This document shows, one piece after another, positions 1 to 64,000 of a stretch of DNA of 64,000 nt; positions within the stretch are counted from its first letter, which is position 1; each line of letters begins with the position of its first letter. Both the position numbers and the translations under genes were made by a program. The notes below the pieces were generated by a model that worked only from the letters and a program-made list of their open reading frames with translations, did no database searches and was not told where the DNA came from. Source of the stretch: Methylomarinovum tepidoasis (lineage in GTDB: Bacteria > Pseudomonadota > Gammaproteobacteria > Methylococcales > Methylothermaceae); contig NZ_AP024718.1 of assembly GCF_030294985.1 (NCBI RefSeq), positions 2,185,001 to 2,249,000 on the forward strand, given 5' to 3'.

Positions 1-169
1 TCACGGCGATGATTTCCGGCGGAAAGCCCTGCCAGGCGAACAGCCACAGCAGCACCGGCACCAGGATCACCCCACCACCGAGGCCGAACAGCCCCGCCAG
101 CAGCCCGGCCACGGCACCGGCGATCACATAAAGCGGCACATAGAGAACGAGCGCATCCACACGGCTCAC
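1..169 (-). CDS. TauE/SafE-family membrane permease, N-terminal part (gene runs off the left edge)
   Basis: Only the first 56 or so codons are present. They read as a very hydrophobic, Gly-rich segment containing AGLLAGLFGLGGGVILVPVL, the N-terminal signature of the TauE/SafE (DUF81) family of anion exporters, followed by a second hydrophobic stretch. The chosen start is a GTG whose last bases form the TGA stop of gspG (GTGA overlap), which suggests translational coupling; an in-frame GTG three codons later (position 160) is the alternative. The substrate cannot be told from this fragment; sulfite, sulfonates and other organic anions are known for the family. It would be the last visible gene of the his-tat-gspG operon. 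Confidence 0.75.
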   Translation of the reverse strand, partial: MSRVDALVLYVPLYVIAGAVAGLLAGLFGLGGGVILVPVLLWLFAWQGFPPEIIAV

Positions 170-585
170 CAGTTTCCGATGTCGGCGTTCTCCCCTTCCC
201 CGCCTTCGGCGTTGTCGGCGCCCAGGGAATAGAGATCGTAATCGACGCCGCCGCGGCGGGGGGGGATCTCGTAGTGGAAGGGATTGCCCCAGCCGTCGAC
301 CGGGATCTTGTTCTTGCGCAGATAAGGCCCGTTCCAATTGGGCAGCCCCTCCGGCTGTTTGATCAGCGCTTCCAGCCCCTCTTCCTGGGTGGGATAACGG
401 CCGTTGTCGAGGCGGAAGGCGTCGAGGGCGGTGGCCAGCATTTCGATCTGGGACTGGGTGGTCTTGATCTGCCCTTTCCCCAGGGCGTTCATGACCCGGG
501 GGGCGACGAACGCCGCCAGCATCCCCAGGATGGCCAGGACGATCAGCAATTCGATCAGGGTAAAGCCGGTGTGTTTCGTTTTCAT
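166..585 (-). CDS. gspG: Type II secretion major pseudopilin GspG
   Basis: 139 residues. The N-terminus is a class III prepilin signal: a short basic leader MKTKHTG, then FTLIELLIVLAILGMLAAFV, with Glu at +5 for PilD/GspO processing and methylation. The rest matches the GspG fold: TALDAFRLDNGRYPT, then GLEAL, GWGNPFHYEIP, and the calcium-loop region YDLYSLGADN near the C-terminus. A longer frame exists upstream, but this ATG fits the leader. It sits 17 bp after tatC and overlaps the downstream permease. No other gsp genes are in the window, so it is an orphan relative to its normal operon. Pairing with tat genes makes sense in principle, because the type II system exports Tat-folded proteins. 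Confidence 0.93.
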   Translation of the reverse strand: MKTKHTGFTLIELLIVLAILGMLAAFVAPRVMNALGKGQIKTTQSQIEMLATALDAFRLDNGRYPTQEEGLEALIKQPEGLPNWNGPYLRKNKIPVDGWGNPFHYEIPPRRGGVDYDLYSLGADNAEGGEGENADIGNW

Positions 586-602
586 GGTACGGTTTCTCGG
601 TT

Positions 603-1364
603 TCAGGTGGTTTGACGGGATTCGGCCGCCCGGGCGAAGGGGCGGGAGAAAAGCAAGCCCAGTTCGTACAGCAGCCACATGGGCAGGGCCAGCAGGGTCT
701 GGGAGATCACGTCCGGCGGGGTCAGCAGCATGCCGATGACGAAGGCGGCGACGATGACGTAGGGCCGCGCCCGCGCCAGCTTTTCCCGAGTGGTGAGGCC
801 GCTCCACACCAGGACGATGGTGACGATGGGCACCTGAAAGGCCACCCCGAAGGCGAAAAACAGGGTCAGGACGAAATCCAGATAACGGGCGATGTCGGTC
901 ATCACCGCCACCCCTTCCGGCGCCGTGGCGGTCATGAACTGGAACACCAGCGGCAACACCACGAAATAGGCAAACGCCGCCCCGGCGTAGAACAGCACGG
1001 TGCTGAAAAACAGCAGCGGCAGCAGCAGGCGCTTCTCGTGGCGGTACAGGCCGGGGGCGATGAAGGCCCAGACCTGATACAGCGTGAACGGCAGCGTGAG
1101 GAAGATCGCCACCACCAGCGCCAGCTTGAAGGGGGTCAGAAACGGTGAGGCCACGTCGATGGCGATCATGGTGCTGGATTCAGGCAGGTGCCTGAGCAGC
1201 GGGCCGGCCAGATAAGTGTAGATGCGGTCGGCGAAGGGCGCCAGCCCCGCAAACGCCAGCAGCACCACGGCAATGCTTTTGAGCAGCCGGCTGCGCAGTT
1301 CGATCAGGTGCTCGATGAAGGGCATCTCCCGGTCGCCGGAACCGGGCTCAGGCGGTGCGGTCAT
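603..1364 (-). CDS. tatC: Sec-independent protein translocase TatC
   Basis: 253 residues, the usual length. TatC is the polytopic inner-membrane receptor that binds twin-arginine signal peptides with TatB. The N-terminal cytosolic MPFIEHLIELRSRLLK signature is followed by six hydrophobic segments, with the conserved FTLYQVWAFIAPGLY stretch and PPDVISQ before the last pair. The start used overlaps the end of tatB by 17 bases; an internal ATG 13 codons later (MPFIEHL) would remove the overlap and also fits the family. It lies last in tatABC, inside the his operon. Confidence 0.96.
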   Translation of the reverse strand: MTAPPEPGSGDREMPFIEHLIELRSRLLKSIAVVLLAFAGLAPFADRIYTYLAGPLLRHLPESSTMIAIDVASPFLTPFKLALVVAIFLTLPFTLYQVWAFIAPGLYRHEKRLLLPLLFFSTVLFYAGAAFAYFVVLPLVFQFMTATAPEGVAVMTDIARYLDFVLTLFFAFGVAFQVPIVTIVLVWSGLTTREKLARARPYVIVAAFVIGMLLTPPDVISQTLLALPMWLLYELGLLFSRPFARAAESRQTT

Positions 1365-1644
1365 TCTCCCCCGCGGCTTTGGGAGGCTCCGGTGCCAACG
1401 GCCGGCGCAGTTCGTGTTCCAGGGATTTCAGTTCCTCCATGGGCACCTGGTTACGCAGCACGGCCTTGGTTTCCTCCAGGGCCAGCTCGCGCTCGACCTC
1501 GGCCCGCACCGTGGCGGCCACGTTGCGGGCCCGCCGCACCCAGTAGGCAGTGGTGCGGATCGCCCCCGGCAGGCGCTCGGGACCGAGCACCAGCAGGGCG
1601 ATGAGGCCGACCAGGGTCAGTTCCCAGAAGCCGATGTCGAACAT
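1348..1644 (-). CDS. tatB: Sec-independent protein translocase subunit TatB
   Basis: 98 residues. One N-terminal membrane helix (FDIGFWELTLVGLIALLVLG) with the TatB hinge VLGPERLP, then a long charged amphipathic helix (RRARNVAATVRAEVERELAL) and a Pro-rich tail. This distinguishes it from TatA, which has an FG hinge. With TatC it forms the twin-arginine signal receptor. It lies 6 bp after tatA and overlaps tatC. Confidence 0.94.
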   Translation of the reverse strand: MFDIGFWELTLVGLIALLVLGPERLPGAIRTTAYWVRRARNVAATVRAEVERELALEETKAVLRNQVPMEELKSLEHELRRPLAPEPPKAAGENDRTA

Positions 1645-1650
1645 GGCCGG

Positions 1651-1902
1651 TTACAGCTCTTCCCGTTCCGGTTTGGTGGGTCTGTCTTCTTGGACCGTGG
1701 CTTTCGCTTCGGGTTCGGTGCGCGCAGCGGCCAGTTTTTCCTTCGGGGCCGTCTCCTCCGCCGCCTCCTCGCCGTGCAGGGCCTGCTTGAAGCCACGGAT
1801 CGCTCCGCCCAGATCGGAACCCAGATTGCGCAGTTTGCGGGTGCCGAACAACAACAGCACGATCACCAGCACGATCAACAGTTGCCAGATACTGATTCCC
1901 AT
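1651..1902 (-). CDS. tatA: Sec-independent protein translocase pore subunit TatA
   Basis: 83 residues. Single N-terminal transmembrane helix ([19 protein letters not shown]), then the conserved FG hinge in [16 protein letters not shown], an amphipathic helix and an acidic/basic tail. TatA oligomers form the translocation path of the Tat system. It follows hisE by 8 bp and starts the tatABC part of the his operon. Confidence 0.95.
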
Positions 1903-1910
1903 CGCTCACC

Positions 1911-2234
1911 TCATTGGTTTTGCCGTGCGGCCTTTTCCTCCAGGCCGGAAAGCCCGAAGCGCCGCGCCAGTTCCGCCAGCACATCCTCCGGACCCAGCCC
2001 CTGATGGGCCAGGAGCACCAGGGTATGGAACCACAGATCGGCGGTTTCATAAATCAATTGTTCCCGCTCACCGCCTTTGGCGGCGATGACCGTCTCGGTA
2101 GCCTCCTCGCCCACCTTTTTCAGAATCGCATCCAATCCCTTGGCATAGAGCGATGCGACGTAGGAACTTTGCGGATCGGCCTGCTTGCGGGCCTCCAGCA
2201 CCGCCGCCAGGCGTTGCAACACGTCATCGGCCAT
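1911..2234 (-). CDS. hisE: Phosphoribosyl-ATP pyrophosphatase HisE
   Basis: 107 residues. Catalyses step two of histidine synthesis, hydrolysing PR-ATP to PR-AMP and PPi. It belongs to the all-alpha NTP pyrophosphatase (MazG-like) family: the Mg-binding residues lie in [15 protein letters not shown] and [15 protein letters not shown]. It is a separate gene from hisI, unlike the fused hisIE of enterics. It overlaps hisI by 11 bases and precedes tatA by 8 bp. Confidence 0.95.
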
Positions 2235-2606
2235 AGATGTCCTCCGGTGCCTTGATCACGGGCGCCGCCGTAACCCAGCCGCCGTCTTCCAGGCGGCGGT
2301 AGAAACAGCTGCGGCGTCCAGTATGGCAGGCGATGCCGCCCATCTGCTCGACTTTGAGCAGGATGGCGTCACCGTCGCAGTCGAGGCGGAGTTCACGCAC
2401 CTTCTGCACGTGGCCGGACGTCTCGCCCTTGCGCCACAGCCGGTTCCGGGAACGCGACCAGTACACCGCCACCCCTTCGGCCGCGGTGGCCGCCAACGCC
2501 TCGCGGTTCATCCACGCCAGCATCAGCACCTCCCCGCTGGCGGCGTCCTGGGCGATGGCCGGCACCAGGCCGTCGGCGTTCCATTTGACCTGATCGAGCC
2601 AGGCGT

Positions 2607-2610
<4 letters not shown>
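2224..2610 (-). CDS. hisI: Phosphoribosyl-AMP cyclohydrolase HisI
   Basis: 128 residues. Opens the adenine ring of PR-AMP in the third step of histidine synthesis. The zinc and catalytic motif is intact: [17 protein letters not shown] followed by [14 protein letters not shown]. The start is a GTG that overlaps the TGA of hisF (GTGA); the encoded N-terminus [19 protein letters not shown] fits the family, and no better ATG lies nearby. Confidence 0.95.
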
Positions 2611-3364
<754 letters not shown>

Positions 3365-3365
<1 letters not shown>

Positions 3366-4096
3366 CAATACTGCTCCGCCAGCCTGGCCGCTGCGGCGAA
3401 GTCCAGGGTGCCCTCGTAGATGGCCCGGCCGGTGATGGCCCCCATGACGCCCCTGTCGGCCACTTCCCCCAGGGCGCGGATGTCGTCGAGGCTGCGGATG
3501 CCGCCGGAGGCGATCACCGGAATGTGAATGGCCTCGGCCAGTCTGGCGGTCGCTTCTACGTTGACCCCTTCGAGCATGCCGTCGCGGCTGATGTCGGTGT
3601 AGATGATCGCCTCCACCCCCTCGCTCTCGAACTGCTGGGCCAGCTCGATGACGTTGTGGCGCGACAACTTGGACCAGCCGTCGATGGCGGCCTTGTCGCC
3701 CTTGGCGTCGAGGCCGACGATGATGTGGCCGGGAAACTCCATCGCCGCATCCTCGACGAAGTGAGGCTCGGTCACTGCCTTGGTGCCGATGATGACGTAG
3801 CGGACCCCGGCATCCAGATAGACCTGGATGGTGTCCTCGTCCCGGATGCCGCCGCCCACCTGAACGTCGATATCGGGAAAGGCCTCGACGATGGCCCGGA
3901 TCACGTCGGCGTTCTTCGGCCGGCCGGCGAACGCCCCGTCCAGGTCCACCAGATGCAGGCGCTTGGCGCCTTGGTCCACCCAGCGGCTCGCCATCGCCAC
4001 CGGATCGTCGGAAAACACGGTGTCGTCCTCCATCCGGCCCTGGCGCAGGCGGACGCATTTACCCTCTTTCAGATCGATTGCGGGGATCAGCAACAT
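3365..4096 (-). CDS. hisA: ProFAR isomerase HisA
   Basis: 243 residues, (beta/alpha)8 barrel homologous to HisF. Performs the Amadori rearrangement of ProFAR to PRFAR. Catalytic Asp in [16 protein letters not shown] (residue 8) and the second Asp in [12 protein letters not shown]; phosphate-binding loops QVGGGIRD and IASGGIRS are present. It lies between hisH and hisF, as in classic his operons. Confidence 0.97.
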
Positions 4097-4109
4097 GGTT
4101 CATCCACTC

Positions 4110-4748
4110 TCAGGGTGTCCAACGAAGAAAATTCTGCAGTAGTCTGAGACCTGCCCACTGACTCTTTTCCGGATGGAACTGGACCGCGAACAGGTTGTCC
4201 CGCGCCAGGGCGCAGGCGAAGGGATCGGGATAACGGCAAACCGCGGCGACGTCTTCGTCGCGCGCCGGCTTGGCATAATAGCTGTGCACGAAATAGAAAC
4301 GGGTGCCCGCCTCGATGCCCTCCCACAACGGATGGGACCGCGTCGGCCACACCTGGTTCCAGCCCATGTGGGGAATCTTCAGCGGCAAGCCGCGTTCGTC
4401 GCGCAGGTCGGCGAGGAAACGCATCACCCGTCCCGGCAGCAGGCCGAGACAGCGCACCCGGCCGCCTTCCTCGCTTTTTTCCAGCAGGGCCTGCAACCCC
4501 AGACAAATCCCCAGTAAAGGCCGGTCGGCCGCCACCCGGCGGATGACCTCGTCCAGCCCCAGGCGCTGCAGGGCCGCCATGCAGTCGGCGATGGCGCCGA
4601 CGCCGGGGAACACCACCCGCTCGGCGGCCAGAATCACCTCGGGTTCGGCGCTGACCACCACCTCGACGTCCTCCCCCGCGTGCTGCAGGGCCTTGGCGAT
4701 GGAGTGGAGATTGCCCATGCCGTAGTCGATGACCGCCACCTGTCTCAT
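4110..4748 (-). CDS. hisH: Imidazole glycerol phosphate synthase glutaminase subunit HisH
   Basis: 212 residues, class I glutamine amidotransferase that feeds ammonia to HisF. The triad is intact: Cys82 in [12 protein letters not shown], and His192/Glu194 in [11 protein letters not shown]. The N-terminal [11 protein letters not shown] is typical. The start overlaps the hisB stop by four bases (ATGA). Confidence 0.97.
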
Positions 4749-5344
4749 ACCAGCGTCCCCTTGGTGGAAGGCACTTCAAAAGCGCGACGTTCATCGACGC
4801 TCAACGCCATGCGCAACGCCCGGCCGAAGGCCTTGAACACGGTCTCGGCGATGTGGTGGGCATTGCGGCCGCGCAGGTTGTCGATATGCAGCGTCACCTG
4901 GGCATGGTTGACGAACCCTTGGAAAAATTCCCGCAGCAGATCGACGTCGAACTGGCCGATCATGGCGCGGGGAAAGTCCACTTCGTAGACCAGACCGGGA
5001 CGGCCGGAGAAATCCACCACCACCCGCGACAGCGCCTCGTCCAGCGGCACGTAGGCATGGCCGTAGCGGCAGATGCCTTTCTTGTCCCCAACCGCCTCGG
5101 CGAAGGCCATCCCCAAGCTGATACCGATGTCCTCCACGGTGTGATGGGCGTCGATGTGGAGATCGCCCTCGGCTTCCACTTCCAGGTCGATGACGCCGTG
5201 GCGGGCCACCTGGTCGAGCATGTGGTCGAGGAAGGGAACGCCGGTTTCGAACCTGCCCTGGCCGCTGCCGTCGAGATCGACATGGACGCGGACCCGGGTT
5301 TCCAGCGTGCTGCGCTGCACCGCAGCCTGACGGGAGGGTTTCAT
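4745..5344 (-). CDS. hisB: Imidazoleglycerol-phosphate dehydratase HisB
   Basis: 199 residues, so the monofunctional enzyme without the histidinol phosphatase domain found in enterics. Dehydrates IGP to imidazole acetol phosphate. Metal-binding His clusters are visible: [27 protein letters not shown] and [19 protein letters not shown]. It is the first gene of the hisBHAFIE-tatABC operon and has a good promoter about 35 bp upstream. Confidence 0.97.
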
Positions 5345-5376
5345 GAACCTATCAGCTCCATATTGACAGGGGGCTT

Positions 5377-5405
5377 ATCATACCCTGCCCATCGGCCGGG
5401 GCCAA
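5377..5405 (-). promoter_or_regulatory. Sigma-70-type promoter of the his-tat operon
   Basis: On the minus strand TTGGCC (5405-5400) and TATGAT (5382-5377) are separated by exactly 17 bases, upstream of hisB and inside the 90-bp gap after typA. The -10 matches the consensus at five of six positions. No start sites were measured; this is a sequence match only. Confidence 0.6.
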
Positions 5406-5433
5406 TTCACTCCCGGCCGTGTCGGGACGCTTT

Positions 5434-7251
<1,818 letters not shown>

Positions 7252-7272
7252 ACGGTCTCCCAATGTATTGGA

Positions 7273-7671
7273 TCAGTTTTGCTCCCACGGCAGGCCGTGG
7301 AAACGCCAGCCGCCGAGGGTACTGCGGTGTTTGTTGTCGTCCAGCGGCCCCTCGAAACCCTCGTCGATGTTGACCAGGGTCCGGTAGCCTTCGGCGGCCA
7401 TCAGTCTGGCCGCTTCCAGGGAACGGTGACCGCTGCGGCACAGGAACAGGATGGGGGTGGACGGATCGGGGACGATCTCTTTGACCGACTGCACGAAATG
7501 GGGATTGGGCTGCATCGGCAGGCCGTCCTTCAGGGGTACCAGCACCGCGCCGACCGGGCGGCCGACGAACAGATGCTCGCAGGTGGTGCGCACGTCGATC
7601 AGCACCGCGTCGGGGTGCTCCTGCATGAACTGCCAGGCGGCAGGGGGCTTGAGATTCAGAATCTCGCTCAT
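7273..7671 (-). CDS. Rhodanese-domain sulfurtransferase-like protein
   Basis: 132 residues, one rhodanese domain. [27 protein letters not shown] is the typical first half, and the active-site loop FLCRSGHRS contains the catalytic Cys. The C-terminal [24 protein letters not shown] resembles the tail of small rhodaneses in proteobacteria. The start ATG is preceded by GAAGGAGAAAGC, a good ribosome-binding site; longer in-frame sequence upstream overlaps ntrX and is rejected. The substrate is unknown; thiosulfate or persulfide transfer is the family role. Confidence 0.9.
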
Positions 7672-7693
7672 GATGCTTTCTCCTTCGGAATAT

Positions 7694-9052
7694 TCATCCG
7701 CGTTTGTCCTTGAACTTGATTCCCAGGGAATGGAGCTTGCGGTACAGGTGGGTGCGCTCCATGCCAATGGCCTGGGACAGGCGTGCCACGCTGCCGCCGT
7801 GCTTTTCCAGATGATACTCGAGATAGGCTTTCTCGAAGCGTTCGCGCGCCTCTTTCAACGGCAAGTCGTAGAATTCCGGCGCGTCGCTGGCCTCCCGGGT
7901 GACGATCTCGCCCAGGGCGGTCTTGACCTCGTCCAGCTCCACCTCCTCGCCGCTGCCGAGGATCAGCAGGCGGTGGACCAGGTTCTTGAGCTCGCGCACG
8001 TTGCCGGGCCAGGCGTAGTTGCGCAGGAAGTTCTGCACCGCCACCGGAAAACGGCGGAAGGCCAGTTTCTCCCGAGTGACGAAACGGTCAACGTAAAAGT
8101 TGAGCAATTCCGGCACGTCCTCGCTGTGCTGACGCAGGGGCGGGAGAGTCAGCACCACCTCGTTGAGCAGGTAATACAGATCCTTGCGGAAGCGGCCGGC
8201 CTTGACCTCGTCTTCCAGATTGCGCCGGGTCGAGGCCACCACCCGCACGTCCACCTGAACCTGCTCGCTGCCACCGACCCTAAGGAAGGTCTTGGATTCC
8301 AGGGCGCTGACCAGACGCAATTGGGTTTCCGGGTCCATGTCCCCCACCTCGTCGAGGAACAGAATGCCGCCGTGGGCCTGTTCCAGCAGCCCCCGGTGGA
8401 CGGCGCCGCCCTCCTCCTTGCCGAAGAACTCCACCGCGGAAAACTCCGGCGCGATGGTGCCGACGCCGACCGCCACGAACGGTCCTTCGCGGCGCAGGCT
8501 GTGGTGGTGCAGATAGCGGGCGAAGGTCTCCTTTCCGGTGCCCGGCTCCCCCACCAGCAGCACCCGGGTGTCGTACTGGGCCAGGCGCTTGACCTGATCG
8601 CGCAGCTGGGTCATCACCGCGCTTTTCCCCACCGGCTCGACGTATTCGGTTTCCGCCGGGGAAGCCGGCTGGCGACGGCTGCGGGCCGATTCCAGCGCCC
8701 GTTCCACGGTGGCCAGGATCTTGCCCATCGACAGGGGCTTCTCCAGATAGTCGAAGGCCCCCAGGCGGGTGGCCTCCACCGCCGTCTCCACCGTGCCGTG
8801 TCCCGACATCATCACCACCGGGCCGGGGTTGTCATCCGCCTCCATCCATTCCTTGAGGAGGGTGACACCGTCCACGTCCGGCATCCAGATGTCGAGCAGC
8901 ACCAGGTCCGGGCGCACCTCGCGCCATTGCCTGCGGGCCTCGGCACCGTTGGCGGCGGTCACCACCTGGTAGCCCTCGTCTTCCAGGATGTCCTGCAGCA
9001 GTTGGCAGATGTCCGGTTCGTCGTCGACGACGAGAATGGTCGTGTCATGCAT
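7694..9052 (-). CDS. ntrX: NtrX-type response regulator lacking the GAFTGA loop
   Basis: 452 residues: receiver domain (about 1-120, phospho-acceptor Asp54 in LVLLDIWMPDVDG, KPLSMGK at the end), AAA+ domain (about 140-375) and Fis-type helix-turn-helix (about 415-447, GSVARLSQAIGMERTHLYRK). Walker A is GEPGTGK (168-174) and Walker B GGILFLDE. The sigma-54 contact loop GAFTGA is missing: at 207-221 the protein reads AVEFFGKEEGGAVHRG, where family members have FGHEKGAFTGA followed by several more residues. It is therefore probably not a normal sigma-54 activator. It overlaps ntrY by 8 bases; the pair is the usual NtrYX arrangement for nitrogen or redox signalling. Confidence 0.9.
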   Translation of the reverse strand: MHDTTILVVDDEPDICQLLQDILEDEGYQVVTAANGAEARRQWREVRPDLVLLDIWMPDVDGVTLLKEWMEADDNPGPVVMMSGHGTVETAVEATRLGAFDYLEKPLSMGKILATVERALESARSRRQPASPAETEYVEPVGKSAVMTQLRDQVKRLAQYDTRVLLVGEPGTGKETFARYLHHHSLRREGPFVAVGVGTIAPEFSAVEFFGKEEGGAVHRGLLEQAHGGILFLDEVGDMDPETQLRLVSALESKTFLRVGGSEQVQVDVRVVASTRRNLEDEVKAGRFRKDLYYLLNEVVLTLPPLRQHSEDVPELLNFYVDRFVTREKLAFRRFPVAVQNFLRNYAWPGNVRELKNLVHRLLILGSGEEVELDEVKTALGEIVTREASDAPEFYDLPLKEARERFEKAYLEYHLEKHGGSVARLSQAIGMERTHLYRKLHSLGIKFKDKRG

Positions 9053-11219
9053 GGCTGTGTTCCTGGTTCGCCGTAGCGATCGGCAGTCTTATGATGAATC
9101 TGGCCCCCTCGCGCCAGGCCGGATCGAGCTGGATCGAGCCGCCGTGTTCCTCGATGATCTTGCGCACGATCGCCAGCCCCAGCCCCGTTCCCTTGGACTT
9201 GGTGGTCACGTAGGGATCGAAGATCTGCCGGGCGCGCTGCGGCTCGATGCCCGGGCCGTCGTCGCACACCCACCATTCCAGCCAGGGCTGTCCCTGGGAT
9301 TCGGTCATGCGGGCCCCGATCTCCACATGGACCGGCGGCTGGCCGGCTTCCAGGGCGTTCTTGATCAAATTGTGGAGCACCTGGCGCAAACGCAACGGGT
9401 CGGCCTGCAATACCGGCAGCTCCGGCGGCAGATCCACGTCGATTTCGACGCCGGCGGTCGGGGGATACAGGGTCACCACCTCGTCTATCAGTATACCCAG
9501 ATCCACCGGTTGGCGTTTGAGCTTCGGCAGCCGGGCATATTCGGAGAAGGCGTTGACCATATCCTTGAGCGCCTCCACCTGTTGGACGATGGTGCGGGTC
9601 GAACGTTCGAGCACCTGCCCGCCACGTTCGTCCACCTGGGGACCGAGCTTGTGCTGCAGGCGTTCGGCGGCCAGCTGGATCGGCGTCAGGGGGTTTTTGA
9701 TCTCGTGGGCCAACCGCCGGGCCATCTCGCTCCAGGCGGCGTGTTTCTGCGCCTGCACCAGAGTGGTGATGTCGTCGAACACCAGCACCGCCCCCAGGCG
9801 ACGGCCGTCGGCGCCGAGCAGGCAGCTACCGCGGCACAGCAACACCTTCTGCCCGTGCCCGGCATCGAGATGGATCTCCTCCTGCCAGACCCCGTCCCGC
9901 TCCAGCAGGTGATCGCGGATGCGCCTGACCAGATCCTTCAGCGCCGGATTGGCTTCCCCCAGGGCCCGAAGGGGCTGACCGCGGACGGCCTGAAAGTCGA
10001 TGCCGAGGATGGCTTGTGCCGCCTGGTTGGCGGTGTTGAGGCGGGTCTGCTCGTTGAGGGTCAGCACTCCGGAGGACAGATGCCCCAGCACCGTCTCCAG
10101 ATAGGCGCGCTGGTCCTCGACTTCACGGCGCGAGCGCTCCGCCTCGTCGCGGGCGCGGGCCAGGTGGGCGGTCATGGTGTTGAAGGAGCTGACCAGAAAG
10201 CCCATGTCGTCCTTCTGCAGGATCGGCAAACGTTTGTCCAGGTTGCCTTGGGCCACCGCCCGGGTCCCCTGGACCAGCATCTTCACTGGCGCGACGATGC
10301 GGCGGATGCTCAGGAAAGCCGCCCAGATCGCCGCCAGCATGCTCAGCGACAGGATCAAAGCCAGGGTCAGGGAAAAGCTGAACTTGAGCGACTGGCGCAG
10401 ATAGACCATCTGCTGATAGTGGGCATAGGCCTGCTCCACGGTGTGCGCCAGCCGGTTGAGGCGCGCCGGCAACGGGTAGAGGGCCTGGAGGAAATAGGGC
10501 GCGTCCAGCTCGACCGGCACCAGCACCCGGATCTGCAGCAGCGAGGTGGCGTTGCGGTCCACCACCGGCCCCGGCGCCGGGTCCAGCCCCACATAGCCGG
10601 AACGGCGCGCCAGCGTCAGCAGGGAGATGTCCGGCAGGCTCGGCAGGATCAGATCGGCGCTACCGCTGCTGACGGCGACGATGCGCCCCTGGCGGGTCAA
10701 CAGGGTCAGTTCCGCCGCATCGCTGCGGGACCGCAGGCGATCCAGTTCGATGACCCGCACGTCCTCCGGCACCTGCGCCAACGCCTCGCCCAGGTGCTGG
10801 GTGCGTTCGAGCAGGGTGCGCATGCGCTGTTTCAGGGCCGCCTTGCTCAGTTCGAGGGAACTGTCCATGGCGCGGTCGATCTCCACGTCGAACCAGCTGT
10901 CGATACTGCGGTGGAGGAACTGGAACGAGTAGTAGAACACGATGGTGGCCGGGGTCAGGGCCAGGAACACGAACAGCAACACCATCCTGAGCGCCAGCCG
11001 CGAACCAGCCGCCCGCTTGCGGAACTGGCGCACCAGCCACCAGAGGTTGGCCGCCACCAGCCCCAGCAGCAATAGACTGCCGACGACGTTGATGAGCAGC
11101 AGCCACGAATACCAGCGGTTGAGTTCGGAAGCCGCCTGGGTGGCCGAGCTCATCAAATGCAGGGGCACCAGGATGATGGCGAACAACACCAGCACCCCGA
11201 GGCTTAAGGGAATCCTCAT
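9045..11219 (-). CDS. ntrY: NtrY-type membrane sensor histidine kinase
   Basis: 724 residues. N-terminal membrane helices (about 5-25, 45-65, 75-98), an extracytoplasmic region, another helix near 285-307, a HAMP domain (VAPVKMLVQGTRAVAQGNLDKRLP), a PAS domain (about 375-480) and a HisKA/HATPase core. The H-box is RRLAHEIKNPLTPIQLAAER; N box NLIKNALEAG; G boxes CDDGPGIEP and KSKGTGLGLAIVRKI. The start at 11219 is chosen because it forms an ATGA overlap with DUF4390; an earlier in-frame start gives five more residues. Partner of NtrX directly downstream. Confidence 0.93.
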   Translation of the reverse strand: MRIPLSLGVLVLFAIILVPLHLMSSATQAASELNRWYSWLLLINVVGSLLLLGLVAANLWWLVRQFRKRAAGSRLALRMVLLFVFLALTPATIVFYYSFQFLHRSIDSWFDVEIDRAMDSSLELSKAALKQRMRTLLERTQHLGEALAQVPEDVRVIELDRLRSRSDAAELTLLTRQGRIVAVSSGSADLILPSLPDISLLTLARRSGYVGLDPAPGPVVDRNATSLLQIRVLVPVELDAPYFLQALYPLPARLNRLAHTVEQAYAHYQQMVYLRQSLKFSFSLTLALILSLSMLAAIWAAFLSIRRIVAPVKMLVQGTRAVAQGNLDKRLPILQKDDMGFLVSSFNTMTAHLARARDEAERSRREVEDQRAYLETVLGHLSSGVLTLNEQTRLNTANQAAQAILGIDFQAVRGQPLRALGEANPALKDLVRRIRDHLLERDGVWQEEIHLDAGHGQKVLLCRGSCLLGADGRRLGAVLVFDDITTLVQAQKHAAWSEMARRLAHEIKNPLTPIQLAAERLQHKLGPQVDERGGQVLERSTRTIVQQVEALKDMVNAFSEYARLPKLKRQPVDLGILIDEVVTLYPPTAGVEIDVDLPPELPVLQADPLRLRQVLHNLIKNALEAGQPPVHVEIGARMTESQGQPWLEWWVCDDGPGIEPQRARQIFDPYVTTKSKGTGLGLAIVRKIIEEHGGSIQLDPAWREGARFIIRLPIATANQEHSHA

Positions 11220-11761
11220 CCGTCGAGCGGCCATCGGTAACGCTTGGAACGCAGGAACCAGTCGGGAGAGAAATAGGCCTGGGGACGCAGCGCCCAGGGA
11301 AGCCGTTCGATGTTCAGCCGCACCCGCACGGTGGCGTAACCGCGGCGGGGAAACCGGGGCTGCGGTGGCGGCAGCGCGATGGCCTCCAGCCGCCCCAGCG
11401 CCGCCAGGGCGGCATCGAGGCGGGGAAAACTGCGCTGGAACCGGTGGGTTTCATCCACCACCCGGTAAACCTGAGCCAGCGGATAATATTGCAGCCGGAA
11501 GTCCAGCGCCCGGCACCACAGGGTTTCGTCCCAGAGGCCGCGGCGGGGCCTGTGGATGCAGGCATCGACGGTCAGCACCAGGGGAACCCCGTGACGCAAG
11601 GCGTCGATCAGGGCGGGGCTGAAGCGGTAGTCGATGACGGCGCTCAACAGCGTCAGCTCCCCTTCACGCGCCAGACTGGCCTGGCGAATGCGGAAACCGT
11701 AGTCCCCGGCCGACGTCACCGACAGCGTCCACAGCCCCAGGAGCAGTCCGATCAGGCGCAT
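11216..11761 (-). CDS. DUF4390 exported protein
   Basis: 181 residues, with an N-terminal signal peptide ([22 protein letters not shown]) and a periplasmic beta-rich body. Conserved-looking blocks are FSPALIDALRHGVPLVLTVDACI, YRVVDETHRFQRSF and the end ALRPQAYFSPDWFLRSKRYRWPL, which I recognise as the DUF4390 family that sits between rsmB and ntrY in many beta- and gammaproteobacteria. Function unknown; its constant place next to ntrY suggests a link to the sensor's periplasmic side, which is inference. It overlaps rsmB by 10 bases and ntrY by four. Confidence 0.87.
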   Translation of the reverse strand: MRLIGLLLGLWTLSVTSAGDYGFRIRQASLAREGELTLLSAVIDYRFSPALIDALRHGVPLVLTVDACIHRPRRGLWDETLWCRALDFRLQYYPLAQVYRVVDETHRFQRSFPRLDAALAALGRLEAIALPPPQPRFPRRGYATVRVRLNIERLPWALRPQAYFSPDWFLRSKRYRWPLDG

Positions 11762-13050
11762 CGTTCCAGGCAGGCGTAATAGAAACCGTCCATTTCCCGT
11801 TCCCCCGGCAGGATCTGGCGGCCGGGGCCGCTTTCCCGGCCCCAGTCGGCTTCGAGGGGGATGACCCGGGCATCCTCCCGGGCGGAGAGGAAGGCGGCCA
11901 GCTGGCCGGCGTTTTCCTCGGGCAGGATCGAGCAGGTGGCGTAAACCAGGCGGCCACCCGCTCGCAGCAGGGGCCAGCACGCCGCCAGCATCTCCGCCTG
12001 GGTGCACGCCAGCGCGGCGATGTCCGCATCCCGGCGCAGCAACTTGATGTCCGGATGGCGGCGGATCACGCCGGTGGCGGAACAGGGGGCGTCGATGAGA
12101 ATGCGGTCGAAGGGGCGGCCGCCCCACCAGTCCCGGGGGCGGCGGGCATCGCCGCAAACCAGGGTCACCGGGGTGTCGAAGCGTCCGCGTCGGAGGTTCT
12201 CCCGAACCTTTTCCAGGCGTTCGGCCACGGCATCGACGGCGACCAGCTCCGCCAGGCCGGGACAGATCTCGAGCATATGCGCGCTTTTGCCGCCGGGTGC
12301 GGCGCACAGGTCGAGCACCCGCTGCCCGGGGCGCAGATCCAGCAGCGAGGCGGCCAGTTGGGCGGCGGCGTCCTGTACCGAAACCCACCCTTCCGCGAAC
12401 CCCGGCAGGGCTTCCACCGGCACCGGCCGGGAAAGGACCAGGGCCGACGGCACGCCGGGCACGGGCCGCGCATCCAGACCCGCCTGTGCCAGCTGCCGCC
12501 GGTAGGCATCCGGCTCGATGCGCTGCAGATTGACCCGCAGGGTCATCGGCGCCTGGCGGTTGTTGGCCTGGAGGATGCCCAAGACCTCTTCCGGCCAAGC
12601 CGCCTCGATCCGCCGCCGCAGCCAGGCCGGATGGCTGTAGGCCGCTTCGTAATCGGCGTCGGCGGCCGTCTCCAATTCGTCACGGCGGCGCAGATAATTG
12701 CGCAGCACGGCGTTGAGCAACGACCGGGCCCAGGCCTTGCGGCGGCCGGCGGCGGCCACGGTTTCGGCCACAGCCGCATGGGGCTTGACCGCCATGTGGC
12801 CCAGCTGGGCCAGTCCCACCAGCGCCAAGGCCCGGATCCGGCGGTCTTTCAGCGGCTTGGCGAGCAGCTGGCAGAGAATGAAGTCGAGGCGGTGATACCA
12901 GCGCACCGTGGTATAGCACGCCGCCTGTACCCAGGCGCGATCACGCCCGGCCAGATCCTGCGGCACGATCGCCACCAGCGCTTCGTCCAGCGCCTGGCCT
13001 TCCTCGACCCGACGCACCACATCGGCCGCAAGGCGGCGCAGACGGCTCAC
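11752..13050 (-). CDS. rsmB: 16S rRNA (cytosine-967-C5)-methyltransferase RsmB
   Basis: 432 residues. N-terminal NusB-like RNA-binding domain (about 1-140), then a Rossmann methyltransferase with the SAM loop [15 protein letters not shown]. The two Cys of m5C RNA methyltransferases are present, in [15 protein letters not shown] and [11 protein letters not shown]. The start is a GTG overlapping the TGA of fmt (GTGA); a longer upstream frame is a shadow of fmt. Part of def-fmt-rsmB. Confidence 0.95.
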
Positions 13051-13970
13051 TCGAGATGCAACCCCTGGCACGGGTGGGCATTGACGAAAGCGGCGGCAGG
13101 CAGAGGACGGCCGCCGGGAAGCTGCACCTCCAGCAGCCGTAGGCGCCCTTCCCCACACGCCACCTCCAGCCCCTTGCGGGCGAGGACGACGGTGCCCGGC
13201 TCGGCCCCGGCGGGCAGGTCCAAGGGTTCCGCCTGCCAGACGCGCAGCACCTGATCCTGGAACCGGGTCCAGGCTACCGGCCAGGGATTGAAAGCCCGCA
13301 CCGCCCGGTCCAGCTCCCAGGCCGAACGCCGCCAGTCCAGACGGGCCTCCTCCTTGGTGATCTTGGCCGCATACGTGGCTCCGGCTTCGTTCTGCGGTTC
13401 CGCCTCGATTCGGCCGGTGGCCAGCGCCGGCAGGACTTCCCGCAACGCCTCGGCCCCCAGGCCGGCCAAGCGGTCGTGCAATTGCCCGGCGGTTTCCCGC
13501 GGGCCGATGGGGGTGGCCTTCTTCAACAGCATCGGCCCGGCATCCAGGGCCTCGACCACCTGCATGATAGTGACGCCGGTTTCCCGGTCGCCGGCGAGGA
13601 TGGCGCGCTGGATCGGCGCCGCACCGCGCCAGCGCGGCAGCAGGGAGGCATGGACGTTGATGGCCTCCAGGGTGGGGATCTCCAGCATTTCCCCCGGCAG
13701 GATCAGGCCATAGGCGGCCACCACCAGCAGGTCCGGCTTGAGACGGGTGAAATCCTCGATGGCCTTCGGATCGCGCAAGGTCCGGGGCTGGTGCACCGGG
13801 AGCCGGTGCCGCAGGGCCAGTTCCTTGACCGGGCTGGGACGCAGCCGGCGCCCCCGCCCGGCAGGGCGGTCCGGCTGGGTGTAGACGGCGACGACTTCGT
13901 GCCCCGAAGCCAGCAAAGCCTCGAGGCTGGGGACGGCGAACTGCGGCGTGCCGGCGAAGACGATACGCAT
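13047..13970 (-). CDS. fmt: Methionyl-tRNA formyltransferase
   Basis: 307 residues, the usual length. Formylates initiator Met-tRNA. The N-terminal hydrolase fold shows the formyl-THF site [21 protein letters not shown] and the N-terminal [16 protein letters not shown]; a C-terminal OB-like tRNA-binding domain follows. Its ATG shares one base with the def stop (TGATG). Confidence 0.97.
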
Positions 13971-14500
13971 CAGACGGCGGCGGCCGCCGGGGTTTTCTCG
14001 CGGCTCTGGCGTTTGGCCTTGATCAGTTTCTTGCGGATGCGCTGGCGCTTGAGGGGGGAGAGATAATCGACGAACAACTTGCCGTCCAGGTGGTCGATCT
14101 CGTGTTGGATGCACACCGCCAGCAAACCGTCGGCCTCCAGTTCGAAGGGATTTCCCTCGCGGTCGAGGGCCTTCACCTTGATGCGCTCGGCGCGGTGTAC
14201 CTTCTCGAAGATTCCCGGCACCGACAGGCAGCCTTCCTCCTGCTCACAGGCCCCATCGCGTTCGAGGATCTCCGGATTGATGAGGCACAGGGGCCGATCC
14301 TTGTCCTCAGAGACGTCGATGACGATCACCCGCTTGTGCACGTTCACCTGGGTCGCCGCCAGGCCCACGCCGGGCGCCGCATACATGGTTTCGAACATGT
14401 CGTCCACCAGACGACGGATCCTGTCGTCCACCGCCGCCACGGGCGTCGCCTTCTTGCGCAGGCGCTCGTCGGGAAATTCCAGAATCTCCAAGCGGGCCAT
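13970..14500 (-). CDS. def: Peptide deformylase
   Basis: 176 residues. Removes the N-formyl group from nascent peptides. All three metal and catalytic motifs are intact: [17 protein letters not shown] (metal Cys) and QHEIDHLDG (two metal His, catalytic Glu). It has a Lys/Arg-rich C-terminal extension. First gene of the def-fmt-rsmB-DUF4390-ntrYX-rhodanese-typA run; the ATG is taken just before [10 protein letters not shown], and upstream in-frame codons are non-coding. Confidence 0.97.
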
Positions 14501-14532
14501 GATTTGAATCCTCACACTACTGTTTGCCTGGC

Positions 14533-14561
14533 ATTCTAGCCGAATTGATCTAGACTTTGAA
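14533..14561 (-). promoter_or_regulatory. Sigma-70-type promoter for def
   Basis: On the minus strand TTCAAA (14561-14556) and TAGAAT (14538-14533) are 17 bases apart, 33 bp upstream of the def start, in the divergent gap between def and the LysM gene. I could not pick an equally good plus-strand promoter for the LysM operon in the same 100 bp. Confidence 0.55.
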
Positions 14562-14600
14562 CGACGCCCTTGGAGTCGTTCCTGAATACGGACCGCAACC

Positions 14601-15695
14601 ATGAACCAAAGTTTCTTCGCCCGCACAGGAGGGATCGCCGTCATGCACCGCCTTCGCCGTTTCTGTCTCGTCCTCGTGCTCGGCTGCTGCATCGCCGCCA
14701 TCCAGGCCGCCGAGGTGCCACTGGCGGCCGATCATCCGCAGCGCTACACCGTCGTCAAGGGCGACACCCTATGGGACATCGCCGCCCGGTTTCTGAAAAA
14801 CCCCTGGGACTGGCCCAAGATCTGGAAGGCCAATCCCCGGATCAAAAATCCGCACTGGATCTATCCCGGCGACGTCCTGGTGCTGCAATTCGACAACGGC
14901 CGTCCCTATCTGACCCTGCAGCGGGAAAACCCGCCGCCCGGCGTGGAGAAGCTGGCACCGACCATCCGCGAACGTCCTGTTACCCAGGCGATCCCGACCA
15001 TCCCTTACGAGGCGGTGCGCCAGTTCCTCACCACCCCCAAGGTGGTCAGCCGGCAGGAGCTGGAAACCGCACCTTACATCATCAGCCTGGCGGACAACCG
15101 CCTCATCGGCGGCAGCGGTGACACCCTATACGTCCGCCGCTTCCCGGAAAACGCCACCGAGGACAGTTACACCGTATTCCGCCCCGACGATGCCATCCGC
15201 GATCCGGAAACCAAGGAAGTCCTCGGCTACAACGCCCTCTACGTCGCCGACAGCCACCTGCGGCAGCGCGGCGATCCGGCCGTGCTGGAGGTGGACCGCA
15301 GCGTCCGCGAGATCCTGGTGGGCGACCGGCTGCTGCCGGTGGGCACCGAGCAGCTGGCGCTGGACTACTATCCGCAGCCGGCCCCGAAATCGGTGCGCGG
15401 CCACATCGTCAAGGTGCTCGACGGCGTTTCCCAGATCGGTCAGTACGCGCTGGTCGTCATCGACCGCGGCACGCGCGACGGCCTGCAGAAAGGCCATGTC
15501 TTGAAGGTCTGGCGCCACGGGGTCAGGGTGCTGGACAATCTGGACCGCCGTTCGCCGGAATGGGTCACGCTGCCGGACGAGGAAGAGGGCTGGGTGATGA
15601 TCTTCCGTCCCTTCGAACGGGTCAGCTACGGCATCGTCATGAAGGCGATGCGGGCCATTCACATCGGCGATCTGGTCACCGCCCCGGACGCTTGA
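14601..15695 (+). CDS. Exported LysM-domain protein
   Basis: 364 residues. A signal peptide begins at either Met1 or Met15 ([20 protein letters not shown]). The LysM domain follows at about 49-95 ([20 protein letters not shown] to IYPGDVLVL). The remaining ~250 residues match the long C-terminal part of proteobacterial LysM proteins encoded next to dpr[20 protein letters not shown] is a typical late block. Probably binds peptidoglycan in the periplasm; no catalytic domain is seen. Divergent from def, and overlaps dprA by four bases (TTGA). Confidence 0.88.
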
Positions 15696-16789
15696 ACCAA
15701 GACGACCTGCACTGCTGGCTTGCCCTGGCCCAGACCCCGGGTCTGGGCGGGCAACGCATCACCGCCCTGCTGCACCACTTCTCCTCCCCGGCGGCGGTCT
15801 TCGGGCAGCCCGCCGCCGTCCTGCGGGAACTGGGCCTGCCCCACGCCACCGTCGACGCCCTCTTATCTCCCCGCTGGGAACAGGTCGAACGCAGCCTGCA
15901 GTGGGGACAGCAGCCCGACTGTCACATCCTACCGTTGCCGGACCCGCGTTACCCGCCGCAGCTGAGGACCATTCCCTCCCCGCCGCCGGTGCTGTTCGTG
16001 TGCGGCGATCCGGCACTGCTGCAACGGCCCCAGATCGCCATCGTCGGCAGCCGCCATCCCACTCCCGGCGGTCGCCGGAACGCCGAATCCTTCGCCGCCG
16101 AACTGGCGGCCCTAGGTCTGGTGGTCACCAGCGGGCTGGCCCTAGGCATCGACGCCGCCGCCCATCGCGGGGCCCTGCACGGCGGCGCCACCGTCGCCGT
16201 CATCGGCACCGGGCCCGACCGCGTCTATCCCGCCCGCCACAAGCAGTTGGCAGGTGAGATTGCCAGCGGCGGGGCGATCGTGTCAGAATTCCCGCCCGGC
16301 ACGCCGGTGCGGGCCCAGCATTTTCCCCGGCGCAACCGGGTGATGGCCGGTCTCGCCCTCGGCACCCTGGTGGTGGAGGCGGCCCGCCACAGCGGTTCCC
16401 TGATCACCGCCCGCTATGCCCTGGAACAGGACCGCGAGGTGCTGGCGGTCCCCGGCGACATTCACAATCCCCAGGCCAAGGGCTGCAACGCGCTGATCCG
16501 CGACGGCGCCCACCTGGTGGAAACCGTGGAGGACATCGTCACCGCCCTCGGCCTGCTTGCCACATCCCCACCGATCGCCGACAATCCCCCTGCGGTGACG
16601 CCCGGCGATGAACTTAGTGACGATTATCGGGACTTATTGGCTAAAATCGATTACGCTCCCACGTCAGTGGACCAATTGGTGGAACGCACCGGCATGACGC
16701 CGGAGGATCTGGCCTCGATGCTGCTGATCCTCGAACTGGAAGGTCACATCGCCGCAGCCGCAGGCGGGTGTTATCAACGGATTCGTTAA
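15692..16789 (+). CDS. dprA: DNA-processing protein DprA (Smf)
   Basis: 365 residues. Loads RecA on incoming single-stranded DNA in natural transformation. N-terminal HhH/SAM-like region, central Rossmann fold with [26 protein letters not shown] and [12 protein letters not shown], and a C-terminal winged-helix-like domain (about 305-365, [17 protein letters not shown]). The start is a TTG overlapping the TGA of the LysM gene; the product [19 protein letters not shown] fits the family, while the frame further upstream is a shadow. A complete pil gene set nearby is consistent with a possible competence role. Confidence 0.94.
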
Positions 16790-16814
16790 TCGGCCCACGG
16801 CCCAGGAAAGAATC

Positions 16815-17279
16815 ATGAAAGAAAACGTGTTTGACGTGTTGTTGTACCTGTTCGAGAACTACATGGACGAAGATCCGGAACGCATGCCCGATCCGGATTC
16901 GCTCCGCAACGAACTGGTCGCCGCCGGCTTTCCCGAGCGCGACATCGACAAGGCGTTTGGCTGGCTGGAATCGCTCACCTGCGGCCAGCCGATCCAGACC
17001 ACCATGCCCACCTTCCGCGTCTACGCGCCGGAAGAGCAGGCCAAACTGAATCAGGAATGCCGTGGGCTGCTGCTGTTTCTGGAACAAACCGGTATCCTCA
17101 CCCCGTCTAACCGGGAGCTGGTCATCGACCGGGCCATGGCGCTCAGCGCCGAGGAACTGACCCTGGAAAACCTCAAATGGATCGTCCTCATGGTGCTGTT
17201 CAGCCAACCGGACCAGGAAGCGGCCTTCGCCCGCATGGAAGACCTGGTCTACGGCACCACGCCGGTCGCCCTGCATTAA
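16815..17279 (+). CDS. smg: Smg family protein (DUF494)
   Basis: 154 residues. MKENVFDVLLYLFENYMDED at the N-terminus and LNQECRGLLLFLEQTGILTP in the middle are hallmarks of the Smg/DUF494 family, encoded between dprA and topA in many gamma- and betaproteobacteria. The molecular function is unknown. It lies 25 bp after dprA and 28 bp before topA. Confidence 0.93.
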   Translation: MKENVFDVLLYLFENYMDEDPERMPDPDSLRNELVAAGFPERDIDKAFGWLESLTCGQPIQTTMPTFRVYAPEEQAKLNQECRGLLLFLEQTGILTPSNRELVIDRAMALSAEELTLENLKWIVLMVLFSQPDQEAAFARMEDLVYGTTPVALH

Positions 17280-17307
17280 ACCCTTCAACCTAACCCATCC
17301 GAACCGA

Positions 17308-19620
17308 ATGGCTCAGAATCTCGTCATCGTCGAATCGCCCGCCAAGGCGAAAACCATCGCCAAGTACCTGGGGCCCGGCTTCAAGGTCCTGGCCTCCTAC
17401 GGACACGTGCGCGATCTCGTCCCCAAAGAGGGGGCGGTCGATCCCGAGCGCGATTTCGCGATGAAATACGAACTCATCGACAAAAACAAAAAGCACGTCC
17501 AGACCCTGAAGCAGGCGGCCAAGCAGGCCGACGCCCTCTTCCTTGCCACCGACCCGGACCGCGAGGGCGAGGCGATCTCCTGGCACATTCTGGAGATCCT
17601 CAAGCAGGACAAATCCATCAAGGACAAACCCGCCCACCGCATCGTGTTCCACGAGATCACCCAGCGGGCGGTGCAGGAGGCACTCAAGCATCCCGGCGAG
17701 ATCTCCATGAATCTGGTCAACGCCCAGCAGGCGCGCCGGGCGCTGGATTATCTGGTGGGCTTCAACCTGTCGCCGCTGCTGTGGCGCAAGATCCGCCGCG
17801 GGCTTTCCGCTGGCCGGGTGCAGAGCCCGGCGCTGCGGATGATCGTCGAGCGCGAGATCGAGGTCGAGAACTTCGAGCCCCAGGAATACTGGACCATCGA
17901 GGCCGCCTGCAAGGCGAAGGAAAAGCCCTTCAAAGCCCGCCTGCTGCAGTACCAGGGCGAAAAGGTCAAGCAGTTCAGCTTCACCGACGCCGACCAAGCC
18001 CATCAGGTGCGCCAGACCCTGCTGGATCTGGCCCAGGGCCGGCTTACCGTGGTCAAGGTGGAAAAGAAGCAGCGCCGCCGCAACCCGGCGCCGCCCTTCA
18101 TCACCTCCACCCTGCAACAGGAGGCGGCGCGCAAGCTCGGCTTCACCACCCGCCGTACCATGTCGGTGGCGCAGCAGCTGTACGAAGGCATCGACATCGG
18201 CGGCGAGACCGTCGGTCTCATCACCTACATGCGCACCGACTCCACCCAGCTGGCTCAGGAGGCGGTGGCGGAGATTCGCGACCTGATCGCATCGAAGTAC
18301 GGCAAGGACAACTTGCCGCCCAAGCCCCGGGTGTTCAAGGCCAAATCCAAGAACGCCCAGGAGGCCCACGAGGCCATCCGCCCCACATCGGTCAAACGGC
18401 TGCCGGAGCAGGTCAAGCCGTACCTGACGGCGGAGCAGTACAAACTCTACGAGCTGATCTGGAAACGTACCGTCGCCTGCCAGATGATCCACGCCACCCT
18501 GAACACCGTGGCGGTGGATCTGGCCTGCGGCAACGACACCAACCTGTTCCGCGCCACCGGCTCCACCATCGCCCATCCGGGCTTCATGGCGGTGTACCAG
18601 GAAGGCAAGGACGACGGCAACGGAGAGGACGGCGACAAAATCCTGCCGCCGCTGCAGGAAGGCCAGCAGGTGGCACTGGAGGACATCCTCGCCGACCAGC
18701 ACTTCACCGAACCGCCGCCCCGCTACACCGAGGCCAGTCTGGTGAAGGCGCTGGAGGAATACGGCATCGGCCGTCCCTCCACCTACGCCAGCATCATCTC
18801 CACCTTGCTTAACCGCGAATACGTGGTACTGGAGAACAAGCGCTTCAAGCCCACCGACATCGGCCGCATCGTCAACAAGTTCCTGACCGAGCACTTCACC
18901 CGTTACGTGGACTATCACTTCACCGCCGGACTGGAGGACGAGCTCGATGCGGTGTCGCGCGGCGAGAAGAAGTGGATCGGCCTGCTGAAGCACTTCTGGG
19001 AACCCTTCAAGCGCCTGGTGCAGGACAAGGACAGCAGCGTCCAGCGCAAGGACGTCACCCAGGAGGCTCTGGACGAGAAGTGCCCCGAGTGCGGCGGCCA
19101 GCTGTCGATCCGCCTGGGACGCAACGGCCGTTTTATCGGCTGCACCAACTTCCCCGAGTGTAAGTACACCCGCAACCTGGACGGCGACGGCCAGCCCCGG
19201 GAACCGGAAACCCTGGACCGCCAGTGCCCCGAATGCGGCGAGCCGCTGCAGATCAAGGTCAGCCGCTACGGCAAGTTCATCGGCTGCAGCGGCTATCCCA
19301 AGTGCCGCTACATCGAGCCGCTGGAAAAACCGGAGGACACCGGCGTCGAATGCCCCCAGTGCCATCAGGGTAACCTGCTCAAGCGCAAGTCGCGCGGGGG
19401 CAAGATCTTCTATTCCTGCGCCACCTATCCCAAGTGCCGCTACGCGGTCTGGAACCCGCCCCTGGCCGAACCCTGCCCCGAGTGCGGCTGGCCAATACTG
19501 ATCCTCAAGACCACCAAACGGCGGGGCACGGAGAAGGTCTGCCCGCAGAAGCACTGCGGTTACACCGCCCCTTACGAGGAAGCCGAAGCGGTGGAAGCGG
19601 CCGCCGCCGGGACCGGATAA
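17308..19620 (+). CDS. topA: DNA topoisomerase I (type IA)
   Basis: 770 residues. Relaxes negative supercoils. The TOPRIM domain starts at VIVESPAKAKTIAKYLG with ATDPDREGEAISWHI, and the active-site Tyr is in LITYMRTDSTQLA. The C-terminus carries four zinc-ribbon repeats: CPECGGQ...CTNFPEC, CPECGEP...CSGYPKC, CPQCHQG...CATYPKC and CPECGWP...CPQKHCGY. It ends in an Ala-rich tail. A 780-codon open frame opposite it is only a composition shadow. A long palindromic repeat follows within 20 bp of the stop. Confidence 0.98.
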   Translation: MAQNLVIVESPAKAKTIAKYLGPGFKVLASYGHVRDLVPKEGAVDPERDFAMKYELIDKNKKHVQTLKQAAKQADALFLATDPDREGEAISWHILEILKQDKSIKDKPAHRIVFHEITQRAVQEALKHPGEISMNLVNAQQARRALDYLVGFNLSPLLWRKIRRGLSAGRVQSPALRMIVEREIEVENFEPQEYWTIEAACKAKEKPFKARLLQYQGEKVKQFSFTDADQAHQVRQTLLDLAQGRLTVVKVEKKQRRRNPAPPFITSTLQQEAARKLGFTTRRTMSVAQQLYEGIDIGGETVGLITYMRTDSTQLAQEAVAEIRDLIASKYGKDNLPPKPRVFKAKSKNAQEAHEAIRPTSVKRLPEQVKPYLTAEQYKLYELIWKRTVACQMIHATLNTVAVDLACGNDTNLFRATGSTIAHPGFMAVYQEGKDDGNGEDGDKILPPLQEGQQVALEDILADQHFTEPPPRYTEASLVKALEEYGIGRPSTYASIISTLLNREYVVLENKRFKPTDIGRIVNKFLTEHFTRYVDYHFTAGLEDELDAVSRGEKKWIGLLKHFWEPFKRLVQDKDSSVQRKDVTQEALDEKCPECGGQLSIRLGRNGRFIGCTNFPECKYTRNLDGDGQPREPETLDRQCPECGEPLQIKVSRYGKFIGCSGYPKCRYIEPLEKPEDTGVECPQCHQGNLLKRKSRGGKIFYSCATYPKCRYAVWNPPLAEPCPECGWPILILKTTKRRGTEKVCPQKHCGYTAPYEEAEAVEAAAAGTG

Positions 19621-19638
19621 TTTCCCTGCCATGTTCTG

Positions 19639-19745
19639 GCCGGCCGGAGGGGGTGGCAGTCAGGGACGTCGTGAATCCATCCGTGGAGACTCGAACTCGG
19701 CCATCCAGGCCGAGTACGCCCTGACTGCCACCCCCTCCGGTCGGC
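19639..19745. repeat. 107-bp palindromic intergenic element (REP/MITE-like) between topA and tsaC
   Basis: Two 27-base arms, 19639-19665 and 19719-19745, are inverted copies with a single mismatch; the shared core is GGAGGGGGTGGCAGTCAGGG. The 53-bp middle holds a second hairpin, ACTCGGCC / GGCCGAGT around ATCCA, and a block beginning GACGTCGTGAATCCATCC that resembles dispersed intergenic repeats of other gammaproteobacteria. No T-run follows, so it is not a classical terminator, though the stem could still stop or protect topA mRNA. Confidence 0.85.
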
Positions 19746-19767
19746 TTCTGCATCTCAAAGCAACACC

Positions 19768-20331
19768 ATGATCCTATTCCGCTGGCGTCTGCGGCTCATC
19801 GTCGGTCACCTGCGCCGCGGCGGGGTGATCGCCTATCCCACCGAGGGCGTCTACGGCCTCGGCTGCGACCCCTGGAATCAGGCGGCGGTCGAGACCGTTC
19901 TGGCGCTGAAAGGCCGGCCGGCGGACAAGGGCCTGATCCTGATCGCCGCCGATATCGAGCAGCTGCTGCCGTTCGTCCACCTTCCTTCGGAAACCGTGGT
20001 GGAAAGACTGCTCGAAACCTGGCCGGGACCGGTCACCTGGATCCTACCCGCCTCCCCACTGGCGCCGGAATGGCTGCGGGGAAAGCGCCCCACCCTCGCC
20101 TGCCGGGTCACCGCTCATCCGGTCGCCGCCCAACTGTGCCGCGCCTTCGGCGGCCCGCTGGTGTCCACCAGCGCCAATCCCGCCGGCCACCGCCCGGCCC
20201 GCTGCCTGCTCGAAGTGCGGCGGTATTTCCGCGGCCGGCCGGAGCTATTGCCGGTCCCCGGTCCGCTCGGCGGCCTCGAACGCCCCACCCCCATCTTCGA
20301 CGCCCTCACCGGCCGCTGCCTGCGCCCTTAA
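19768..20331 (+). CDS. tsaC: L-threonylcarbamoyladenylate synthase TsaC (YrdC/Sua5 family)
   Basis: 187 residues, the short TsaC form without the Sua5 C-terminal domain. Makes the threonylcarbamoyl-AMP used for tRNA t6A37. GGVIAYPTEGVYGLGCDPWN, then ALKGRPADKGLIL, PGPVTWILPA and PLVSTSANPAGHRP are the family signatures. It lies last in lysM-dprA-smg-topA-tsaC. The ribosome-binding site is weak, so the start is the least certain part. Confidence 0.94.
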   Translation: MILFRWRLRLIVGHLRRGGVIAYPTEGVYGLGCDPWNQAAVETVLALKGRPADKGLILIAADIEQLLPFVHLPSETVVERLLETWPGPVTWILPASPLAPEWLRGKRPTLACRVTAHPVAAQLCRAFGGPLVSTSANPAGHRPARCLLEVRRYFRGRPELLPVPGPLGGLERPTPIFDALTGRCLRP

Positions 20332-20386
20332 ATCGAATTGCGCTGTGTGTTTTTCCCGGGGGATAAGCGGCGTCTTATGGCAGGTT

Positions 20387-20410
20387 GTATACAATCTCAC
20401 GGGTTTGACA
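20387..20410 (+). mobile_element. Relic of an IS481-type right end
   Basis: The 24 bases share AATCTCACGGG and TTGACA with the right end of the complete element (47289-47313), differing by one substitution, one further change and one gap. In frame it reads VYNLTGLT, matching the VYNLTGLD end of the intact transposase. Sequence upstream of it does not match the element, so only the tip survives. Confidence 0.55.
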
Positions 20411-20585
20411 CGTGTTGGGTGGCGCTAGATGCCTTCATCGACGTGCACCGAACCTGTCAACCCACCGGAACCTGTAAGGAGGCAAGCGACCGACTCACAT
20501 GGTCTGATCAGCCAAGCAAGAAATCGTTGAAAACAGGACATCTCGAATCAGTGAAATGTGGACAAAAAGCTTCGGTGTTGACAAT

Positions 20586-20650
20586 GGCGGGCATCCTGCC
20601 CGCCACCCTTCGAGCCGCCTGCGGCGTTCGGCCGCACTCCCGCCTCGGGC
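20586..20650. repeat. Hairpin-rich REP-like repeat
   Basis: Starts with a perfect 7-bp hairpin GGCGGGC ATCCT GCCCGCC (20586-20604), then GCCGC CT GCGGC (20614-20625). The first hairpin has an ATCCT loop that resembles the ATCCA loop of the topA-tsaC element. It lies just after the stop codon of the minus-strand EVEPND gene and downstream of tsaC, so it may act as a bidirectional transcription barrier. Confidence 0.55.
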
Positions 20651-20651
20651 A

Positions 20652-22952
20652 TTAATCCAAACGGTTCGCGCGCAATACCCGCAACACCGTCTTTCCTCCC
20701 TCCTGCGAGATTTGCAGATCCGCCGCATAATAACGGCCATTGAACTCCACCAGGGGAATGTGGGCGATGTCGCCCTCCAACGTGGTCCATGTCCGCCGCC
20801 CGGTCAAAGGCTCATAATCCAGCCTTTCCAGGGCGTTCTCCAGCGGCACCGCCTTGATCAACTCGAAACGCATCTGCCCATCCTGATCGCTTACCCGCTG
20901 CAGGCGCGCCGAATAGAGCTGCTCTCCTACCTGGACAACAGGAACCGACAACTCCTCACCCTGGAGGGTCGCGATCAGGGCATTGTCCTCCGTCAAAGGC
21001 GCCAGTCCCCTTAACGTGAAGTTGAACTGGTACATGTCATCGCTGAAAAGTTGGGTGCATTTCACTTTACCATCCTCCGTTCGTTCCGACCGGGTCAGGA
21101 TGGCGACATAATAGGTCCCCGGCTGATGGAAGCCTAATTCCAACTGATTGTTGCCTCCAAAGCTGGGGTCGATACTGGCGATCAGCGCCTCTCCGAACAC
21201 GCCGGAATCTGCTTGGGCGTACAGATATTGAGATGGCATCGGGCTATCCCCATCCATACAGACACCGGGCTGCCCAAGCATCTCCGGGGTCAACTTGGCG
21301 CCGTCAAAAACCAGCGCGACCCAACTGCTTCCCGCATCTAAAGTACAGGGACTACCCGGCGGACACAGCTCGAGAAAAGCGATCTCATAACCCGGTTCGG
21401 CGACTTCGAAACGGAACCAGTCAACATCGTCATAGAGCAACTGCCCCCGGATCGCCGCTGCGGCAGCCAAGGGATTTGCCTGATCAGGCGTGTCATTCGG
21501 CTCCACTTCCACGTCGTGGAAATTCGCCAGCGGATTGCGGATCCCTGGATCGCCCAGGGACTCTCCGGTGAGGGAGAACACATAGGCTTCCTGAGAGGCG
21601 CCGTCTCCCGCCGCCGTGACCGAGAGATAATAGGTATCGGCCCACGCCAGCCGGGCGGAAGCCCTCAGAACCCCTTCCGTCGGCGTTTGCCAGCTCGACA
21701 GCACGTTGCCGCCGGCGTCCATCAGCGTCAGTTGCCAGACACCGCCGCCCGGCGCGGCCGGCACCTCCAGGTTCACCAGGACATCAGCCGCCGTGGTTCG
21801 CAGCTGGTACCAATCCTGATCCGAAGCACTGCTCAGCTGCCCGGTAACGGCCCCCGCTTCGATCGGCACCGCCGCTAGGCGATGATCGTTCGGCTCCACT
21901 TCCACGGCGGCGGATTGTATCAGCTGGTTGTAACGGGAAGGCGACTGCCAGGGAAGGATGCCGTCACCGCCGGCCTGAAAAAGGTAAGGCTGGCTAGAGG
22001 ATTCCAAAGGTTCTGCCCTCAGATAATAGTCCGTCCCTTTATTCAGGGGCAATCGAAAATTCTGGTCCCGGTTGGGATCGCTGTCCCACTGGGCCACGAG
22101 GTTGCCTTCCTGATCGAGCAGGGAAAGCCGCCAGCGGCCAGCCTGGGCGGGTAATTCCAATTCTAAAGTAGGAATAATTATTGCGTCCGTTGTAGTTGAA
22201 AAAATAAACCAGCCCTGATCTTCGGTACTGGCGAAATCCCCCAACACCGGCGAGCCGGGAATGAGGGTTCTGGCTTCGCGGAAGCTATCGTTCGGCTCCA
22301 CCTCCCGGATCGCCGTCAGCATCAGCTGATCGAACAGCGATCCTCCCGGCGGGCTCAATTGGTCGCCGCCGATGGAAAACCGGTAAGAGACCGAAGATGA
22401 TGCCTGAATCTTCACAAAATAAGCACCTGACGCTGACAAGGCCAGTACATAACGGCGGGCATCCTCGCCGCCGTTCAGCGTCGCCAGTTCCCTGCCCTGG
22501 CTGTCCGTTATTACCATCTGCCACGCCCCATCCTGGGCGGGGATGGAGATTTCCATAACCGAGTTGGCACCGGTCGCCTGGAAGGCGAACCAATCTTCGT
22601 CCCCTGGCCCAGCATCGCCTGAGAAATCCTCAGCAGGAATCAACGGCGTTGCCGTTTCACGGCTGTCATTGGGCTCCAATTCGGAAATCGAGGGAGCGGC
22701 AGTGCCACCGCCACCCTGGTTGGCATCTCCAGAATCAGGGCTTCCACTATCCACCCCCGACCCTGTACCTGTGGTGTTATTGGCCGACCCATTGTCCTGC
22801 GCGTTTCCACCCGTATCCGAACTACCTATCCCACCGAGGCTGACCCCTCCTATGCCGCCACCCTGCAATTGATCCAACAAATCCGCCCGGGCAACACCCA
22901 GGGTTGCAACTTGGACCACGACCACGACCGCCATCAAAGATTTCGTTTTCAT
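20652..22952 (-). CDS. Exported protein with four EVEPND (pre-peptidase C-terminal-like) repeats
   Basis: 766 residues. Signal peptide at 1-24 (MKTKSLMAVVVVVQVATLGV), a Gly/Asn/Ser-rich low-complexity linker to about 85, then four repeat units of about 130 residues, each opening with E(L/V)EPND near residues 93, 217, 351 and 482 and followed by a DxDW(F/Y) motif. This resembles PPC beta-sandwich domains of exported proteins. The last ~180 residues form a separate domain. The ATG is chosen for GGGAG nine bases upstream. It starts 17 bp after pilQ on the same strand, so it is probably co-transcribed with pilMNOPQ. No catalytic motif was found; a surface, pilus-linked or secretin-linked role is inference. 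Confidence 0.75.
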   Translation of the reverse strand: MKTKSLMAVVVVVQVATLGVARADLLDQLQGGGIGGVSLGGIGSSDTGGNAQDNGSANNTTGTGSGVDSGSPDSGDANQGGGGTAAPSISELEPNDSRETATPLIPAEDFSGDAGPGDEDWFAFQATGANSVMEISIPAQDGAWQMVITDSQGRELATLNGGEDARRYVLALSASGAYFVKIQASSSVSYRFSIGGDQLSPPGGSLFDQLMLTAIREVEPNDSFREARTLIPGSPVLGDFASTEDQGWFIFSTTTDAIIIPTLELELPAQAGRWRLSLLDQEGNLVAQWDSDPNRDQNFRLPLNKGTDYYLRAEPLESSSQPYLFQAGGDGILPWQSPSRYNQLIQSAAVEVEPNDHRLAAVPIEAGAVTGQLSSASDQDWYQLRTTAADVLVNLEVPAAPGGGVWQLTLMDAGGNVLSSWQTPTEGVLRASARLAWADTYYLSVTAAGDGASQEAYVFSLTGESLGDPGIRNPLANFHDVEVEPNDTPDQANPLAAAAAIRGQLLYDDVDWFRFEVAEPGYEIAFLELCPPGSPCTLDAGSSWVALVFDGAKLTPEMLGQPGVCMDGDSPMPSQYLYAQADSGVFGEALIASIDPSFGGNNQLELGFHQPGTYYVAILTRSERTEDGKVKCTQLFSDDMYQFNFTLRGLAPLTEDNALIATLQGEELSVPVVQVGEQLYSARLQRVSDQDGQMRFELIKAVPLENALERLDYEPLTGRRTWTTLEGDIAHIPLVEFNGRYYAADLQISQEGGKTVLRVLRANRLD

Positions 22953-22969
22953 AACCAGCGCTCCCACAT

Positions 22970-25105
22970 TTACAGACGCGTGGATTCCAGAACTTTGGGG
23001 GTGATGAAGATTAGCAATTCGTTCTTTTTACTGCTCTTGCCATCTTTGCGGAACATAAACGCGAAACCAGGAAGATCACCGAAAAACGGAACCTTATTTA
23101 CTGTTTTCCGACGATCTTTTTCATACACACCCCCCAACACTACAGTTTCCCCATTGGCGACTTGGACGGTGGTTCTGATTTCACGTTTGTTGATCGCCAC
23201 TCCATCAGGTGTAAGGTCTCCGGGGGCATCCTTCTTGACTAGCAGATCCATAATGACGTTGTCGTCCGGGGTGATGTGCGGCGTCACCTCCAGCTTCAGG
23301 ACCGCTTTCTTGAATTGAGTCTGGGTCCCGTTCTGACTGACGGTCTGGAACGGAATTTCCACCCCCTGTTCGATGCTGGCCTTGGTCTGGTCCTGAGTCA
23401 CCACCCGCGGCATGGACAGGACATCACCACGGTTCTCAGCCTGTAGGGCGGATAACTCCAGCTGCATCAAAAACTTGTTCAACTTGAAGATGGCAATCCC
23501 CATTCCTCCCCCGGCACCGGTACCAATGGCCGCCGGCAAATCGACGATGCCATTGTTGTTCCCGAGAATTCCGCCGATGATCGTTTGTGTGTCACCCGGG
23601 GAACCACTCTGCTTGGCGGCATTCAGTTTGACTCCCAATTCCCGGTTGAAGCCATCTTCAGCAATCACCACCCGCGATTCGATCAGCACCTGGCGCACCG
23701 GGCGGTCGAGCGTCCGCACCAGCTTGCGGACCGCCTCCAGGTTGGTGGGCGTGTCCTTGACGATGAGGATGTTGGTGCGTTCATCTATGTTCACTTCACC
23801 ACGGGGCGACAGAATCGACCCTCCGGCGATACTTTCTTCACCGGCTGTTGCAGCTTCTTCAAACGTGGTGGCATGTTCCGGCACACCCTGCTGGCCCAGC
23901 TTACCACCGCTCTGCTGCATACCTTTCAGGACCTTCATCACATCCGCCGCCTTGGCGTAATTGAGCTGGACGATCTCGGTCTTAAGCGGCTCCTTCTGCT
24001 GGCGGAACTGAACGTGCTCCAGCTCCTTCTTTTCCAGCTTGATGATTTCGTCCAGCGGCGCCACCCAGATCACGTTGCCCTCTCGGCGCTTGCCCAGCCC
24101 CTTGGCTTTGAGCACCAGATCCAGCGCCTGGTCCCAGGGCACGTTGTTGAGGCGCAGGGTGACGTTGCCCTTGACGGTATCGGCAGCGATGATGTTGAGC
24201 CCGGTGAAGTCCGCCAGGATCTGCAACACCGAACGGACTGGAATGTCCTGGAAGTTGAGCGACAACCGCTCGCCGGTATAGGGAAACTTCTTTTTCTTCT
24301 CTTCTTTCTGCGCCTGGGTCAAAGGACGAAATTCGATGGTTAGCAGGCGGTCGGACTGATAGGAAAGGTATTCGTAGTCCGGGGTCGCCGGGGTGATCAT
24401 CATGCGGACGTTGGGACCGTCCTGGAAGATCTTGATTTGCTTGACCGGCGTCGCAAAATCCATCACGTCCAGCACCTTGGCCAACTTGGACGGCAGCCGG
24501 GTGCGCAGGAAGGTGGCGATCACCTTTCCGCCTTCCTCGCGCAGATCGACCAGGGTGTTGGGCTGGGCTAGAAACACCAGAATCCGGCCTTCACCCTGAG
24601 GCCCACGGCGGAAATCGACCTTCTCGATCCGTTGGGTCGGCAACGCCGCGTGGGCGGCCGGCCGGGTCACTGTGGTCGCCACCGCGCCGACGCTTTCCAA
24701 CAGCAGGTGGACTTCCTCACCCTCCGATTCCACCCGATAGGGCACCGGCGCCACCAGATTGACGACCACCCGCGTGCGGCCCCCACCCTCAATCACGTTC
24801 ACCTGGGTGACGATACCGGTATTTACGGTCAACGATTTCTGGATCAGACCGTTGCGCACACCGGGGAAATCGAGGACGATACGAGCCGGGTTGTCGGTGT
24901 GGAAGACCTTGGGTTCGACCGCCCCGGCGGTGAATACGAAACGCATCTGCAGTTTGTCGCCGGGAAGCGTGGAGAAGTGGATATCTTTGAGCTGATTCTC
25001 CTGAGCCCGGGCCGCCAGGGCCAGAAACAACCACAAGGTCCAGGCCAACATCAGCCATCCGACCTTCGCCTCGCCGCCCTTTACCGTGCAGTCGTTACCC
25101 AACAT
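22970..25105 (-). CDS. pilQ: Type IV pilus secretin PilQ
   Basis: 711 residues. After a signal sequence (WLMLAWTLWLFLALAARAQ) come two AMIN domains (peptidoglycan or septal targeting), a secretin/TonB short N-domain (LSLNFQDIPVRSVLQILADF), N-domains, and the C-terminal secretin (VPFFGDLPGFAFMFR, then LLIFITPKVLE). It forms the outer-membrane ring through which the pilus passes. It follows pilP by 40 bp. Confidence 0.97.
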   Translation of the reverse strand: MLGNDCTVKGGEAKVGWLMLAWTLWLFLALAARAQENQLKDIHFSTLPGDKLQMRFVFTAGAVEPKVFHTDNPARIVLDFPGVRNGLIQKSLTVNTGIVTQVNVIEGGGRTRVVVNLVAPVPYRVESEGEEVHLLLESVGAVATTVTRPAAHAALPTQRIEKVDFRRGPQGEGRILVFLAQPNTLVDLREEGGKVIATFLRTRLPSKLAKVLDVMDFATPVKQIKIFQDGPNVRMMITPATPDYEYLSYQSDRLLTIEFRPLTQAQKEEKKKKFPYTGERLSLNFQDIPVRSVLQILADFTGLNIIAADTVKGNVTLRLNNVPWDQALDLVLKAKGLGKRREGNVIWVAPLDEIIKLEKKELEHVQFRQQKEPLKTEIVQLNYAKAADVMKVLKGMQQSGGKLGQQGVPEHATTFEEAATAGEESIAGGSILSPRGEVNIDERTNILIVKDTPTNLEAVRKLVRTLDRPVRQVLIESRVVIAEDGFNRELGVKLNAAKQSGSPGDTQTIIGGILGNNNGIVDLPAAIGTGAGGGMGIAIFKLNKFLMQLELSALQAENRGDVLSMPRVVTQDQTKASIEQGVEIPFQTVSQNGTQTQFKKAVLKLEVTPHITPDDNVIMDLLVKKDAPGDLTPDGVAINKREIRTTVQVANGETVVLGGVYEKDRRKTVNKVPFFGDLPGFAFMFRKDGKSSKKNELLIFITPKVLESTRL

Positions 25106-25145
25106 GCGTCGCTACCCTCTGTCGTTGCTTGAAGTTCATTGCCCG

Positions 25146-25670
25146 TCATTCCGCCAGGGCCAGGCTCGCCTGACGTTCCCGCCACGTACCCGGACCATCG
25201 GGGACGATTTCCACCAGATCGATCCCTTCTTCGGTGATACGCACGATACGGCCGTGATTCTTGCCCAGGTAATTGCCCGTCCTGACCCGGTAGATCGTCC
25301 CCTCCCCCGTTTGGATCAACGCCCACAGGACGGTATCCTTCTTCACCGTCCCGACCATGCGCAGGCTATCCAGATCGTAGGCTTCCAAAGGCTCTTTGGG
25401 ACGGGTGGGATCGGGTTTGATGCCGCTGCCGCCGACCGCCACCTGCGGCGGCGGCGCCTGTTTGGCCGGTACGAAAGGATCGCGCAGCCCTTCGGGGTCG
25501 AAAACGAAAGTCTCCACGACCTTGATCTCCGGCAGCGGCTCGATGCCACCCTTGGGACGGCCCTTGACCTGCGCGACATAGGCTTCGAGATCCGAAATAT
25601 CCCGATCCCCGCAGCCGACCAGGAAAACGGCCAAAATCAACGCCATGACCGTGCGCACACGCTTGAACAT
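25146..25670 (-). CDS. pilP: Type IV pilus inner-membrane lipoprotein PilP
   Basis: 174 residues. Lipoprotein signal peptide with the lipobox LVGC near residue 20, then the PilP fold: FDPEGLRDPF, LEAYDLDSLRMVGTV and WALIQTGEGTIYRVRTGNYLG. It links the PilNO inner-membrane complex to PilQ. The ATG forms TGATG with the pilO stop; a GTG one codon earlier is also possible. Confidence 0.95.
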   Translation of the reverse strand: MFKRVRTVMALILAVFLVGCGDRDISDLEAYVAQVKGRPKGGIEPLPEIKVVETFVFDPEGLRDPFVPAKQAPPPQVAVGGSGIKPDPTRPKEPLEAYDLDSLRMVGTVKKDTVLWALIQTGEGTIYRVRTGNYLGKNHGRIVRITEEGIDLVEIVPDGPGTWRERQASLALAE

Positions 25671-26296
25671 CACTTTCTACCTCGCTTTTTTCTGCCTTTC
25701 TTGCGCCGATCTGCGATTTCTTCGTCCTCGAGGTAGCGATAGGTCTTGATCACGGCGTTCATGACCAGGCGGTCACCGCTCTTGAGGGGATCGATGGAAA
25801 CGTCGTGCACGGTGACGATCCGCGGCAGCCCCGCCAAACCGCTGACGAAGGTGCCGAGCTGTTCGTAATTGCCGATCACCCGGACCTTGATGGGCAGCTC
25901 GGCATAAAATTCCTTCTTTACTTCGCCCTGGGGCTGGAACAGCTCGAATTCCAGCCCGCTGGCCAGGCCGGTCTGGGAAACGTCCACCAGCAGCGCCGGA
26001 ACTTCCGCCTTGTTCGGCAGCTGCCGCAGCATGTTGCCGAAGGCCTTCTCCATTTCCGCCAACTGTTCCTTGTAGGCATCCAGGTTGGCCGCCTTCTTCT
26101 GCTTGATTTCCAGCGTCTGCTTCAGGCTGGACTCCTGCTTGCGGGCCTGTTCCAGCTGGGCGAGCTGATCCTGGGTGTCGTAATAGAACCATCCGCCCGC
26201 CACCGCCAGGGAAAGGATCACGATGGCGGCCAGCTTGACCGGCCAGGGCCAGGTTCCCGCCGCCTCCAGGTCCCAGTTGATCTCCGCCAGGTTCAT
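25670..26296 (-). CDS. pilO: Type IV pilus alignment protein PilO
   Basis: 208 residues. One transmembrane helix (about 20-39, WPVKLAAIVILSLAVAGGWF), a coiled coil (about 42-80), then a ferredoxin-like periplasmic domain. Ends in a Lys/Arg-rich tail. It forms the PilN-PilO heterodimer. Overlaps pilN by four bases (ATGA). Confidence 0.95.
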   Translation of the reverse strand: MNLAEINWDLEAAGTWPWPVKLAAIVILSLAVAGGWFYYDTQDQLAQLEQARKQESSLKQTLEIKQKKAANLDAYKEQLAEMEKAFGNMLRQLPNKAEVPALLVDVSQTGLASGLEFELFQPQGEVKKEFYAELPIKVRVIGNYEQLGTFVSGLAGLPRIVTVHDVSIDPLKSGDRLVMNAVIKTYRYLEDEEIADRRKKGRKKRGRK

Positions 26297-26865
26297 GACT
26301 CGCCTCCCGTCTGACCGGCCTTGGGATGTCGCTGGCGGATCTCCAGGGTAAAGCGCCCCTGCCTTTCATGTTTGGACTTGGATTTGGATTCGATGACCTT
26401 CAGTTGCGGCTTTTCCATCCAGGGGGAGGACTCGATGTTGCGCATGTAGGCAGAAACCCGGGCATTGGACTGGGCGATGCCGGTGACCGTCAGATGATCA
26501 CCCTTCTGCACGATCTTGTTGAGATGAACCCCCTCGGGGACGGTGCGCGCCAGGGCGTCGAACAGGTGGACGATCTCCGGCCGGCTGGACTGCAGACGCT
26601 GGATGATCTCCATCTTGGAGACCAGCAGGTCCCGCTTCTTCTCCAGATCGCGGATCTCGCGAATCTTGCGGTCGAGCACGGCGATCTGCGATTTGAGATA
26701 GCGGTTGCGTATTTCCTGATACTCGATCCGGTCCGCCAGATACAGATGGATGCCGGCCATGATGACCACCGTCAGACCCACCCCGAGACCGACGGCGATG
26801 AAGAATTCCTGGCGCTGCTGGCGCCGCCGTTCTTCACGCCAAGGAAGTAAGTTTATCCGCGCCAT
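26293..26865 (-). CDS. pilN: Type IV pilus assembly protein PilN
   Basis: 190 residues. The N-terminal ARINLLPWREERRR motif, which binds PilM, is followed by a single membrane helix (FFIAVGLGVGLTVVIMAGI), a coiled coil and a periplasmic domain. It lies one base after pilM. Confidence 0.96.
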   Translation of the reverse strand: MARINLLPWREERRRQQRQEFFIAVGLGVGLTVVIMAGIHLYLADRIEYQEIRNRYLKSQIAVLDRKIREIRDLEKKRDLLVSKMEIIQRLQSSRPEIVHLFDALARTVPEGVHLNKIVQKGDHLTVTGIAQSNARVSAYMRNIESSPWMEKPQLKVIESKSKSKHERQGRFTLEIRQRHPKAGQTGGES

Positions 26866-26866
26866 G

Positions 26867-28086
<1,220 letters not shown>

Positions 28087-30387
28087 ATGCGCAAATTCCT
28101 GATCGGGCTGTCCGGGCTCATCCTCATCGCCGCCGCCGTCGGCCTCGGCATCGGTTTCACCGAATATCGGCGCTTGCAGGCCCAATTGCCCGACCCCGAA
28201 AGCCTGCGTCACGTGGAACTGCAGACCCCCCTGGAAATCTACAGCCATGACGGCCGCCTGATCGCCGTTTTTGGGGACAAGAAACGTATCCCGGTCGCCA
28301 TCGGGGAAGTCCCCAAGCAGTTGGTACAGGCCTTTCTTGCTGCCGAGGACGACCGTTTCTATCAGCATCCGGGCGTCGATCCGCAGGGACTGCTGCGAGC
28401 GGCCTGGGAACTGCTGCGCACCGGCCACAAACGCCAGGGTGGCAGCACGATCACCATGCAGGTGGCCCGCAACTTCTTCCTCAGCCCGGAGAAGACCTAC
28501 GAGCGCAAGTTCAAGGAGATCATCCTGGCCCTGAAGATGGAACAGGTGCTGTCCAAGGACGAGATCCTGGCGCTGTATCTCAACAAGATCTATCTGGGCC
28601 ATCACGCCTATGGCATCGCCGCCGCCGCGCAGATCTACTACGGCAAAACCCTGGATCAGCTGACTCTGCCCGAAATGGCCATGCTGGCAGGATTGCCGAA
28701 GGCGCCGTCACGCTTCAACCCGATTTCCGATCCCCAGCGGGCCCGGCTGCGGCGCGATTACGTCCTGCGCCGCATGCATGAACTGGGATTCATCGACGAC
28801 GGCCAGTATCGCCAGGCCCTCCGGCAACCGCTGACCGCCTCCCTGCACCAGCCGCTTGCCCCTTCGCGCCAGCTGGATGCACCCTACGTCGCCGAACAGG
28901 TCCGCAGTCAGCTTCACGCGCGTTTCGGGGATGAAATCTACAGCGCCGGCTACCGGGTGATCACCACCATTGACAGCCGCCTGCAGCGGGCCGCCCAAAG
29001 CGCCGTCCGCAATGGCCTGCACCAGTATGATGAACGCCATGGCTACCGCGGACCCGAGGGGTATATCGATCCTTCCCTACCCGAATCCGAGCGTCTGCAG
29101 GCGCTACAAGACCACACCCCGGCGGGCGCCACCGTGGCCGCCCAGGTGCTTGCCATCGACCCCAAGCTCACCCGTCTGACCGCCCTGCTCGCCTCGGGGC
29201 AGACGATCTGGCTCGACTACGAGGGGCTGGCATGGGCCCGGCAAACCTCCCACAAGCAGCTGGCACAACTTCGCGTCGGTGACGTCATCCGAGTTCGCCG
29301 GGACGAGACAAGAGAATGGCGTCTGGCGCAGATCCCCCAGGTACAGGGGGCACTGCTGTCGCTGGACAGCCGCAGCGGTGCAGTGCTGGCTATGGTGGGC
29401 GGCTATGATTTCTCCCGGAGCAAATTCAACCGGACGATACAATCCCAGCGCCAACCCGGCTCCGGTTTCAAGCCCATACTCTATACCGCCGCTCTGGAGG
29501 CCGGATTGACCGCGGCCACGGTCATCAACGATGCCCCCATCGTCTATTCCAATGGCGAGAGCGAATGGCGGCCGGAGAACTACAGCGGCAAGTTCTACGG
29601 TCCCACCCGCCTGCGAGTGGCGCTGCGCAATTCCCGCAACCTGGTTTCCATCCGCCTGCTGCGGCGGATCGGCCTGGAGCGGGTCATCGACACCGCGTTG
29701 CGCTTCGGCTTCCGCCCGGAGCAACTACCGCGCACGCCCTCCCTCGCGCTGGGCAGCGGCACTGCCAGTCTGTGGGACATGGGTCGGGTGTTCAGCACCT
29801 TCGCCAACGGCGGTTTCCGGATCGAACCTTATCTGATCGAACGGATCGAACGCCGCGACGGCACCGTCATCGGCCGAGCCGAGCCGGCTCGTGCCTGTGA
29901 CGGCTGCGACCACGCCGCCCCCCGCATCGTCGAGCCCCGGGTCCACTACCTCATGCACTCCATGCTCCAGGACGTGGTGCGGCGAGGAACCGCCATCCGC
30001 GCCAGCCAACTGGGCCGTAACGACCTAGCCGGCAAGACGGGCACCACCAACGACCAGCGCGATGCCTGGTTCAACGGTTATGCCCCACCGCTGGTGGCGA
30101 TCGCCTGGGTGGGATTCGACGACGGTGCCCCGCTCGGCCGTGGCGAAACCGGCGCCCATGCGGCATTGCCGATCTGGATCGACTACATGAGAGTGGCCCT
30201 AGACGGCCAGCCGGAATACCCGTTCCCACAACCGGAAGGCATCGTCACTGCACGCATCGACCCCCAGACGGGGCTGCGCACCTATGAGGGCGGCATCGAC
30301 GAGATCTTCCGGGAGGAGAATCTCCCTCCCTATCAGCCGGCCGCCGGCGGAGGGCAAGGTGAAACCCTGCTCGATGAACTGTTCTAG
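28087..30387 (+). CDS. mrcA: Class A penicillin-binding protein 1A (peptidoglycan glycosyltransferase/transpeptidase)
   Basis: 766 residues. Cytoplasmic/TM segment (FLIGLSGLILIAAAVGLGI), then the GT51 domain with catalytic Glu87 in AAEDDRFYQHPGVD and RQGGSTITMQVARNFFL, an OB-like insert, and the transpeptidase with Ser459 and Lys462 in QPGSGFKPILYTAAL, the SRN motif in RNSRNLVSIRLL and the KTGTT motif (Lys650). The ATG before RKFLIGLSG is preferred over a TTG 11 codons upstream. Divergence from pilMNOPQ is the conserved gammaproteobacterial arrangement. Confidence 0.97.
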   Translation: MRKFLIGLSGLILIAAAVGLGIGFTEYRRLQAQLPDPESLRHVELQTPLEIYSHDGRLIAVFGDKKRIPVAIGEVPKQLVQAFLAAEDDRFYQHPGVDPQGLLRAAWELLRTGHKRQGGSTITMQVARNFFLSPEKTYERKFKEIILALKMEQVLSKDEILALYLNKIYLGHHAYGIAAAAQIYYGKTLDQLTLPEMAMLAGLPKAPSRFNPISDPQRARLRRDYVLRRMHELGFIDDGQYRQALRQPLTASLHQPLAPSRQLDAPYVAEQVRSQLHARFGDEIYSAGYRVITTIDSRLQRAAQSAVRNGLHQYDERHGYRGPEGYIDPSLPESERLQALQDHTPAGATVAAQVLAIDPKLTRLTALLASGQTIWLDYEGLAWARQTSHKQLAQLRVGDVIRVRRDETREWRLAQIPQVQGALLSLDSRSGAVLAMVGGYDFSRSKFNRTIQSQRQPGSGFKPILYTAALEAGLTAATVINDAPIVYSNGESEWRPENYSGKFYGPTRLRVALRNSRNLVSIRLLRRIGLERVIDTALRFGFRPEQLPRTPSLALGSGTASLWDMGRVFSTFANGGFRIEPYLIERIERRDGTVIGRAEPARACDGCDHAAPRIVEPRVHYLMHSMLQDVVRRGTAIRASQLGRNDLAGKTGTTNDQRDAWFNGYAPPLVAIAWVGFDDGAPLGRGETGAHAALPIWIDYMRVALDGQPEYPFPQPEGIVTARIDPQTGLRTYEGGIDEIFREENLPPYQPAAGGGQGETLLDELF

Positions 30388-30389
30388 CC

Positions 30390-30971
30390 ATGCACACCCA
30401 ACGCAACCGCATCCGCGTCGCCCAGCTCAGCGCCCGCATCATCATTGAGGAAGGGGTCAACGACTACGCGATCGCCAAACGCAAGGCCGCCGAGCGGCTG
30501 GGGCTGGACTGGGGCCAGAATCTACCGGACGACGACAGCGTGACCGCCGCTCTGCAGGATTACCATCGCATCTTCCGCTTCCGCCACCAGCCGCAGTTCA
30601 TCCGGCACCTGCGTCGGATCGCGCTGGAGGTGATGGCCTTCCTGGAAGACTTCTCCCCCCACCTGACCGGCGCGGTCCTGGCGGGCACCGCCGGGGAACA
30701 CCAACCCATCCAGCTGCAACTGTTTCCCGAGACTCCGGAAGCGGTCATCTGGGCCCTGGAGGAAAACGGCGTTCCCTATCGTCAGGAGGCGGACGTCCCG
30801 GTCAAACTCAACGGCCAGACCTGCCAGGTTCCGGTGCTGACCCTCGACTGGCACGGCCTGGCCGTGGAAACCCGCCTGCTGCCTCCCAAGGCCCTGCGGC
30901 AGACGGGCAGGCAAGCGCCGCGCGCTTCCATCAAGGCCCTGCGGCGCCTGCTGGCGGAAACCGCGGACTAA
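30390..30971 (+). CDS. Conserved protein of unknown function downstream of mrcA
   Basis: 193 residues, starting two bases after the mrcA stop, so probably co-transcribed. I do not recognise the family with confidence. The N-terminal half is helical and basic ([30 protein letters not shown]); the middle [20 protein letters not shown] resembles the strand-turn of nucleotidyltransferase-like folds, but no GS..D-x-D signature is seen. No signal peptide or membrane helix. Its stop overlaps the convergent gltA gene by four bases. Confidence 0.75.
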
Positions 30972-32281
30972 CGTTGCTCGATCGGCCGGTAATCCCGCGG
31001 CGCCGCCCCGACATACAGCTGCCGCGGCCGACCGATGCGCTGCTCGGGATCGGCCTTCAATTCCAGCCAGTGTGCCACCCAGCCGGCGGTCCGGGCGATG
31101 GCGAACATCACCGTGAACATGTTGACCGGGATGTTGAGGGCCTTGTAGATGATGCCGGAATAGAAGTCCACGTTGGGGTACAGCCGCCGCTCGATGAAAT
31201 ACTCGTCGTGGAGCGCGATCTCCTCCAGACGCATCGCCAGTTCGAACAGTGGCTCGTCTGGCGAGAAGCGCGCCAGCACGTCGTGACAGGCTTTGCGGAT
31301 GATCTGCGCCCGGGGATCGTAATTCTTGTACACCCGGTGACCGAATCCCATCAGCCGGAAGGGATCGTTCCTGTCCTTGGCGCGGGCGATGTATTCCGGG
31401 ATGCGTTCCGGGGTGCCGATTTCCTCCAGCATGCTCAGGACCGCCTCGTTGGCGCCCCCGTGGGCGGGCCCCCACAGGGCGGCGATGCCGGCGGCGATGC
31501 AGGCGTAGGGGTTGGCGCCGGTGCTGCTGGCCAGACGCACGGTGGAGGTGCTGGCGTTCTGCTCGTGATCGGCGTGCAGGATGAACAACAGATCCAAGGT
31601 GTCGACCGCGACCGGATCCAGGTACCAGGCATCATCCCCGCCCGAATGGAGCGAGGGCACCGAGAACATCATGTTGAGAAAGTTCTCGCAATAGCCCAGA
31701 TCGGCGCGGGGATAGACGAAAGGCAGGCCCACCGAATGCCGGTAGCAGGCCGCCGCGATGGTGGGCATCTTGGCCAGCATGCGGATGGCCGACACCCGGC
31801 GCTGGTGCGGATCCCCCATGTCCAGCTCGCTGTGATAGAAGGCGGACAGCGAACCGACCACCCCCACCATCATCGCCATGGGATGGGCGTCGTAATGAAA
31901 CCCCTCGAAGAACTTGCGCAGGGTTTCGTGAATCATCGCCTCCTGGCGGATATCGGCGGCGAAGGCCTGCAATTCCTCATACTTGGGTAGCTCACCGAAC
32001 ATCAGCAGGTAAGCCACCTCGAGGAAGGCGCTGTGGCGGGCCAGTTGTTCGATCGGGTAACCCCGATACAGCAACGTACCCTCGTCACCGTCGATGTAGG
32101 TGATCGCGCTCCGGCAGCTGGCCGTGGAGACGAAGCCGGGATCGTAACTGAAATAGCCCAGCTGTCCCGGCAGACCGCGCATATCTATCACCGCCTGCCC
32201 CAGGGTGCCTTCCAGCACCGGCAGCTCGGCATGTTTTCCGCTGCCGGGATCGCGGACCTGGACGGTCTTGGCGTCGGCCAT
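30968..32281 (-). CDS. gltA: Citrate synthase (type II)
   Basis: 437 residues, hexameric proteobacterial type. Condenses oxaloacetate and acetyl-CoA. Catalytic His in [18 protein letters not shown] and [14 protein letters not shown], catalytic Asp in [21 protein letters not shown] is present. The start is the ATG before [15 protein letters not shown]; the extended frame upstream is a shadow of rpmE. It lies five bases after rpmE on the same strand, an uncommon pairing. Confidence 0.97.
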
Positions 32282-32286
32282 CGGCC

Positions 32287-32490
32287 TTATTTGCCGCCGT
32301 ACTTGCGCCGGAACTTGTCCACCCGGCCGGCGGTGTCGACGATCTTCTGCTTGCCGGTGTAGAAGGGATGGCAGGCGGAACAAACTTCGATATGAATATC
32401 TCGCCCCAGGGTCGAACGGGTGTGAATCACGTTACCACAGCTGCAGGTGATGGTGACTTCTTTGTATTCGGGATGAATACCGGCTTTCAT
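32287..32490 (-). CDS. rpmE: 50S ribosomal protein L31, zinc-binding type
   Basis: 67 residues. The four zinc cysteines are kept: CSCGN and [12 protein letters not shown]. This is the C+ form, normally used when zinc is sufficient. ATG at 32490, with [15 protein letters not shown] following; the longer frame upstream is not needed. Confidence 0.96.
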
Positions 32491-32559
32491 GATTGGGTTA
32501 TCCTCGTGGAACAGATTGGGCACCATGATCGCAGATAGTAGCTGCGACGAAAACAGGTT

Positions 32560-32588
32560 ATCTTAGAAGAGCTTGCAATCGTTTACAA
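32560..32588 (-). promoter_or_regulatory. Sigma-70-type promoter of rpmE-gltA
   Basis: On the minus strand TTGTAA (32588-32583) and TAAGAT (32565-32560) are 17 bases apart, 70 bp upstream of rpmE. The surrounding 32560-32640 is AT-rich in an otherwise GC-rich window and must also hold the promoter of the divergent TonB-system operon, for which I see only a -10 candidate (TATGAT near 32620). Confidence 0.6.
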
Positions 32589-32663
32589 GCTCATCTGCAA
32601 ACGGTTGTATTTTAACAACGATATGATAAGGTTTCCGACCATTTAAGCACAGGCAGACAAGGC

Positions 32664-33422
32664 ATGCTTCGAAACGGAACGTTGGTCGCGCTCGCGCTTC
32701 TGGTTGCCGAAGGACTGATGGCGGACCCGTTGGACCGAGCCATCCGTACCGAAACCGAGACCCTCAAACAGGCCGCCCAAAGCCAGAAACGCATCGATCG
32801 TCTGGACGACGTCACCCGGCAGATGCTCGACGAATACCGGCGCACGCTGCGGGAGACCGAGACCTTGAAGACTTACGTCGATCACCTGCAAAAGCTGGTG
32901 GAATCCCAGCGCCGGGAAAAGGCCGAGCTGGCCCGCCAGCTGGAGGAAATCGCCCGCGCCGAGCGCGAAATCGTCCCCCTGATGCTGGAAATGGTCAACA
33001 CCCTGGGCCGTTTCGTCGCCCTGGACACCCCCTTCCTGCCCGAGGAACGGCGTCAGCGGATCGCCCAGCTCAAAGCCATGCTCGACTCGGCCGAAGTTTC
33101 CACGGCGGAGAAATTCCGCCGCATTCTCGAGGCGTATCAGATAGAAAACGATTACGCCAAGACCATCGAGGCCTATCGTGACGAACTGGCCTTGGAGAAC
33201 GAAAAGCGCCCGGTGGACTTCCTCCGCATCGGCCGGGTCGCCCTGTTCTATCAGACCCTCGACGGGGAAACCTCCGGCTTCTGGAACCCGCGTCAGAAAC
33301 GCTGGGAAACACTGCCGGACGACTACCGCCGCACCATCCGCGAGGGGCTGCGCATCGCCCGCAAGGAGGCCGCCCCCGATCTGCTCACGCTGCCGCTGCC
33401 GACCGCACAGGAGGCGAAATGA
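32664..33422 (+). CDS. DUF3450 periplasmic coiled-coil protein of a TonB system
   Basis: 252 residues: signal peptide (LRNGTLVALALLVAEGLMA), a long heptad-rich coiled coil (about 25-100), then a globular part with EYRDELALENEKRPVDFLRIGRVALFYQTLDG, typical of DUF3450. Members are encoded upstream of TtpC-like ExbB genes in TonB2-type systems and are thought to be periplasmic accessory factors. First gene of the operon; the next start overlaps by four bases (ATGA). Confidence 0.88.
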   Translation: MLRNGTLVALALLVAEGLMADPLDRAIRTETETLKQAAQSQKRIDRLDDVTRQMLDEYRRTLRETETLKTYVDHLQKLVESQRREKAELARQLEEIARAEREIVPLMLEMVNTLGRFVALDTPFLPEERRQRIAQLKAMLDSAEVSTAEKFRRILEAYQIENDYAKTIEAYRDELALENEKRPVDFLRIGRVALFYQTLDGETSGFWNPRQKRWETLPDDYRRTIREGLRIARKEAAPDLLTLPLPTAQEAK

Positions 33423-34756
33423 GAATCCTGACCTGGCTGCTGGCGGCCTGCCTGCTTCTTCCCGTCAGCGCAGCGGCGGCGGATCTCGACCAGCTGCTGG
33501 CCGAAGTCAAACGCCAGCAGATCCGGCTGTCCCAGGTGGACAGGCAGCGTGAAGCCCGCTTTCTCGCAGAGAAACAGCATCGCCAGCAACTGCTGGCCGA
33601 AGCCAAAGCCCGGCTCAAGGCGCTGGAAAAACAGGCCGAGGCCCTCAAGGCCGAGTTCGAGGCCAATCGCCAGGAGCTGCTGAAACTGGAAGAGAAACTC
33701 CAGGCCAGCAGCGGGGTCCTGGGAGAAATCGTCGGCACCGTGCGCCAGGTCGCCGGCGATCTGAAGGCCGATCTGCAGCAGTCGCTGGTTTCGGCCCAGT
33801 ACCCGGGACGGGCCGCCAGGCTGGCGCCCATCGCCGACAGCAAGCGCCTGCCCACCCTGGAGCAGCTGCATACCCTTTGGACCTTGATGCTGGAGGAGAT
33901 GACCGAAGCCGGCAAGGTGGTCCGCTTTCAGCGGGAGATTCTCGCCAGTGACGGCAAGCCCTTCGAAACCGACGTGGTCCGCATCGGCGTCTTCAACGCC
34001 ATCGCCGCGCCCGGTTATCTGCGCTATCTGCCGGAAACCGAACAGCTGATGGTGCTGTCGCGGCAGCCGGAAGGAAAACCGCTGAGGCTGGCCCGCGACT
34101 TTCTCCACGCCCAGGGTGACCGGGCGCCGGTGGCCATCGACCCGACCCGGGGCGTGTTCCTGGAAATGCTGACCCACACCCCGAACGCCTGGGAACGCAT
34201 CCAGCAGGGCGGACTGATCGGTTACATCATCCTGGCGCTGGGCGCGATCGGACTGGCGATCGTGGCCGTCCGCCTGGCGGTGCTGTGGGGCGTCGGCAAA
34301 CGGGTGGAGGCACAGCTGGCGGACGTGGAACAACCGCGCGACGACAACCCCTTGGGCCGCATCTTCCTGACGGCGCTGGGCGCCAAGAGCACCGACCCAG
34401 AAACCCTGGAAGCCCTGCTGGACGAGGCGATCCTGCGGGAGATCCCGCCGCTGGAGCGGGGCCAGTCGCTGGTGAAACTGCTCGCCGCCGTCGCCCCCCT
34501 GCTCGGTCTGCTCGGTACCGTCACCGGCATGATCCAGACCTTCCAGGCGATCAGCCTGTTCGGCACCGGAGACCCCAAGCTGATGGCTGGCGGCATCTCC
34601 CAGGCCCTGGTCACCACCATGCTGGGGCTTTCGGTGGCGATCCCGCTGCTGTTCCTCCACGCCCTCCTGGCCAGCCGCAGCCGCACGATCGTTTCGATTC
34701 TGGAGGAACAAAGTGCGGGACTGGTCAGCCAGATTCTGGAGAAACGCCGCGGATGA
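33419..34756 (+). CDS. Large ExbB/TolQ-type proton-channel protein (TtpC-like) with periplasmic coiled coil
   Basis: 445 residues, about twice the size of a normal ExbB. It has a cleavable signal peptide (MRILTWLLAACLLLPVSAAA), a periplasmic coiled coil (about 25-105), a beta-rich domain to about 255, and then the ExbB core: membrane helix GLIGYIILALGAIGLAIVAV, the cytosolic loop, and the paired helices LLAAVAPLLGLLGTVTGMIQ and ALVTTMLGLSVAIPLLFLHA. This matches TtpC-like proteins that work with a second, small ExbB. Confidence 0.9.
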   Translation: MRILTWLLAACLLLPVSAAAADLDQLLAEVKRQQIRLSQVDRQREARFLAEKQHRQQLLAEAKARLKALEKQAEALKAEFEANRQELLKLEEKLQASSGVLGEIVGTVRQVAGDLKADLQQSLVSAQYPGRAARLAPIADSKRLPTLEQLHTLWTLMLEEMTEAGKVVRFQREILASDGKPFETDVVRIGVFNAIAAPGYLRYLPETEQLMVLSRQPEGKPLRLARDFLHAQGDRAPVAIDPTRGVFLEMLTHTPNAWERIQQGGLIGYIILALGAIGLAIVAVRLAVLWGVGKRVEAQLADVEQPRDDNPLGRIFLTALGAKSTDPETLEALLDEAILREIPPLERGQSLVKLLAAVAPLLGLLGTVTGMIQTFQAISLFGTGDPKLMAGGISQALVTTMLGLSVAIPLLFLHALLASRSRTIVSILEEQSAGLVSQILEKRRG

Positions 34757-35271
34757 CGATGGCGTGGATCGAGGCCGTCAACGATTTCATCGCCCAGGGG
34801 GGACCGGTGGTCAAGCTGATCCTGGTGGCCGCGGTGCTGCTGTGGACCCTGGTGACGGAGCGCTACCTGTTTTTCCTCTGGGTCTATCCGCGCTTGCGCC
34901 GCCAATGGCTGCAGCGCTGGAACCAGCGCCGGGACAAACACTCCTGGTACGCGCTCAAAATCCGCGAACGCCTGATTTCCGAAGCCCGCCTGCAGCTGCG
35001 CCGCACCCTGCCGCTGATCAAGATTCTCGTCTCCCTGAGCCCGCTGCTGGGGCTGTTCGGAACCGTGAACGGCATGATCCACATGTTCGACGCCCTGGCC
35101 GTGTTCGGCACCGGCAACGCCCGCGCCATGGCGACCCACATTTCACAAGCCACCCTGCCTACCCTGGCCGGCATGACTCAAGCGATCGCCGGGTTGTATG
35201 CCAGCCAACGGATTGAAAGGCGGGTGGAAGCCGCAACCCGCCATTTGAGCGACCAGCTCCACTTCGAATGA
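34753..35271 (+). CDS. exbB: Small ExbB-type proton-channel protein
   Basis: 172 residues. Three membrane segments: GGPVVKLILVAAVLLWTLVT, SLSPLLGLFGTVNGMIHMFD and a third near LPTLAGMTQAIAGLYA. Harvests proton-motive force for TonB. ATGA overlaps at both ends couple it to the large ExbB and to exbD. The third helix is shorter than usual. Confidence 0.9.
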   Translation: MTMAWIEAVNDFIAQGGPVVKLILVAAVLLWTLVTERYLFFLWVYPRLRRQWLQRWNQRRDKHSWYALKIRERLISEARLQLRRTLPLIKILVSLSPLLGLFGTVNGMIHMFDALAVFGTGNARAMATHISQATLPTLAGMTQAIAGLYASQRIERRVEAATRHLSDQLHFE

Positions 35272-35684
35272 TGCGACGCCACCGTTACCAGCCAGCCGAT
35301 GACGACAGCGGGGAAATCAACCTGACCCCGATGCTCGACATCATTTTCATCATGCTGATCTTCTTCATCGTCACCACCTCTTTCGTCAAGGAAGCCGGCA
35401 TCGAGGTCAACCGTCCCAGCGCCCAGACCGCCGAGCGCCAGGAACGCGGCAACATCGTCGTCGCCATCAAGGCCAACGGGGAAATCTGGATCGACAAACG
35501 GCCGGTGGACATCCGCGCGGTTCGCGCCGTCATCGCCCGGCTGCGGGCCGAGAACCCGTTGGGGACGGTCATCATCGCCGCCGACCGGGATGCCAAGGTC
35601 AGCATCCTGACCCGGGTGATGGATCAGATCCGTCTGGCCGGAGTCACCGACATGGCCATCGCCGCCACCGCAGAACCGCGATGA
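35268..35684 (+). CDS. exbD: Biopolymer transport protein ExbD
   Basis: 138 residues. Single N-terminal membrane helix carrying the essential Asp in NLTPMLDIIFIMLIFFIVTT, and a periplasmic domain ending VMDQIRLAGVTDMAIAA. Works with the ExbB proteins to energise TonB. ATGA overlap with the previous gene. Confidence 0.95.
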   Translation: MMRRHRYQPADDDSGEINLTPMLDIIFIMLIFFIVTTSFVKEAGIEVNRPSAQTAERQERGNIVVAIKANGEIWIDKRPVDIRAVRAVIARLRAENPLGTVIIAADRDAKVSILTRVMDQIRLAGVTDMAIAATAEPR

Positions 35685-36325
35685 CGCCTTCTCCCTATCA
35701 TCTATGGCTTCCGGCGCTGCTGCTGGGAGCGGCCATCACTTTGGGACTGTTCTGGCTGATGGCGCTGATGGTCCAGGGCGGCCAGTTGGATCTGCAAAAG
35801 ACCGAGGCCAGGCGGCTGGTGGATTTCATCCGCCTCAAACAGATGCCCAAGCCGCCGCCCCCCATCCAGCGTCCCCCGCCCAAACCGCCGGAGAAGGAGC
35901 CGCCGCCGCCCCAGCCCCAGCTGGCCACCCCCAGGCCGGTAGCCAACGTCACTCCGGACATCGACATACCGGCGCTGGACGTTCCCCTGTCGAGCCGGTT
36001 GCAGGAATCGCTGCTGGCGGGAATCGACGTCGGCAAACCCGCCCCCAAGGCCGCCAGCCAGGTGATCCCGCTGGTGCGCATTCCGCCGCGCTATCCGATG
36101 CGGGCCCGGATGCGCCGGATCGAGGGGTGGGTCAAACTGGAATTCACCATCACGCCGGAAGGCACCGTCACCGACGTCAAGGTGGTGGAAGCCCACCCCA
36201 GAGGCGTCTTCGAACGGGCCGCCATCGAGGCGATCTCGCGCTGGAAATTCAAGCCCCTGATCGTCGATGGCCGGCCGACGGCCCAGCGCGCGGTCCAGGT
36301 CCTGGAATTCAAACTGCGGAAATGA
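35681..36325 (+). CDS. tonB: TonB energy-transducing protein
   Basis: 214 residues. N-terminal membrane anchor (WLPALLLGAAITLGLFWLMA), a Pro-rich periplasmic spacer (PPPPIQRPPPKPPEKEPPPP) and a TonB C-terminal domain (IPPRYPMRARMRRIEGWVKL; then FERAAIEAISRWKFKP). It contacts TonB-dependent outer-membrane receptors; none is encoded in the window. Confidence 0.94.
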   Translation: MTPSPYHLWLPALLLGAAITLGLFWLMALMVQGGQLDLQKTEARRLVDFIRLKQMPKPPPPIQRPPPKPPEKEPPPPQPQLATPRPVANVTPDIDIPALDVPLSSRLQESLLAGIDVGKPAPKAASQVIPLVRIPPRYPMRARMRRIEGWVKLEFTITPEGTVTDVKVVEAHPRGVFERAAIEAISRWKFKPLIVDGRPTAQRAVQVLEFKLRK

Positions 36326-37509
36326 CCATGTGCCGCCGGTTGCTGCCTTTCCTCCTTGCACTCTCGCTCACAACGGCCGTCCAGGCGGCGCAGGTCAGCC
36401 CTCAGACCTTTCGTACCCTGGAAAAGGTCGGGAAACTGCTCGATCAGCGCCATTACGATCAAGCGGTCGGGCTGCTGCGACAGCGCCTGGAAAAGACCGG
36501 CGCCAAGGCGGAAAAGGCCCTGCTGCTTCGCGCCTTGGGCGCCGCCTATGCCGCCAAGGGGGATTACCGCCAGGCCGTCCGCTATCTTCAACAGGCGCTC
36601 GACAGCGGCGCCCTTCCGCAACCCCAGGCCCGTGAAGCGCTTCGAACCCTGGGACAGCTCTACCTCGCCCTGGATCAGCCGCGCCAGGCCGCCGCTCTGC
36701 TGGAACGGTGGCTGAAAACCCAACCGGAGATCCACGCCGAGGATCATCTGCTGCTGGCCCAGGTCTATACCCGCCTGGAACGCTACCGGGCGGCGCTCGC
36801 CCACCTGAACCAGGCCATCGCCAAGACCGGCCGCCCCAAGGACGCCTGGCTGCAGCTGCGGATCGGCATCAATTATCAACTCAAGCGTTACCACGCCGCG
36901 ATCGCCGACCTGAAAACCCTCATTCGCCGCCATCCCGAGCAGGAAAAGTATTGGCGGCAACTGGCCGGTCTCTACAACCTGGCCGGAAAGCGCTTCAACG
37001 CCGCCGCAGTCGCCGAGCTGGAACACTTCCTCGGCCTGCGGGATCAGGAACCGGAGATTCTCAACCTGGTCAATCTGCTCCGGCTGGTCCACGTGCCCTA
37101 TCTGGCCGGGGAACGCCTGCAACAGGCGCTCAAAGCCCGACAGGTCAAATCCAGTTACCGCAACTGGCGCCTGCTCGCCGACACCTGGATCGAGGCCCGC
37201 GAATTCCAACGCGCCGTCACCGCCCTGCAGCGGGCCGCCCGCCTCAGCGGCAGTGGCCAGCCCTGGCTGCGCTTGGCCCAGCTGCATCTAGAGCGGGAAG
37301 CCTGGCAGGACGCCATCGACGCGCTCAAAACCGCCCTGAAAAAGGGTGGCCTGCGCGATCCGGGTCAAGCCTGGCTGCTGCTGGGCAGCGCCTATTTCGA
37401 AACCGGCCGGGGGGAGGCGGCGCGCAAGGCGTTCGCACGGGCCCGGCAATTCCCATCGACCCGTAAAGCGGCAACCCAATGGCTGAAATACCTGCAACAG
37501 ACCAGCTGA
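36322..37509 (+). CDS. Exported TPR-repeat protein of the TonB operon
   Basis: 395 residues. Signal peptide (MCRRLLPFLLALSLTTAVQA) and tandem tetratricopeptide-like helices through to the C-terminus, for example LLRALGAAYAAKGDYRQAVR, LLLAQVYTRLERYRAALAHL and AWLLLGSAYFETGRGEAARK. Similar TPR proteins close TonB2-type operons and may scaffold the periplasmic machinery. ATGA overlap with tonB; a second ATG two codons on is the alternative start. The last 31 bases overlap trmB. Confidence 0.88.
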   Translation: MTMCRRLLPFLLALSLTTAVQAAQVSPQTFRTLEKVGKLLDQRHYDQAVGLLRQRLEKTGAKAEKALLLRALGAAYAAKGDYRQAVRYLQQALDSGALPQPQAREALRTLGQLYLALDQPRQAAALLERWLKTQPEIHAEDHLLLAQVYTRLERYRAALAHLNQAIAKTGRPKDAWLQLRIGINYQLKRYHAAIADLKTLIRRHPEQEKYWRQLAGLYNLAGKRFNAAAVAELEHFLGLRDQEPEILNLVNLLRLVHVPYLAGERLQQALKARQVKSSYRNWRLLADTWIEAREFQRAVTALQRAARLSGSGQPWLRLAQLHLEREAWQDAIDALKTALKKGGLRDPGQAWLLLGSAYFETGRGEAARKAFARARQFPSTRKAATQWLKYLQQTS

Positions 37510-38162
37510 AACGGCATATCCGCAGCTTCGTCCGCCGGGAAGGCCGCCTGACCCCGGCCCAACGACGCGCCCTCGACGTACTCTGGCCCCGCTACGGCCT
37601 GACGCCGGAGATTCCGCTTCGACCCGAGGCGATCTATCCCGACAGCGCCCCGCTGATCCTGGAAATCGGTTTCGGCAACGGCGAAAGCCTGGTACAAATG
37701 GCTGCTGCCTATCCGCAGTTCAACTATCTCGGAATCGAGGTCCACCGCCCCGGGGTGGGGCATTTGCTGCTGGAACTGGAAAAGCGCGGACTGGATAACG
37801 TCCGGGTTTATTGTGCCGATGCGGTGGAAGTGCTGGAAACGGCCATCGGCGCCGGGTTGTGCCAGCGCATCAACATTTTCTTTCCGGATCCCTGGCCCAA
37901 GAAGCGCCACCACAAGCGCCGCCTGATCCAGCCGGCGTTCGTCGCCCTCCTGGCCGGGAAACTAGAGCCGGGCGGGATTCTGCATCTGGCGACCGACTGG
38001 CCCGATTACGCCGGGCACATGCGCGCCGCAGTGGCCACCTGCGCACGCCTTGCACCCACCGATGCCACCGCCCTGATCCCACCCCGCCCCCAGACCAAAT
38101 ACGAACGGCGGGGACGGCGTCTGGGGCATCCGGTCACCGATCTGGCATACCGCAGGCGCTGA
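37479..38162 (+). CDS. trmB: tRNA (guanine-46-N7)-methyltransferase TrmB
   Basis: 227 residues. SAM-binding LILEIGFGNGESLVQMA and YLGIEVHRPGVG; catalytic block INIFFPDPWPKKRHHKRRL; TDWPDYAGHM; and TKYERRGRRLGHPV near the end. It methylates G46 of tRNAs. Overlaps the TPR gene by 31 bases, and converges on the GTPase gene with seven bases between the stops. Confidence 0.96.
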   Translation: MAEIPATDQLKRHIRSFVRREGRLTPAQRRALDVLWPRYGLTPEIPLRPEAIYPDSAPLILEIGFGNGESLVQMAAAYPQFNYLGIEVHRPGVGHLLLELEKRGLDNVRVYCADAVEVLETAIGAGLCQRINIFFPDPWPKKRHHKRRLIQPAFVALLAGKLEPGGILHLATDWPDYAGHMRAAVATCARLAPTDATALIPPRPQTKYERRGRRLGHPVTDLAYRRR

Positions 38163-38169
38163 AACCCGC

Positions 38170-40131
38170 TCAGGAGGCGACAGCGATCTCTGCCGCCGGC
38201 GCTGAGGCCGCTGCCGTTTCGGGACCGCCCTCTCCCTCGATCAGCGCCAAAATGGCCTCCAGCTCCTGCTGCTGGGTCTGCACCGGTTCCAGCGAGCGCT
38301 CGAGTTTTTCGATCTCGCCTTCGAGCGACTCCTTGGACTGGTTGACCTTGCGCAATACCGCCAGGCGCTGTTCGATCAGCTTTTTGTGCTCCTTGATCTG
38401 GTGGACCAGCGGGGACAGGGCGACCGCGCTCCAGTTGGCCGTTTCCTGGTGGATCTGGTGGAGCAGCTTGCGGGCCTTGGAGAGGATGGTCACGTACAGT
38501 TTCTGGATGACCAGATGCTGTTCCATCAGGGTCGAGGACATGCTGGTACGGAAATTCTCCCCCTCCTGGAACAGATCCGCCAGCGTGACCTGGTAATCCC
38601 GGATCGAAAACATCGGGGCCTGCAACCCCCCGTAACCGTGTTCCTCGGCAAATTTGTGGTAGATGTTGTGCACCAATCCCTGGGTATCCTCGACCACACC
38701 GACCCCCTCGCCGAGGATCGCCGCCAGATCGTCGAACACCGCTTTCATGGCCTGCTTCATGCCATAGGTGGTGAAACTGGCCTCCATGGAACGGGTATGC
38801 TTCTTGATAACCTCGTCCACCCGCTTGGGTGACAGTACCTCCAGCATCCGTTTCGCCTGCATCGCGAACACCCGGCGGCTGGCCTGGAAGCTGTCCACGC
38901 TCTGCAGGTACCTGGCCTGCTGGGCCCGGGTTTCCTCCATCAGGCGGGTGGTCATGTCGCTGTTCTTGCCGTCCAGCTGGCGCAGTTCTTTCAATTGTTT
39001 CTGCAGTTGCTCCGCTTCGCTGCGCACCACGGTCAGCGATTCGGAGATCAGATGCCCCATCCCCTGGGTGAGGGCCTGCTGGAGAATTTCCCGACGGCTG
39101 TGCATGACATCGGTGGCCAGATAGTCCTCCAGCCGTTTCAGGCGGCTTTTCTCCAATAAGGCGTCGTCGCTTTTCACCTTCGCCAGCAGCGCCTGCTTGG
39201 CGGACAAGGGGAAGATCAAATCCTCCTGGACCTTGAGAACCTTGGCGGTTTCCCTAACCTGGGAATGGATGGAACGGTCAATGCCGTCGTCGGTCTGGAG
39301 ATCGTCCCACAGCGTATCGATCTTGTTCATCACCACCGCCACGTGGCGCCGCTGGCTGCCGTCCAGCCCGCGAACGTGCTTTTGCCACATGTCCATATCG
39401 CTTTTGGTCACGCCGGTATCGGCGGCCAGGACGAACAGCACCGCCTGGGCGCTGGGAAGCATGTTCAGGGTCAGTTCAGGCTCCGAACCCAGGGCGTTCA
39501 GCCCCGGCGTGTCGAGAATCACCAATCCCTCCTGCAGCAGGGGATGCGGAAAACTGATCAGGGCGTGACGCCAGCAGGGAATTTCCACGCTGTCCGGCGG
39601 GATGTCGCCGCCGCGGTCCATATCCTCGTGGTAAAGTCCCAGACGCTTGGCCTCGGCCACACTGACCCGCTTGACCGCGACCAGCTCCTGGAAAGCCTCC
39701 TGCATCTGCAGGGGGGAACCGGCATCCAGGTCGATCTTGAGCCAGCGCTCCGGCTGCTCCTTGTACTCGCTCAAAGAGGCGTTGTCCAGGCGGGTTTCGA
39801 TGGGCAGCAGGCGGATGTAGCTGCCTTCCTGATCGTGAAAGATTTCGGTGGGACACATGGTGGTCCGTCCCGGTGTCGATGGCAACAGCCGCACGCCGGT
39901 TTCGGCGAAGAACAAGGCATTGATCAATTCGGTCTTGCCACGTGAGAACTCCGCCACGAAAGCGATGGTCATACGCTCGGACTGCAAATTCCGCCGCAGG
40001 CCGAAGAGCATTTCCTCCACTTCCGTGGTCGCCAGATCGTACTTCTTCAACCAGGCATGGTACTGATCGATCGCGTCGGCCAGGCGGGTCTTCCATTGTC
40101 CGTAAGCCTGCAGCTGTTGCTGAAAGTGCAT
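38170..40131 (-). CDS. Bacterial dynamin-like GTPase
   Basis: 653 residues. GTPase motifs in order: G1 AEFSRGKTELINAL (about 60-73), G2 region STPGRTTMCPTE, G3 ILDTPGLNAL and G4 VVMNKIDTLWDD. After the G domain comes a long helical region with coiled coils (QLQKQLKELRQL; LEGEIEKLERSLEPVQTQQQ), as in bacterial dynamin-family proteins that act on membranes. The chosen ATG has GGAG nine bases upstream; two earlier in-frame starts (to 40209) lack such a site. It stands alone on the minus strand. Confidence 0.85.
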   Translation of the reverse strand: MHFQQQLQAYGQWKTRLADAIDQYHAWLKKYDLATTEVEEMLFGLRRNLQSERMTIAFVAEFSRGKTELINALFFAETGVRLLPSTPGRTTMCPTEIFHDQEGSYIRLLPIETRLDNASLSEYKEQPERWLKIDLDAGSPLQMQEAFQELVAVKRVSVAEAKRLGLYHEDMDRGGDIPPDSVEIPCWRHALISFPHPLLQEGLVILDTPGLNALGSEPELTLNMLPSAQAVLFVLAADTGVTKSDMDMWQKHVRGLDGSQRRHVAVVMNKIDTLWDDLQTDDGIDRSIHSQVRETAKVLKVQEDLIFPLSAKQALLAKVKSDDALLEKSRLKRLEDYLATDVMHSRREILQQALTQGMGHLISESLTVVRSEAEQLQKQLKELRQLDGKNSDMTTRLMEETRAQQARYLQSVDSFQASRRVFAMQAKRMLEVLSPKRVDEVIKKHTRSMEASFTTYGMKQAMKAVFDDLAAILGEGVGVVEDTQGLVHNIYHKFAEEHGYGGLQAPMFSIRDYQVTLADLFQEGENFRTSMSSTLMEQHLVIQKLYVTILSKARKLLHQIHQETANWSAVALSPLVHQIKEHKKLIEQRLAVLRKVNQSKESLEGEIEKLERSLEPVQTQQQELEAILALIEGEGGPETAAASAPAAEIAVAS

Positions 40132-40301
40132 CGTTCTCTTCTCCGGCAAAGACATGAGGTTGAATCGGATTTCAGTGAACTTATGATGAAGTGTAGACGA
40201 AAATTCCACCCGCCAAGCCCGCTGCCAAGCGCTTTTTTCCTGATCGGCCCCAAGTTAAAATGGCTTTTCGCATTTTTCCCTCAGACGAAAGGAGATGACC
40301 C

Positions 40302-40412
40302 ATGGGTAAAGGAGATCTGCGTACCCGCCGCGGCAAGATCGCTCAGGGTACTTACGGCAAGGCCAGACTCAAGCCTAAGAAACTCAGGAAGTTGCGAGAG
40401 AAACAGCCCTAA
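40302..40412 (+). CDS. 30S ribosomal protein THX-like small basic protein
   Basis: 36 residues, MGKGDLRTRRGKIAQGTYGK followed by a Lys/Arg-rich tail. The MGKGDxRTRRGKIxxGTxGK pattern is the hallmark of the bTHX family first described in Thermus 30S subunits. The ribosome-binding site AAAGGAGATGACCC is near-ideal. It lies alone between the GTPase and proC, and is short enough to be missed by automatic calling. Confidence 0.85.
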   Translation: MGKGDLRTRRGKIAQGTYGKARLKPKKLRKLREKQP

Positions 40413-40469
40413 TTGCTTACTCGATGGATGCGCCCACCGCATCCATCGTCATTTTTGGGAGAACGCTTG

Positions 40470-41297
40470 ATGTCTCAGCGGATTGGATTCATCGGTGCCG
40501 GCAACATGGCTACCAGCCTGATCGGCGGCCTGATCGCCGACGGTTATCCCAACGACTGCATCCGGGTGACCGATATCAACCAGGATAAAGTCCTGGCGCT
40601 GCGGCAGCACTTCGGTATCGAAAGCGCAGACAACAGCACCGCTCTGGTCGAAACCAGCGACATCGTGGTCCTGGCGGTGAAGCCGCAGCAGATCCAGGCC
40701 CTGGCGCAGGAAATCGCCCCTGCCGTTCAGAACCGCCGGCCCCTTGTCGTCTCCATCGCCGCGGGAATCCGCGAGGCGGATCTGGAGCGCTGGCTCGGAG
40801 GCCCGGTTCCGATCGTCCGCACCATGCCCAACACCCCGGCCCTGGTACAATCCGGCGCCACCGGCCTGCATGCCAATCCCCATGTCAGTGAAGCCCAACG
40901 GGACTGGGCGGAATCGCTCATGCGCGCCGTTGGAATCACCATCTGGGTCGAGCGCGAAGAACTGCTGGATGCCGTCACCGCCGTGTCCGGCAGTGGCCCG
41001 GCCTACTTTTTCCTACTGATGGAAGCGATGGAAAAAGCGGCTGCCGATCTCGGCCTGGGGCAGGCCGAGGCCCGTCTGCTGGTGGAACAGACCGCCCTGG
41101 GGGCGGCCAAACTGGCCATGGAAACCGATATCGGCCCTGAAGCCTTGCGGCACCGGGTGACCTCCCCCGGCGGGACCACCGAAAAAGCCATCGAGGTCTT
41201 CACCCAAGGGGGATTCACCGAACTGGTTCGTAGCGCGATCAAAGCTGCCTGCGAACGGGCCCAAAGCCTGTCACAACAATTGGGAGAACAACAATGA
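40470..41297 (+). CDS. proC: Pyrroline-5-carboxylate reductase
   Basis: 275 residues. Last step of proline synthesis. NAD(P)H-binding IGFIGAGNMATSLIGGLI; VLAVKPQQ; the C-terminal signature VTSPGGTTEKAIEVF. The ATG before SQRIGFIGA has GGGAGAACGC upstream. A four-base overlap links it to yggT. Confidence 0.97.
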   Translation: MSQRIGFIGAGNMATSLIGGLIADGYPNDCIRVTDINQDKVLALRQHFGIESADNSTALVETSDIVVLAVKPQQIQALAQEIAPAVQNRRPLVVSIAAGIREADLERWLGGPVPIVRTMPNTPALVQSGATGLHANPHVSEAQRDWAESLMRAVGITIWVEREELLDAVTAVSGSGPAYFFLLMEAMEKAAADLGLGQAEARLLVEQTALGAAKLAMETDIGPEALRHRVTSPGGTTEKAIEVFTQGGFTELVRSAIKAACERAQSLSQQLGEQQ

Positions 41298-41872
41298 GCG
41301 GTTATCTGGCCGATCCGGCTGTCTTCGTCGTCAACGTCCTGTTCAGTCTCTACATCCTGGCGGTCATGCTCCGCTTCCTGTTCCAACTGGTGGAAGCGGA
41401 TTTCTACAACCCCATCTCTCAGGCACTGGTCAAGATCACCCATCCGCCTCTGCGCCTGCTGCGCCGCTTCATCCCCGCCATCGGCCGCGTCGATACGGCC
41501 TCGCTGGTCTTCATGCTGCTTCTGCAGGTGCTGGCCGATTATCTCGTCTATCTGCTCCAGGGCGGGGGACGCGTGGCCATCGGTGTTCTCGTCGCCTCGG
41601 CATTGATCCAGCTGGTCAATCTCGCCTTCAACGTTTTCATCTACGCCATCATCATTCAGGCGGTCATGAGCTGGATCAACCCCGATCCTTACAATCCGGT
41701 CTATGCTTTATTGACGGACCTGACCGAACCGGTGCTGCGCCCCTGCCGCCGCCTGATCCCGGCGCTGGGGGGACTCGACCTCTCGCCTCTGCTGGCGCTG
41801 GTCGGACTGCAGGTTCTGAAAATGCTCATCCTGCCCCCCCTGCAGAAACTCGTGTTGATGCTGGCTTTCTAA
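41294..41872 (+). CDS. YggT family membrane protein
   Basis: 192 residues, made of two YggT repeats, each with two hydrophobic helices followed by PLLRP-like segments (THPPLRLLRRFIPAIGRVD and TEPVLRPCRRLIPALGGLD). Inner-membrane protein of uncertain function; it is commonly encoded after proC and has been linked to osmotic or cell-envelope roles. Confidence 0.92.
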   Translation: MSGYLADPAVFVVNVLFSLYILAVMLRFLFQLVEADFYNPISQALVKITHPPLRLLRRFIPAIGRVDTASLVFMLLLQVLADYLVYLLQGGGRVAIGVLVASALIQLVNLAFNVFIYAIIIQAVMSWINPDPYNPVYALLTDLTEPVLRPCRRLIPALGGLDLSPLLALVGLQVLKMLILPPLQKLVLMLAF

Positions 41873-41974
41873 ACGTTGCTTCATGTCTGTCTCCCTCAGG
41901 CGGGGGCAGGCGCCAACATCGTTCGTTTCATCGGCGATGAAGTGGTTCTATTTTCTGAAAGACTTTATAAATCA

Positions 41975-42925
41975 ATGGAATACAAGGACTATTACAAAAT
42001 TTTGGGCGTCTCCCGGGACGCCACCCAGGACGAGATCAAGCGTGCCTACCGCAAGCTGGCGCGCAAGTACCATCCGGACGTGAGCAAAGAAGCGGACGCC
42101 GAGGAGAAGTTCAAGGAAGTCAACGAAGCCTACGAAGTCCTCAAGGACCCGGAAAAACGCAAGGCTTACGACCAGTTCGGCGCCCACTGGAAGGAAGGCC
42201 AGGGTTTCCAGCCGCCGCCGGGCTGGGAGGAGCAGTTCGGCTTCGGCGGCGGAGGCTACACCGAAGGGGGCCGGACCGCCGACTTCAGCGAATTCTTCGA
42301 GGCCCTCTTCGGGGGCGGTGGCTTTCGCCGCGGCCGGGCCCGGAGTGGATTCCGCATGCGGGGGGAAGACTTGCACGCCAAGGTTTACATCGATCTCGAG
42401 GACGCCTATCGTGGCACCACCCAGACCCTGACCCTGAGCGTACCGGAGGTCGATCCGGCCACCGGCCGCCTGGTGGACAAGCACAAGCGCCTGCAAGTCA
42501 AAATCCCCAAAGGCATCCGCGAAGGCCAGAAGATCCGCCTCGCTGGCCAGGGAGCCCCGGGCATGGGTGGGGGACCTGCCGGAGATCTGTATCTGGAAGT
42601 CCACTTCAAGCCCCACCGCTGGTTCAAGGTGGAGGACAAGGACGTTTACCTGGACCTGCCCGTCACTCCCTGGGAGGCGGCCTTGGGCGCCAAGGTGCCG
42701 GTGCCGACCCTGGAAGGCAAAGTGGAATTGAGGATTCCGCCCGGCTCCCAAACCGACCGCAAACTGCGCCTCAAGGGCAAGGGGCTTCCAGGGACGCCTG
42801 CGGGGGATCAGTACGTGATCCTCAAGATCCACACCCCGCCGGCGGACACCGAAGACAAGAAGCGCTTCTACGAGGAGATGGCCCGCAAGATGCCGTTCAA
42901 TCCGCGTCAAGGGATGGGGGTGTAA
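41975..42925 (+). CDS. cbpA: DnaJ-type co-chaperone CbpA (type II, no zinc finger)
   Basis: 316 residues. J domain at 4-70 with HPD in [12 protein letters not shown], a Gly/Phe-rich linker ([21 protein letters not shown]), then two beta-barrel C-terminal domains with no CxxCxGxG zinc repeats, so it is CbpA-like rather than DnaJ. Start at the ATG before [12 protein letters not shown]; earlier in-frame codons are non-coding. The upstream 100 bp has no clear heat-shock promoter. Paired with cbpM three bases downstream. Confidence 0.95.
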
Positions 42926-42928
42926 GCG

Positions 42929-43219
42929 ATGCTGCAGGAAAAGGTTTTTACGGGTGTGGTCCTGGACGAGAACTTCCGCATCACCCTGGTGGAAGTGTGC
43001 CGGATCTTCGAGGTCAGCGCCGAACGCGTGATAGAGCTGGTGGATCAGGGGGTGATCGAATACCAGGGCGGGCCGGAGCCGCCCCAGTGGTGGTTCGACG
43101 CCGTCGCCTTCGAGCGCCTGCGCACCGCCCTGCGGTTGGAGCGGGATCTGGGGCTCAATCCTCCCGGCGCCGCCCTGGTGCTGGATCTGCTGGAGGAACT
43201 GCGCCGCGCCCGGCGCTGA
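42929..43219 (+). CDS. cbpM: Chaperone modulator CbpM
   Basis: 96 residues. MerR-like small protein (TLVEVCRIFEVSAERVIELV; PGAALVLDLLEELRR) that inhibits the J domain of CbpA in E. coli. Its place directly after cbpA fixes the assignment. Confidence 0.9.
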   Translation: MLQEKVFTGVVLDENFRITLVEVCRIFEVSAERVIELVDQGVIEYQGGPEPPQWWFDAVAFERLRTALRLERDLGLNPPGAALVLDLLEELRRARR

Positions 43220-43220
43220 C

Positions 43221-43252
43221 GAAAGAGGCCGGGGTGTCCCCCGGCCTCTTTC
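43221..43252. terminator. Bidirectional intrinsic terminator
   Basis: Perfect 14-bp stem GAAAGAGGCCGGGG / CCCCGGCCTCTTTC with a TGTC loop, flanked by A- and T-rich ends of the stem (CTTTCGTTTCG on the plus side). It sits between the converging cbpM and chemoreceptor genes, so it can serve both. Confidence 0.85.
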
Positions 43253-43272
43253 GTTTCGGATCGTTCCGTGTC

Positions 43273-45012
43273 TCAGGTACGGAACTGGTTGGCTGTCTGA
43301 TCGAGCTTTTCGGCGTTTTCCCGCAGGGAAGCGACCGCCTGGCGGGTTTCCTCCATCCGGGCGCAGGTTTCCTCCACACCTTCGCTGATGCTGGCGACGT
43401 TCTGGCTGACCTCGGCACTCACCATGCTTTGCTCCTCGACGGCACTGGCGATCTGGGTGTTCATCTCCCGCACGTCGTTCATCATTCGGGTGATGCTTTC
43501 CAGCACGGTGTTGACGCCGTGGGCTTCCTCCTTGCTGGCCTGGGCTTGCTCCTTGCTCTGATCGATGACGCCCACCGCCTGACGGGCGCGGTTGCGCAGG
43601 CGTTCGATGGTATTCTGGATCTCGGCGGTGGATTCCTGGGTCCTGCTCGCGAGGGTACGGACCTCCTCGGCCACCACCGCAAAACCCCGACCCTGCTCCC
43701 CGGCCCGGGCCGCCTCGATGGCGGCGTTCAGCGCCAGCAGGTTGGTCTGATCGGCGATGTCGCCGATGATCTTCAGCACCTCGCCGATGCTGTCGCTGTC
43801 CTTCTCCAGCTCCTTGAGCACCTGGGCCGCCTTGTCCACCTCGACGGCCAGCCGGTCGATCTTCTCGATCGCCGCCTGCACCACCTGCCGACCGGCCTGG
43901 GTTTCCTGGTCGGTCGCCTGCGCGTTTTCCGCCGCCTTGGCGGTGGTTTCGGCGATCTCCTGGATCGCGGCCGACATTTGTTCCATCATCGTCACCAGGT
44001 GCTGGATCGCCTCACCCTGGCAGGTTGCCCGCTGCCCAGTATCGACCGCCGCCTCATTCAAGCGCTCGGTTTCTTTAGCCAGGTGATGGGCCGCGTCCTG
44101 CACCGTCAACGCCATATTGCGCAGTTTTTTGACAAACTGATTGAAGCTGTGGGCGATCCAGGCGAACTCGTTCTTGCCCCTGACTTCCAGGCGGGCGGTG
44201 AGATCGCCGCTGCCGCTGGCGATGTCCTGAAGTTTCATCCCCAATTGGGTGAGGGGATCGACGACCATGCGCCTGGCGGTGAAGAACAGGCCACCACCCA
44301 CCAGCAGTGCCGCCAGCCCGATCAGGCCACTTGCCTTCCAGACATGGGCGGAGATGGCGGCATCGGCGGTATCGAGCGGAGTAATGATTTCGAAAGCGCC
44401 GTGCAGATCACCGACCTTCTTACCCTCCATGGGATAACCCAGGATGTCCCTGCCGTCGTCACGCCCCCACAGTGCCAAGGAATTACGCGGATCTCCGTGA
44501 CAGACCAGACATTGCTGCTGCAGCCGCACCGGGCGGAAATAATGCAAAGTATTAGTTTTCTCGTCCACGACCCGATAATCCTGGGCTTCCGGGTGCTGCT
44601 TGAAATAGGCCAGTGCTTCGGCCTCCAGGGCGTCAGGTTCGTTGGCGGGATTGCGGGGGTTGTGGCGCGGGGTCCGCAGGCGGTAGCCGTTGGCGCCGGC
44701 ATTTTTCCGAATCATCTCCCAGGCGTTGACGATGGGCACGGTGGCGAGAATTTTCTGTTTGGCCTCATCCTGGGGTAGCGCCGTAAACTGGTGTAGCATC
44801 TCCGGGCTGAAAATCCCCATGTCCCACTTTCTGGCCACTTGATCCCGAGCCGCTTCCGCCGCCTGGATCACGTTCTGGGCCATACGCACCTCCGCCTCGA
44901 TGGCGGTGTTGCGCTGCTGTCTGGCATAGATCCATAAGAGCGCCACCGATACCATGAAAATCAGCCCCAAAACCACAAGCACCAGGCGCATGCCGACGGA
45001 ATTCCAGTTCAT
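43273..45012 (-). CDS. Methyl-accepting chemotaxis protein with a periplasmic haem c motif (DUF3365-like sensor)
   Basis: 579 residues. TM1 about 8-30 and TM2 about 225-246 flank a periplasmic DUF3365/Tll0287-like domain with a c-type haem site C168LVC171H172 in [15 protein letters not shown] (about 247-300) and a full signalling domain follow, with the hairpin tip [20 protein letters not shown]. No CheR/CheB-docking pentapeptide at the C-terminus. Probably senses redox state, oxygen or a haem ligand. The start is the ATG before [10 protein letters not shown], after a basic, non-coding upstream frame. No other chemotaxis genes are in the window. Confidence 0.9.
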
Positions 45013-45137
45013 TCTGTCCACCTCGTTTGGAAGTTCAATTTCGCTATGACAACAAGCATAGTCAAAACTCGGCAGATTGCCGGCCATACCGCTACAATCT
45101 CTCGGCCATCCCACAACGAACTTGAGGAGAACGGAAG

Positions 45138-45632
45138 ATGAGCACCCTGGAACAACTGCGTCACGGCATCCAGCATGCCGTGGCATCCCTGGCCGAAGGC
45201 TGGCAGCAACTGAAGGAGCGCGCCGGCCACGCCCTGACCCGCTTCACCCACCGCCGCCGGGGCGAAGGCCCCGAGCAGCAGCTGATGGCCGACGCTTCCC
45301 GCTGGGGCCTCATCCCTGCGGAGGTGAAGGAAGAGAAGGACAAATTGATCGTGCGGCTGGAAATCCCCGGCATGGAGCCGGATCAGTTCGACATTCAGAT
45401 CGTCGGCGACACCCTGGTGGTACGCGGCGAGAAGCTGGCGGAACGCGAGGAAAGCGGCGGCCACTACTATCTGCTGGAACGCGCCTACGGCGCCTTCGAA
45501 CGCGCCATCCCCCTGCCGGCGCCGGTGGACGAAAACCGCGCCGAGGCCTGCTACCGCAACGGCGTGCTGACCCTGGTGCTCCCGAAGGCCAGCGGCCATC
45601 TCAGCCGCCGAATTCCGATCCAGACTGTGTGA
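45138..45632 (+). CDS. Small heat-shock protein, Hsp20/alpha-crystallin family
   Basis: 164 residues. A helical N-terminal arm (about 1-48), then the alpha-crystallin domain ([47 protein letters not shown]) and a C-terminal RRIPIQ with the I-x-I anchoring motif. ATP-independent holdase. Strong ribosome-binding site GAGGAGAACGGAAG. Divergent from the chemoreceptor; 125 bp between them. Confidence 0.92.
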
Positions 45633-45638
45633 ACATAC

Positions 45639-45661
45639 GGCCCCGCCGCCCGGGCGGGGCC
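45639..45661 (+). terminator. GC-rich hairpin after the small heat-shock gene
   Basis: Nine-base stem GGCCCCGCC / GGCGGGGCC with a five-base loop, starting seven bases after the Hsp20 stop codon. It has no T-run, so it is a weak or Rho-assisted terminator candidate. Confidence 0.5.
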
Positions 45662-45964
45662 TGGCCCAACTTACCGGAGTTTAATAGCCGGGTGACCGCG
45701 GGCGATTGCTCACCCGCGGTTCCCACAGATCCGGACGTGCCCGATTAAGGCATCCGGCTCCTCAGACTATGGCGTCGCTACGCAACGGTCGATTCCGTGA
45801 ACCACGCGCGGTGGAGAATGAACGGGCACCCATACCCCGAGCAGTTCGTCGCCCAGTTTCCGGATCAGATGGTCGAGCAGGCGGTCGATGACGGTTTGCA
45901 CAAGCCCCCCCCGGTTGCCAGGTTTTGGCCTAAACTATAGGCGTTTGCCAAAAATAACGCCACC
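45662..45964. other. Non-coding scar region with group II intron fragment
   Basis: After the hairpin this gap holds the intron fragment (45690-45766), then about 135 bp (45767-45900) with short open frames but no start signal or recognisable protein, then a C-run and an AT-rich 60 bp ending at the nucleotidyltransferase start. TAAACTATAGGCG at 45932-45944 could hold its -10 box (TATAGG). Confidence 0.5.
45690..45766 (-). mobile_element. Fragment of a group II intron
   Basis: On the minus strand the sequence runs TCTGAGGAGCCGGATGCC then GGCACGTCCGGATCTGTGGG, forming the hairpin CCGGATGCC / GGCA-CG-TCCGG typical of the domain that precedes the reverse-transcriptase ORF in bacterial group II introns. 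A second hairpin, ACCGCGGG / CCCGCGGT, follows. No maturase coding sequence remains downstream; the heat-shock gene begins there. Assigned from remembered intron sequence, not from a search. Confidence 0.6.
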
Positions 45965-46191
45965 ATGCCAACAGCCGCCGCAAAGCCCCGCCTCGACCCC
46001 CTCGACGCCGCGGAAATTCAGCGGCTGCTCGAGCCTTATCTTGAGCGCTTCAAGGCCCGGTTGCTTCTGTTCGGCTCCCGCGCCCGCGGCGATCTCCGTC
46101 CGGCTTCTGACATCGATGTCGCCATCAAGGCGGAAAGATCCATTCCCGCCTGGCTGATGGCCGAGATGCGCGAGCTGCTGGAGGAGTCGCA

Positions 46192-46197
46192 TCTACC
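46192..46197. repeat. Left target-site duplication TCTACC
   Basis: TCTACC directly abuts the TGT left end of the IS and is repeated at 47314-47319 directly after the ACA right end. Six-base duplications are within the range of IS481-family elements. Removing the IS plus one copy restores the host reading frame. Confidence 0.85.
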
Positions 46198-46220
46198 TGT
46201 TGGGTCCCGTGTGATCATAT
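46198..46220 (+). repeat. IS left terminal inverted repeat
   Basis: Begins TGTTGGGTCCCGTGTGATCA; pairs imperfectly with the right end, 17 of 23 positions identical after reverse-complementing. Confidence 0.8.
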
Positions 46221-46328
46221 TCCCAAGAGGAGCTATCCTTTGTTCCGTGCTTGGGATGTTCTGAGCGAGCTGATGGCAGAGTCCCAGGCCGGAAAGACGA
46301 CTCAAGCTTGATGGACGAGGAGGAAGTC

Positions 46329-47336
46329 ATGGTCATCCGTCTCCACAAGAAAGCCCGCACCACGCCCGAGATCCGCCGGGAGATCCAGAACTCCAAGCTG
46401 CCGGCCACGGTTCTGGCCAGGAAATACGGGGTTCATCGTCATACCATCCGCAAGTGGCGCCAGCGCGATTCGGTCGAGGACGCCTCGCACCGGCCCCATC
46501 GCATCCATGCCACCCTGACCCCGCAGCAGGAAGCGATCGTCGTCTGTCTGCGCGAAACCCTGCTGTTGCCCCTGGATGACCTGCTGGCGGTCGTTCATCG
46601 CTTCATCTATCCCGAGATGTCCCGCTCGGCTCTGGACCGGCTGCTGCGCCGCCATGGGGTTTCCAACCTCAAAGAACTGATCGCCGCCAAGGAAGGAGAG
46701 AACGCCCCTTCCAAGGGCAAGAAGAAGGGCTTCAAGGACTACGAGCCCGGGTTTGTCCACATCGACATCAAGTACCTGCCTAAGATGCCCGACGAGAGCC
46801 GGGGCCGTTACCTCTTCGTCGCCATCGATCGGGCCACCCGCTGGGTCTACCTGGAAATCCATCCCACCAAGGAAGCCAGGGTCGCCGCCGCCTTCCTCGA
46901 GCGCCTGATCGCCAAGGCCCCCTTCACAATCACCAAGGTCCTGACCGATAACGGCAAAGAGTTTACCGACCGCTTCTGTGCCACCGGGGAGCGCGAACCG
47001 ACCGGCCGACACCTTTTCGACCAGGTCTGCCAATGCCATGGCATCGAGCACCGCCTCATCCCGCCCAAACACCCCCAGACCAACGGCATGGTAGAACGCT
47101 TCAACGGTCGGATCGCCGAAATCCTCAAAACCACTCGCTTCCAAAGCAGCCAGGATCTGGATCGGGCCCTGATGCAGTATGCCAGCGTCTACAACCATCA
47201 GATCCCCCAGAAGGCCCTGGGACACATCTCACCAGTACAGGCCCTCAAAGACTGGCAGAAGAAGCGGCCGGAGCTCTTCAAAAAACGTGTATATAATCTC
47301 ACGGGGCTTGACATCTACCCTTTAAGGTCGATCTGA
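46329..47336 (+). CDS. IS481-family transposase (DDE, rve integrase core)
   Basis: 335 residues to the stop. N-terminal helix-turn-helix (LPATVLARKYGVHRHTIRKW) and a retroviral-integrase-like core with the DDE triad: Asp in HIDIKYLPKM, Asp in LTDNGKEFTD and Glu in HPQTNGMVERFNGRI. The chosen ATG has GGAGG five bases upstream; an ATG at 46311 is in frame. The frame leaves the IS at residue 328 or so (VYNLTGLD) and ends eight codons later in the host gene (TGA 47334-47336), so the stop codon is supplied by the target. Confidence 0.92.
   Translation: MVIRLHKKARTTPEIRREIQNSKLPATVLARKYGVHRHTIRKWRQRDSVEDASHRPHRIHATLTPQQEAIVVCLRETLLLPLDDLLAVVHRFIYPEMSRSALDRLLRRHGVSNLKELIAAKEGENAPSKGKKKGFKDYEPGFVHIDIKYLPKMPDESRGRYLFVAIDRATRWVYLEIHPTKEARVAAAFLERLIAKAPFTITKVLTDNGKEFTDRFCATGEREPTGRHLFDQVCQCHGIEHRLIPPKHPQTNGMVERFNGRIAEILKTTRFQSSQDLDRALMQYASVYNHQIPQKALGHISPVQALKDWQKKRPELFKKRVYNLTGLDIYPLRSI
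47291..47313 (+). repeat. IS right terminal inverted repeat
   Basis: Ends AATCTCACGGGGCTTGACA. It also encodes the last residues NLTGLD of the transposase, as is usual when the coding sequence runs into the IS end. Confidence 0.8.
47314..47319. repeat. Right target-site duplication TCTACC
   Basis: Second copy of the six bases found at 46192-46197. Confidence 0.85.
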
Positions 47337-47394
47337 TCGACTACGCTCGCGCCCCCGAAGATTTGAAACGCGCCATCGATGAGGAGGGCATTCC

Positions 47395-47433
47395 GTGGCC
47401 GATGTGACGCTGGGCCGCCTTGAAAAGGTATAA
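47395..47433 (+). pseudogene. Twelve-codon stub, possibly the start of a HEPN partner gene
   Basis: A GTG overlapping the end of the nucleotidyltransferase gene opens a frame reading (M)ADVTLGRLEKV and then TAA. MNT nucleotidyltransferase genes are usually followed, with an overlap of this kind, by a HEPN gene; here only the first codons remain before the exopolysaccharide locus begins at 47441. Sequence similarity to HEPN is not demonstrable at this length. Confidence 0.35.
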
Positions 47434-47440
47434 AGCACTC

Positions 47441-49264
47441 ATGACTTTGAAAAATCTGCAAATTCCCGCCGCCAAGCGGGAAATCCTGCTCTCCTCCCAT
47501 ACGGAACAGCTGATCGACCACCTGGAAGAGGCCGAATGCCTTTTCCTGCGCTTTCGGGGGCCGGCTGATCACACCCTGCCCGGCGTCTCCCGGATGCGGG
47601 CCTGTCCGGCCGGGGGCTGGTTGCTGGAGGGGAAAGAAAACTTCTGGATTCCCCGCCTGCCGGTGGCAAGACGGCTGGACGACCAGGGGCATATCCTGGA
47701 GGAGACTCCCGCACCGGTTTCCGGCCTGGAACTGAACGGCTCGGGGTTGACCCTGTTCCTTGCGCCGCCCGCCGGTTTTGTGACCGATCTGGCAGTCTGG
47801 CGGCTGACGCCACAGCTGCAGCAGGAACTGACCGATCTCAGCCCCATTGAAACTCAGGCTTATTTCCTGTGGGGTTCCCACACCCGCTACAGCCACCCGG
47901 CCGATCTGTATCTGCACCTGATCCACGGCTGGGTGTACGAGAACCGCGTCAGCTGGCCCAAGTACTGGAAGATCTGCTCGGAAAACGACGCCCACGCCCT
48001 GTACGTGCTGTTCTCCGGCCTGGCGCGGGCCACCGGAAAGACCCTCTACCGGCTGTTCAAGCGGCAGCTGCTCCTGGCGGTTCTCGACCGTCAGGCCGAC
48101 GACGGCGGCTGGTATCACGGCGAGTGGACCGACGGGATGGAGTCCCACTTCCGTCTTCACACCAGTGCATTGCATTTGCTGCTGGATGCTTATGAGGAAG
48201 GCCCTGATGCCACCATTGCCGAGGGTTTGCAGCGGGGAACCGAGTTTTTGCTCCAGCGGGCCGACCGTCTCGACTGCGGCCTGTGGTTCCTGCACGATTC
48301 CCTGGAGCTGACGGAGGCATCGATGCGTCAAAGTCCGTTCCAGTGGCTGCCCTGTCGGGCCTTTGGCAAATCCGTAAGCGACATGTTGGTGCTCAACTCC
48401 CATTGGGACACCACCATCGCCGTGGGCCGGGGCGCGGGACTGCTGGAGGAGTCCGCCTGGCGGGAGGCGGCAGGCGAAGCCAACCGGGCCACGGAAACGG
48501 TCCTCGCGGCCATTCCGGCCGCCTGGCTGTACCGCCTGGTCTTCGGCCTGATCGCCCTGAGCTTTCTGCCAACCGAACGGGCCGCCGCCCTGCCGCTGTG
48601 GCGAAGGGCCCTGAAGCGGCTGGGCTGGAAATACCTGATTCCCTGCTTCCACCATCTAAAATGCCGCTTTCCCCGCCTAGTGATGCCGGGCGGCTACCTG
48701 GACCGCGCCCTGTGCCTCAAGGGAATTTCCACCGCCTATCAGGCCATCAACGTCATGGATCTGGTCAGGCTCCAGGCGCGCTTTCCGCAGCTGAAGCTGC
48801 GTTCCTACATCGACGACGCCGTGGCGTTCACCTACCGCAGCGGCCTGTGGCAGCGCTGGGCCGAGGACGAAAGAACCCGATATGCCTACGGCTTCTGGGC
48901 CGAGGCCCTGCACCGCCTGTGTCTGCTCGATCCCGATCCGGCGCTGCGGAGCCGGCTGGCCGGGACGATGGCAAGGCTGGAAGAACTTGGGCTGGGTCAA
49001 CCGCCCGGGCTTCTGGGGGGCGACCAGGAGCGGGGCTTTGCCGGCCCTCGGAAACTGGATCTGCACAAACTTCCACCCGGCGTCCGCATTGCCGATCTTT
49101 CCACACCTGCCGGGGCGGAGTACCTGTTGCTGGGCACGGGCGAAGGCCCGGTACGTCTGAATACTGGAACACTGGGGACGGAGCTGAACTGGACCGATCC
49201 CGAAGGCAGGCCCCTGGACCCCGAGTTTTCCCTGCAACCCGGCCAGTGGGTAGTGGGACGGTGA
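47441..49264 (+). CDS. Uncharacterised 607-residue protein at the head of the glycan locus
   Basis: No family recognised with confidence. The N-terminal ~130 residues look beta-rich; from about 135 to 520 there are regularly spaced helices with Trp-, Gly- and His-rich turns (DDGGWYHGEWTDGMESHFRL; SVSDMLVLNSHWDTTIAVGR), which suggests an alpha/alpha toroid as in glycoside hydrolases, polysaccharide lyases or terpene cyclases. The end is beta-rich again. There is no signal peptide, so it is probably cytoplasmic. The ATG before TLKNLQIPAAKREI is chosen; a TTG seven codons earlier is possible. It overlaps the next glycosyltransferase by four bases, so it acts in the same pathway. Confidence 0.8.
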   Translation: MTLKNLQIPAAKREILLSSHTEQLIDHLEEAECLFLRFRGPADHTLPGVSRMRACPAGGWLLEGKENFWIPRLPVARRLDDQGHILEETPAPVSGLELNGSGLTLFLAPPAGFVTDLAVWRLTPQLQQELTDLSPIETQAYFLWGSHTRYSHPADLYLHLIHGWVYENRVSWPKYWKICSENDAHALYVLFSGLARATGKTLYRLFKRQLLLAVLDRQADDGGWYHGEWTDGMESHFRLHTSALHLLLDAYEEGPDATIAEGLQRGTEFLLQRADRLDCGLWFLHDSLELTEASMRQSPFQWLPCRAFGKSVSDMLVLNSHWDTTIAVGRGAGLLEESAWREAAGEANRATETVLAAIPAAWLYRLVFGLIALSFLPTERAAALPLWRRALKRLGWKYLIPCFHHLKCRFPRLVMPGGYLDRALCLKGISTAYQAINVMDLVRLQARFPQLKLRSYIDDAVAFTYRSGLWQRWAEDERTRYAYGFWAEALHRLCLLDPDPALRSRLAGTMARLEELGLGQPPGLLGGDQERGFAGPRKLDLHKLPPGVRIADLSTPAGAEYLLLGTGEGPVRLNTGTLGTELNWTDPEGRPLDPEFSLQPGQWVVGR

Positions 49265-50412
49265 GCCTGCCCCACGTCGGTATCGTCTCTCCGGAATTCC
49301 CTCCGGACATCGGCGGGGTGGAAAACTACGCCCTGGGTTATATCCGCGCGCTTGCCGGGATGGGCCATCCGGTCACCGTGTTCACCCGCCGCCACCCCCA
49401 GGGGGAAATCGAGCTTTCCGGCGTCGCCGTCCGGCCGGTGCTGAAACTGCGCCGGGTGCTGGACCGGAAGCTCCTGGAAACGCCGGGGATCGACGCCTGG
49501 CACGCCATGAACGCCGCCTATGCCTGGATCGCCGAAGAGACTGAAAAGCCGGTGGTAGTTTCGGTCCACGGCAACGACTTCCTCCGCGCCTATTACCCAG
49601 TTACCGCCCCGGCCCTGTACCGCTTCGGCCCTCTCTGGCGCCTTGAAGGCAAACTGCGTCGTCTGGAACGGGTCTGGCGCGGTCATACCACCCGGATGCT
49701 CCGCCGATGGCTGCCGCAGGCGACCGCCATCTTCACCAACAGCCGCTATACCGAGCGTGTGCTGCTGGAGAAGATTCCATCCTGCCGTGGCAAAACGGTT
49801 GCGGCGATGGTGGGAGTCGATCCATTCTTCCTGGCCCCGCCTCTTGTGGAGGACGGCGATACGAAAATTCCCCGATTGATCAGCATTACCCGCCTGTCAG
49901 AGCCGCGCAAGAACATCCATCTGGTCCTCGAGGCATTGGCCCGGTTGCGTGACCGGCACCAGTTTCACTACACCGTGGTCGGCGACGGCAGCCAGCGTCC
50001 CCGCCTGGAAAAGAGGGTCAAAGCGCTGGGACTGACCGGACGGGTGACCTTCACCGGCAGCCTGCCCCGCGAATCACTGCGGGAGCAGCTACGGCGCGCT
50101 CATCTGTTCATCCTCACCGCATCGGTCCTGCCCCACAGTCACGAAGGTTTCGGCCTGGTCTATCTGGAGGCGGCCGCCTGCGGGGTGCCGTCTCTGGCCG
50201 CCCACTTGGCCGGGGCCACCGAGGCGGTGGCGGAAGGAGAGAGCGGCTTTTTCGTCGAAAAGCCGGAAACGGAGGCGATCGCCTCCGCCCTCGGCGCTTT
50301 CCTGGAGGGGAAAATCCGCTTCTCCCGCCAGCGCTGCCGGGAATTCGCCAGGCGCTTTAGCTGGGAGCAGGTTGTGGAAAAGGCACAACCGTTCTATGCT
50401 GAAAAACGATGA
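49261..50412 (+). CDS. GT4-family glycosyltransferase
   Basis: 383 residues, GT-B fold. N-terminal VSPEFPPDIGGVENYALGYI (acceptor side), VVSVHGNDFLRAY, and the C-terminal donor site ILTASVLPHSHEGFGLVYLE followed by AAACGVPSLAAHLAGATEAV, which contains the EX7E-type motif. GTG start overlapping the previous stop (GTGA). Donor and acceptor unknown. Confidence 0.93.
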   Translation: MSLPHVGIVSPEFPPDIGGVENYALGYIRALAGMGHPVTVFTRRHPQGEIELSGVAVRPVLKLRRVLDRKLLETPGIDAWHAMNAAYAWIAEETEKPVVVSVHGNDFLRAYYPVTAPALYRFGPLWRLEGKLRRLERVWRGHTTRMLRRWLPQATAIFTNSRYTERVLLEKIPSCRGKTVAAMVGVDPFFLAPPLVEDGDTKIPRLISITRLSEPRKNIHLVLEALARLRDRHQFHYTVVGDGSQRPRLEKRVKALGLTGRVTFTGSLPRESLREQLRRAHLFILTASVLPHSHEGFGLVYLEAAACGVPSLAAHLAGATEAVAEGESGFFVEKPETEAIASALGAFLEGKIRFSRQRCREFARRFSWEQVVEKAQPFYAEKR

Positions 50413-51356
50413 ACAAGCACCAAGCCCCAGAAATCTCTGTCATCATGCCCTGCTTTAACGCCGCCGCCTACCTGGCGGAGGCCATCGGCAGTGTGCGCAA
50501 CCAAACGTTCCAGGACTGGGAGCTGATCGTTGTCGATGACGGTTCCAGCGACGCCAGCGCAGAAATCGTCACCCGGACGGCCCAAGAAGACGGGCGGATC
50601 CGGCTGCTGTGTCAGGAGAACCAGGGCCCCTACCCGGCCCGCAACCTCGGCCTGCGCCACGCCCGGGGGGAATACGTCGCCTTTCTCGATGCCGACGACT
50701 GGTGGGATCCAACGTTTCTGGAGAAGATGCATCGCGCCGTCGGGGAAACCGACGACGACCTGGCCTACTGCGGCTGGCAGAACGTGGTCGAGGACGGCGA
50801 CGACCGCCCTCCCTACGTTCCTCCCGATTATCTGCAGGAAGACCTGTTCGCCCGCCTGCTCAGGAGCTGTCCCTGGCCGATCCATGCCGCCCTCACCCAC
50901 CGCAAGGTGCTGGAAACTGTCGGCGGTTTTTCCACCCGGTGTTTCAGCAGCATGGACTACGATCTGTGGCTCAGGATCGCCGCCCATACTCGAAAGTGGG
51001 CGCGCGTGCCGGAAGTCCTGGCCTACTACCGCTGGCACGACAAGGGACAGATCTCGGCGGTCAAGTGGCGCCAGGTACTGGAGGCCTGGCGGGTGCGGCG
51101 TGATTTCATCGCCGCCCATCCCGATCTGGTGGCCCATCTGTCCCGGCCCCAGGTGCGCCAGCTGATCGACGGTCCTATACGGGAGCAGGCTTACCAGGCC
51201 CTGTGGCAACGGGATTTGACCTCAGCCCAAAAATTGTTCCGCGCAGCCCTGCGCTATCGGGCCTGGCAATGGCAGGATCTCAAATATCTGCTTCCCAGCC
51301 TGCTGCCAGCGCTTCTGTTCGAAAATCTGATCCACAGACGGGATTCTGCAGCATGA
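50409..51356 (+). CDS. GT2-family glycosyltransferase
   Basis: 315 residues, GT-A fold. ISVIMPCFNAAAYLAEAIGS, LIVVDDGSSDASAEIV and the DxD-type YVAFLDADDWWDP; C-terminal MDYDLWLRIAAHTRKW and YYRWHDKGQIS. ATGA overlap with its neighbours on both sides. No membrane helices are obvious apart from a weakly hydrophobic C-terminus. Confidence 0.93.
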   Translation: MNKHQAPEISVIMPCFNAAAYLAEAIGSVRNQTFQDWELIVVDDGSSDASAEIVTRTAQEDGRIRLLCQENQGPYPARNLGLRHARGEYVAFLDADDWWDPTFLEKMHRAVGETDDDLAYCGWQNVVEDGDDRPPYVPPDYLQEDLFARLLRSCPWPIHAALTHRKVLETVGGFSTRCFSSMDYDLWLRIAAHTRKWARVPEVLAYYRWHDKGQISAVKWRQVLEAWRVRRDFIAAHPDLVAHLSRPQVRQLIDGPIREQAYQALWQRDLTSAQKLFRAALRYRAWQWQDLKYLLPSLLPALLFENLIHRRDSAA

Positions 51357-52120
51357 AGCGCTTTCTGATCCTCATGTACCACATGATCCGGGAGCCGGAA
51401 GACCGGAACGAAGCCCGCTATGCCTGCCCGCCGGCACGATTTCGCAGTCACCTGGAGGCACTACGCCGCTGGGGCTGGCAGCCGGTCTCCCTGGCCCAAA
51501 TCCGGGATCATATGTATGAAGGGGCAGCACTGCCGGACAAGGCGGTGGCCATCACCCTGGACGACGGTTTCGAGGACAATTATCGGAACGCCTTCCCGAT
51601 TTTTCAGGAGTTGGACATCCCCGCCACCATCTTTCTGGCCACCGGCCATCTGGGTAGGACCAACGCCTGGATGCGGGACTGGCCCCAGCACCCCATGCTG
51701 ACCTGGGAACAGATCGGGGAAATGCACCGCCACGGTATGGCTTTCGGCGGCCACACCGTCAGCCACTGTCACCTGGACCAGGTGCCGGAAACCCGAGCCC
51801 GGGAGGAAATCAGTGCCTGCAAGAAAACCATCGAGGACCGGCTGGGCACGGACTGCGACCTTTTCGCCTATCCTTACGGCCATTTCAACGCCACCACGGT
51901 GGACTTCGTCCGCAGGGCCGGCTATCGGCTGGCCTGTTCTACCCGTTCGGGCTTCAATCACCGGGACCGTGACCCCTTCATTCTCCACCGCATCGAGGTG
52001 CGGGGCGACGATCCTTTGTGGAAGCTGAAACAGAAGCTCACTTTCGGCACCAACGAGTCCGGCCTGACCCTGCCACTGCGCTACTACGCCGGGCGCCTGT
52101 CCGCACGCTTGCGAGCCTGA
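51353..52120 (+). CDS. Polysaccharide deacetylase (NodB/CE4 family)
   Basis: 255 residues. Metal and catalytic motifs: VAITLDDGFEDNYRNAFP (motif 1, Asp-Asp), FGGHTVSHCHLDQ (motif 2, H-x3-H) and CDLFAYPYGHFN (motif 3). Would remove N-acetyl groups from a glycan or precursor. No signal peptide; a cytoplasmic or exosortase-locus-type deacetylase is likely. The start ATG overlaps the previous stop (ATGA); the longer frame upstream is a shadow. Confidence 0.93.
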   Translation: MKRFLILMYHMIREPEDRNEARYACPPARFRSHLEALRRWGWQPVSLAQIRDHMYEGAALPDKAVAITLDDGFEDNYRNAFPIFQELDIPATIFLATGHLGRTNAWMRDWPQHPMLTWEQIGEMHRHGMAFGGHTVSHCHLDQVPETRAREEISACKKTIEDRLGTDCDLFAYPYGHFNATTVDFVRRAGYRLACSTRSGFNHRDRDPFILHRIEVRGDDPLWKLKQKLTFGTNESGLTLPLRYYAGRLSARLRA

Positions 52121-52123
52121 ACC

Positions 52124-53062
52124 ATGGATCTTTCCGTCATCATCTGTACCTACAACCGCTGTCACAATCTCGCCGAGTGCTTCCGGCATCTGGAAGCACA
52201 ACAGCTTGACGGCGGGCTGGGCTGGGAGGTGCTACTGGTGGATAACAACTCCACCGACGCCACCCGGGATTACGTCCGTGATTTCGCCCGCAACACGCCA
52301 TTGAATCTGCGCTATACCTTCTGCGGGGAGCAGGGACTGTCCCATGCCCGCAACCATGGCATTGCCGAGGCGCGGGGACACCGGCTGGTCTTCATCGACG
52401 ATGATATCCGGGTCACTCCGGGCTGGCTCCAGGCCATCCATGAAACTTTCGAGGAACACAACTGTGACGCGGTGGGTGGACGGATTCACCTGGAAATTCC
52501 CCTGGAACAGTTGCCCAAGTGGATCCGGCCGGACATGTACGGTTTTCTGGGTTATCAGGATTTCGGCGACCACCCCTACCGGCTCGACGGTTTCCGCGAA
52601 TTTCCCTTTGGCGGCAACATGGCCATTCACCGGCGGGTGTTTGACAGGATCGGCCTGTTCGACACCGGCATGGGGCGCAAGGGGGCTGGAACCCGCAAGG
52701 AGGAACTGTTCAAGGGCGAGGAAACCGACTTCTTCCACCGCCTGGCGGAAAACGGCGGCGTCATCTGGTACCAGCCCAGGGCGCTAGTCCGCCACAAGGT
52801 GCTGCCCCACCAGCTCCGGCGGCGCTTTTTCCTGACTCTGCATCACAATGCCGGGATTCTCAAGGCCAAGCAGGACAACCAAATTCACCCCCACCGGATT
52901 CTTGGTGTACCGAGATTCCTGTTCTGGCTACAATTGAAAGCAGTGGGGAAATACCTATGTCAGGTCATGATGAAGGGGCCTGATACCGCCTTCCGCCAAC
53001 TTATGAATGTGGTCTATTTCCTTGGCATGATCGAAGGATATCATTGGAACAGGCACTCATAA
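52124..53062 (+). CDS. GT2-family glycosyltransferase with DDD motif
   Basis: 312 residues. SVIICTYNRCHNLAECFRHL, LLVDNNSTDATRDYV and RLVFIDDDIRVTPGWLQAI mark a GT-A fold. FGGNMAIHRRVFDRIGLFD and KGEETDFFHRLAENGGVIWY form the acceptor end. Same strand, three bases after the deacetylase. Shares its TAA with the ATG of the next gene (TAATG). Confidence 0.93.
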   Translation: MDLSVIICTYNRCHNLAECFRHLEAQQLDGGLGWEVLLVDNNSTDATRDYVRDFARNTPLNLRYTFCGEQGLSHARNHGIAEARGHRLVFIDDDIRVTPGWLQAIHETFEEHNCDAVGGRIHLEIPLEQLPKWIRPDMYGFLGYQDFGDHPYRLDGFREFPFGGNMAIHRRVFDRIGLFDTGMGRKGAGTRKEELFKGEETDFFHRLAENGGVIWYQPRALVRHKVLPHQLRRRFFLTLHHNAGILKAKQDNQIHPHRILGVPRFLFWLQLKAVGKYLCQVMMKGPDTAFRQLMNVVYFLGMIEGYHWNRHS

Positions 53063-53655
53063 TGCGACCGCTCCGACACCCGCTTTTCATCGTCACCCTG
53101 GTACTTTTCTCTGCGACCGCATGGGGTGAATACGCCATCAGCGCTTCTGAACTGGCTCTGATGCCAAAGTTCTGCCGCTACCTTTCACCGGGAAATTTCC
53201 AGCCGAATGCCAGGCATCTGGCTATGAAAGGCAGTGCTCCTGGAGAACATGCCCACCATTTCTGCCACGGTCTGAAATACCTGATCCGGGCCCGGCGCGC
53301 GGTCGGCAACAAACAGAAAAAACGTCAGGCGTTGAAGGGCGCCTTGAATGAATTCGGCTATGTGGAAACGCATACCAAAAATCCGCATGGCGTCCTGCTT
53401 CCTTATGTGGCGCTTTACAAAGGGGATGCATTCTTACAACTAGGCCGCAGACCGGAAGCGCTGAGAGAATATCTGAAAGCCATCCGTTTGCGTCCAAAAT
53501 TCCCCCAGGCTTATGCCAAACTGGCCAAGCTTTATCAGGAAATGGGGCAAATCGACAAAGCTGCCAAGGTCCTCCGATACGGCATCCGTAAAACTCATAC
53601 CAAATCGCTCGTCCACCAGCTTCAGCGTCTTAACAAAGACCCCAAAACAAAATGA
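53062..53655 (+). CDS. Exported TPR protein of the exopolysaccharide locus
   Basis: 197 residues. Signal peptide (LFIVTLVLFSATAWG). A region with conserved Cys/His (MPKFCRYLSP; APGEHAHHFCHGLKYLIRAR) is followed by TPR helices (ALYKGDAFLQLGRRPEALRE; AKLAKLYQEMGQIDKAAKVL). This MPxFCR...HHFCHGL arrangement recurs in proteins encoded in such loci; function unknown, possibly a periplasmic adaptor. The ATG after a TAATG junction is used; an upstream TTG would add six residues. Confidence 0.85.
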   Translation: MRPLRHPLFIVTLVLFSATAWGEYAISASELALMPKFCRYLSPGNFQPNARHLAMKGSAPGEHAHHFCHGLKYLIRARRAVGNKQKKRQALKGALNEFGYVETHTKNPHGVLLPYVALYKGDAFLQLGRRPEALREYLKAIRLRPKFPQAYAKLAKLYQEMGQIDKAAKVLRYGIRKTHTKSLVHQLQRLNKDPKTK

Positions 53656-54593
53656 CCATGCAGCCACCCATTTTCATCGTCGGTGCCCCCCGTTCAGGAA
53701 CCACGCTGTTGCAATACATGTTACGTTCCCATCCGGACATTTCTCTGCCTACCGGAGAATCCCATTTCATCGTGCCCCTACTGAAACATGCGCATGAATA
53801 CGGGGATCTCAGTCAGCTCGAAAACATCCGCCGAGTACTGGCCCGGATGTACCAACAGAGCGCGAATTTTCTGGAAACTGATCTGCATGGCCTAAAATTC
53901 GAGATCGACAAACTCGCCGAAACGTTTCATCAGGAAGGCAGGCACACCATGCCGGCGATCATTTCCGGGTTGTTCGAAAAAAATGCTGCTGGCGAGGGCG
54001 CCTCGATCTGGGGTGATAAAACGCCCTATTATGTGCTTCACATGCCACTGCTGCGGCAACATTTCCCCGGCTGCCGTTTCATCCACCTGATCCGCGACGG
54101 TAGAGACTGCGCGCTGTCCATGTTTCAAAGACGCCATGATTTTGGCGTCTACAACACCTTTTTTGCCGCCAAATACTGGGAAATATATGTGGAAATAGGT
54201 CGTCAAACGGGAAAAGGACTCGGCATCAAAATCTATCATGAAATTCGATATGAAGACTTGTTGGAAAGGCCAGAGGCAACCATGCGTGACCTGTGTGCTT
54301 TTCTGAACGTCCAGTTTCATGATTCCCTAATAAATTTCAAGAAATCCGGTGAAGCGGGGAAAACCCCGTTATTGCAGAAACCCCTGCAACGTGATAATCG
54401 ACAGAAATGGCGCTCACGCATGACGCCACGTCAAATTCTTCTGTTTGAACGCGCGGTAGGTCCCACCCTACAAGATTGCGGCTATCCCCTGACGACGGAT
54501 GCCACTCCTCTTCCCTTGCCTGTCAGGGCCTTCTGGCACCTGCACAACCGCTTGGCCCATCAATACTATCGCCTGCGTGGTGCCACCCGCTGA
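53652..54593 (+). CDS. Sulfotransferase-family protein (plus strand)
   Basis: 313 residues. PAPS-binding 5'-phosphosulfate loop PIFIVGAPRSGTTLLQYMLR at the N-terminus and 3'-phosphate motif IHLIRDGRDCALSMFQRRH in the middle. Uses PAPS to sulfate a hydroxyl or amine, perhaps of the locus glycan. Visibly more AT-rich than the surrounding operons. ATGA overlap with the TPR gene. Confidence 0.9.
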   Translation: MTMQPPIFIVGAPRSGTTLLQYMLRSHPDISLPTGESHFIVPLLKHAHEYGDLSQLENIRRVLARMYQQSANFLETDLHGLKFEIDKLAETFHQEGRHTMPAIISGLFEKNAAGEGASIWGDKTPYYVLHMPLLRQHFPGCRFIHLIRDGRDCALSMFQRRHDFGVYNTFFAAKYWEIYVEIGRQTGKGLGIKIYHEIRYEDLLERPEATMRDLCAFLNVQFHDSLINFKKSGEAGKTPLLQKPLQRDNRQKWRSRMTPRQILLFERAVGPTLQDCGYPLTTDATPLPLPVRAFWHLHNRLAHQYYRLRGATR

Positions 54594-54597
54594 GACG

Positions 54598-55539
54598 ATG
54601 GACAACACACCGTTGACAATCGTCATCTGTACCCATAATCGGGCCAATCTGCTTCAACACACCTTGGTCTCAATCCGGGAGGCTTACCGCCCCCCACATT
54701 GTGATCTCAATGTCCTGGTCATTGCCAACGCTTGCAAGGACCGAACCATCGAACTGTTGAAAACATGGCAAAATGTGGCAGATTTTCCATCACTGCGCTA
54801 TTACGAAGAACCACGTCCAGGAAAATCCCTGGCATTGAACCTGGCGATACGTAAAATTGATCATGGTTGGCTAGCGTTTGTGGACGACGACCATCGCATC
54901 GATCATGATTATCTGACAGCCATCGTCGACGCCATCCATGCTTGGCCAGAGGCGACGATGTTCTGCGGCCGCATCCTACCGGACTGGCGCGGCGATGAAC
55001 CAACCTGGGTTCACGATACCGGCCCCTATCGCGTCTATCCGTTGCCGATTCCCTGCTTCGAGCTGGGCGAGACCCCTTTTTCAGTCACGAAAGACGACCG
55101 CATTCCCGGCGGTGGCAACTTAATCGTCCACCGGGATGTATTTCGGCGGGTTGGCGAGTTTTCCACCCATCTGGGGCCTGAAGGCCACAATCTGCGCGGC
55201 GGGGAAGACAGTGATCTGGTTCTCAGAGCCCTTCACCAGGGAGAAACATTACAGTATGTTCCTTCGATCGTACAGTACCACCATATCGATACCCAACGCC
55301 TGAAACTTCCCTATTTACTGAAAAAAAGTTTTCAGCGCAGCTTCTCCATCACACTGGCCCGGCATCCCCACTCACGCTCTATTCCTCCTTATCTGCTACG
55401 GAAATTACTCCACCACTTGGTGCAACTGACGGTCAGCTTTGATTTCATGAAATTCCGTTTTCACCTGATGCGGATCGCCGGTACCCTGGGGGAAATGACG
55501 GGCATGATCACCGCGTTGAACAGGGCGCCGGAGGCATGA
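54598..55539 (+). CDS. GT2-family glycosyltransferase
   Basis: 313 residues. LTIVICTHNRANLLQHTLVS, VLVIANACKDRT, and GWLAFVDDDHRIDHDYLTAI; acceptor end IPGGGNLIVHRDVFRRVGEF and RGGEDSDLVLRALHQGE. Start at the ATG five bases after the sulfotransferase stop. It is related to, but clearly different from, the gene at 52124. Confidence 0.92.
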   Translation: MDNTPLTIVICTHNRANLLQHTLVSIREAYRPPHCDLNVLVIANACKDRTIELLKTWQNVADFPSLRYYEEPRPGKSLALNLAIRKIDHGWLAFVDDDHRIDHDYLTAIVDAIHAWPEATMFCGRILPDWRGDEPTWVHDTGPYRVYPLPIPCFELGETPFSVTKDDRIPGGGNLIVHRDVFRRVGEFSTHLGPEGHNLRGGEDSDLVLRALHQGETLQYVPSIVQYHHIDTQRLKLPYLLKKSFQRSFSITLARHPHSRSIPPYLLRKLLHHLVQLTVSFDFMKFRFHLMRIAGTLGEMTGMITALNRAPEA

Positions 55540-57653
55540 TCATTTTGAAATCGTCTTTGGCAGTGGCCGCGGCTTTCACACTTGTGCTGTCAGGTCTCTC
55601 CCTACGTTACTACAACCACACCGGGCCTCGGCTGAAGCGTGAAATCTACACACACTTTTTAGGCTTTTCCACCCGGGCGCTCTTGCGCCTGTGTGCCTGG
55701 ACCTTCATCATTTCCTGGGTGCTAGCCATATTGTCCGCTCTCGTCTATGCCTATTGGGCGGCGGTCTGGGATTTACCCTCCACCGCAACGGCTCTGATAC
55801 TAGTGGAAACCGCTGGTATTGGTCTGGTGACGGGAGGACTTTTCAGCTATTACTTGGTACAGTGCCCCCCTTTGGTGACCACCTCCCTGCAGTTTCGTTT
55901 TTCCCGCTTCGATCCCTGGTGGAAATTCCTCCAAACTCATGGTCGGCAAATCCTCATGCTTCTGGGATCGGTAATTGTTCTGTTCTGGGCCGTCAGCTTG
56001 TGGCAGGCCTATTGGAACGCCGGTCCCTGGCGCCAGGGACTGGTTCTGCCGGCCATCCTCTTCTTAGTGGCAGCCTCCCAGTGGCGAAAAAAAACGCTGG
56101 ATCAGACTACCATTGCTACCCCAAGACCAAACCAACCCCCCAATATCATTCTGATTGGCAGTGATACCCTGAGGGCTGACAGACTCGGAGCCTGGGATTA
56201 TGTGAGAAACCTTACTCCCAACCTTGACCGACTGGCGGAAGAGGGAATTCTGCTGACCAACTGTTACACCCCCCTGGCCCGTACTGCCCCCAGCCTGGTT
56301 TCCCTATTGACGGGAACTTGGCCCCATCGTCACGGAATTCGCACCAATTTCCCTTCGGCCGAAAATCTCGACCTACCGGTTCCCAGTCTGGTGGAATGCC
56401 TCAGCCAGGCGGGATACGAAACTCTGGCAATCACGGACTGGGCCGGGGCTGATCTGGGCAAGCTGCACTTCGGTTTCCATCAGGTGGAAACCCCTCCCGA
56501 CCAATGGAACCTGAAATATCTGATCCGCCAGGGGCCTCCCTTGTTGCGCTTGTTTCTCAGCCTGTTCTGTCACAACCGTTTCGGAAAACGGTTTTTACCG
56601 GAAATCTATTATCTGGCTGGCGTCCCCCTCACCCGGCAAACCTTTTCCCGAGCCAAAGAGAAATTGACCGAACTGGCTCATGGCAACCGGCCTTTCTTCC
56701 TGCAGTTGTTCACCGCCACCACCCACGTTCCCTTCGGCTCCGACTATCCCTATTACGACCTGTTCACTCCTTTCGATTACCAGGGGGAGTCCCGTTTCGT
56801 GATGACCAAACTGGCCTCCGCCGAGGAAATTGTGAAGAAGCAGGAATTTGGCCCCGAGGCTTTCGATCTTCCTCAAGTCACCAATTTATATGATGGCTGC
56901 GTGATCCAGTTCGATGATGAAGTAGGCAAGTTGATGGATCATCTGCAGAAAACCGGCCTGGCCGATAATACGATCGTCATCGTCTTTAGCGATCATGGGG
57001 CCGATTTCTTTGAAACTGGTTGCTGGGGGCAGGGAAATACAGTACTCGGCAACGATCCCAGCAGCCGTATTCCGGTAATTATCCACAGTTCCCCGAATAC
57101 GAAACTTCCACAAGGCATTCGCTTGCGGAATTCCACACGCAGCATTGACATTGCTCCAACCCTCCTGGACCTTCTGAACCTGGACATTCCAGCCACAATG
57201 CAGGGGCAGAGTCTACTCCCTTTCATTCTTGGAGAGAAACCACCTCAGGATTTACCCGCCTTTCAGGAAACCGGCTTGTGGCTGGGTAAAGTACCAGGGC
57301 TGCCAGATGACCATCTAGCTTATCCCAAGCTGGTGGAAATCCTCGACATCCCGGATAAAAACAGCGGCATGTTGACTGTAAATAAAAAATACCATCTACA
57401 AATCATCCAGGCCAAGGATCGGGCCGTCCGCATAGGGGATTGGAAATTGATTCGGATCGCCCTGCTCTCCGGCCCGACTTACCGACTGTTTCATCTTGGA
57501 AATGATCCTGATTGTCAAGAAGATCTTGCTGATCGATATCCTGAAATCTTCGACCAGCTCAAATCTTTGTTGGATGCCTGGATAGCGGAAGATCCTTTCA
57601 TGTCTTCTCGCTTTTTCGTCACAAACGAGCAACAACAAGCATCCTATGCGTGA
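55536..57653 (+). CDS. Membrane-anchored sulfatase-like (alkaline phosphatase superfamily) enzyme with Thr at the nucleophile position
   Basis: 705 residues. About five N-terminal membrane helices (between about 5 and 181), then a soluble domain of the alkaline phosphatase superfamily. Metal region NIILIGSDTLRADRLGAW (Asp210) and FSDHGADFFETG near the end. At the place of the sulfatase C-x-P-S-R motif it has T250APSLVSLLTG: Thr instead of Cys/Ser, Leu instead of Arg, so no formylglycine can be made. It therefore resembles Thr-nucleophile phosphatases or phosphotransferases more than classical sulfatases. Overlaps its upstream and downstream neighbours. Confidence 0.87.
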   Translation: MIILKSSLAVAAAFTLVLSGLSLRYYNHTGPRLKREIYTHFLGFSTRALLRLCAWTFIISWVLAILSALVYAYWAAVWDLPSTATALILVETAGIGLVTGGLFSYYLVQCPPLVTTSLQFRFSRFDPWWKFLQTHGRQILMLLGSVIVLFWAVSLWQAYWNAGPWRQGLVLPAILFLVAASQWRKKTLDQTTIATPRPNQPPNIILIGSDTLRADRLGAWDYVRNLTPNLDRLAEEGILLTNCYTPLARTAPSLVSLLTGTWPHRHGIRTNFPSAENLDLPVPSLVECLSQAGYETLAITDWAGADLGKLHFGFHQVETPPDQWNLKYLIRQGPPLLRLFLSLFCHNRFGKRFLPEIYYLAGVPLTRQTFSRAKEKLTELAHGNRPFFLQLFTATTHVPFGSDYPYYDLFTPFDYQGESRFVMTKLASAEEIVKKQEFGPEAFDLPQVTNLYDGCVIQFDDEVGKLMDHLQKTGLADNTIVIVFSDHGADFFETGCWGQGNTVLGNDPSSRIPVIIHSSPNTKLPQGIRLRNSTRSIDIAPTLLDLLNLDIPATMQGQSLLPFILGEKPPQDLPAFQETGLWLGKVPGLPDDHLAYPKLVEILDIPDKNSGMLTVNKKYHLQIIQAKDRAVRIGDWKLIRIALLSGPTYRLFHLGNDPDCQEDLADRYPEIFDQLKSLLDAWIAEDPFMSSRFFVTNEQQQASYA

Positions 57654-58953
57654 TATCGCGGTACTGATATTTCTACTTGCCTGTATTGGCGCTGCACTTT
57701 ACCGGGCTTGGTACGGTGTGCTCGCACTGGCGATTTTCAGCTATATGAACCCCCATGCCTACGCCTGGGGATTTGTACGTAGTTTTCCAGCTTATCAGAC
57801 CTTGTTTTTTACTGTCGTTTTTTCCACATTGATAACAAAAGACCGCCAACCCATACCGAAGGATTGGCGCATCCCTGTCTTTATCCTGCTATGGCTTTAC
57901 TTTATATTTACAACAACTCAGGCTTACCTCCCGGATCTGGCATGGCAAAAACTCTGGTTCGTAACAAAAATATATTTGCCATTTTTTTTTACCCTGGTTC
58001 TGATAAATACTAGAGAAAAGTTGTTGGCACTCATTGCAGCTATTGGCGTCTCCATCGGATTCATTGCAGCAAAAGGCGGCCTGTTCGCCATAGCAACCGG
58101 ATTTTCATATCGAGTCTGGGGACCACCAGGCACACAGTTTGAGGGTAATAACGAACTAGCCATCGCCATCCTCATGGCGATCCCCCTCTTGATTCTTTGG
58201 TACCGGGAGACTGATAACCCTTGGATCAAACGAGGCATCATCGCTGCTATCCCGCTTATGTTCGCCAGCGTCGTTTCCTCTTGGTCTCGGGGAGCTTTTT
58301 TGACAATGGGGGTACTGGCATTACTCGTCATTTGGCATAGCAAGAAGAAATTCCTGGTGGTTCCCATAGTGATCGTCGCTGCTATCGTCGGCGCCCACTT
58401 CCTACCGGACGAGTGGTTTGCCCGCATGGAAACGATCAAAACCTACGAAGAGGACGCTTCCGCCATGAGCCGCATCATCACCTGGCGGGATGGCTGGCAT
58501 CATACTTTGGAGCATCCTTTCACCGGCGCTGGGTTCGAAGGCTGGCGCATTGTGACCTGGCGTGACTGGCACAGCTCCTACGTGGAAATGTTCTCGGAGC
58601 ACGGCTTCATCGCCTTCGGGCTGTGGATGTCTCTCATTCTCGGCACGCTGATCAGCCTGACCCGCCTGCCCAAAAAGGTCAAAAGCGTCCCGGGGATGGA
58701 ATGGGTCGCCAACTATTGCTATATGTTACGAGCTTCCCTGATCGCTTACATGGTGGGGACGGCATTTCTGGGATTGTCCTACTGGGATCTACTGTACCAC
58801 CTGATTTTCATCTCGGTACTGGTCAAAAAGTTTGCCTTGGAAGAATTAGCCCAAAAACAGGCGGCCACGCCAGACAAATCCCGCCATGCCCCCCGCATCC
58901 GCAGTTTCGTCCGTACCCGGCAGGACAAACCCGATGGCCTTCAACCCAGCTGA
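57646..58953 (+). CDS. Exosortase-A-associated O-glycosylation ligase-like membrane protein
   Basis: 435 residues, about ten hydrophobic segments. The N-terminal MRDIAVLIFLLACIGAALYR, then AIFSYMNPHAYAWGFVRSFP, is the signature I know from the putative O-glycosylation ligase of exosortase A loci (Wzy/WaaL-like). The periplasmic loop holds the WSRGAFLTMG and GWHHTLEHPFTGAGFEGW regions. It would transfer or polymerise a glycan outside the inner membrane. The gene is AT-rich for this window. Its last 13 bases overlap the convergent sulfotransferase. Confidence 0.87.
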   Translation: MRDIAVLIFLLACIGAALYRAWYGVLALAIFSYMNPHAYAWGFVRSFPAYQTLFFTVVFSTLITKDRQPIPKDWRIPVFILLWLYFIFTTTQAYLPDLAWQKLWFVTKIYLPFFFTLVLINTREKLLALIAAIGVSIGFIAAKGGLFAIATGFSYRVWGPPGTQFEGNNELAIAILMAIPLLILWYRETDNPWIKRGIIAAIPLMFASVVSSWSRGAFLTMGVLALLVIWHSKKKFLVVPIVIVAAIVGAHFLPDEWFARMETIKTYEEDASAMSRIITWRDGWHHTLEHPFTGAGFEGWRIVTWRDWHSSYVEMFSEHGFIAFGLWMSLILGTLISLTRLPKKVKSVPGMEWVANYCYMLRASLIAYMVGTAFLGLSYWDLLYHLIFISVLVKKFALEELAQKQAATPDKSRHAPRIRSFVRTRQDKPDGLQPS

Positions 58954-59879
58954 TAGCCCAAGCGGGTGGCGACGGTCTCCAAACCGGGGAGAACCCGTTC
59001 GATACGCTGCCGGTCTTCACTTTGGCGCCATTTGTCCGTGCCGATGCGGGAAAAGGCGTTGTAAGGTCGTTGAAGCACTTGCTGGCAGTGACGTTGCAAA
59101 CGGGCATCAAACGGCAAACCACAGGCTTCGAAAAGCGACTGGAAAGTGGCGGACGGATCTTCCAAAATGGATTCATAGGCGATTTCGTGCCACTGTGCTT
59201 TCGGCACCAAACGGCGGGCGTCCACAATCGCCTCGTTCATGGCGGCATACTGGAAGGCGCAAACTTCTTCGATGGAACTGTGGGTATAGTCCCGCCACCC
59301 GGGAGGCAGAAAGAAGCACCAGCGCCGATAACGTCCTCCGTCCACGGCCACTTCCACGGGGAGGGCTGCAGCCCAGTCACCAAATTCTTCCGCTTTACCC
59401 CAACCCCGAATCAGAGACTGGATGTTGTCACCGGGATTGCGCTTGACGAAAACAAAATGGGCCTGGGGAAACAAAGCGAGCAGATATGGGATCGATAGCC
59501 CGTTTTGATTGTTCTTGTCCACGATCCGGTCACAGCGGCCACAGCGGATGAAGAACAGGCGGGCCAGCGCCTGGCGATCGCGGTCATTGGCATATTGCGG
59601 TGGAATGACATGGCTGTCCCAGTTGCGTTCCGCTGGGGGATGCAGACGGGCCCAGAAATCGTGGGTTTCACGCTGGAGCGAAGCCAGCCGGCTCGACTCG
59701 GAAAAGGTCTTGTACACCAGGGTCGTTCCGGCCCGACTGCAGCCGACGATGAAAACCGGCCGTTCGATCAGGCGTGGCCGAAGATCGAAACGCCCGGCCC
59801 TAATGGATCGTCTGACGGATTCTAGGTAATGATGCAGAGTTTTATGCACTTTTTCCGCCAAATCCTGGACATCGAACAT
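58941..59879 (-). CDS. Sulfotransferase-family protein (minus strand)
   Basis: 312 residues. 5'-phosphosulfate loop PVFIVGCSRAGTTLVYKTFS and 3'-phosphate motif FVFVKRNPGDNIQSLIRGW. The start MFDVQDLAEKVHKTLHHYLE is preceded by GAGG eight bases upstream; an ATG seven codons earlier has no such site. It is a second, distinct sulfotransferase, opposed to the ligase gene and overlapping its end by 13 bases, and divergent from the amidotransferase gene. Confidence 0.88.
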   Translation of the reverse strand: MFDVQDLAEKVHKTLHHYLESVRRSIRAGRFDLRPRLIERPVFIVGCSRAGTTLVYKTFSESSRLASLQRETHDFWARLHPPAERNWDSHVIPPQYANDRDRQALARLFFIRCGRCDRIVDKNNQNGLSIPYLLALFPQAHFVFVKRNPGDNIQSLIRGWGKAEEFGDWAAALPVEVAVDGGRYRRWCFFLPPGWRDYTHSSIEEVCAFQYAAMNEAIVDARRLVPKAQWHEIAYESILEDPSATFQSLFEACGLPFDARLQRHCQQVLQRPYNAFSRIGTDKWRQSEDRQRIERVLPGLETVATRLGYQLG

Positions 59880-59917
59880 TTCTTTTTCCTCTTTCAACAT
59901 TTTGGAGCGTCACACTC

Positions 59918-61747
59918 ATGAGTCTGATCTGCGGCTGGCTGAACCCGTCCACCGATACCGCCTCCCGGGAAACCCTGGAAAGCATGATCCTGGCCCCCCG
60001 GGCCGGCAGCCAAAACAGTCCCGCCGTTCACCTGCGGAAGAATGCCGCCGTCGCCACCCGCACCATCACCACGCCAGCGCACCGGTTTCAGGACGCACAT
60101 CACCTGGCTGTGGTGGACGGCCATCTGCACTGGAAAGACCGGGAACTCGCCGAGCTCGGCACCCGTGAGGGCCATGCCGCTGCGCTGGTACGGGGATTCC
60201 GGCAACATGGGCACAAGGTCTTCGAACAGGTCTCGGGGGCTTTCGCCTGCGTGCTGCTCAAGCCAGCGGAAAACTATGCCCTGCTGGCTGTCGATCATGC
60301 CGGCCAACGCCCCCTGGCCTATACGCTGGTCAATGGCGGCCTGATCTTCGCCAGCCACCTGGACAGTCTGACCGCCTTCCCCGGTTTTCAGGCAAAAATC
60401 GATCCGCAAAGCCTGTTCGACTACCTGTATTTCCACATGGTCCCCAGTCCCCAGACCATCTATCGCGGCGTGCACAAACTGCAACCGGGGGAATGCGTCG
60501 AGTTCATTGCCGGTCAGATGCGGCGACATTTCCATTTCCACCCCCCTTATGGGGAACAGGGAGGGTATGCCGACCTGGCTCCCCGCCTCAAGCCGCTGCT
60601 GTCTCACGCACTGGCGTCCTGTCTCGACGATCGGCCCACGGGCACGTTTCTGAGCGGCGGACTGGACAGCAGCACTGTCTCCGGGCTGTACCGGGAACAG
60701 GCCGGCCGACCGATCGATGCCTTCGCCATCGGCTTCGATGCCGAAGGCTACGATGAAATGCCCTACGCCCGCGCCTGCGCCCGCCATTTCGACCTTAACC
60801 TGCACGAATACTACGTCACCCCGGACGATGTGTTCGACGCCATTCCCATGATAGCGGCCAGTTACGACGAACCGTTCGGCAACGCCTCGGCCATCCCAGT
60901 CTACTACTGCGCCCGTCAGGCCCGGCTGACCGGCATGGCCTGCCTGCTGGCGGGGGACGGCGGCGATGAAATCTTCGCCGGCAACGAACGCTATGCCAAG
61001 CAAAAACTGTTCGACGCCTACCGGTTGGTGCCGGCATATGCCAAACCCCTGCTTGAGCGAATCGCCTCGCTGCCAGGGCTGGAGAAACTGCAAAGCTACA
61101 TTAAGCAGGCCCGGATTCCCCTGCCCCAACGCCTGCAAACCTACAACTTCCTCCACCGCAGCCCGCTCCGGGACATCTTCGCGTCCGGCTTCCTGCAGCA
61201 GATCCGGACGGAACTGCCTCTGGAACTGCAGCAGCAAACCTGGAAGCGTTGCGGTGACGATGTCGCTCTATTGAAAAAAATGCTCTTTCTCGATGCCAAG
61301 TTCACCCTGGCGGACAACGATCTGCGCAAGGTCAACCGCACCGCCGAATTGGCGGGCATCGAGGTTCGTTATCCTCTGCTGCAACGCGAAGTGGTGGAAT
61401 TCGCCGCCCGCATTCCTTCCGATCTCCTGCTGAAAGGCCTGCAACTACGCTGGTTCTTCCGCCGGGCCCTGCGTGATTTTCTGGCACCGGAAACCCTTGC
61501 CAAGCATAAGCACGGCTTCGGCCTGCCGTTCGGAATCTGGCTTCAAACCGATCCCCGCCTCAACGAACTGGCCCGCGATCATCTGGAGCGGATCGCCCGG
61601 CGCGGCTTTCTGAATCCCGATTACATCCGCGCTGTGCAAAAAGCCCACCGGGAAGGCCACGCCGCTTATTACGGTGTCATGATCTGGCTGCTGATCATGC
61701 TCGAAGCCTGGCTAGACGCCAAAAGGCTGGAGATACCCGTATCCTGA
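59918..61747 (+). CDS. Asparagine-synthase-like amidotransferase without an N-terminal Cys
   Basis: 609 residues. N-terminal Ntn-glutaminase-like domain and a C-terminal PP-loop synthase domain with SGGLDSSTVSGLYREQ and LAGDGGDEIFAGNERYAKQ. Exosortase-A loci usually carry such an amidotransferase. Here the first residues are MSLICGWLNPSTD: the Cys is at position 5, not 2, so after Met removal the N-terminal nucleophile needed for glutamine hydrolysis is missing. The AMP-forming domain looks intact. GGAG lies ten bases upstream of the ATG. The product probably amidates a sugar or other acid. Confidence 0.87.
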   Translation: MSLICGWLNPSTDTASRETLESMILAPRAGSQNSPAVHLRKNAAVATRTITTPAHRFQDAHHLAVVDGHLHWKDRELAELGTREGHAAALVRGFRQHGHKVFEQVSGAFACVLLKPAENYALLAVDHAGQRPLAYTLVNGGLIFASHLDSLTAFPGFQAKIDPQSLFDYLYFHMVPSPQTIYRGVHKLQPGECVEFIAGQMRRHFHFHPPYGEQGGYADLAPRLKPLLSHALASCLDDRPTGTFLSGGLDSSTVSGLYREQAGRPIDAFAIGFDAEGYDEMPYARACARHFDLNLHEYYVTPDDVFDAIPMIAASYDEPFGNASAIPVYYCARQARLTGMACLLAGDGGDEIFAGNERYAKQKLFDAYRLVPAYAKPLLERIASLPGLEKLQSYIKQARIPLPQRLQTYNFLHRSPLRDIFASGFLQQIRTELPLELQQQTWKRCGDDVALLKKMLFLDAKFTLADNDLRKVNRTAELAGIEVRYPLLQREVVEFAARIPSDLLLKGLQLRWFFRRALRDFLAPETLAKHKHGFGLPFGIWLQTDPRLNELARDHLERIARRGFLNPDYIRAVQKAHREGHAAYYGVMIWLLIMLEAWLDAKRLEIPVS

Positions 61748-61785
61748 GAGGAAGTCAGCTGGGCTCACCGGATGAAGCGGTGGCC
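61748..61785. other. Short convergent gap with an imperfect hairpin
   Basis: 38 bp between the converging amidotransferase and GT4 genes. A short hairpin, CACCG GATGAAG CGGTG, is present at 61769-61785, but it has no T-run and few pairs. I see no other feature. Confidence 0.35.
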
Positions 61786-62865
61786 TCAGAATGCCTCCGT
61801 GTAACAGGTTATCCACTGCCCGATCACTGCCTTCCAGGTATGGTCCTTCTCAATTTTCTTCCGCCCGGCAGTGATCAGACGTCTGCGAAGATCATCGTCC
61901 TTCAATAAACGCCGTACCGCCGCCGCCATCGCTCGATGATCGTCTACGGGAACCAACAACGCTGTTTCCCCATGTTTCACCAGGTACGGTACACCACCGG
62001 CATCGGTGGTTACGATCGGCACACCTGCTGCCATTGCCTCCAGTAACGCATTCGGCGCATTATCCACCCGACTGGGATTCAATAGCACATGGGCACGCCG
62101 ATACAGAACAGCGATCTCTTCCGGTGTCAGCCGCCCCGTGAAGGTTACCCGCTCATCAACACCCAGTCTCTGGGCCAATTCCTCCAAAACCGGCCTTTCG
62201 GGCCCGCTGCCCGCGATCCAGAGTCTTGCTTTTGGATATTCCTGCAAAAGCGTCGAAAAAGCCTTGAGCGCAATCGGGATACCATAGATAGGCTCAAGAT
62301 TACGCGCGACCAGAAAATGGGGCCCCTCTCCATCGTCTAATGGTTCAGCATCACGAAAGCGGTCTGTATCAACGGCATTGGGAATAATCGCCACCTGAAC
62401 GCCGAAATGGGAGAAGACAGACTGCAGATAGCCGGACGGGACTACAATACGCTGACATCGTTTCAGCGTCGGCGCCACCCAGCGAAAAGAACGTCGAAAA
62501 AAATTCTCCGCCTCCCCTCCCCGGTAATTGAGCACGACCGTACAACCGCGCAGAGAAGCAATCCAGATGGCCGGTGCCGCGAAAAGATGCCAGGACCAAC
62601 CGGAATTTCCCATTACGTGGAATAAACGCCGACGCCCAGCAACCTGCCAAAGACTCCAGACATAAGGCACCAACCGAAAGAAAGCACGCAATACGGGTAT
62701 TCTCCCCACCCATCTGGGACGATAAGGCACATTGGTTGGCACTAACTCCACATCGATTCCCTTGGCCTGGAGCCGATCCGCCAATTGCTGAGTTTGGTTG
62801 GCCATCCCACCATAGGGTGGCGGCAATGGCCCAACCAACGCCATTTCTTTAATGGGCCGGGTCAT
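61786..62865 (-). CDS. GT4-family glycosyltransferase
   Basis: 359 residues, GT-B fold. MALVGPLPPPYGGMANQTQQ at the start, VIIPNAVDTDRF-like VAIIPNAVDTDRFRDAEPL, and AHVLLNPSRVDNAPNALLEA then MAAGVPIVTTDAGGVPYLVK as donor site. The start overlaps the end of the next upstream gene by 17 bases. Composition is AT-richer than its neighbour at 62849. Confidence 0.92.
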   Translation of the reverse strand: MTRPIKEMALVGPLPPPYGGMANQTQQLADRLQAKGIDVELVPTNVPYRPRWVGRIPVLRAFFRLVPYVWSLWQVAGRRRLFHVMGNSGWSWHLFAAPAIWIASLRGCTVVLNYRGGEAENFFRRSFRWVAPTLKRCQRIVVPSGYLQSVFSHFGVQVAIIPNAVDTDRFRDAEPLDDGEGPHFLVARNLEPIYGIPIALKAFSTLLQEYPKARLWIAGSGPERPVLEELAQRLGVDERVTFTGRLTPEEIAVLYRRAHVLLNPSRVDNAPNALLEAMAAGVPIVTTDAGGVPYLVKHGETALLVPVDDHRAMAAAVRRLLKDDDLRRRLITAGRKKIEKDHTWKAVIGQWITCYTEAF

Positions 62866-64000
62866 ACAAGCGTTCGTAGAGGGGACGGTAACGGGCCACG
62901 CTGCTCTCCCAGGTGCGCTGCTCGGTGACGAAACGCCGGGCGGCGGCCAGCACTTCCGGCCAGCGGTCCTGGTGTACCAGCACCCGGACGACCGTCTCCA
63001 CCAGGGATTCGGCCCGGCCGGCCCGGAACAGGAACCCGGTCTTTCCGTCCTGGATCAGCTCCCGGTGGCCGCCGACGTCCGAGGCCACCACCAGGCGGCC
63101 CCGCGCCATCGCCTCAAGCGGTTTGAGGGGCGTCACCAGCTCGGTCAGGCGCATCGGCAGGCGGGGATAGACGAAGATATCCACCAGGTTGTAATAGCGC
63201 GGCACCTGGTCGTGGGGCACGCGGCCGGTGAAGACGACCTTGCCGTTCAGGCCACACTGTTCCACCTGTGCCCGCAGCGCCGCCTCCTCCGGCCCGCCGC
63301 CGACCAGCAGCAGACGCACGCGTTCGTCGTACCGCAGCAGATCCGGCAACGCCTGGATCGCCAGGCTCAAACCCTCGTAGGCATAGAAGGAACCGATGAA
63401 GCCCAGCACGCACTTTCCCGTCAGCCCCAGGGAACGCTGCAGCTCGGGATCGGGCTCGGCGCCGAAGGTGAAACGGCCGGGATCGACGGCGTTGGGAATC
63501 ACCGTCACCTTGGCTTCGGGAATCCCGCGGGCGACGATGTCCGATTTCAGCCCCTCGCAGATGGTGGTCACCGCATCCGCATGGCGGAACACATAGGTTT
63601 CCAGCGCCCGGGTCAGGCGGTAACGAAGACTGCCTTCCGTGGTGGTGCCGTGGTCCACGGCAGCGTCCTCCCAGAAGGCACGGCATTCATAGACCAGCGG
63701 CAGACCGTGCCTGCGGGCGGCGCGGAGGGCGGCCAGGCCATTGAGCGCCGGGGAGTGGGCGTGGAGAATGTCCGGCCTCAGCTCGGGAATCAGCGCCTCT
63801 AGACGTCGCTCCAGCGCCCGGACCACAGCCAGCTGGTCGAGCACCGGCATCCTCGCAGTCCAGCCTGTCGGTGGCGGGGTGCGGTGAAACGTAAAGCCGT
63901 CGACCGTCTCGACCAGCCCCTTCGCTCCCTGATGTTTGGGCGACGTCAGGTGGCAGGTCTCCCATCCCAGGGCCCGCTGCTGTTCCAGAATCGCCCGGGT
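62849..64000 (-). CDS. Exosortase-A-associated GT4 glycosyltransferase, Daro_2409-like (5' end outside the window)
   Basis: 384 codons visible; the start lies beyond the right edge. The first residues in the window, TRAILEQQRALGWETCHLTS followed by PKHQGAKGLVETVDGFTFHR, match the N-terminal block of the exosortase A-associated glycosyltransferases named after Daro_2409. Donor-site region: VDIFVYPRLPMRLTELVTPL, then KPLEAMARGRLVVASDVGGH. With the O-glycosylation ligase and the amidotransferase this supports an exosortase-A-type locus; exosortase itself is not in the window. Confidence 0.9.
   Translation of the reverse strand, partial: TRAILEQQRALGWETCHLTSPKHQGAKGLVETVDGFTFHRTPPPTGWTARMPVLDQLAVVRALERRLEALIPELRPDILHAHSPALNGLAALRAARRHGLPLVYECRAFWEDAAVDHGTTTEGSLRYRLTRALETYVFRHADAVTTICEGLKSDIVARGIPEAKVTVIPNAVDPGRFTFGAEPDPELQRSLGLTGKCVLGFIGSFYAYEGLSLAIQALPDLLRYDERVRLLLVGGGPEEAALRAQVEQCGLNGKVVFTGRVPHDQVPRYYNLVDIFVYPRLPMRLTELVTPLKPLEAMARGRLVVASDVGGHRELIQDGKTGFLFRAGRAESLVETVVRVLVHQDRWPEVLAAARRFVTEQRTWESSVARYRPLYERLYDPAH

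Follow-up and report, generated by a model that had tools for sequence, protein, structure and literature searches.

The Tll0287-like domain family (DUF3365; PF11845) has been renamed sCache_heme in a 2026 preprint (Deshpande et al.; PMC12889525), which reports the haem c attachment motif CXXCH for 99% of one member set and 99.4% of another, divides the members into stand-alone and signalling-linked proteins and describes the characterization of one of each. As given there, the stand-alone protein of Pseudomonas putida exhibits Cys/His ligation, shifted spectra upon the C59A exchange and a fast loss of NO, and redox roles are assigned to stand-alone members, whereas the signalling-linked protein of Pseudomonas azotoformans is without an axial cysteine and releases NO with a koff of 6.25e-4 per s. 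A stable O2 complex is reported there for neither of the two proteins, and both gave superoxide. Related arrangements are described for Geobacter sulfurreducens, where haem c and the binding of NO and CO were reported for GSU0582 and GSU0935 (3b47, 3b42). According to PMC8396549, these two are proposed to act as redox sensors, their axial Met detaching on oxidation at midpoint potentials of −156 and −251 mV, and for DcrA of Desulfovibrio vulgaris, a haem-c MCP, sensing of oxygen or of the redox potential is reported.

Here we analysed a chemoreceptor gene of Methylomarinovum tepidoasis IN45, located within a 64-kb window (the whole stretch of DNA under study), in a host genome of 2,442,387 bases on two contigs, one of which (C1) comprises 2,421,873 bases; the published description lists a chromosome of 2,421,873 and a plasmid of 20,514 bases (PMC10950024). 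The features of the gene and its flanks are collected in Table 1. The sensor domain scored 105.3 bits against a curated Pfam cut-off of 24.1 for PF11845 and is bracketed, together with CLVCH, by two hydropathy-derived membrane segments. The first-pass annotation had placed CLVCH in a DUF3365/Tll0287-like domain between two membrane helices, and the exact open reading frame, the PF11845 match and the hydropathy profile agree on this point. Its reading of the haem c as covalently bound and periplasmic is backed by homology and by the cytochrome-c assembly genes of the host (three family matches), and appears probable. The receptor continues into a HAMP and an MCP signalling domain, and CheA and CheW are present in the same genome. 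Of the 13 Pfam models that it matched at E 1 or better, none is a PAS or globin sensor of the Aer or HemAT type, and no NCBIfam model reached its cut-off for the receptor. The chemoreceptor architecture with its haem site is almost certainly as described here.

Table 1 Features of the receptor gene and its flanks, in window positions
Feature	Position	Strand	Basis
Complete chemoreceptor gene, 579 aa + stop	43273..45012	-	translation; Pfam
First membrane segment, residues ~8-28	44929..44991	-	Kyte-Doolittle
Tll0287-like (sCache_heme) periplasmic sensor domain, residues 36-212	44377..44907	-	PF11845, E 5e-30
Pro93, column of the third invariant Cys of stand-alone relatives	44734..44736	-	alignment rows
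CLVCH, haem c attachment motif, residues 168-172	44497..44511	-	sequence; 131/131 rows
Met195 in the post-CXXCH segment; candidate distal ligand	44428..44430	-	alignment rows
Second membrane segment, residues ~226-247	44272..44337	-	Kyte-Doolittle
HAMP domain, residues 247-298	44119..44274	-	PF00672, E 5.5e-11
MCP signalling domain (MCPsignal), residues 379-543	43384..43878	-	PF00015, E 4e-42
Intergenic region shared with hsp20; likely promoter-bearing	45013..45137	.	sequence; arrangement recurs in relatives
hsp20, divergent neighbour	45138-45632	+	Hsp20 match
G+C-rich inverted repeat in the cbpM/receptor gap; probable two-way terminator	43221..43253	.	by eye, unscored

The receptor is a well-formed further member of the described sCache_heme kind, in a host in which we found no study of this sensor; likewise, none of the listed titles and abstract openings from the open-licence literature dealt with the receptor itself. 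With the signalling-linked 'Cluster 2' proteins it shares the domain, CXXCH, the membrane topology, HAMP and the lack of an axial Cys. The output differs, as the window protein carries an MCP domain whereas the tested P. azotoformans protein is described there as two helices plus HAMP. Moreover, the MCP subclass to which the window protein belongs has a post-CXXCH segment with the almost invariant Met195, a feature that is possibly absent from the Pseudomonas protein examined in the preprint.

The receptor gene lies by itself, with cbpM as its convergent and hsp20 as its divergent neighbour. Of eight distinct loci of Methylothermaceae that carry a window-type receptor, chosen and merged for duplicates by hand, six have hsp20 (not in L016/L041 and L019) and six have cbpM (not in L014/L040 and L042), with short contigs accounting for some of the misses. 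These conserved surroundings say that the locus is old and are silent on receptor function. The receptors at L084, L087, L095 and L112, loci labelled as Proteobacteria, Deltaproteobacteria or Desulfobulbaceae, also have hsp20-like pairs at a distance of a few kb. For the window gene, an upstream sigma-28-like box was rejected, its best version having 3/12 mismatches and being equalled by 21 of 200 shuffles; at L035 and L029 such boxes with 2/12 mismatches lie ~125-135 bases upstream of the receptor, a level reached by 3/200 shuffles of the upstream stretch of the window gene. Elsewhere in the window (45965-47336), a short nucleotidyltransferase-like ORF, recognized by eye, runs into an integrase-core (transposase-type) gene.

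The statement of the first-pass annotation that no other che genes are nearby is correct as a fact: the 64-kb window contained none of the other MCP or CheW-domain matches of the genome, and no che gene occurred among the ten neighbours scanned, one of which matched the MotA/TolQ/ExbB family. As evidence for the role of the receptor it does not hold, because a cluster encoding a receiver protein, CheZ, CheA, CheB, a MotB-like protein and CheW lies ~575 kb away, so that the missing che neighbours say little on the receptor. A CheW-receiver (CheV-like) protein is encoded elsewhere in the host genome. Genome-wide, four proteins showed MCP signalling matches, two of them carrying the haem domain.

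The sole clear solved relative of the sensor was Tll0287 (5b82), with an E-value of 1.5e-8 by sequence and 8e-11 by profile. The AlphaFold2 model of the sensor, calculated from 54 sequences, yielded a mean pLDDT of 94 and had 5b82 as its top fold match (Foldseek, E 6.9e-8). VIA-align of the predicted sensor with 5b82 resulted in a Z of 14.1 and an rmsd of 3.2 for 151 aligned residues, the next row reaching a Z of 8.2, and many of the weaker rows were sensor domains of chemoreceptors and kinases. As modelled, the sensor has the Tll0287/Cache fold. Tll0287 shares with the window protein this fold and the haem c site, but is a stand-alone protein with Cys/His ligation, whereas the window protein has no Cys there. 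GSU0582 and GSU0935 resemble it as periplasmic haem-c sensors on an MCP, although their domains were unmatched by the profile of the window subclass (A1) up to E 10 and 3b42 was a weak fold match (Foldseek, E 0.027). DcrA, by its published description, resembles the window protein in being a haem-c MCP.

We compared 131 sensor cores, comprising the window protein and its paralogue (L002), 29 loci found by a profile search across the order, 20 places chosen by hand from the order-wide PF11845 list and mainly consisting of short frames (L119-L138), and 80 loci from named genomes (L039-L118). The latter are the best 80 of 166 relatives obtained by an alignment scan; a single-sequence scan of the named genomes yielded zero relatives. 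A duplicate of the window (L001) and loci not belonging to PF11845 (L003-L009) were left out. The rows were classified as MCP-type (88, window included), stand-alone (16), GGDEF (3) and other (24), where the last class is without the MCP motif and comprises cut frames, other outputs or divergent tips. The cut fragments L042 and L134 were excluded from the stand-alone class, which includes the near-identical pairs L131/L132 and L015/L036. Exactly one CXXCH was observed per best-scoring frame, in one column in 131/131 rows, a count affected by two selection biases, as the scan behind the 80 named loci used two patterns, one containing CXXCH, and the cores were trimmed around CXXCH before alignment; the other 50 loci derived from profile searches or were chosen from one. 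Since the motif sits at the haem position of the family, in single copy and in one column throughout, it is not a chance occurrence. Together with its surroundings it ranks among the most conserved parts of the sensor domain.

Besides the haem pair, the stand-alone rows contain one invariant Cys (16/16). The corresponding column is occupied by Pro in 88/88 MCP-type and 3/3 GGDEF rows, and by Pro in 23 and Ser in 1 of the 24 other rows, and outside CLVCH the window sensor is free of cysteine. In the comparison of the stand-alone profile with 5b82, the Cys of 5b82 aligns near, not exactly on, this column; counted from a conserved Gly it faces Pro93 or Ile94, and the window protein has no Cys at either. 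The Pro at the Cys column and the lack of cysteines beyond CLVCH thus put the window protein in the group with an expected open or weakly ligated distal site. The MCP type has a post-CXXCH segment that neither the stand-alone nor the GGDEF rows share, and its segment around Trp63 is lacking in the stand-alone rows. Met195 is Met in 88/88 MCP-type rows and F, F and L in three long-frame rows of the class 'other'.

We read the gene as encoding an MCP-fused sCache_heme chemoreceptor with NO as the most likely signal, a reading that, with the mechanism proposed below, we hold to be somewhat better than evenly balanced; for NO being the main signal, taken by itself, the balance is even or slightly favourable. 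In the periplasm, Cys168 and Cys171 would receive one haem c from the cytochrome-c assembly system, His172 being the putative proximal ligand. With no distal Cys, the sixth iron site would be open or weakly held, and in the ferrous haem it would most likely bind NO, possibly CO. Ligand binding may then shift the Cache domain and the membrane helices, a change that would be passed to the HAMP and MCP domains, on to the CheA kinase and from there to the flagellar motor. NirK and the hydroxylamine enzyme of this partly denitrifying methanotroph are expected to release NO on the outer side of the membrane. Through the receptor, NO or nitrite stress would then guide the swimming cells when oxygen is low, in a direction that is presumed. 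We infer NO as the natural signal and favour it over O2, because the signalling-linked protein of the preprint holds NO tightly and neither of the two proteins is described as forming a stable O2 complex. Among the open-licence papers listed, none was seen to describe a methanotroph of this kind responding to NO.

A redox sensor, in which the reduced iron would be bound by a Met such as Met195 and the oxidised iron would be open, so that the cell would follow the redox potential, is by analogy conceivable and in our estimate somewhat improbable. We keep it mainly because of the conservation of Met195 throughout the MCP type, since a Met ligand in the post-CXXCH segment would favour redox sensing, as in GSU0582 and GSU0935 with their detaching axial Met. 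The occurrence of F or L at position 195 in three long-frame relatives speaks against it, as do the poor match of the Geobacter domains to the window subclass and the assignment of redox roles, in the preprint, to the stand-alone members. A more specific proposition, with the Met195 loop as a sixth ligand displaceable by NO, a distinct MCP-type sCache_heme subclass and NO taxis in a denitrifying methanotroph, is unlikely in this combination.

For the preferred reading of an NO receptor, the nitrogen-oxide chemistry of the host is of interest. IN45 is described as an aerobic methanotroph that swims with one polar flagellum and produces N2O during growth with nitrate, and its gene list includes narGHJI, nirK, norBC and hao, corresponding to partial denitrification (PMC10950024). 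Family matches in the host comprised two for AMO/pmoA and three for flagellin. NirK reached 318.6 bits against a curated cut-off of 296.3, an HAO-type cytochrome is present, and a NorB-type oxidase adjoins a NorC-like cytochrome. The names NorB and NorC derive from a COX1 match, the cytochrome-c neighbour, reading by eye and the published norBC annotation of IN45, and both proteins were without a match in NCBIfam. Enzymes of the NirK, HAO and NorB types work outside the cytoplasm; if this holds here, NO is expected to be both made and removed there. In a relative within the Methylothermaceae, enzymes of this kind are suggested to serve in the removal of ammonia-oxidation by-products (PMC4688376).

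Several further observations were made in the host genome. Two close flagellin-family matches (L153, L154; C1 ~1.488-1.491 Mb) have unusually long frames of 732 and 751 codons. The second haem-c chemoreceptor (L142:11803-13542, plus strand; C1 ~217.8-219.5 kb) lies ~4.2 kb from nirK, between the AtpA and AtpG genes and on the opposite strand to them, within an ATPase operon that we take to be of the N-type. The order AtpA-receptor-AtpG is repeated in L044 and L048; at L046, where the contig begins just upstream, it was not observed. An AtpD-like gene, recognized by eye, directly follows norB (L149:36-1403 and L149:1396-2841, both on the minus strand; C1 ~2.017-2.019 Mb), and ATPase genes are found near nitrogen-oxide genes at two places of the host genome.

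The profile search revealed a PF11845 match in 91/201 genomes of the order, including 9/10 genomes of the genus group. A recognisable MCP motif was present in 65 of the best 80 of 166 named relatives, whose titles span Methylothermaceae and Methylomonas as well as deltaproteobacteria, planctomycetes and acidobacteria. The MCP-type haem receptor is common. Among the matches listed for the 201 genomes, NorB occurred in 43/55 genomes with an MCP-like PF11845 protein vs 54/146 others (p 2e-7), an association that fades by genus (11/13 vs 22/35, p 0.18), and NirK showed no association (13/55 vs 36/146, p 1.0). The 55 MCP-like genomes were called by frame length (~580-680 codons, two exceptions being known from the loci) and score, from the matches listed and not genome by genome, and the G007 match, at 39% identity, did not enter the NorB count. 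In the sister genomes G018 and G026, which retain the receptor (L032 and L016, respectively), neither NirK nor NorB was matched at E 1e-60; the G018 orthologue is 87% identical to the window protein in the sensor. In print, M. caldicuralii is described as lacking denitrification genes (PMC10950024). G022 was without a NorB match at the same threshold, and G005 contains NirK and NorB and has no PF11845 match. These findings count against a simple NO reading: by the pattern of the sister genomes and the NorB and NirK statistics, the receptor is independent of the cell's own denitrification. External NO and NO formed by hydroxylamine oxidation therefore have to be considered, as does redox sensing, in favour of which G018 and G026 speak.

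An oxygen receptor for aerotaxis, with haem c binding O2 directly, appears very unlikely: in its favour, the host is an aerobic methanotroph and oxygen or redox sensing is reported for DcrA, but the lack of a stable O2 complex in both tested sCache_heme proteins argues against it. The redox or gas taxis suggested in the first-pass annotation stands in its general form, a gas or redox role being supported, whereas oxygen is its weaker part and NO (or redox) the likelier signal. An ordinary small-molecule Cache receptor with a structural or vestigial haem is highly doubtful: in its favour, many ligand-binding Cache-type sensor domains occur among the weaker fold matches, but the conservation of the haem motif and its surroundings stands against it.

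As the sCache_heme family has already been published, the present receptor offers a test case rather than a novel type of sensor. If the NO reading is true, a vent methane oxidiser would devote two of its four chemoreceptors to haem-c sensing of NO or redox state, and its swimming would be tied to partial denitrification and the release of N2O.
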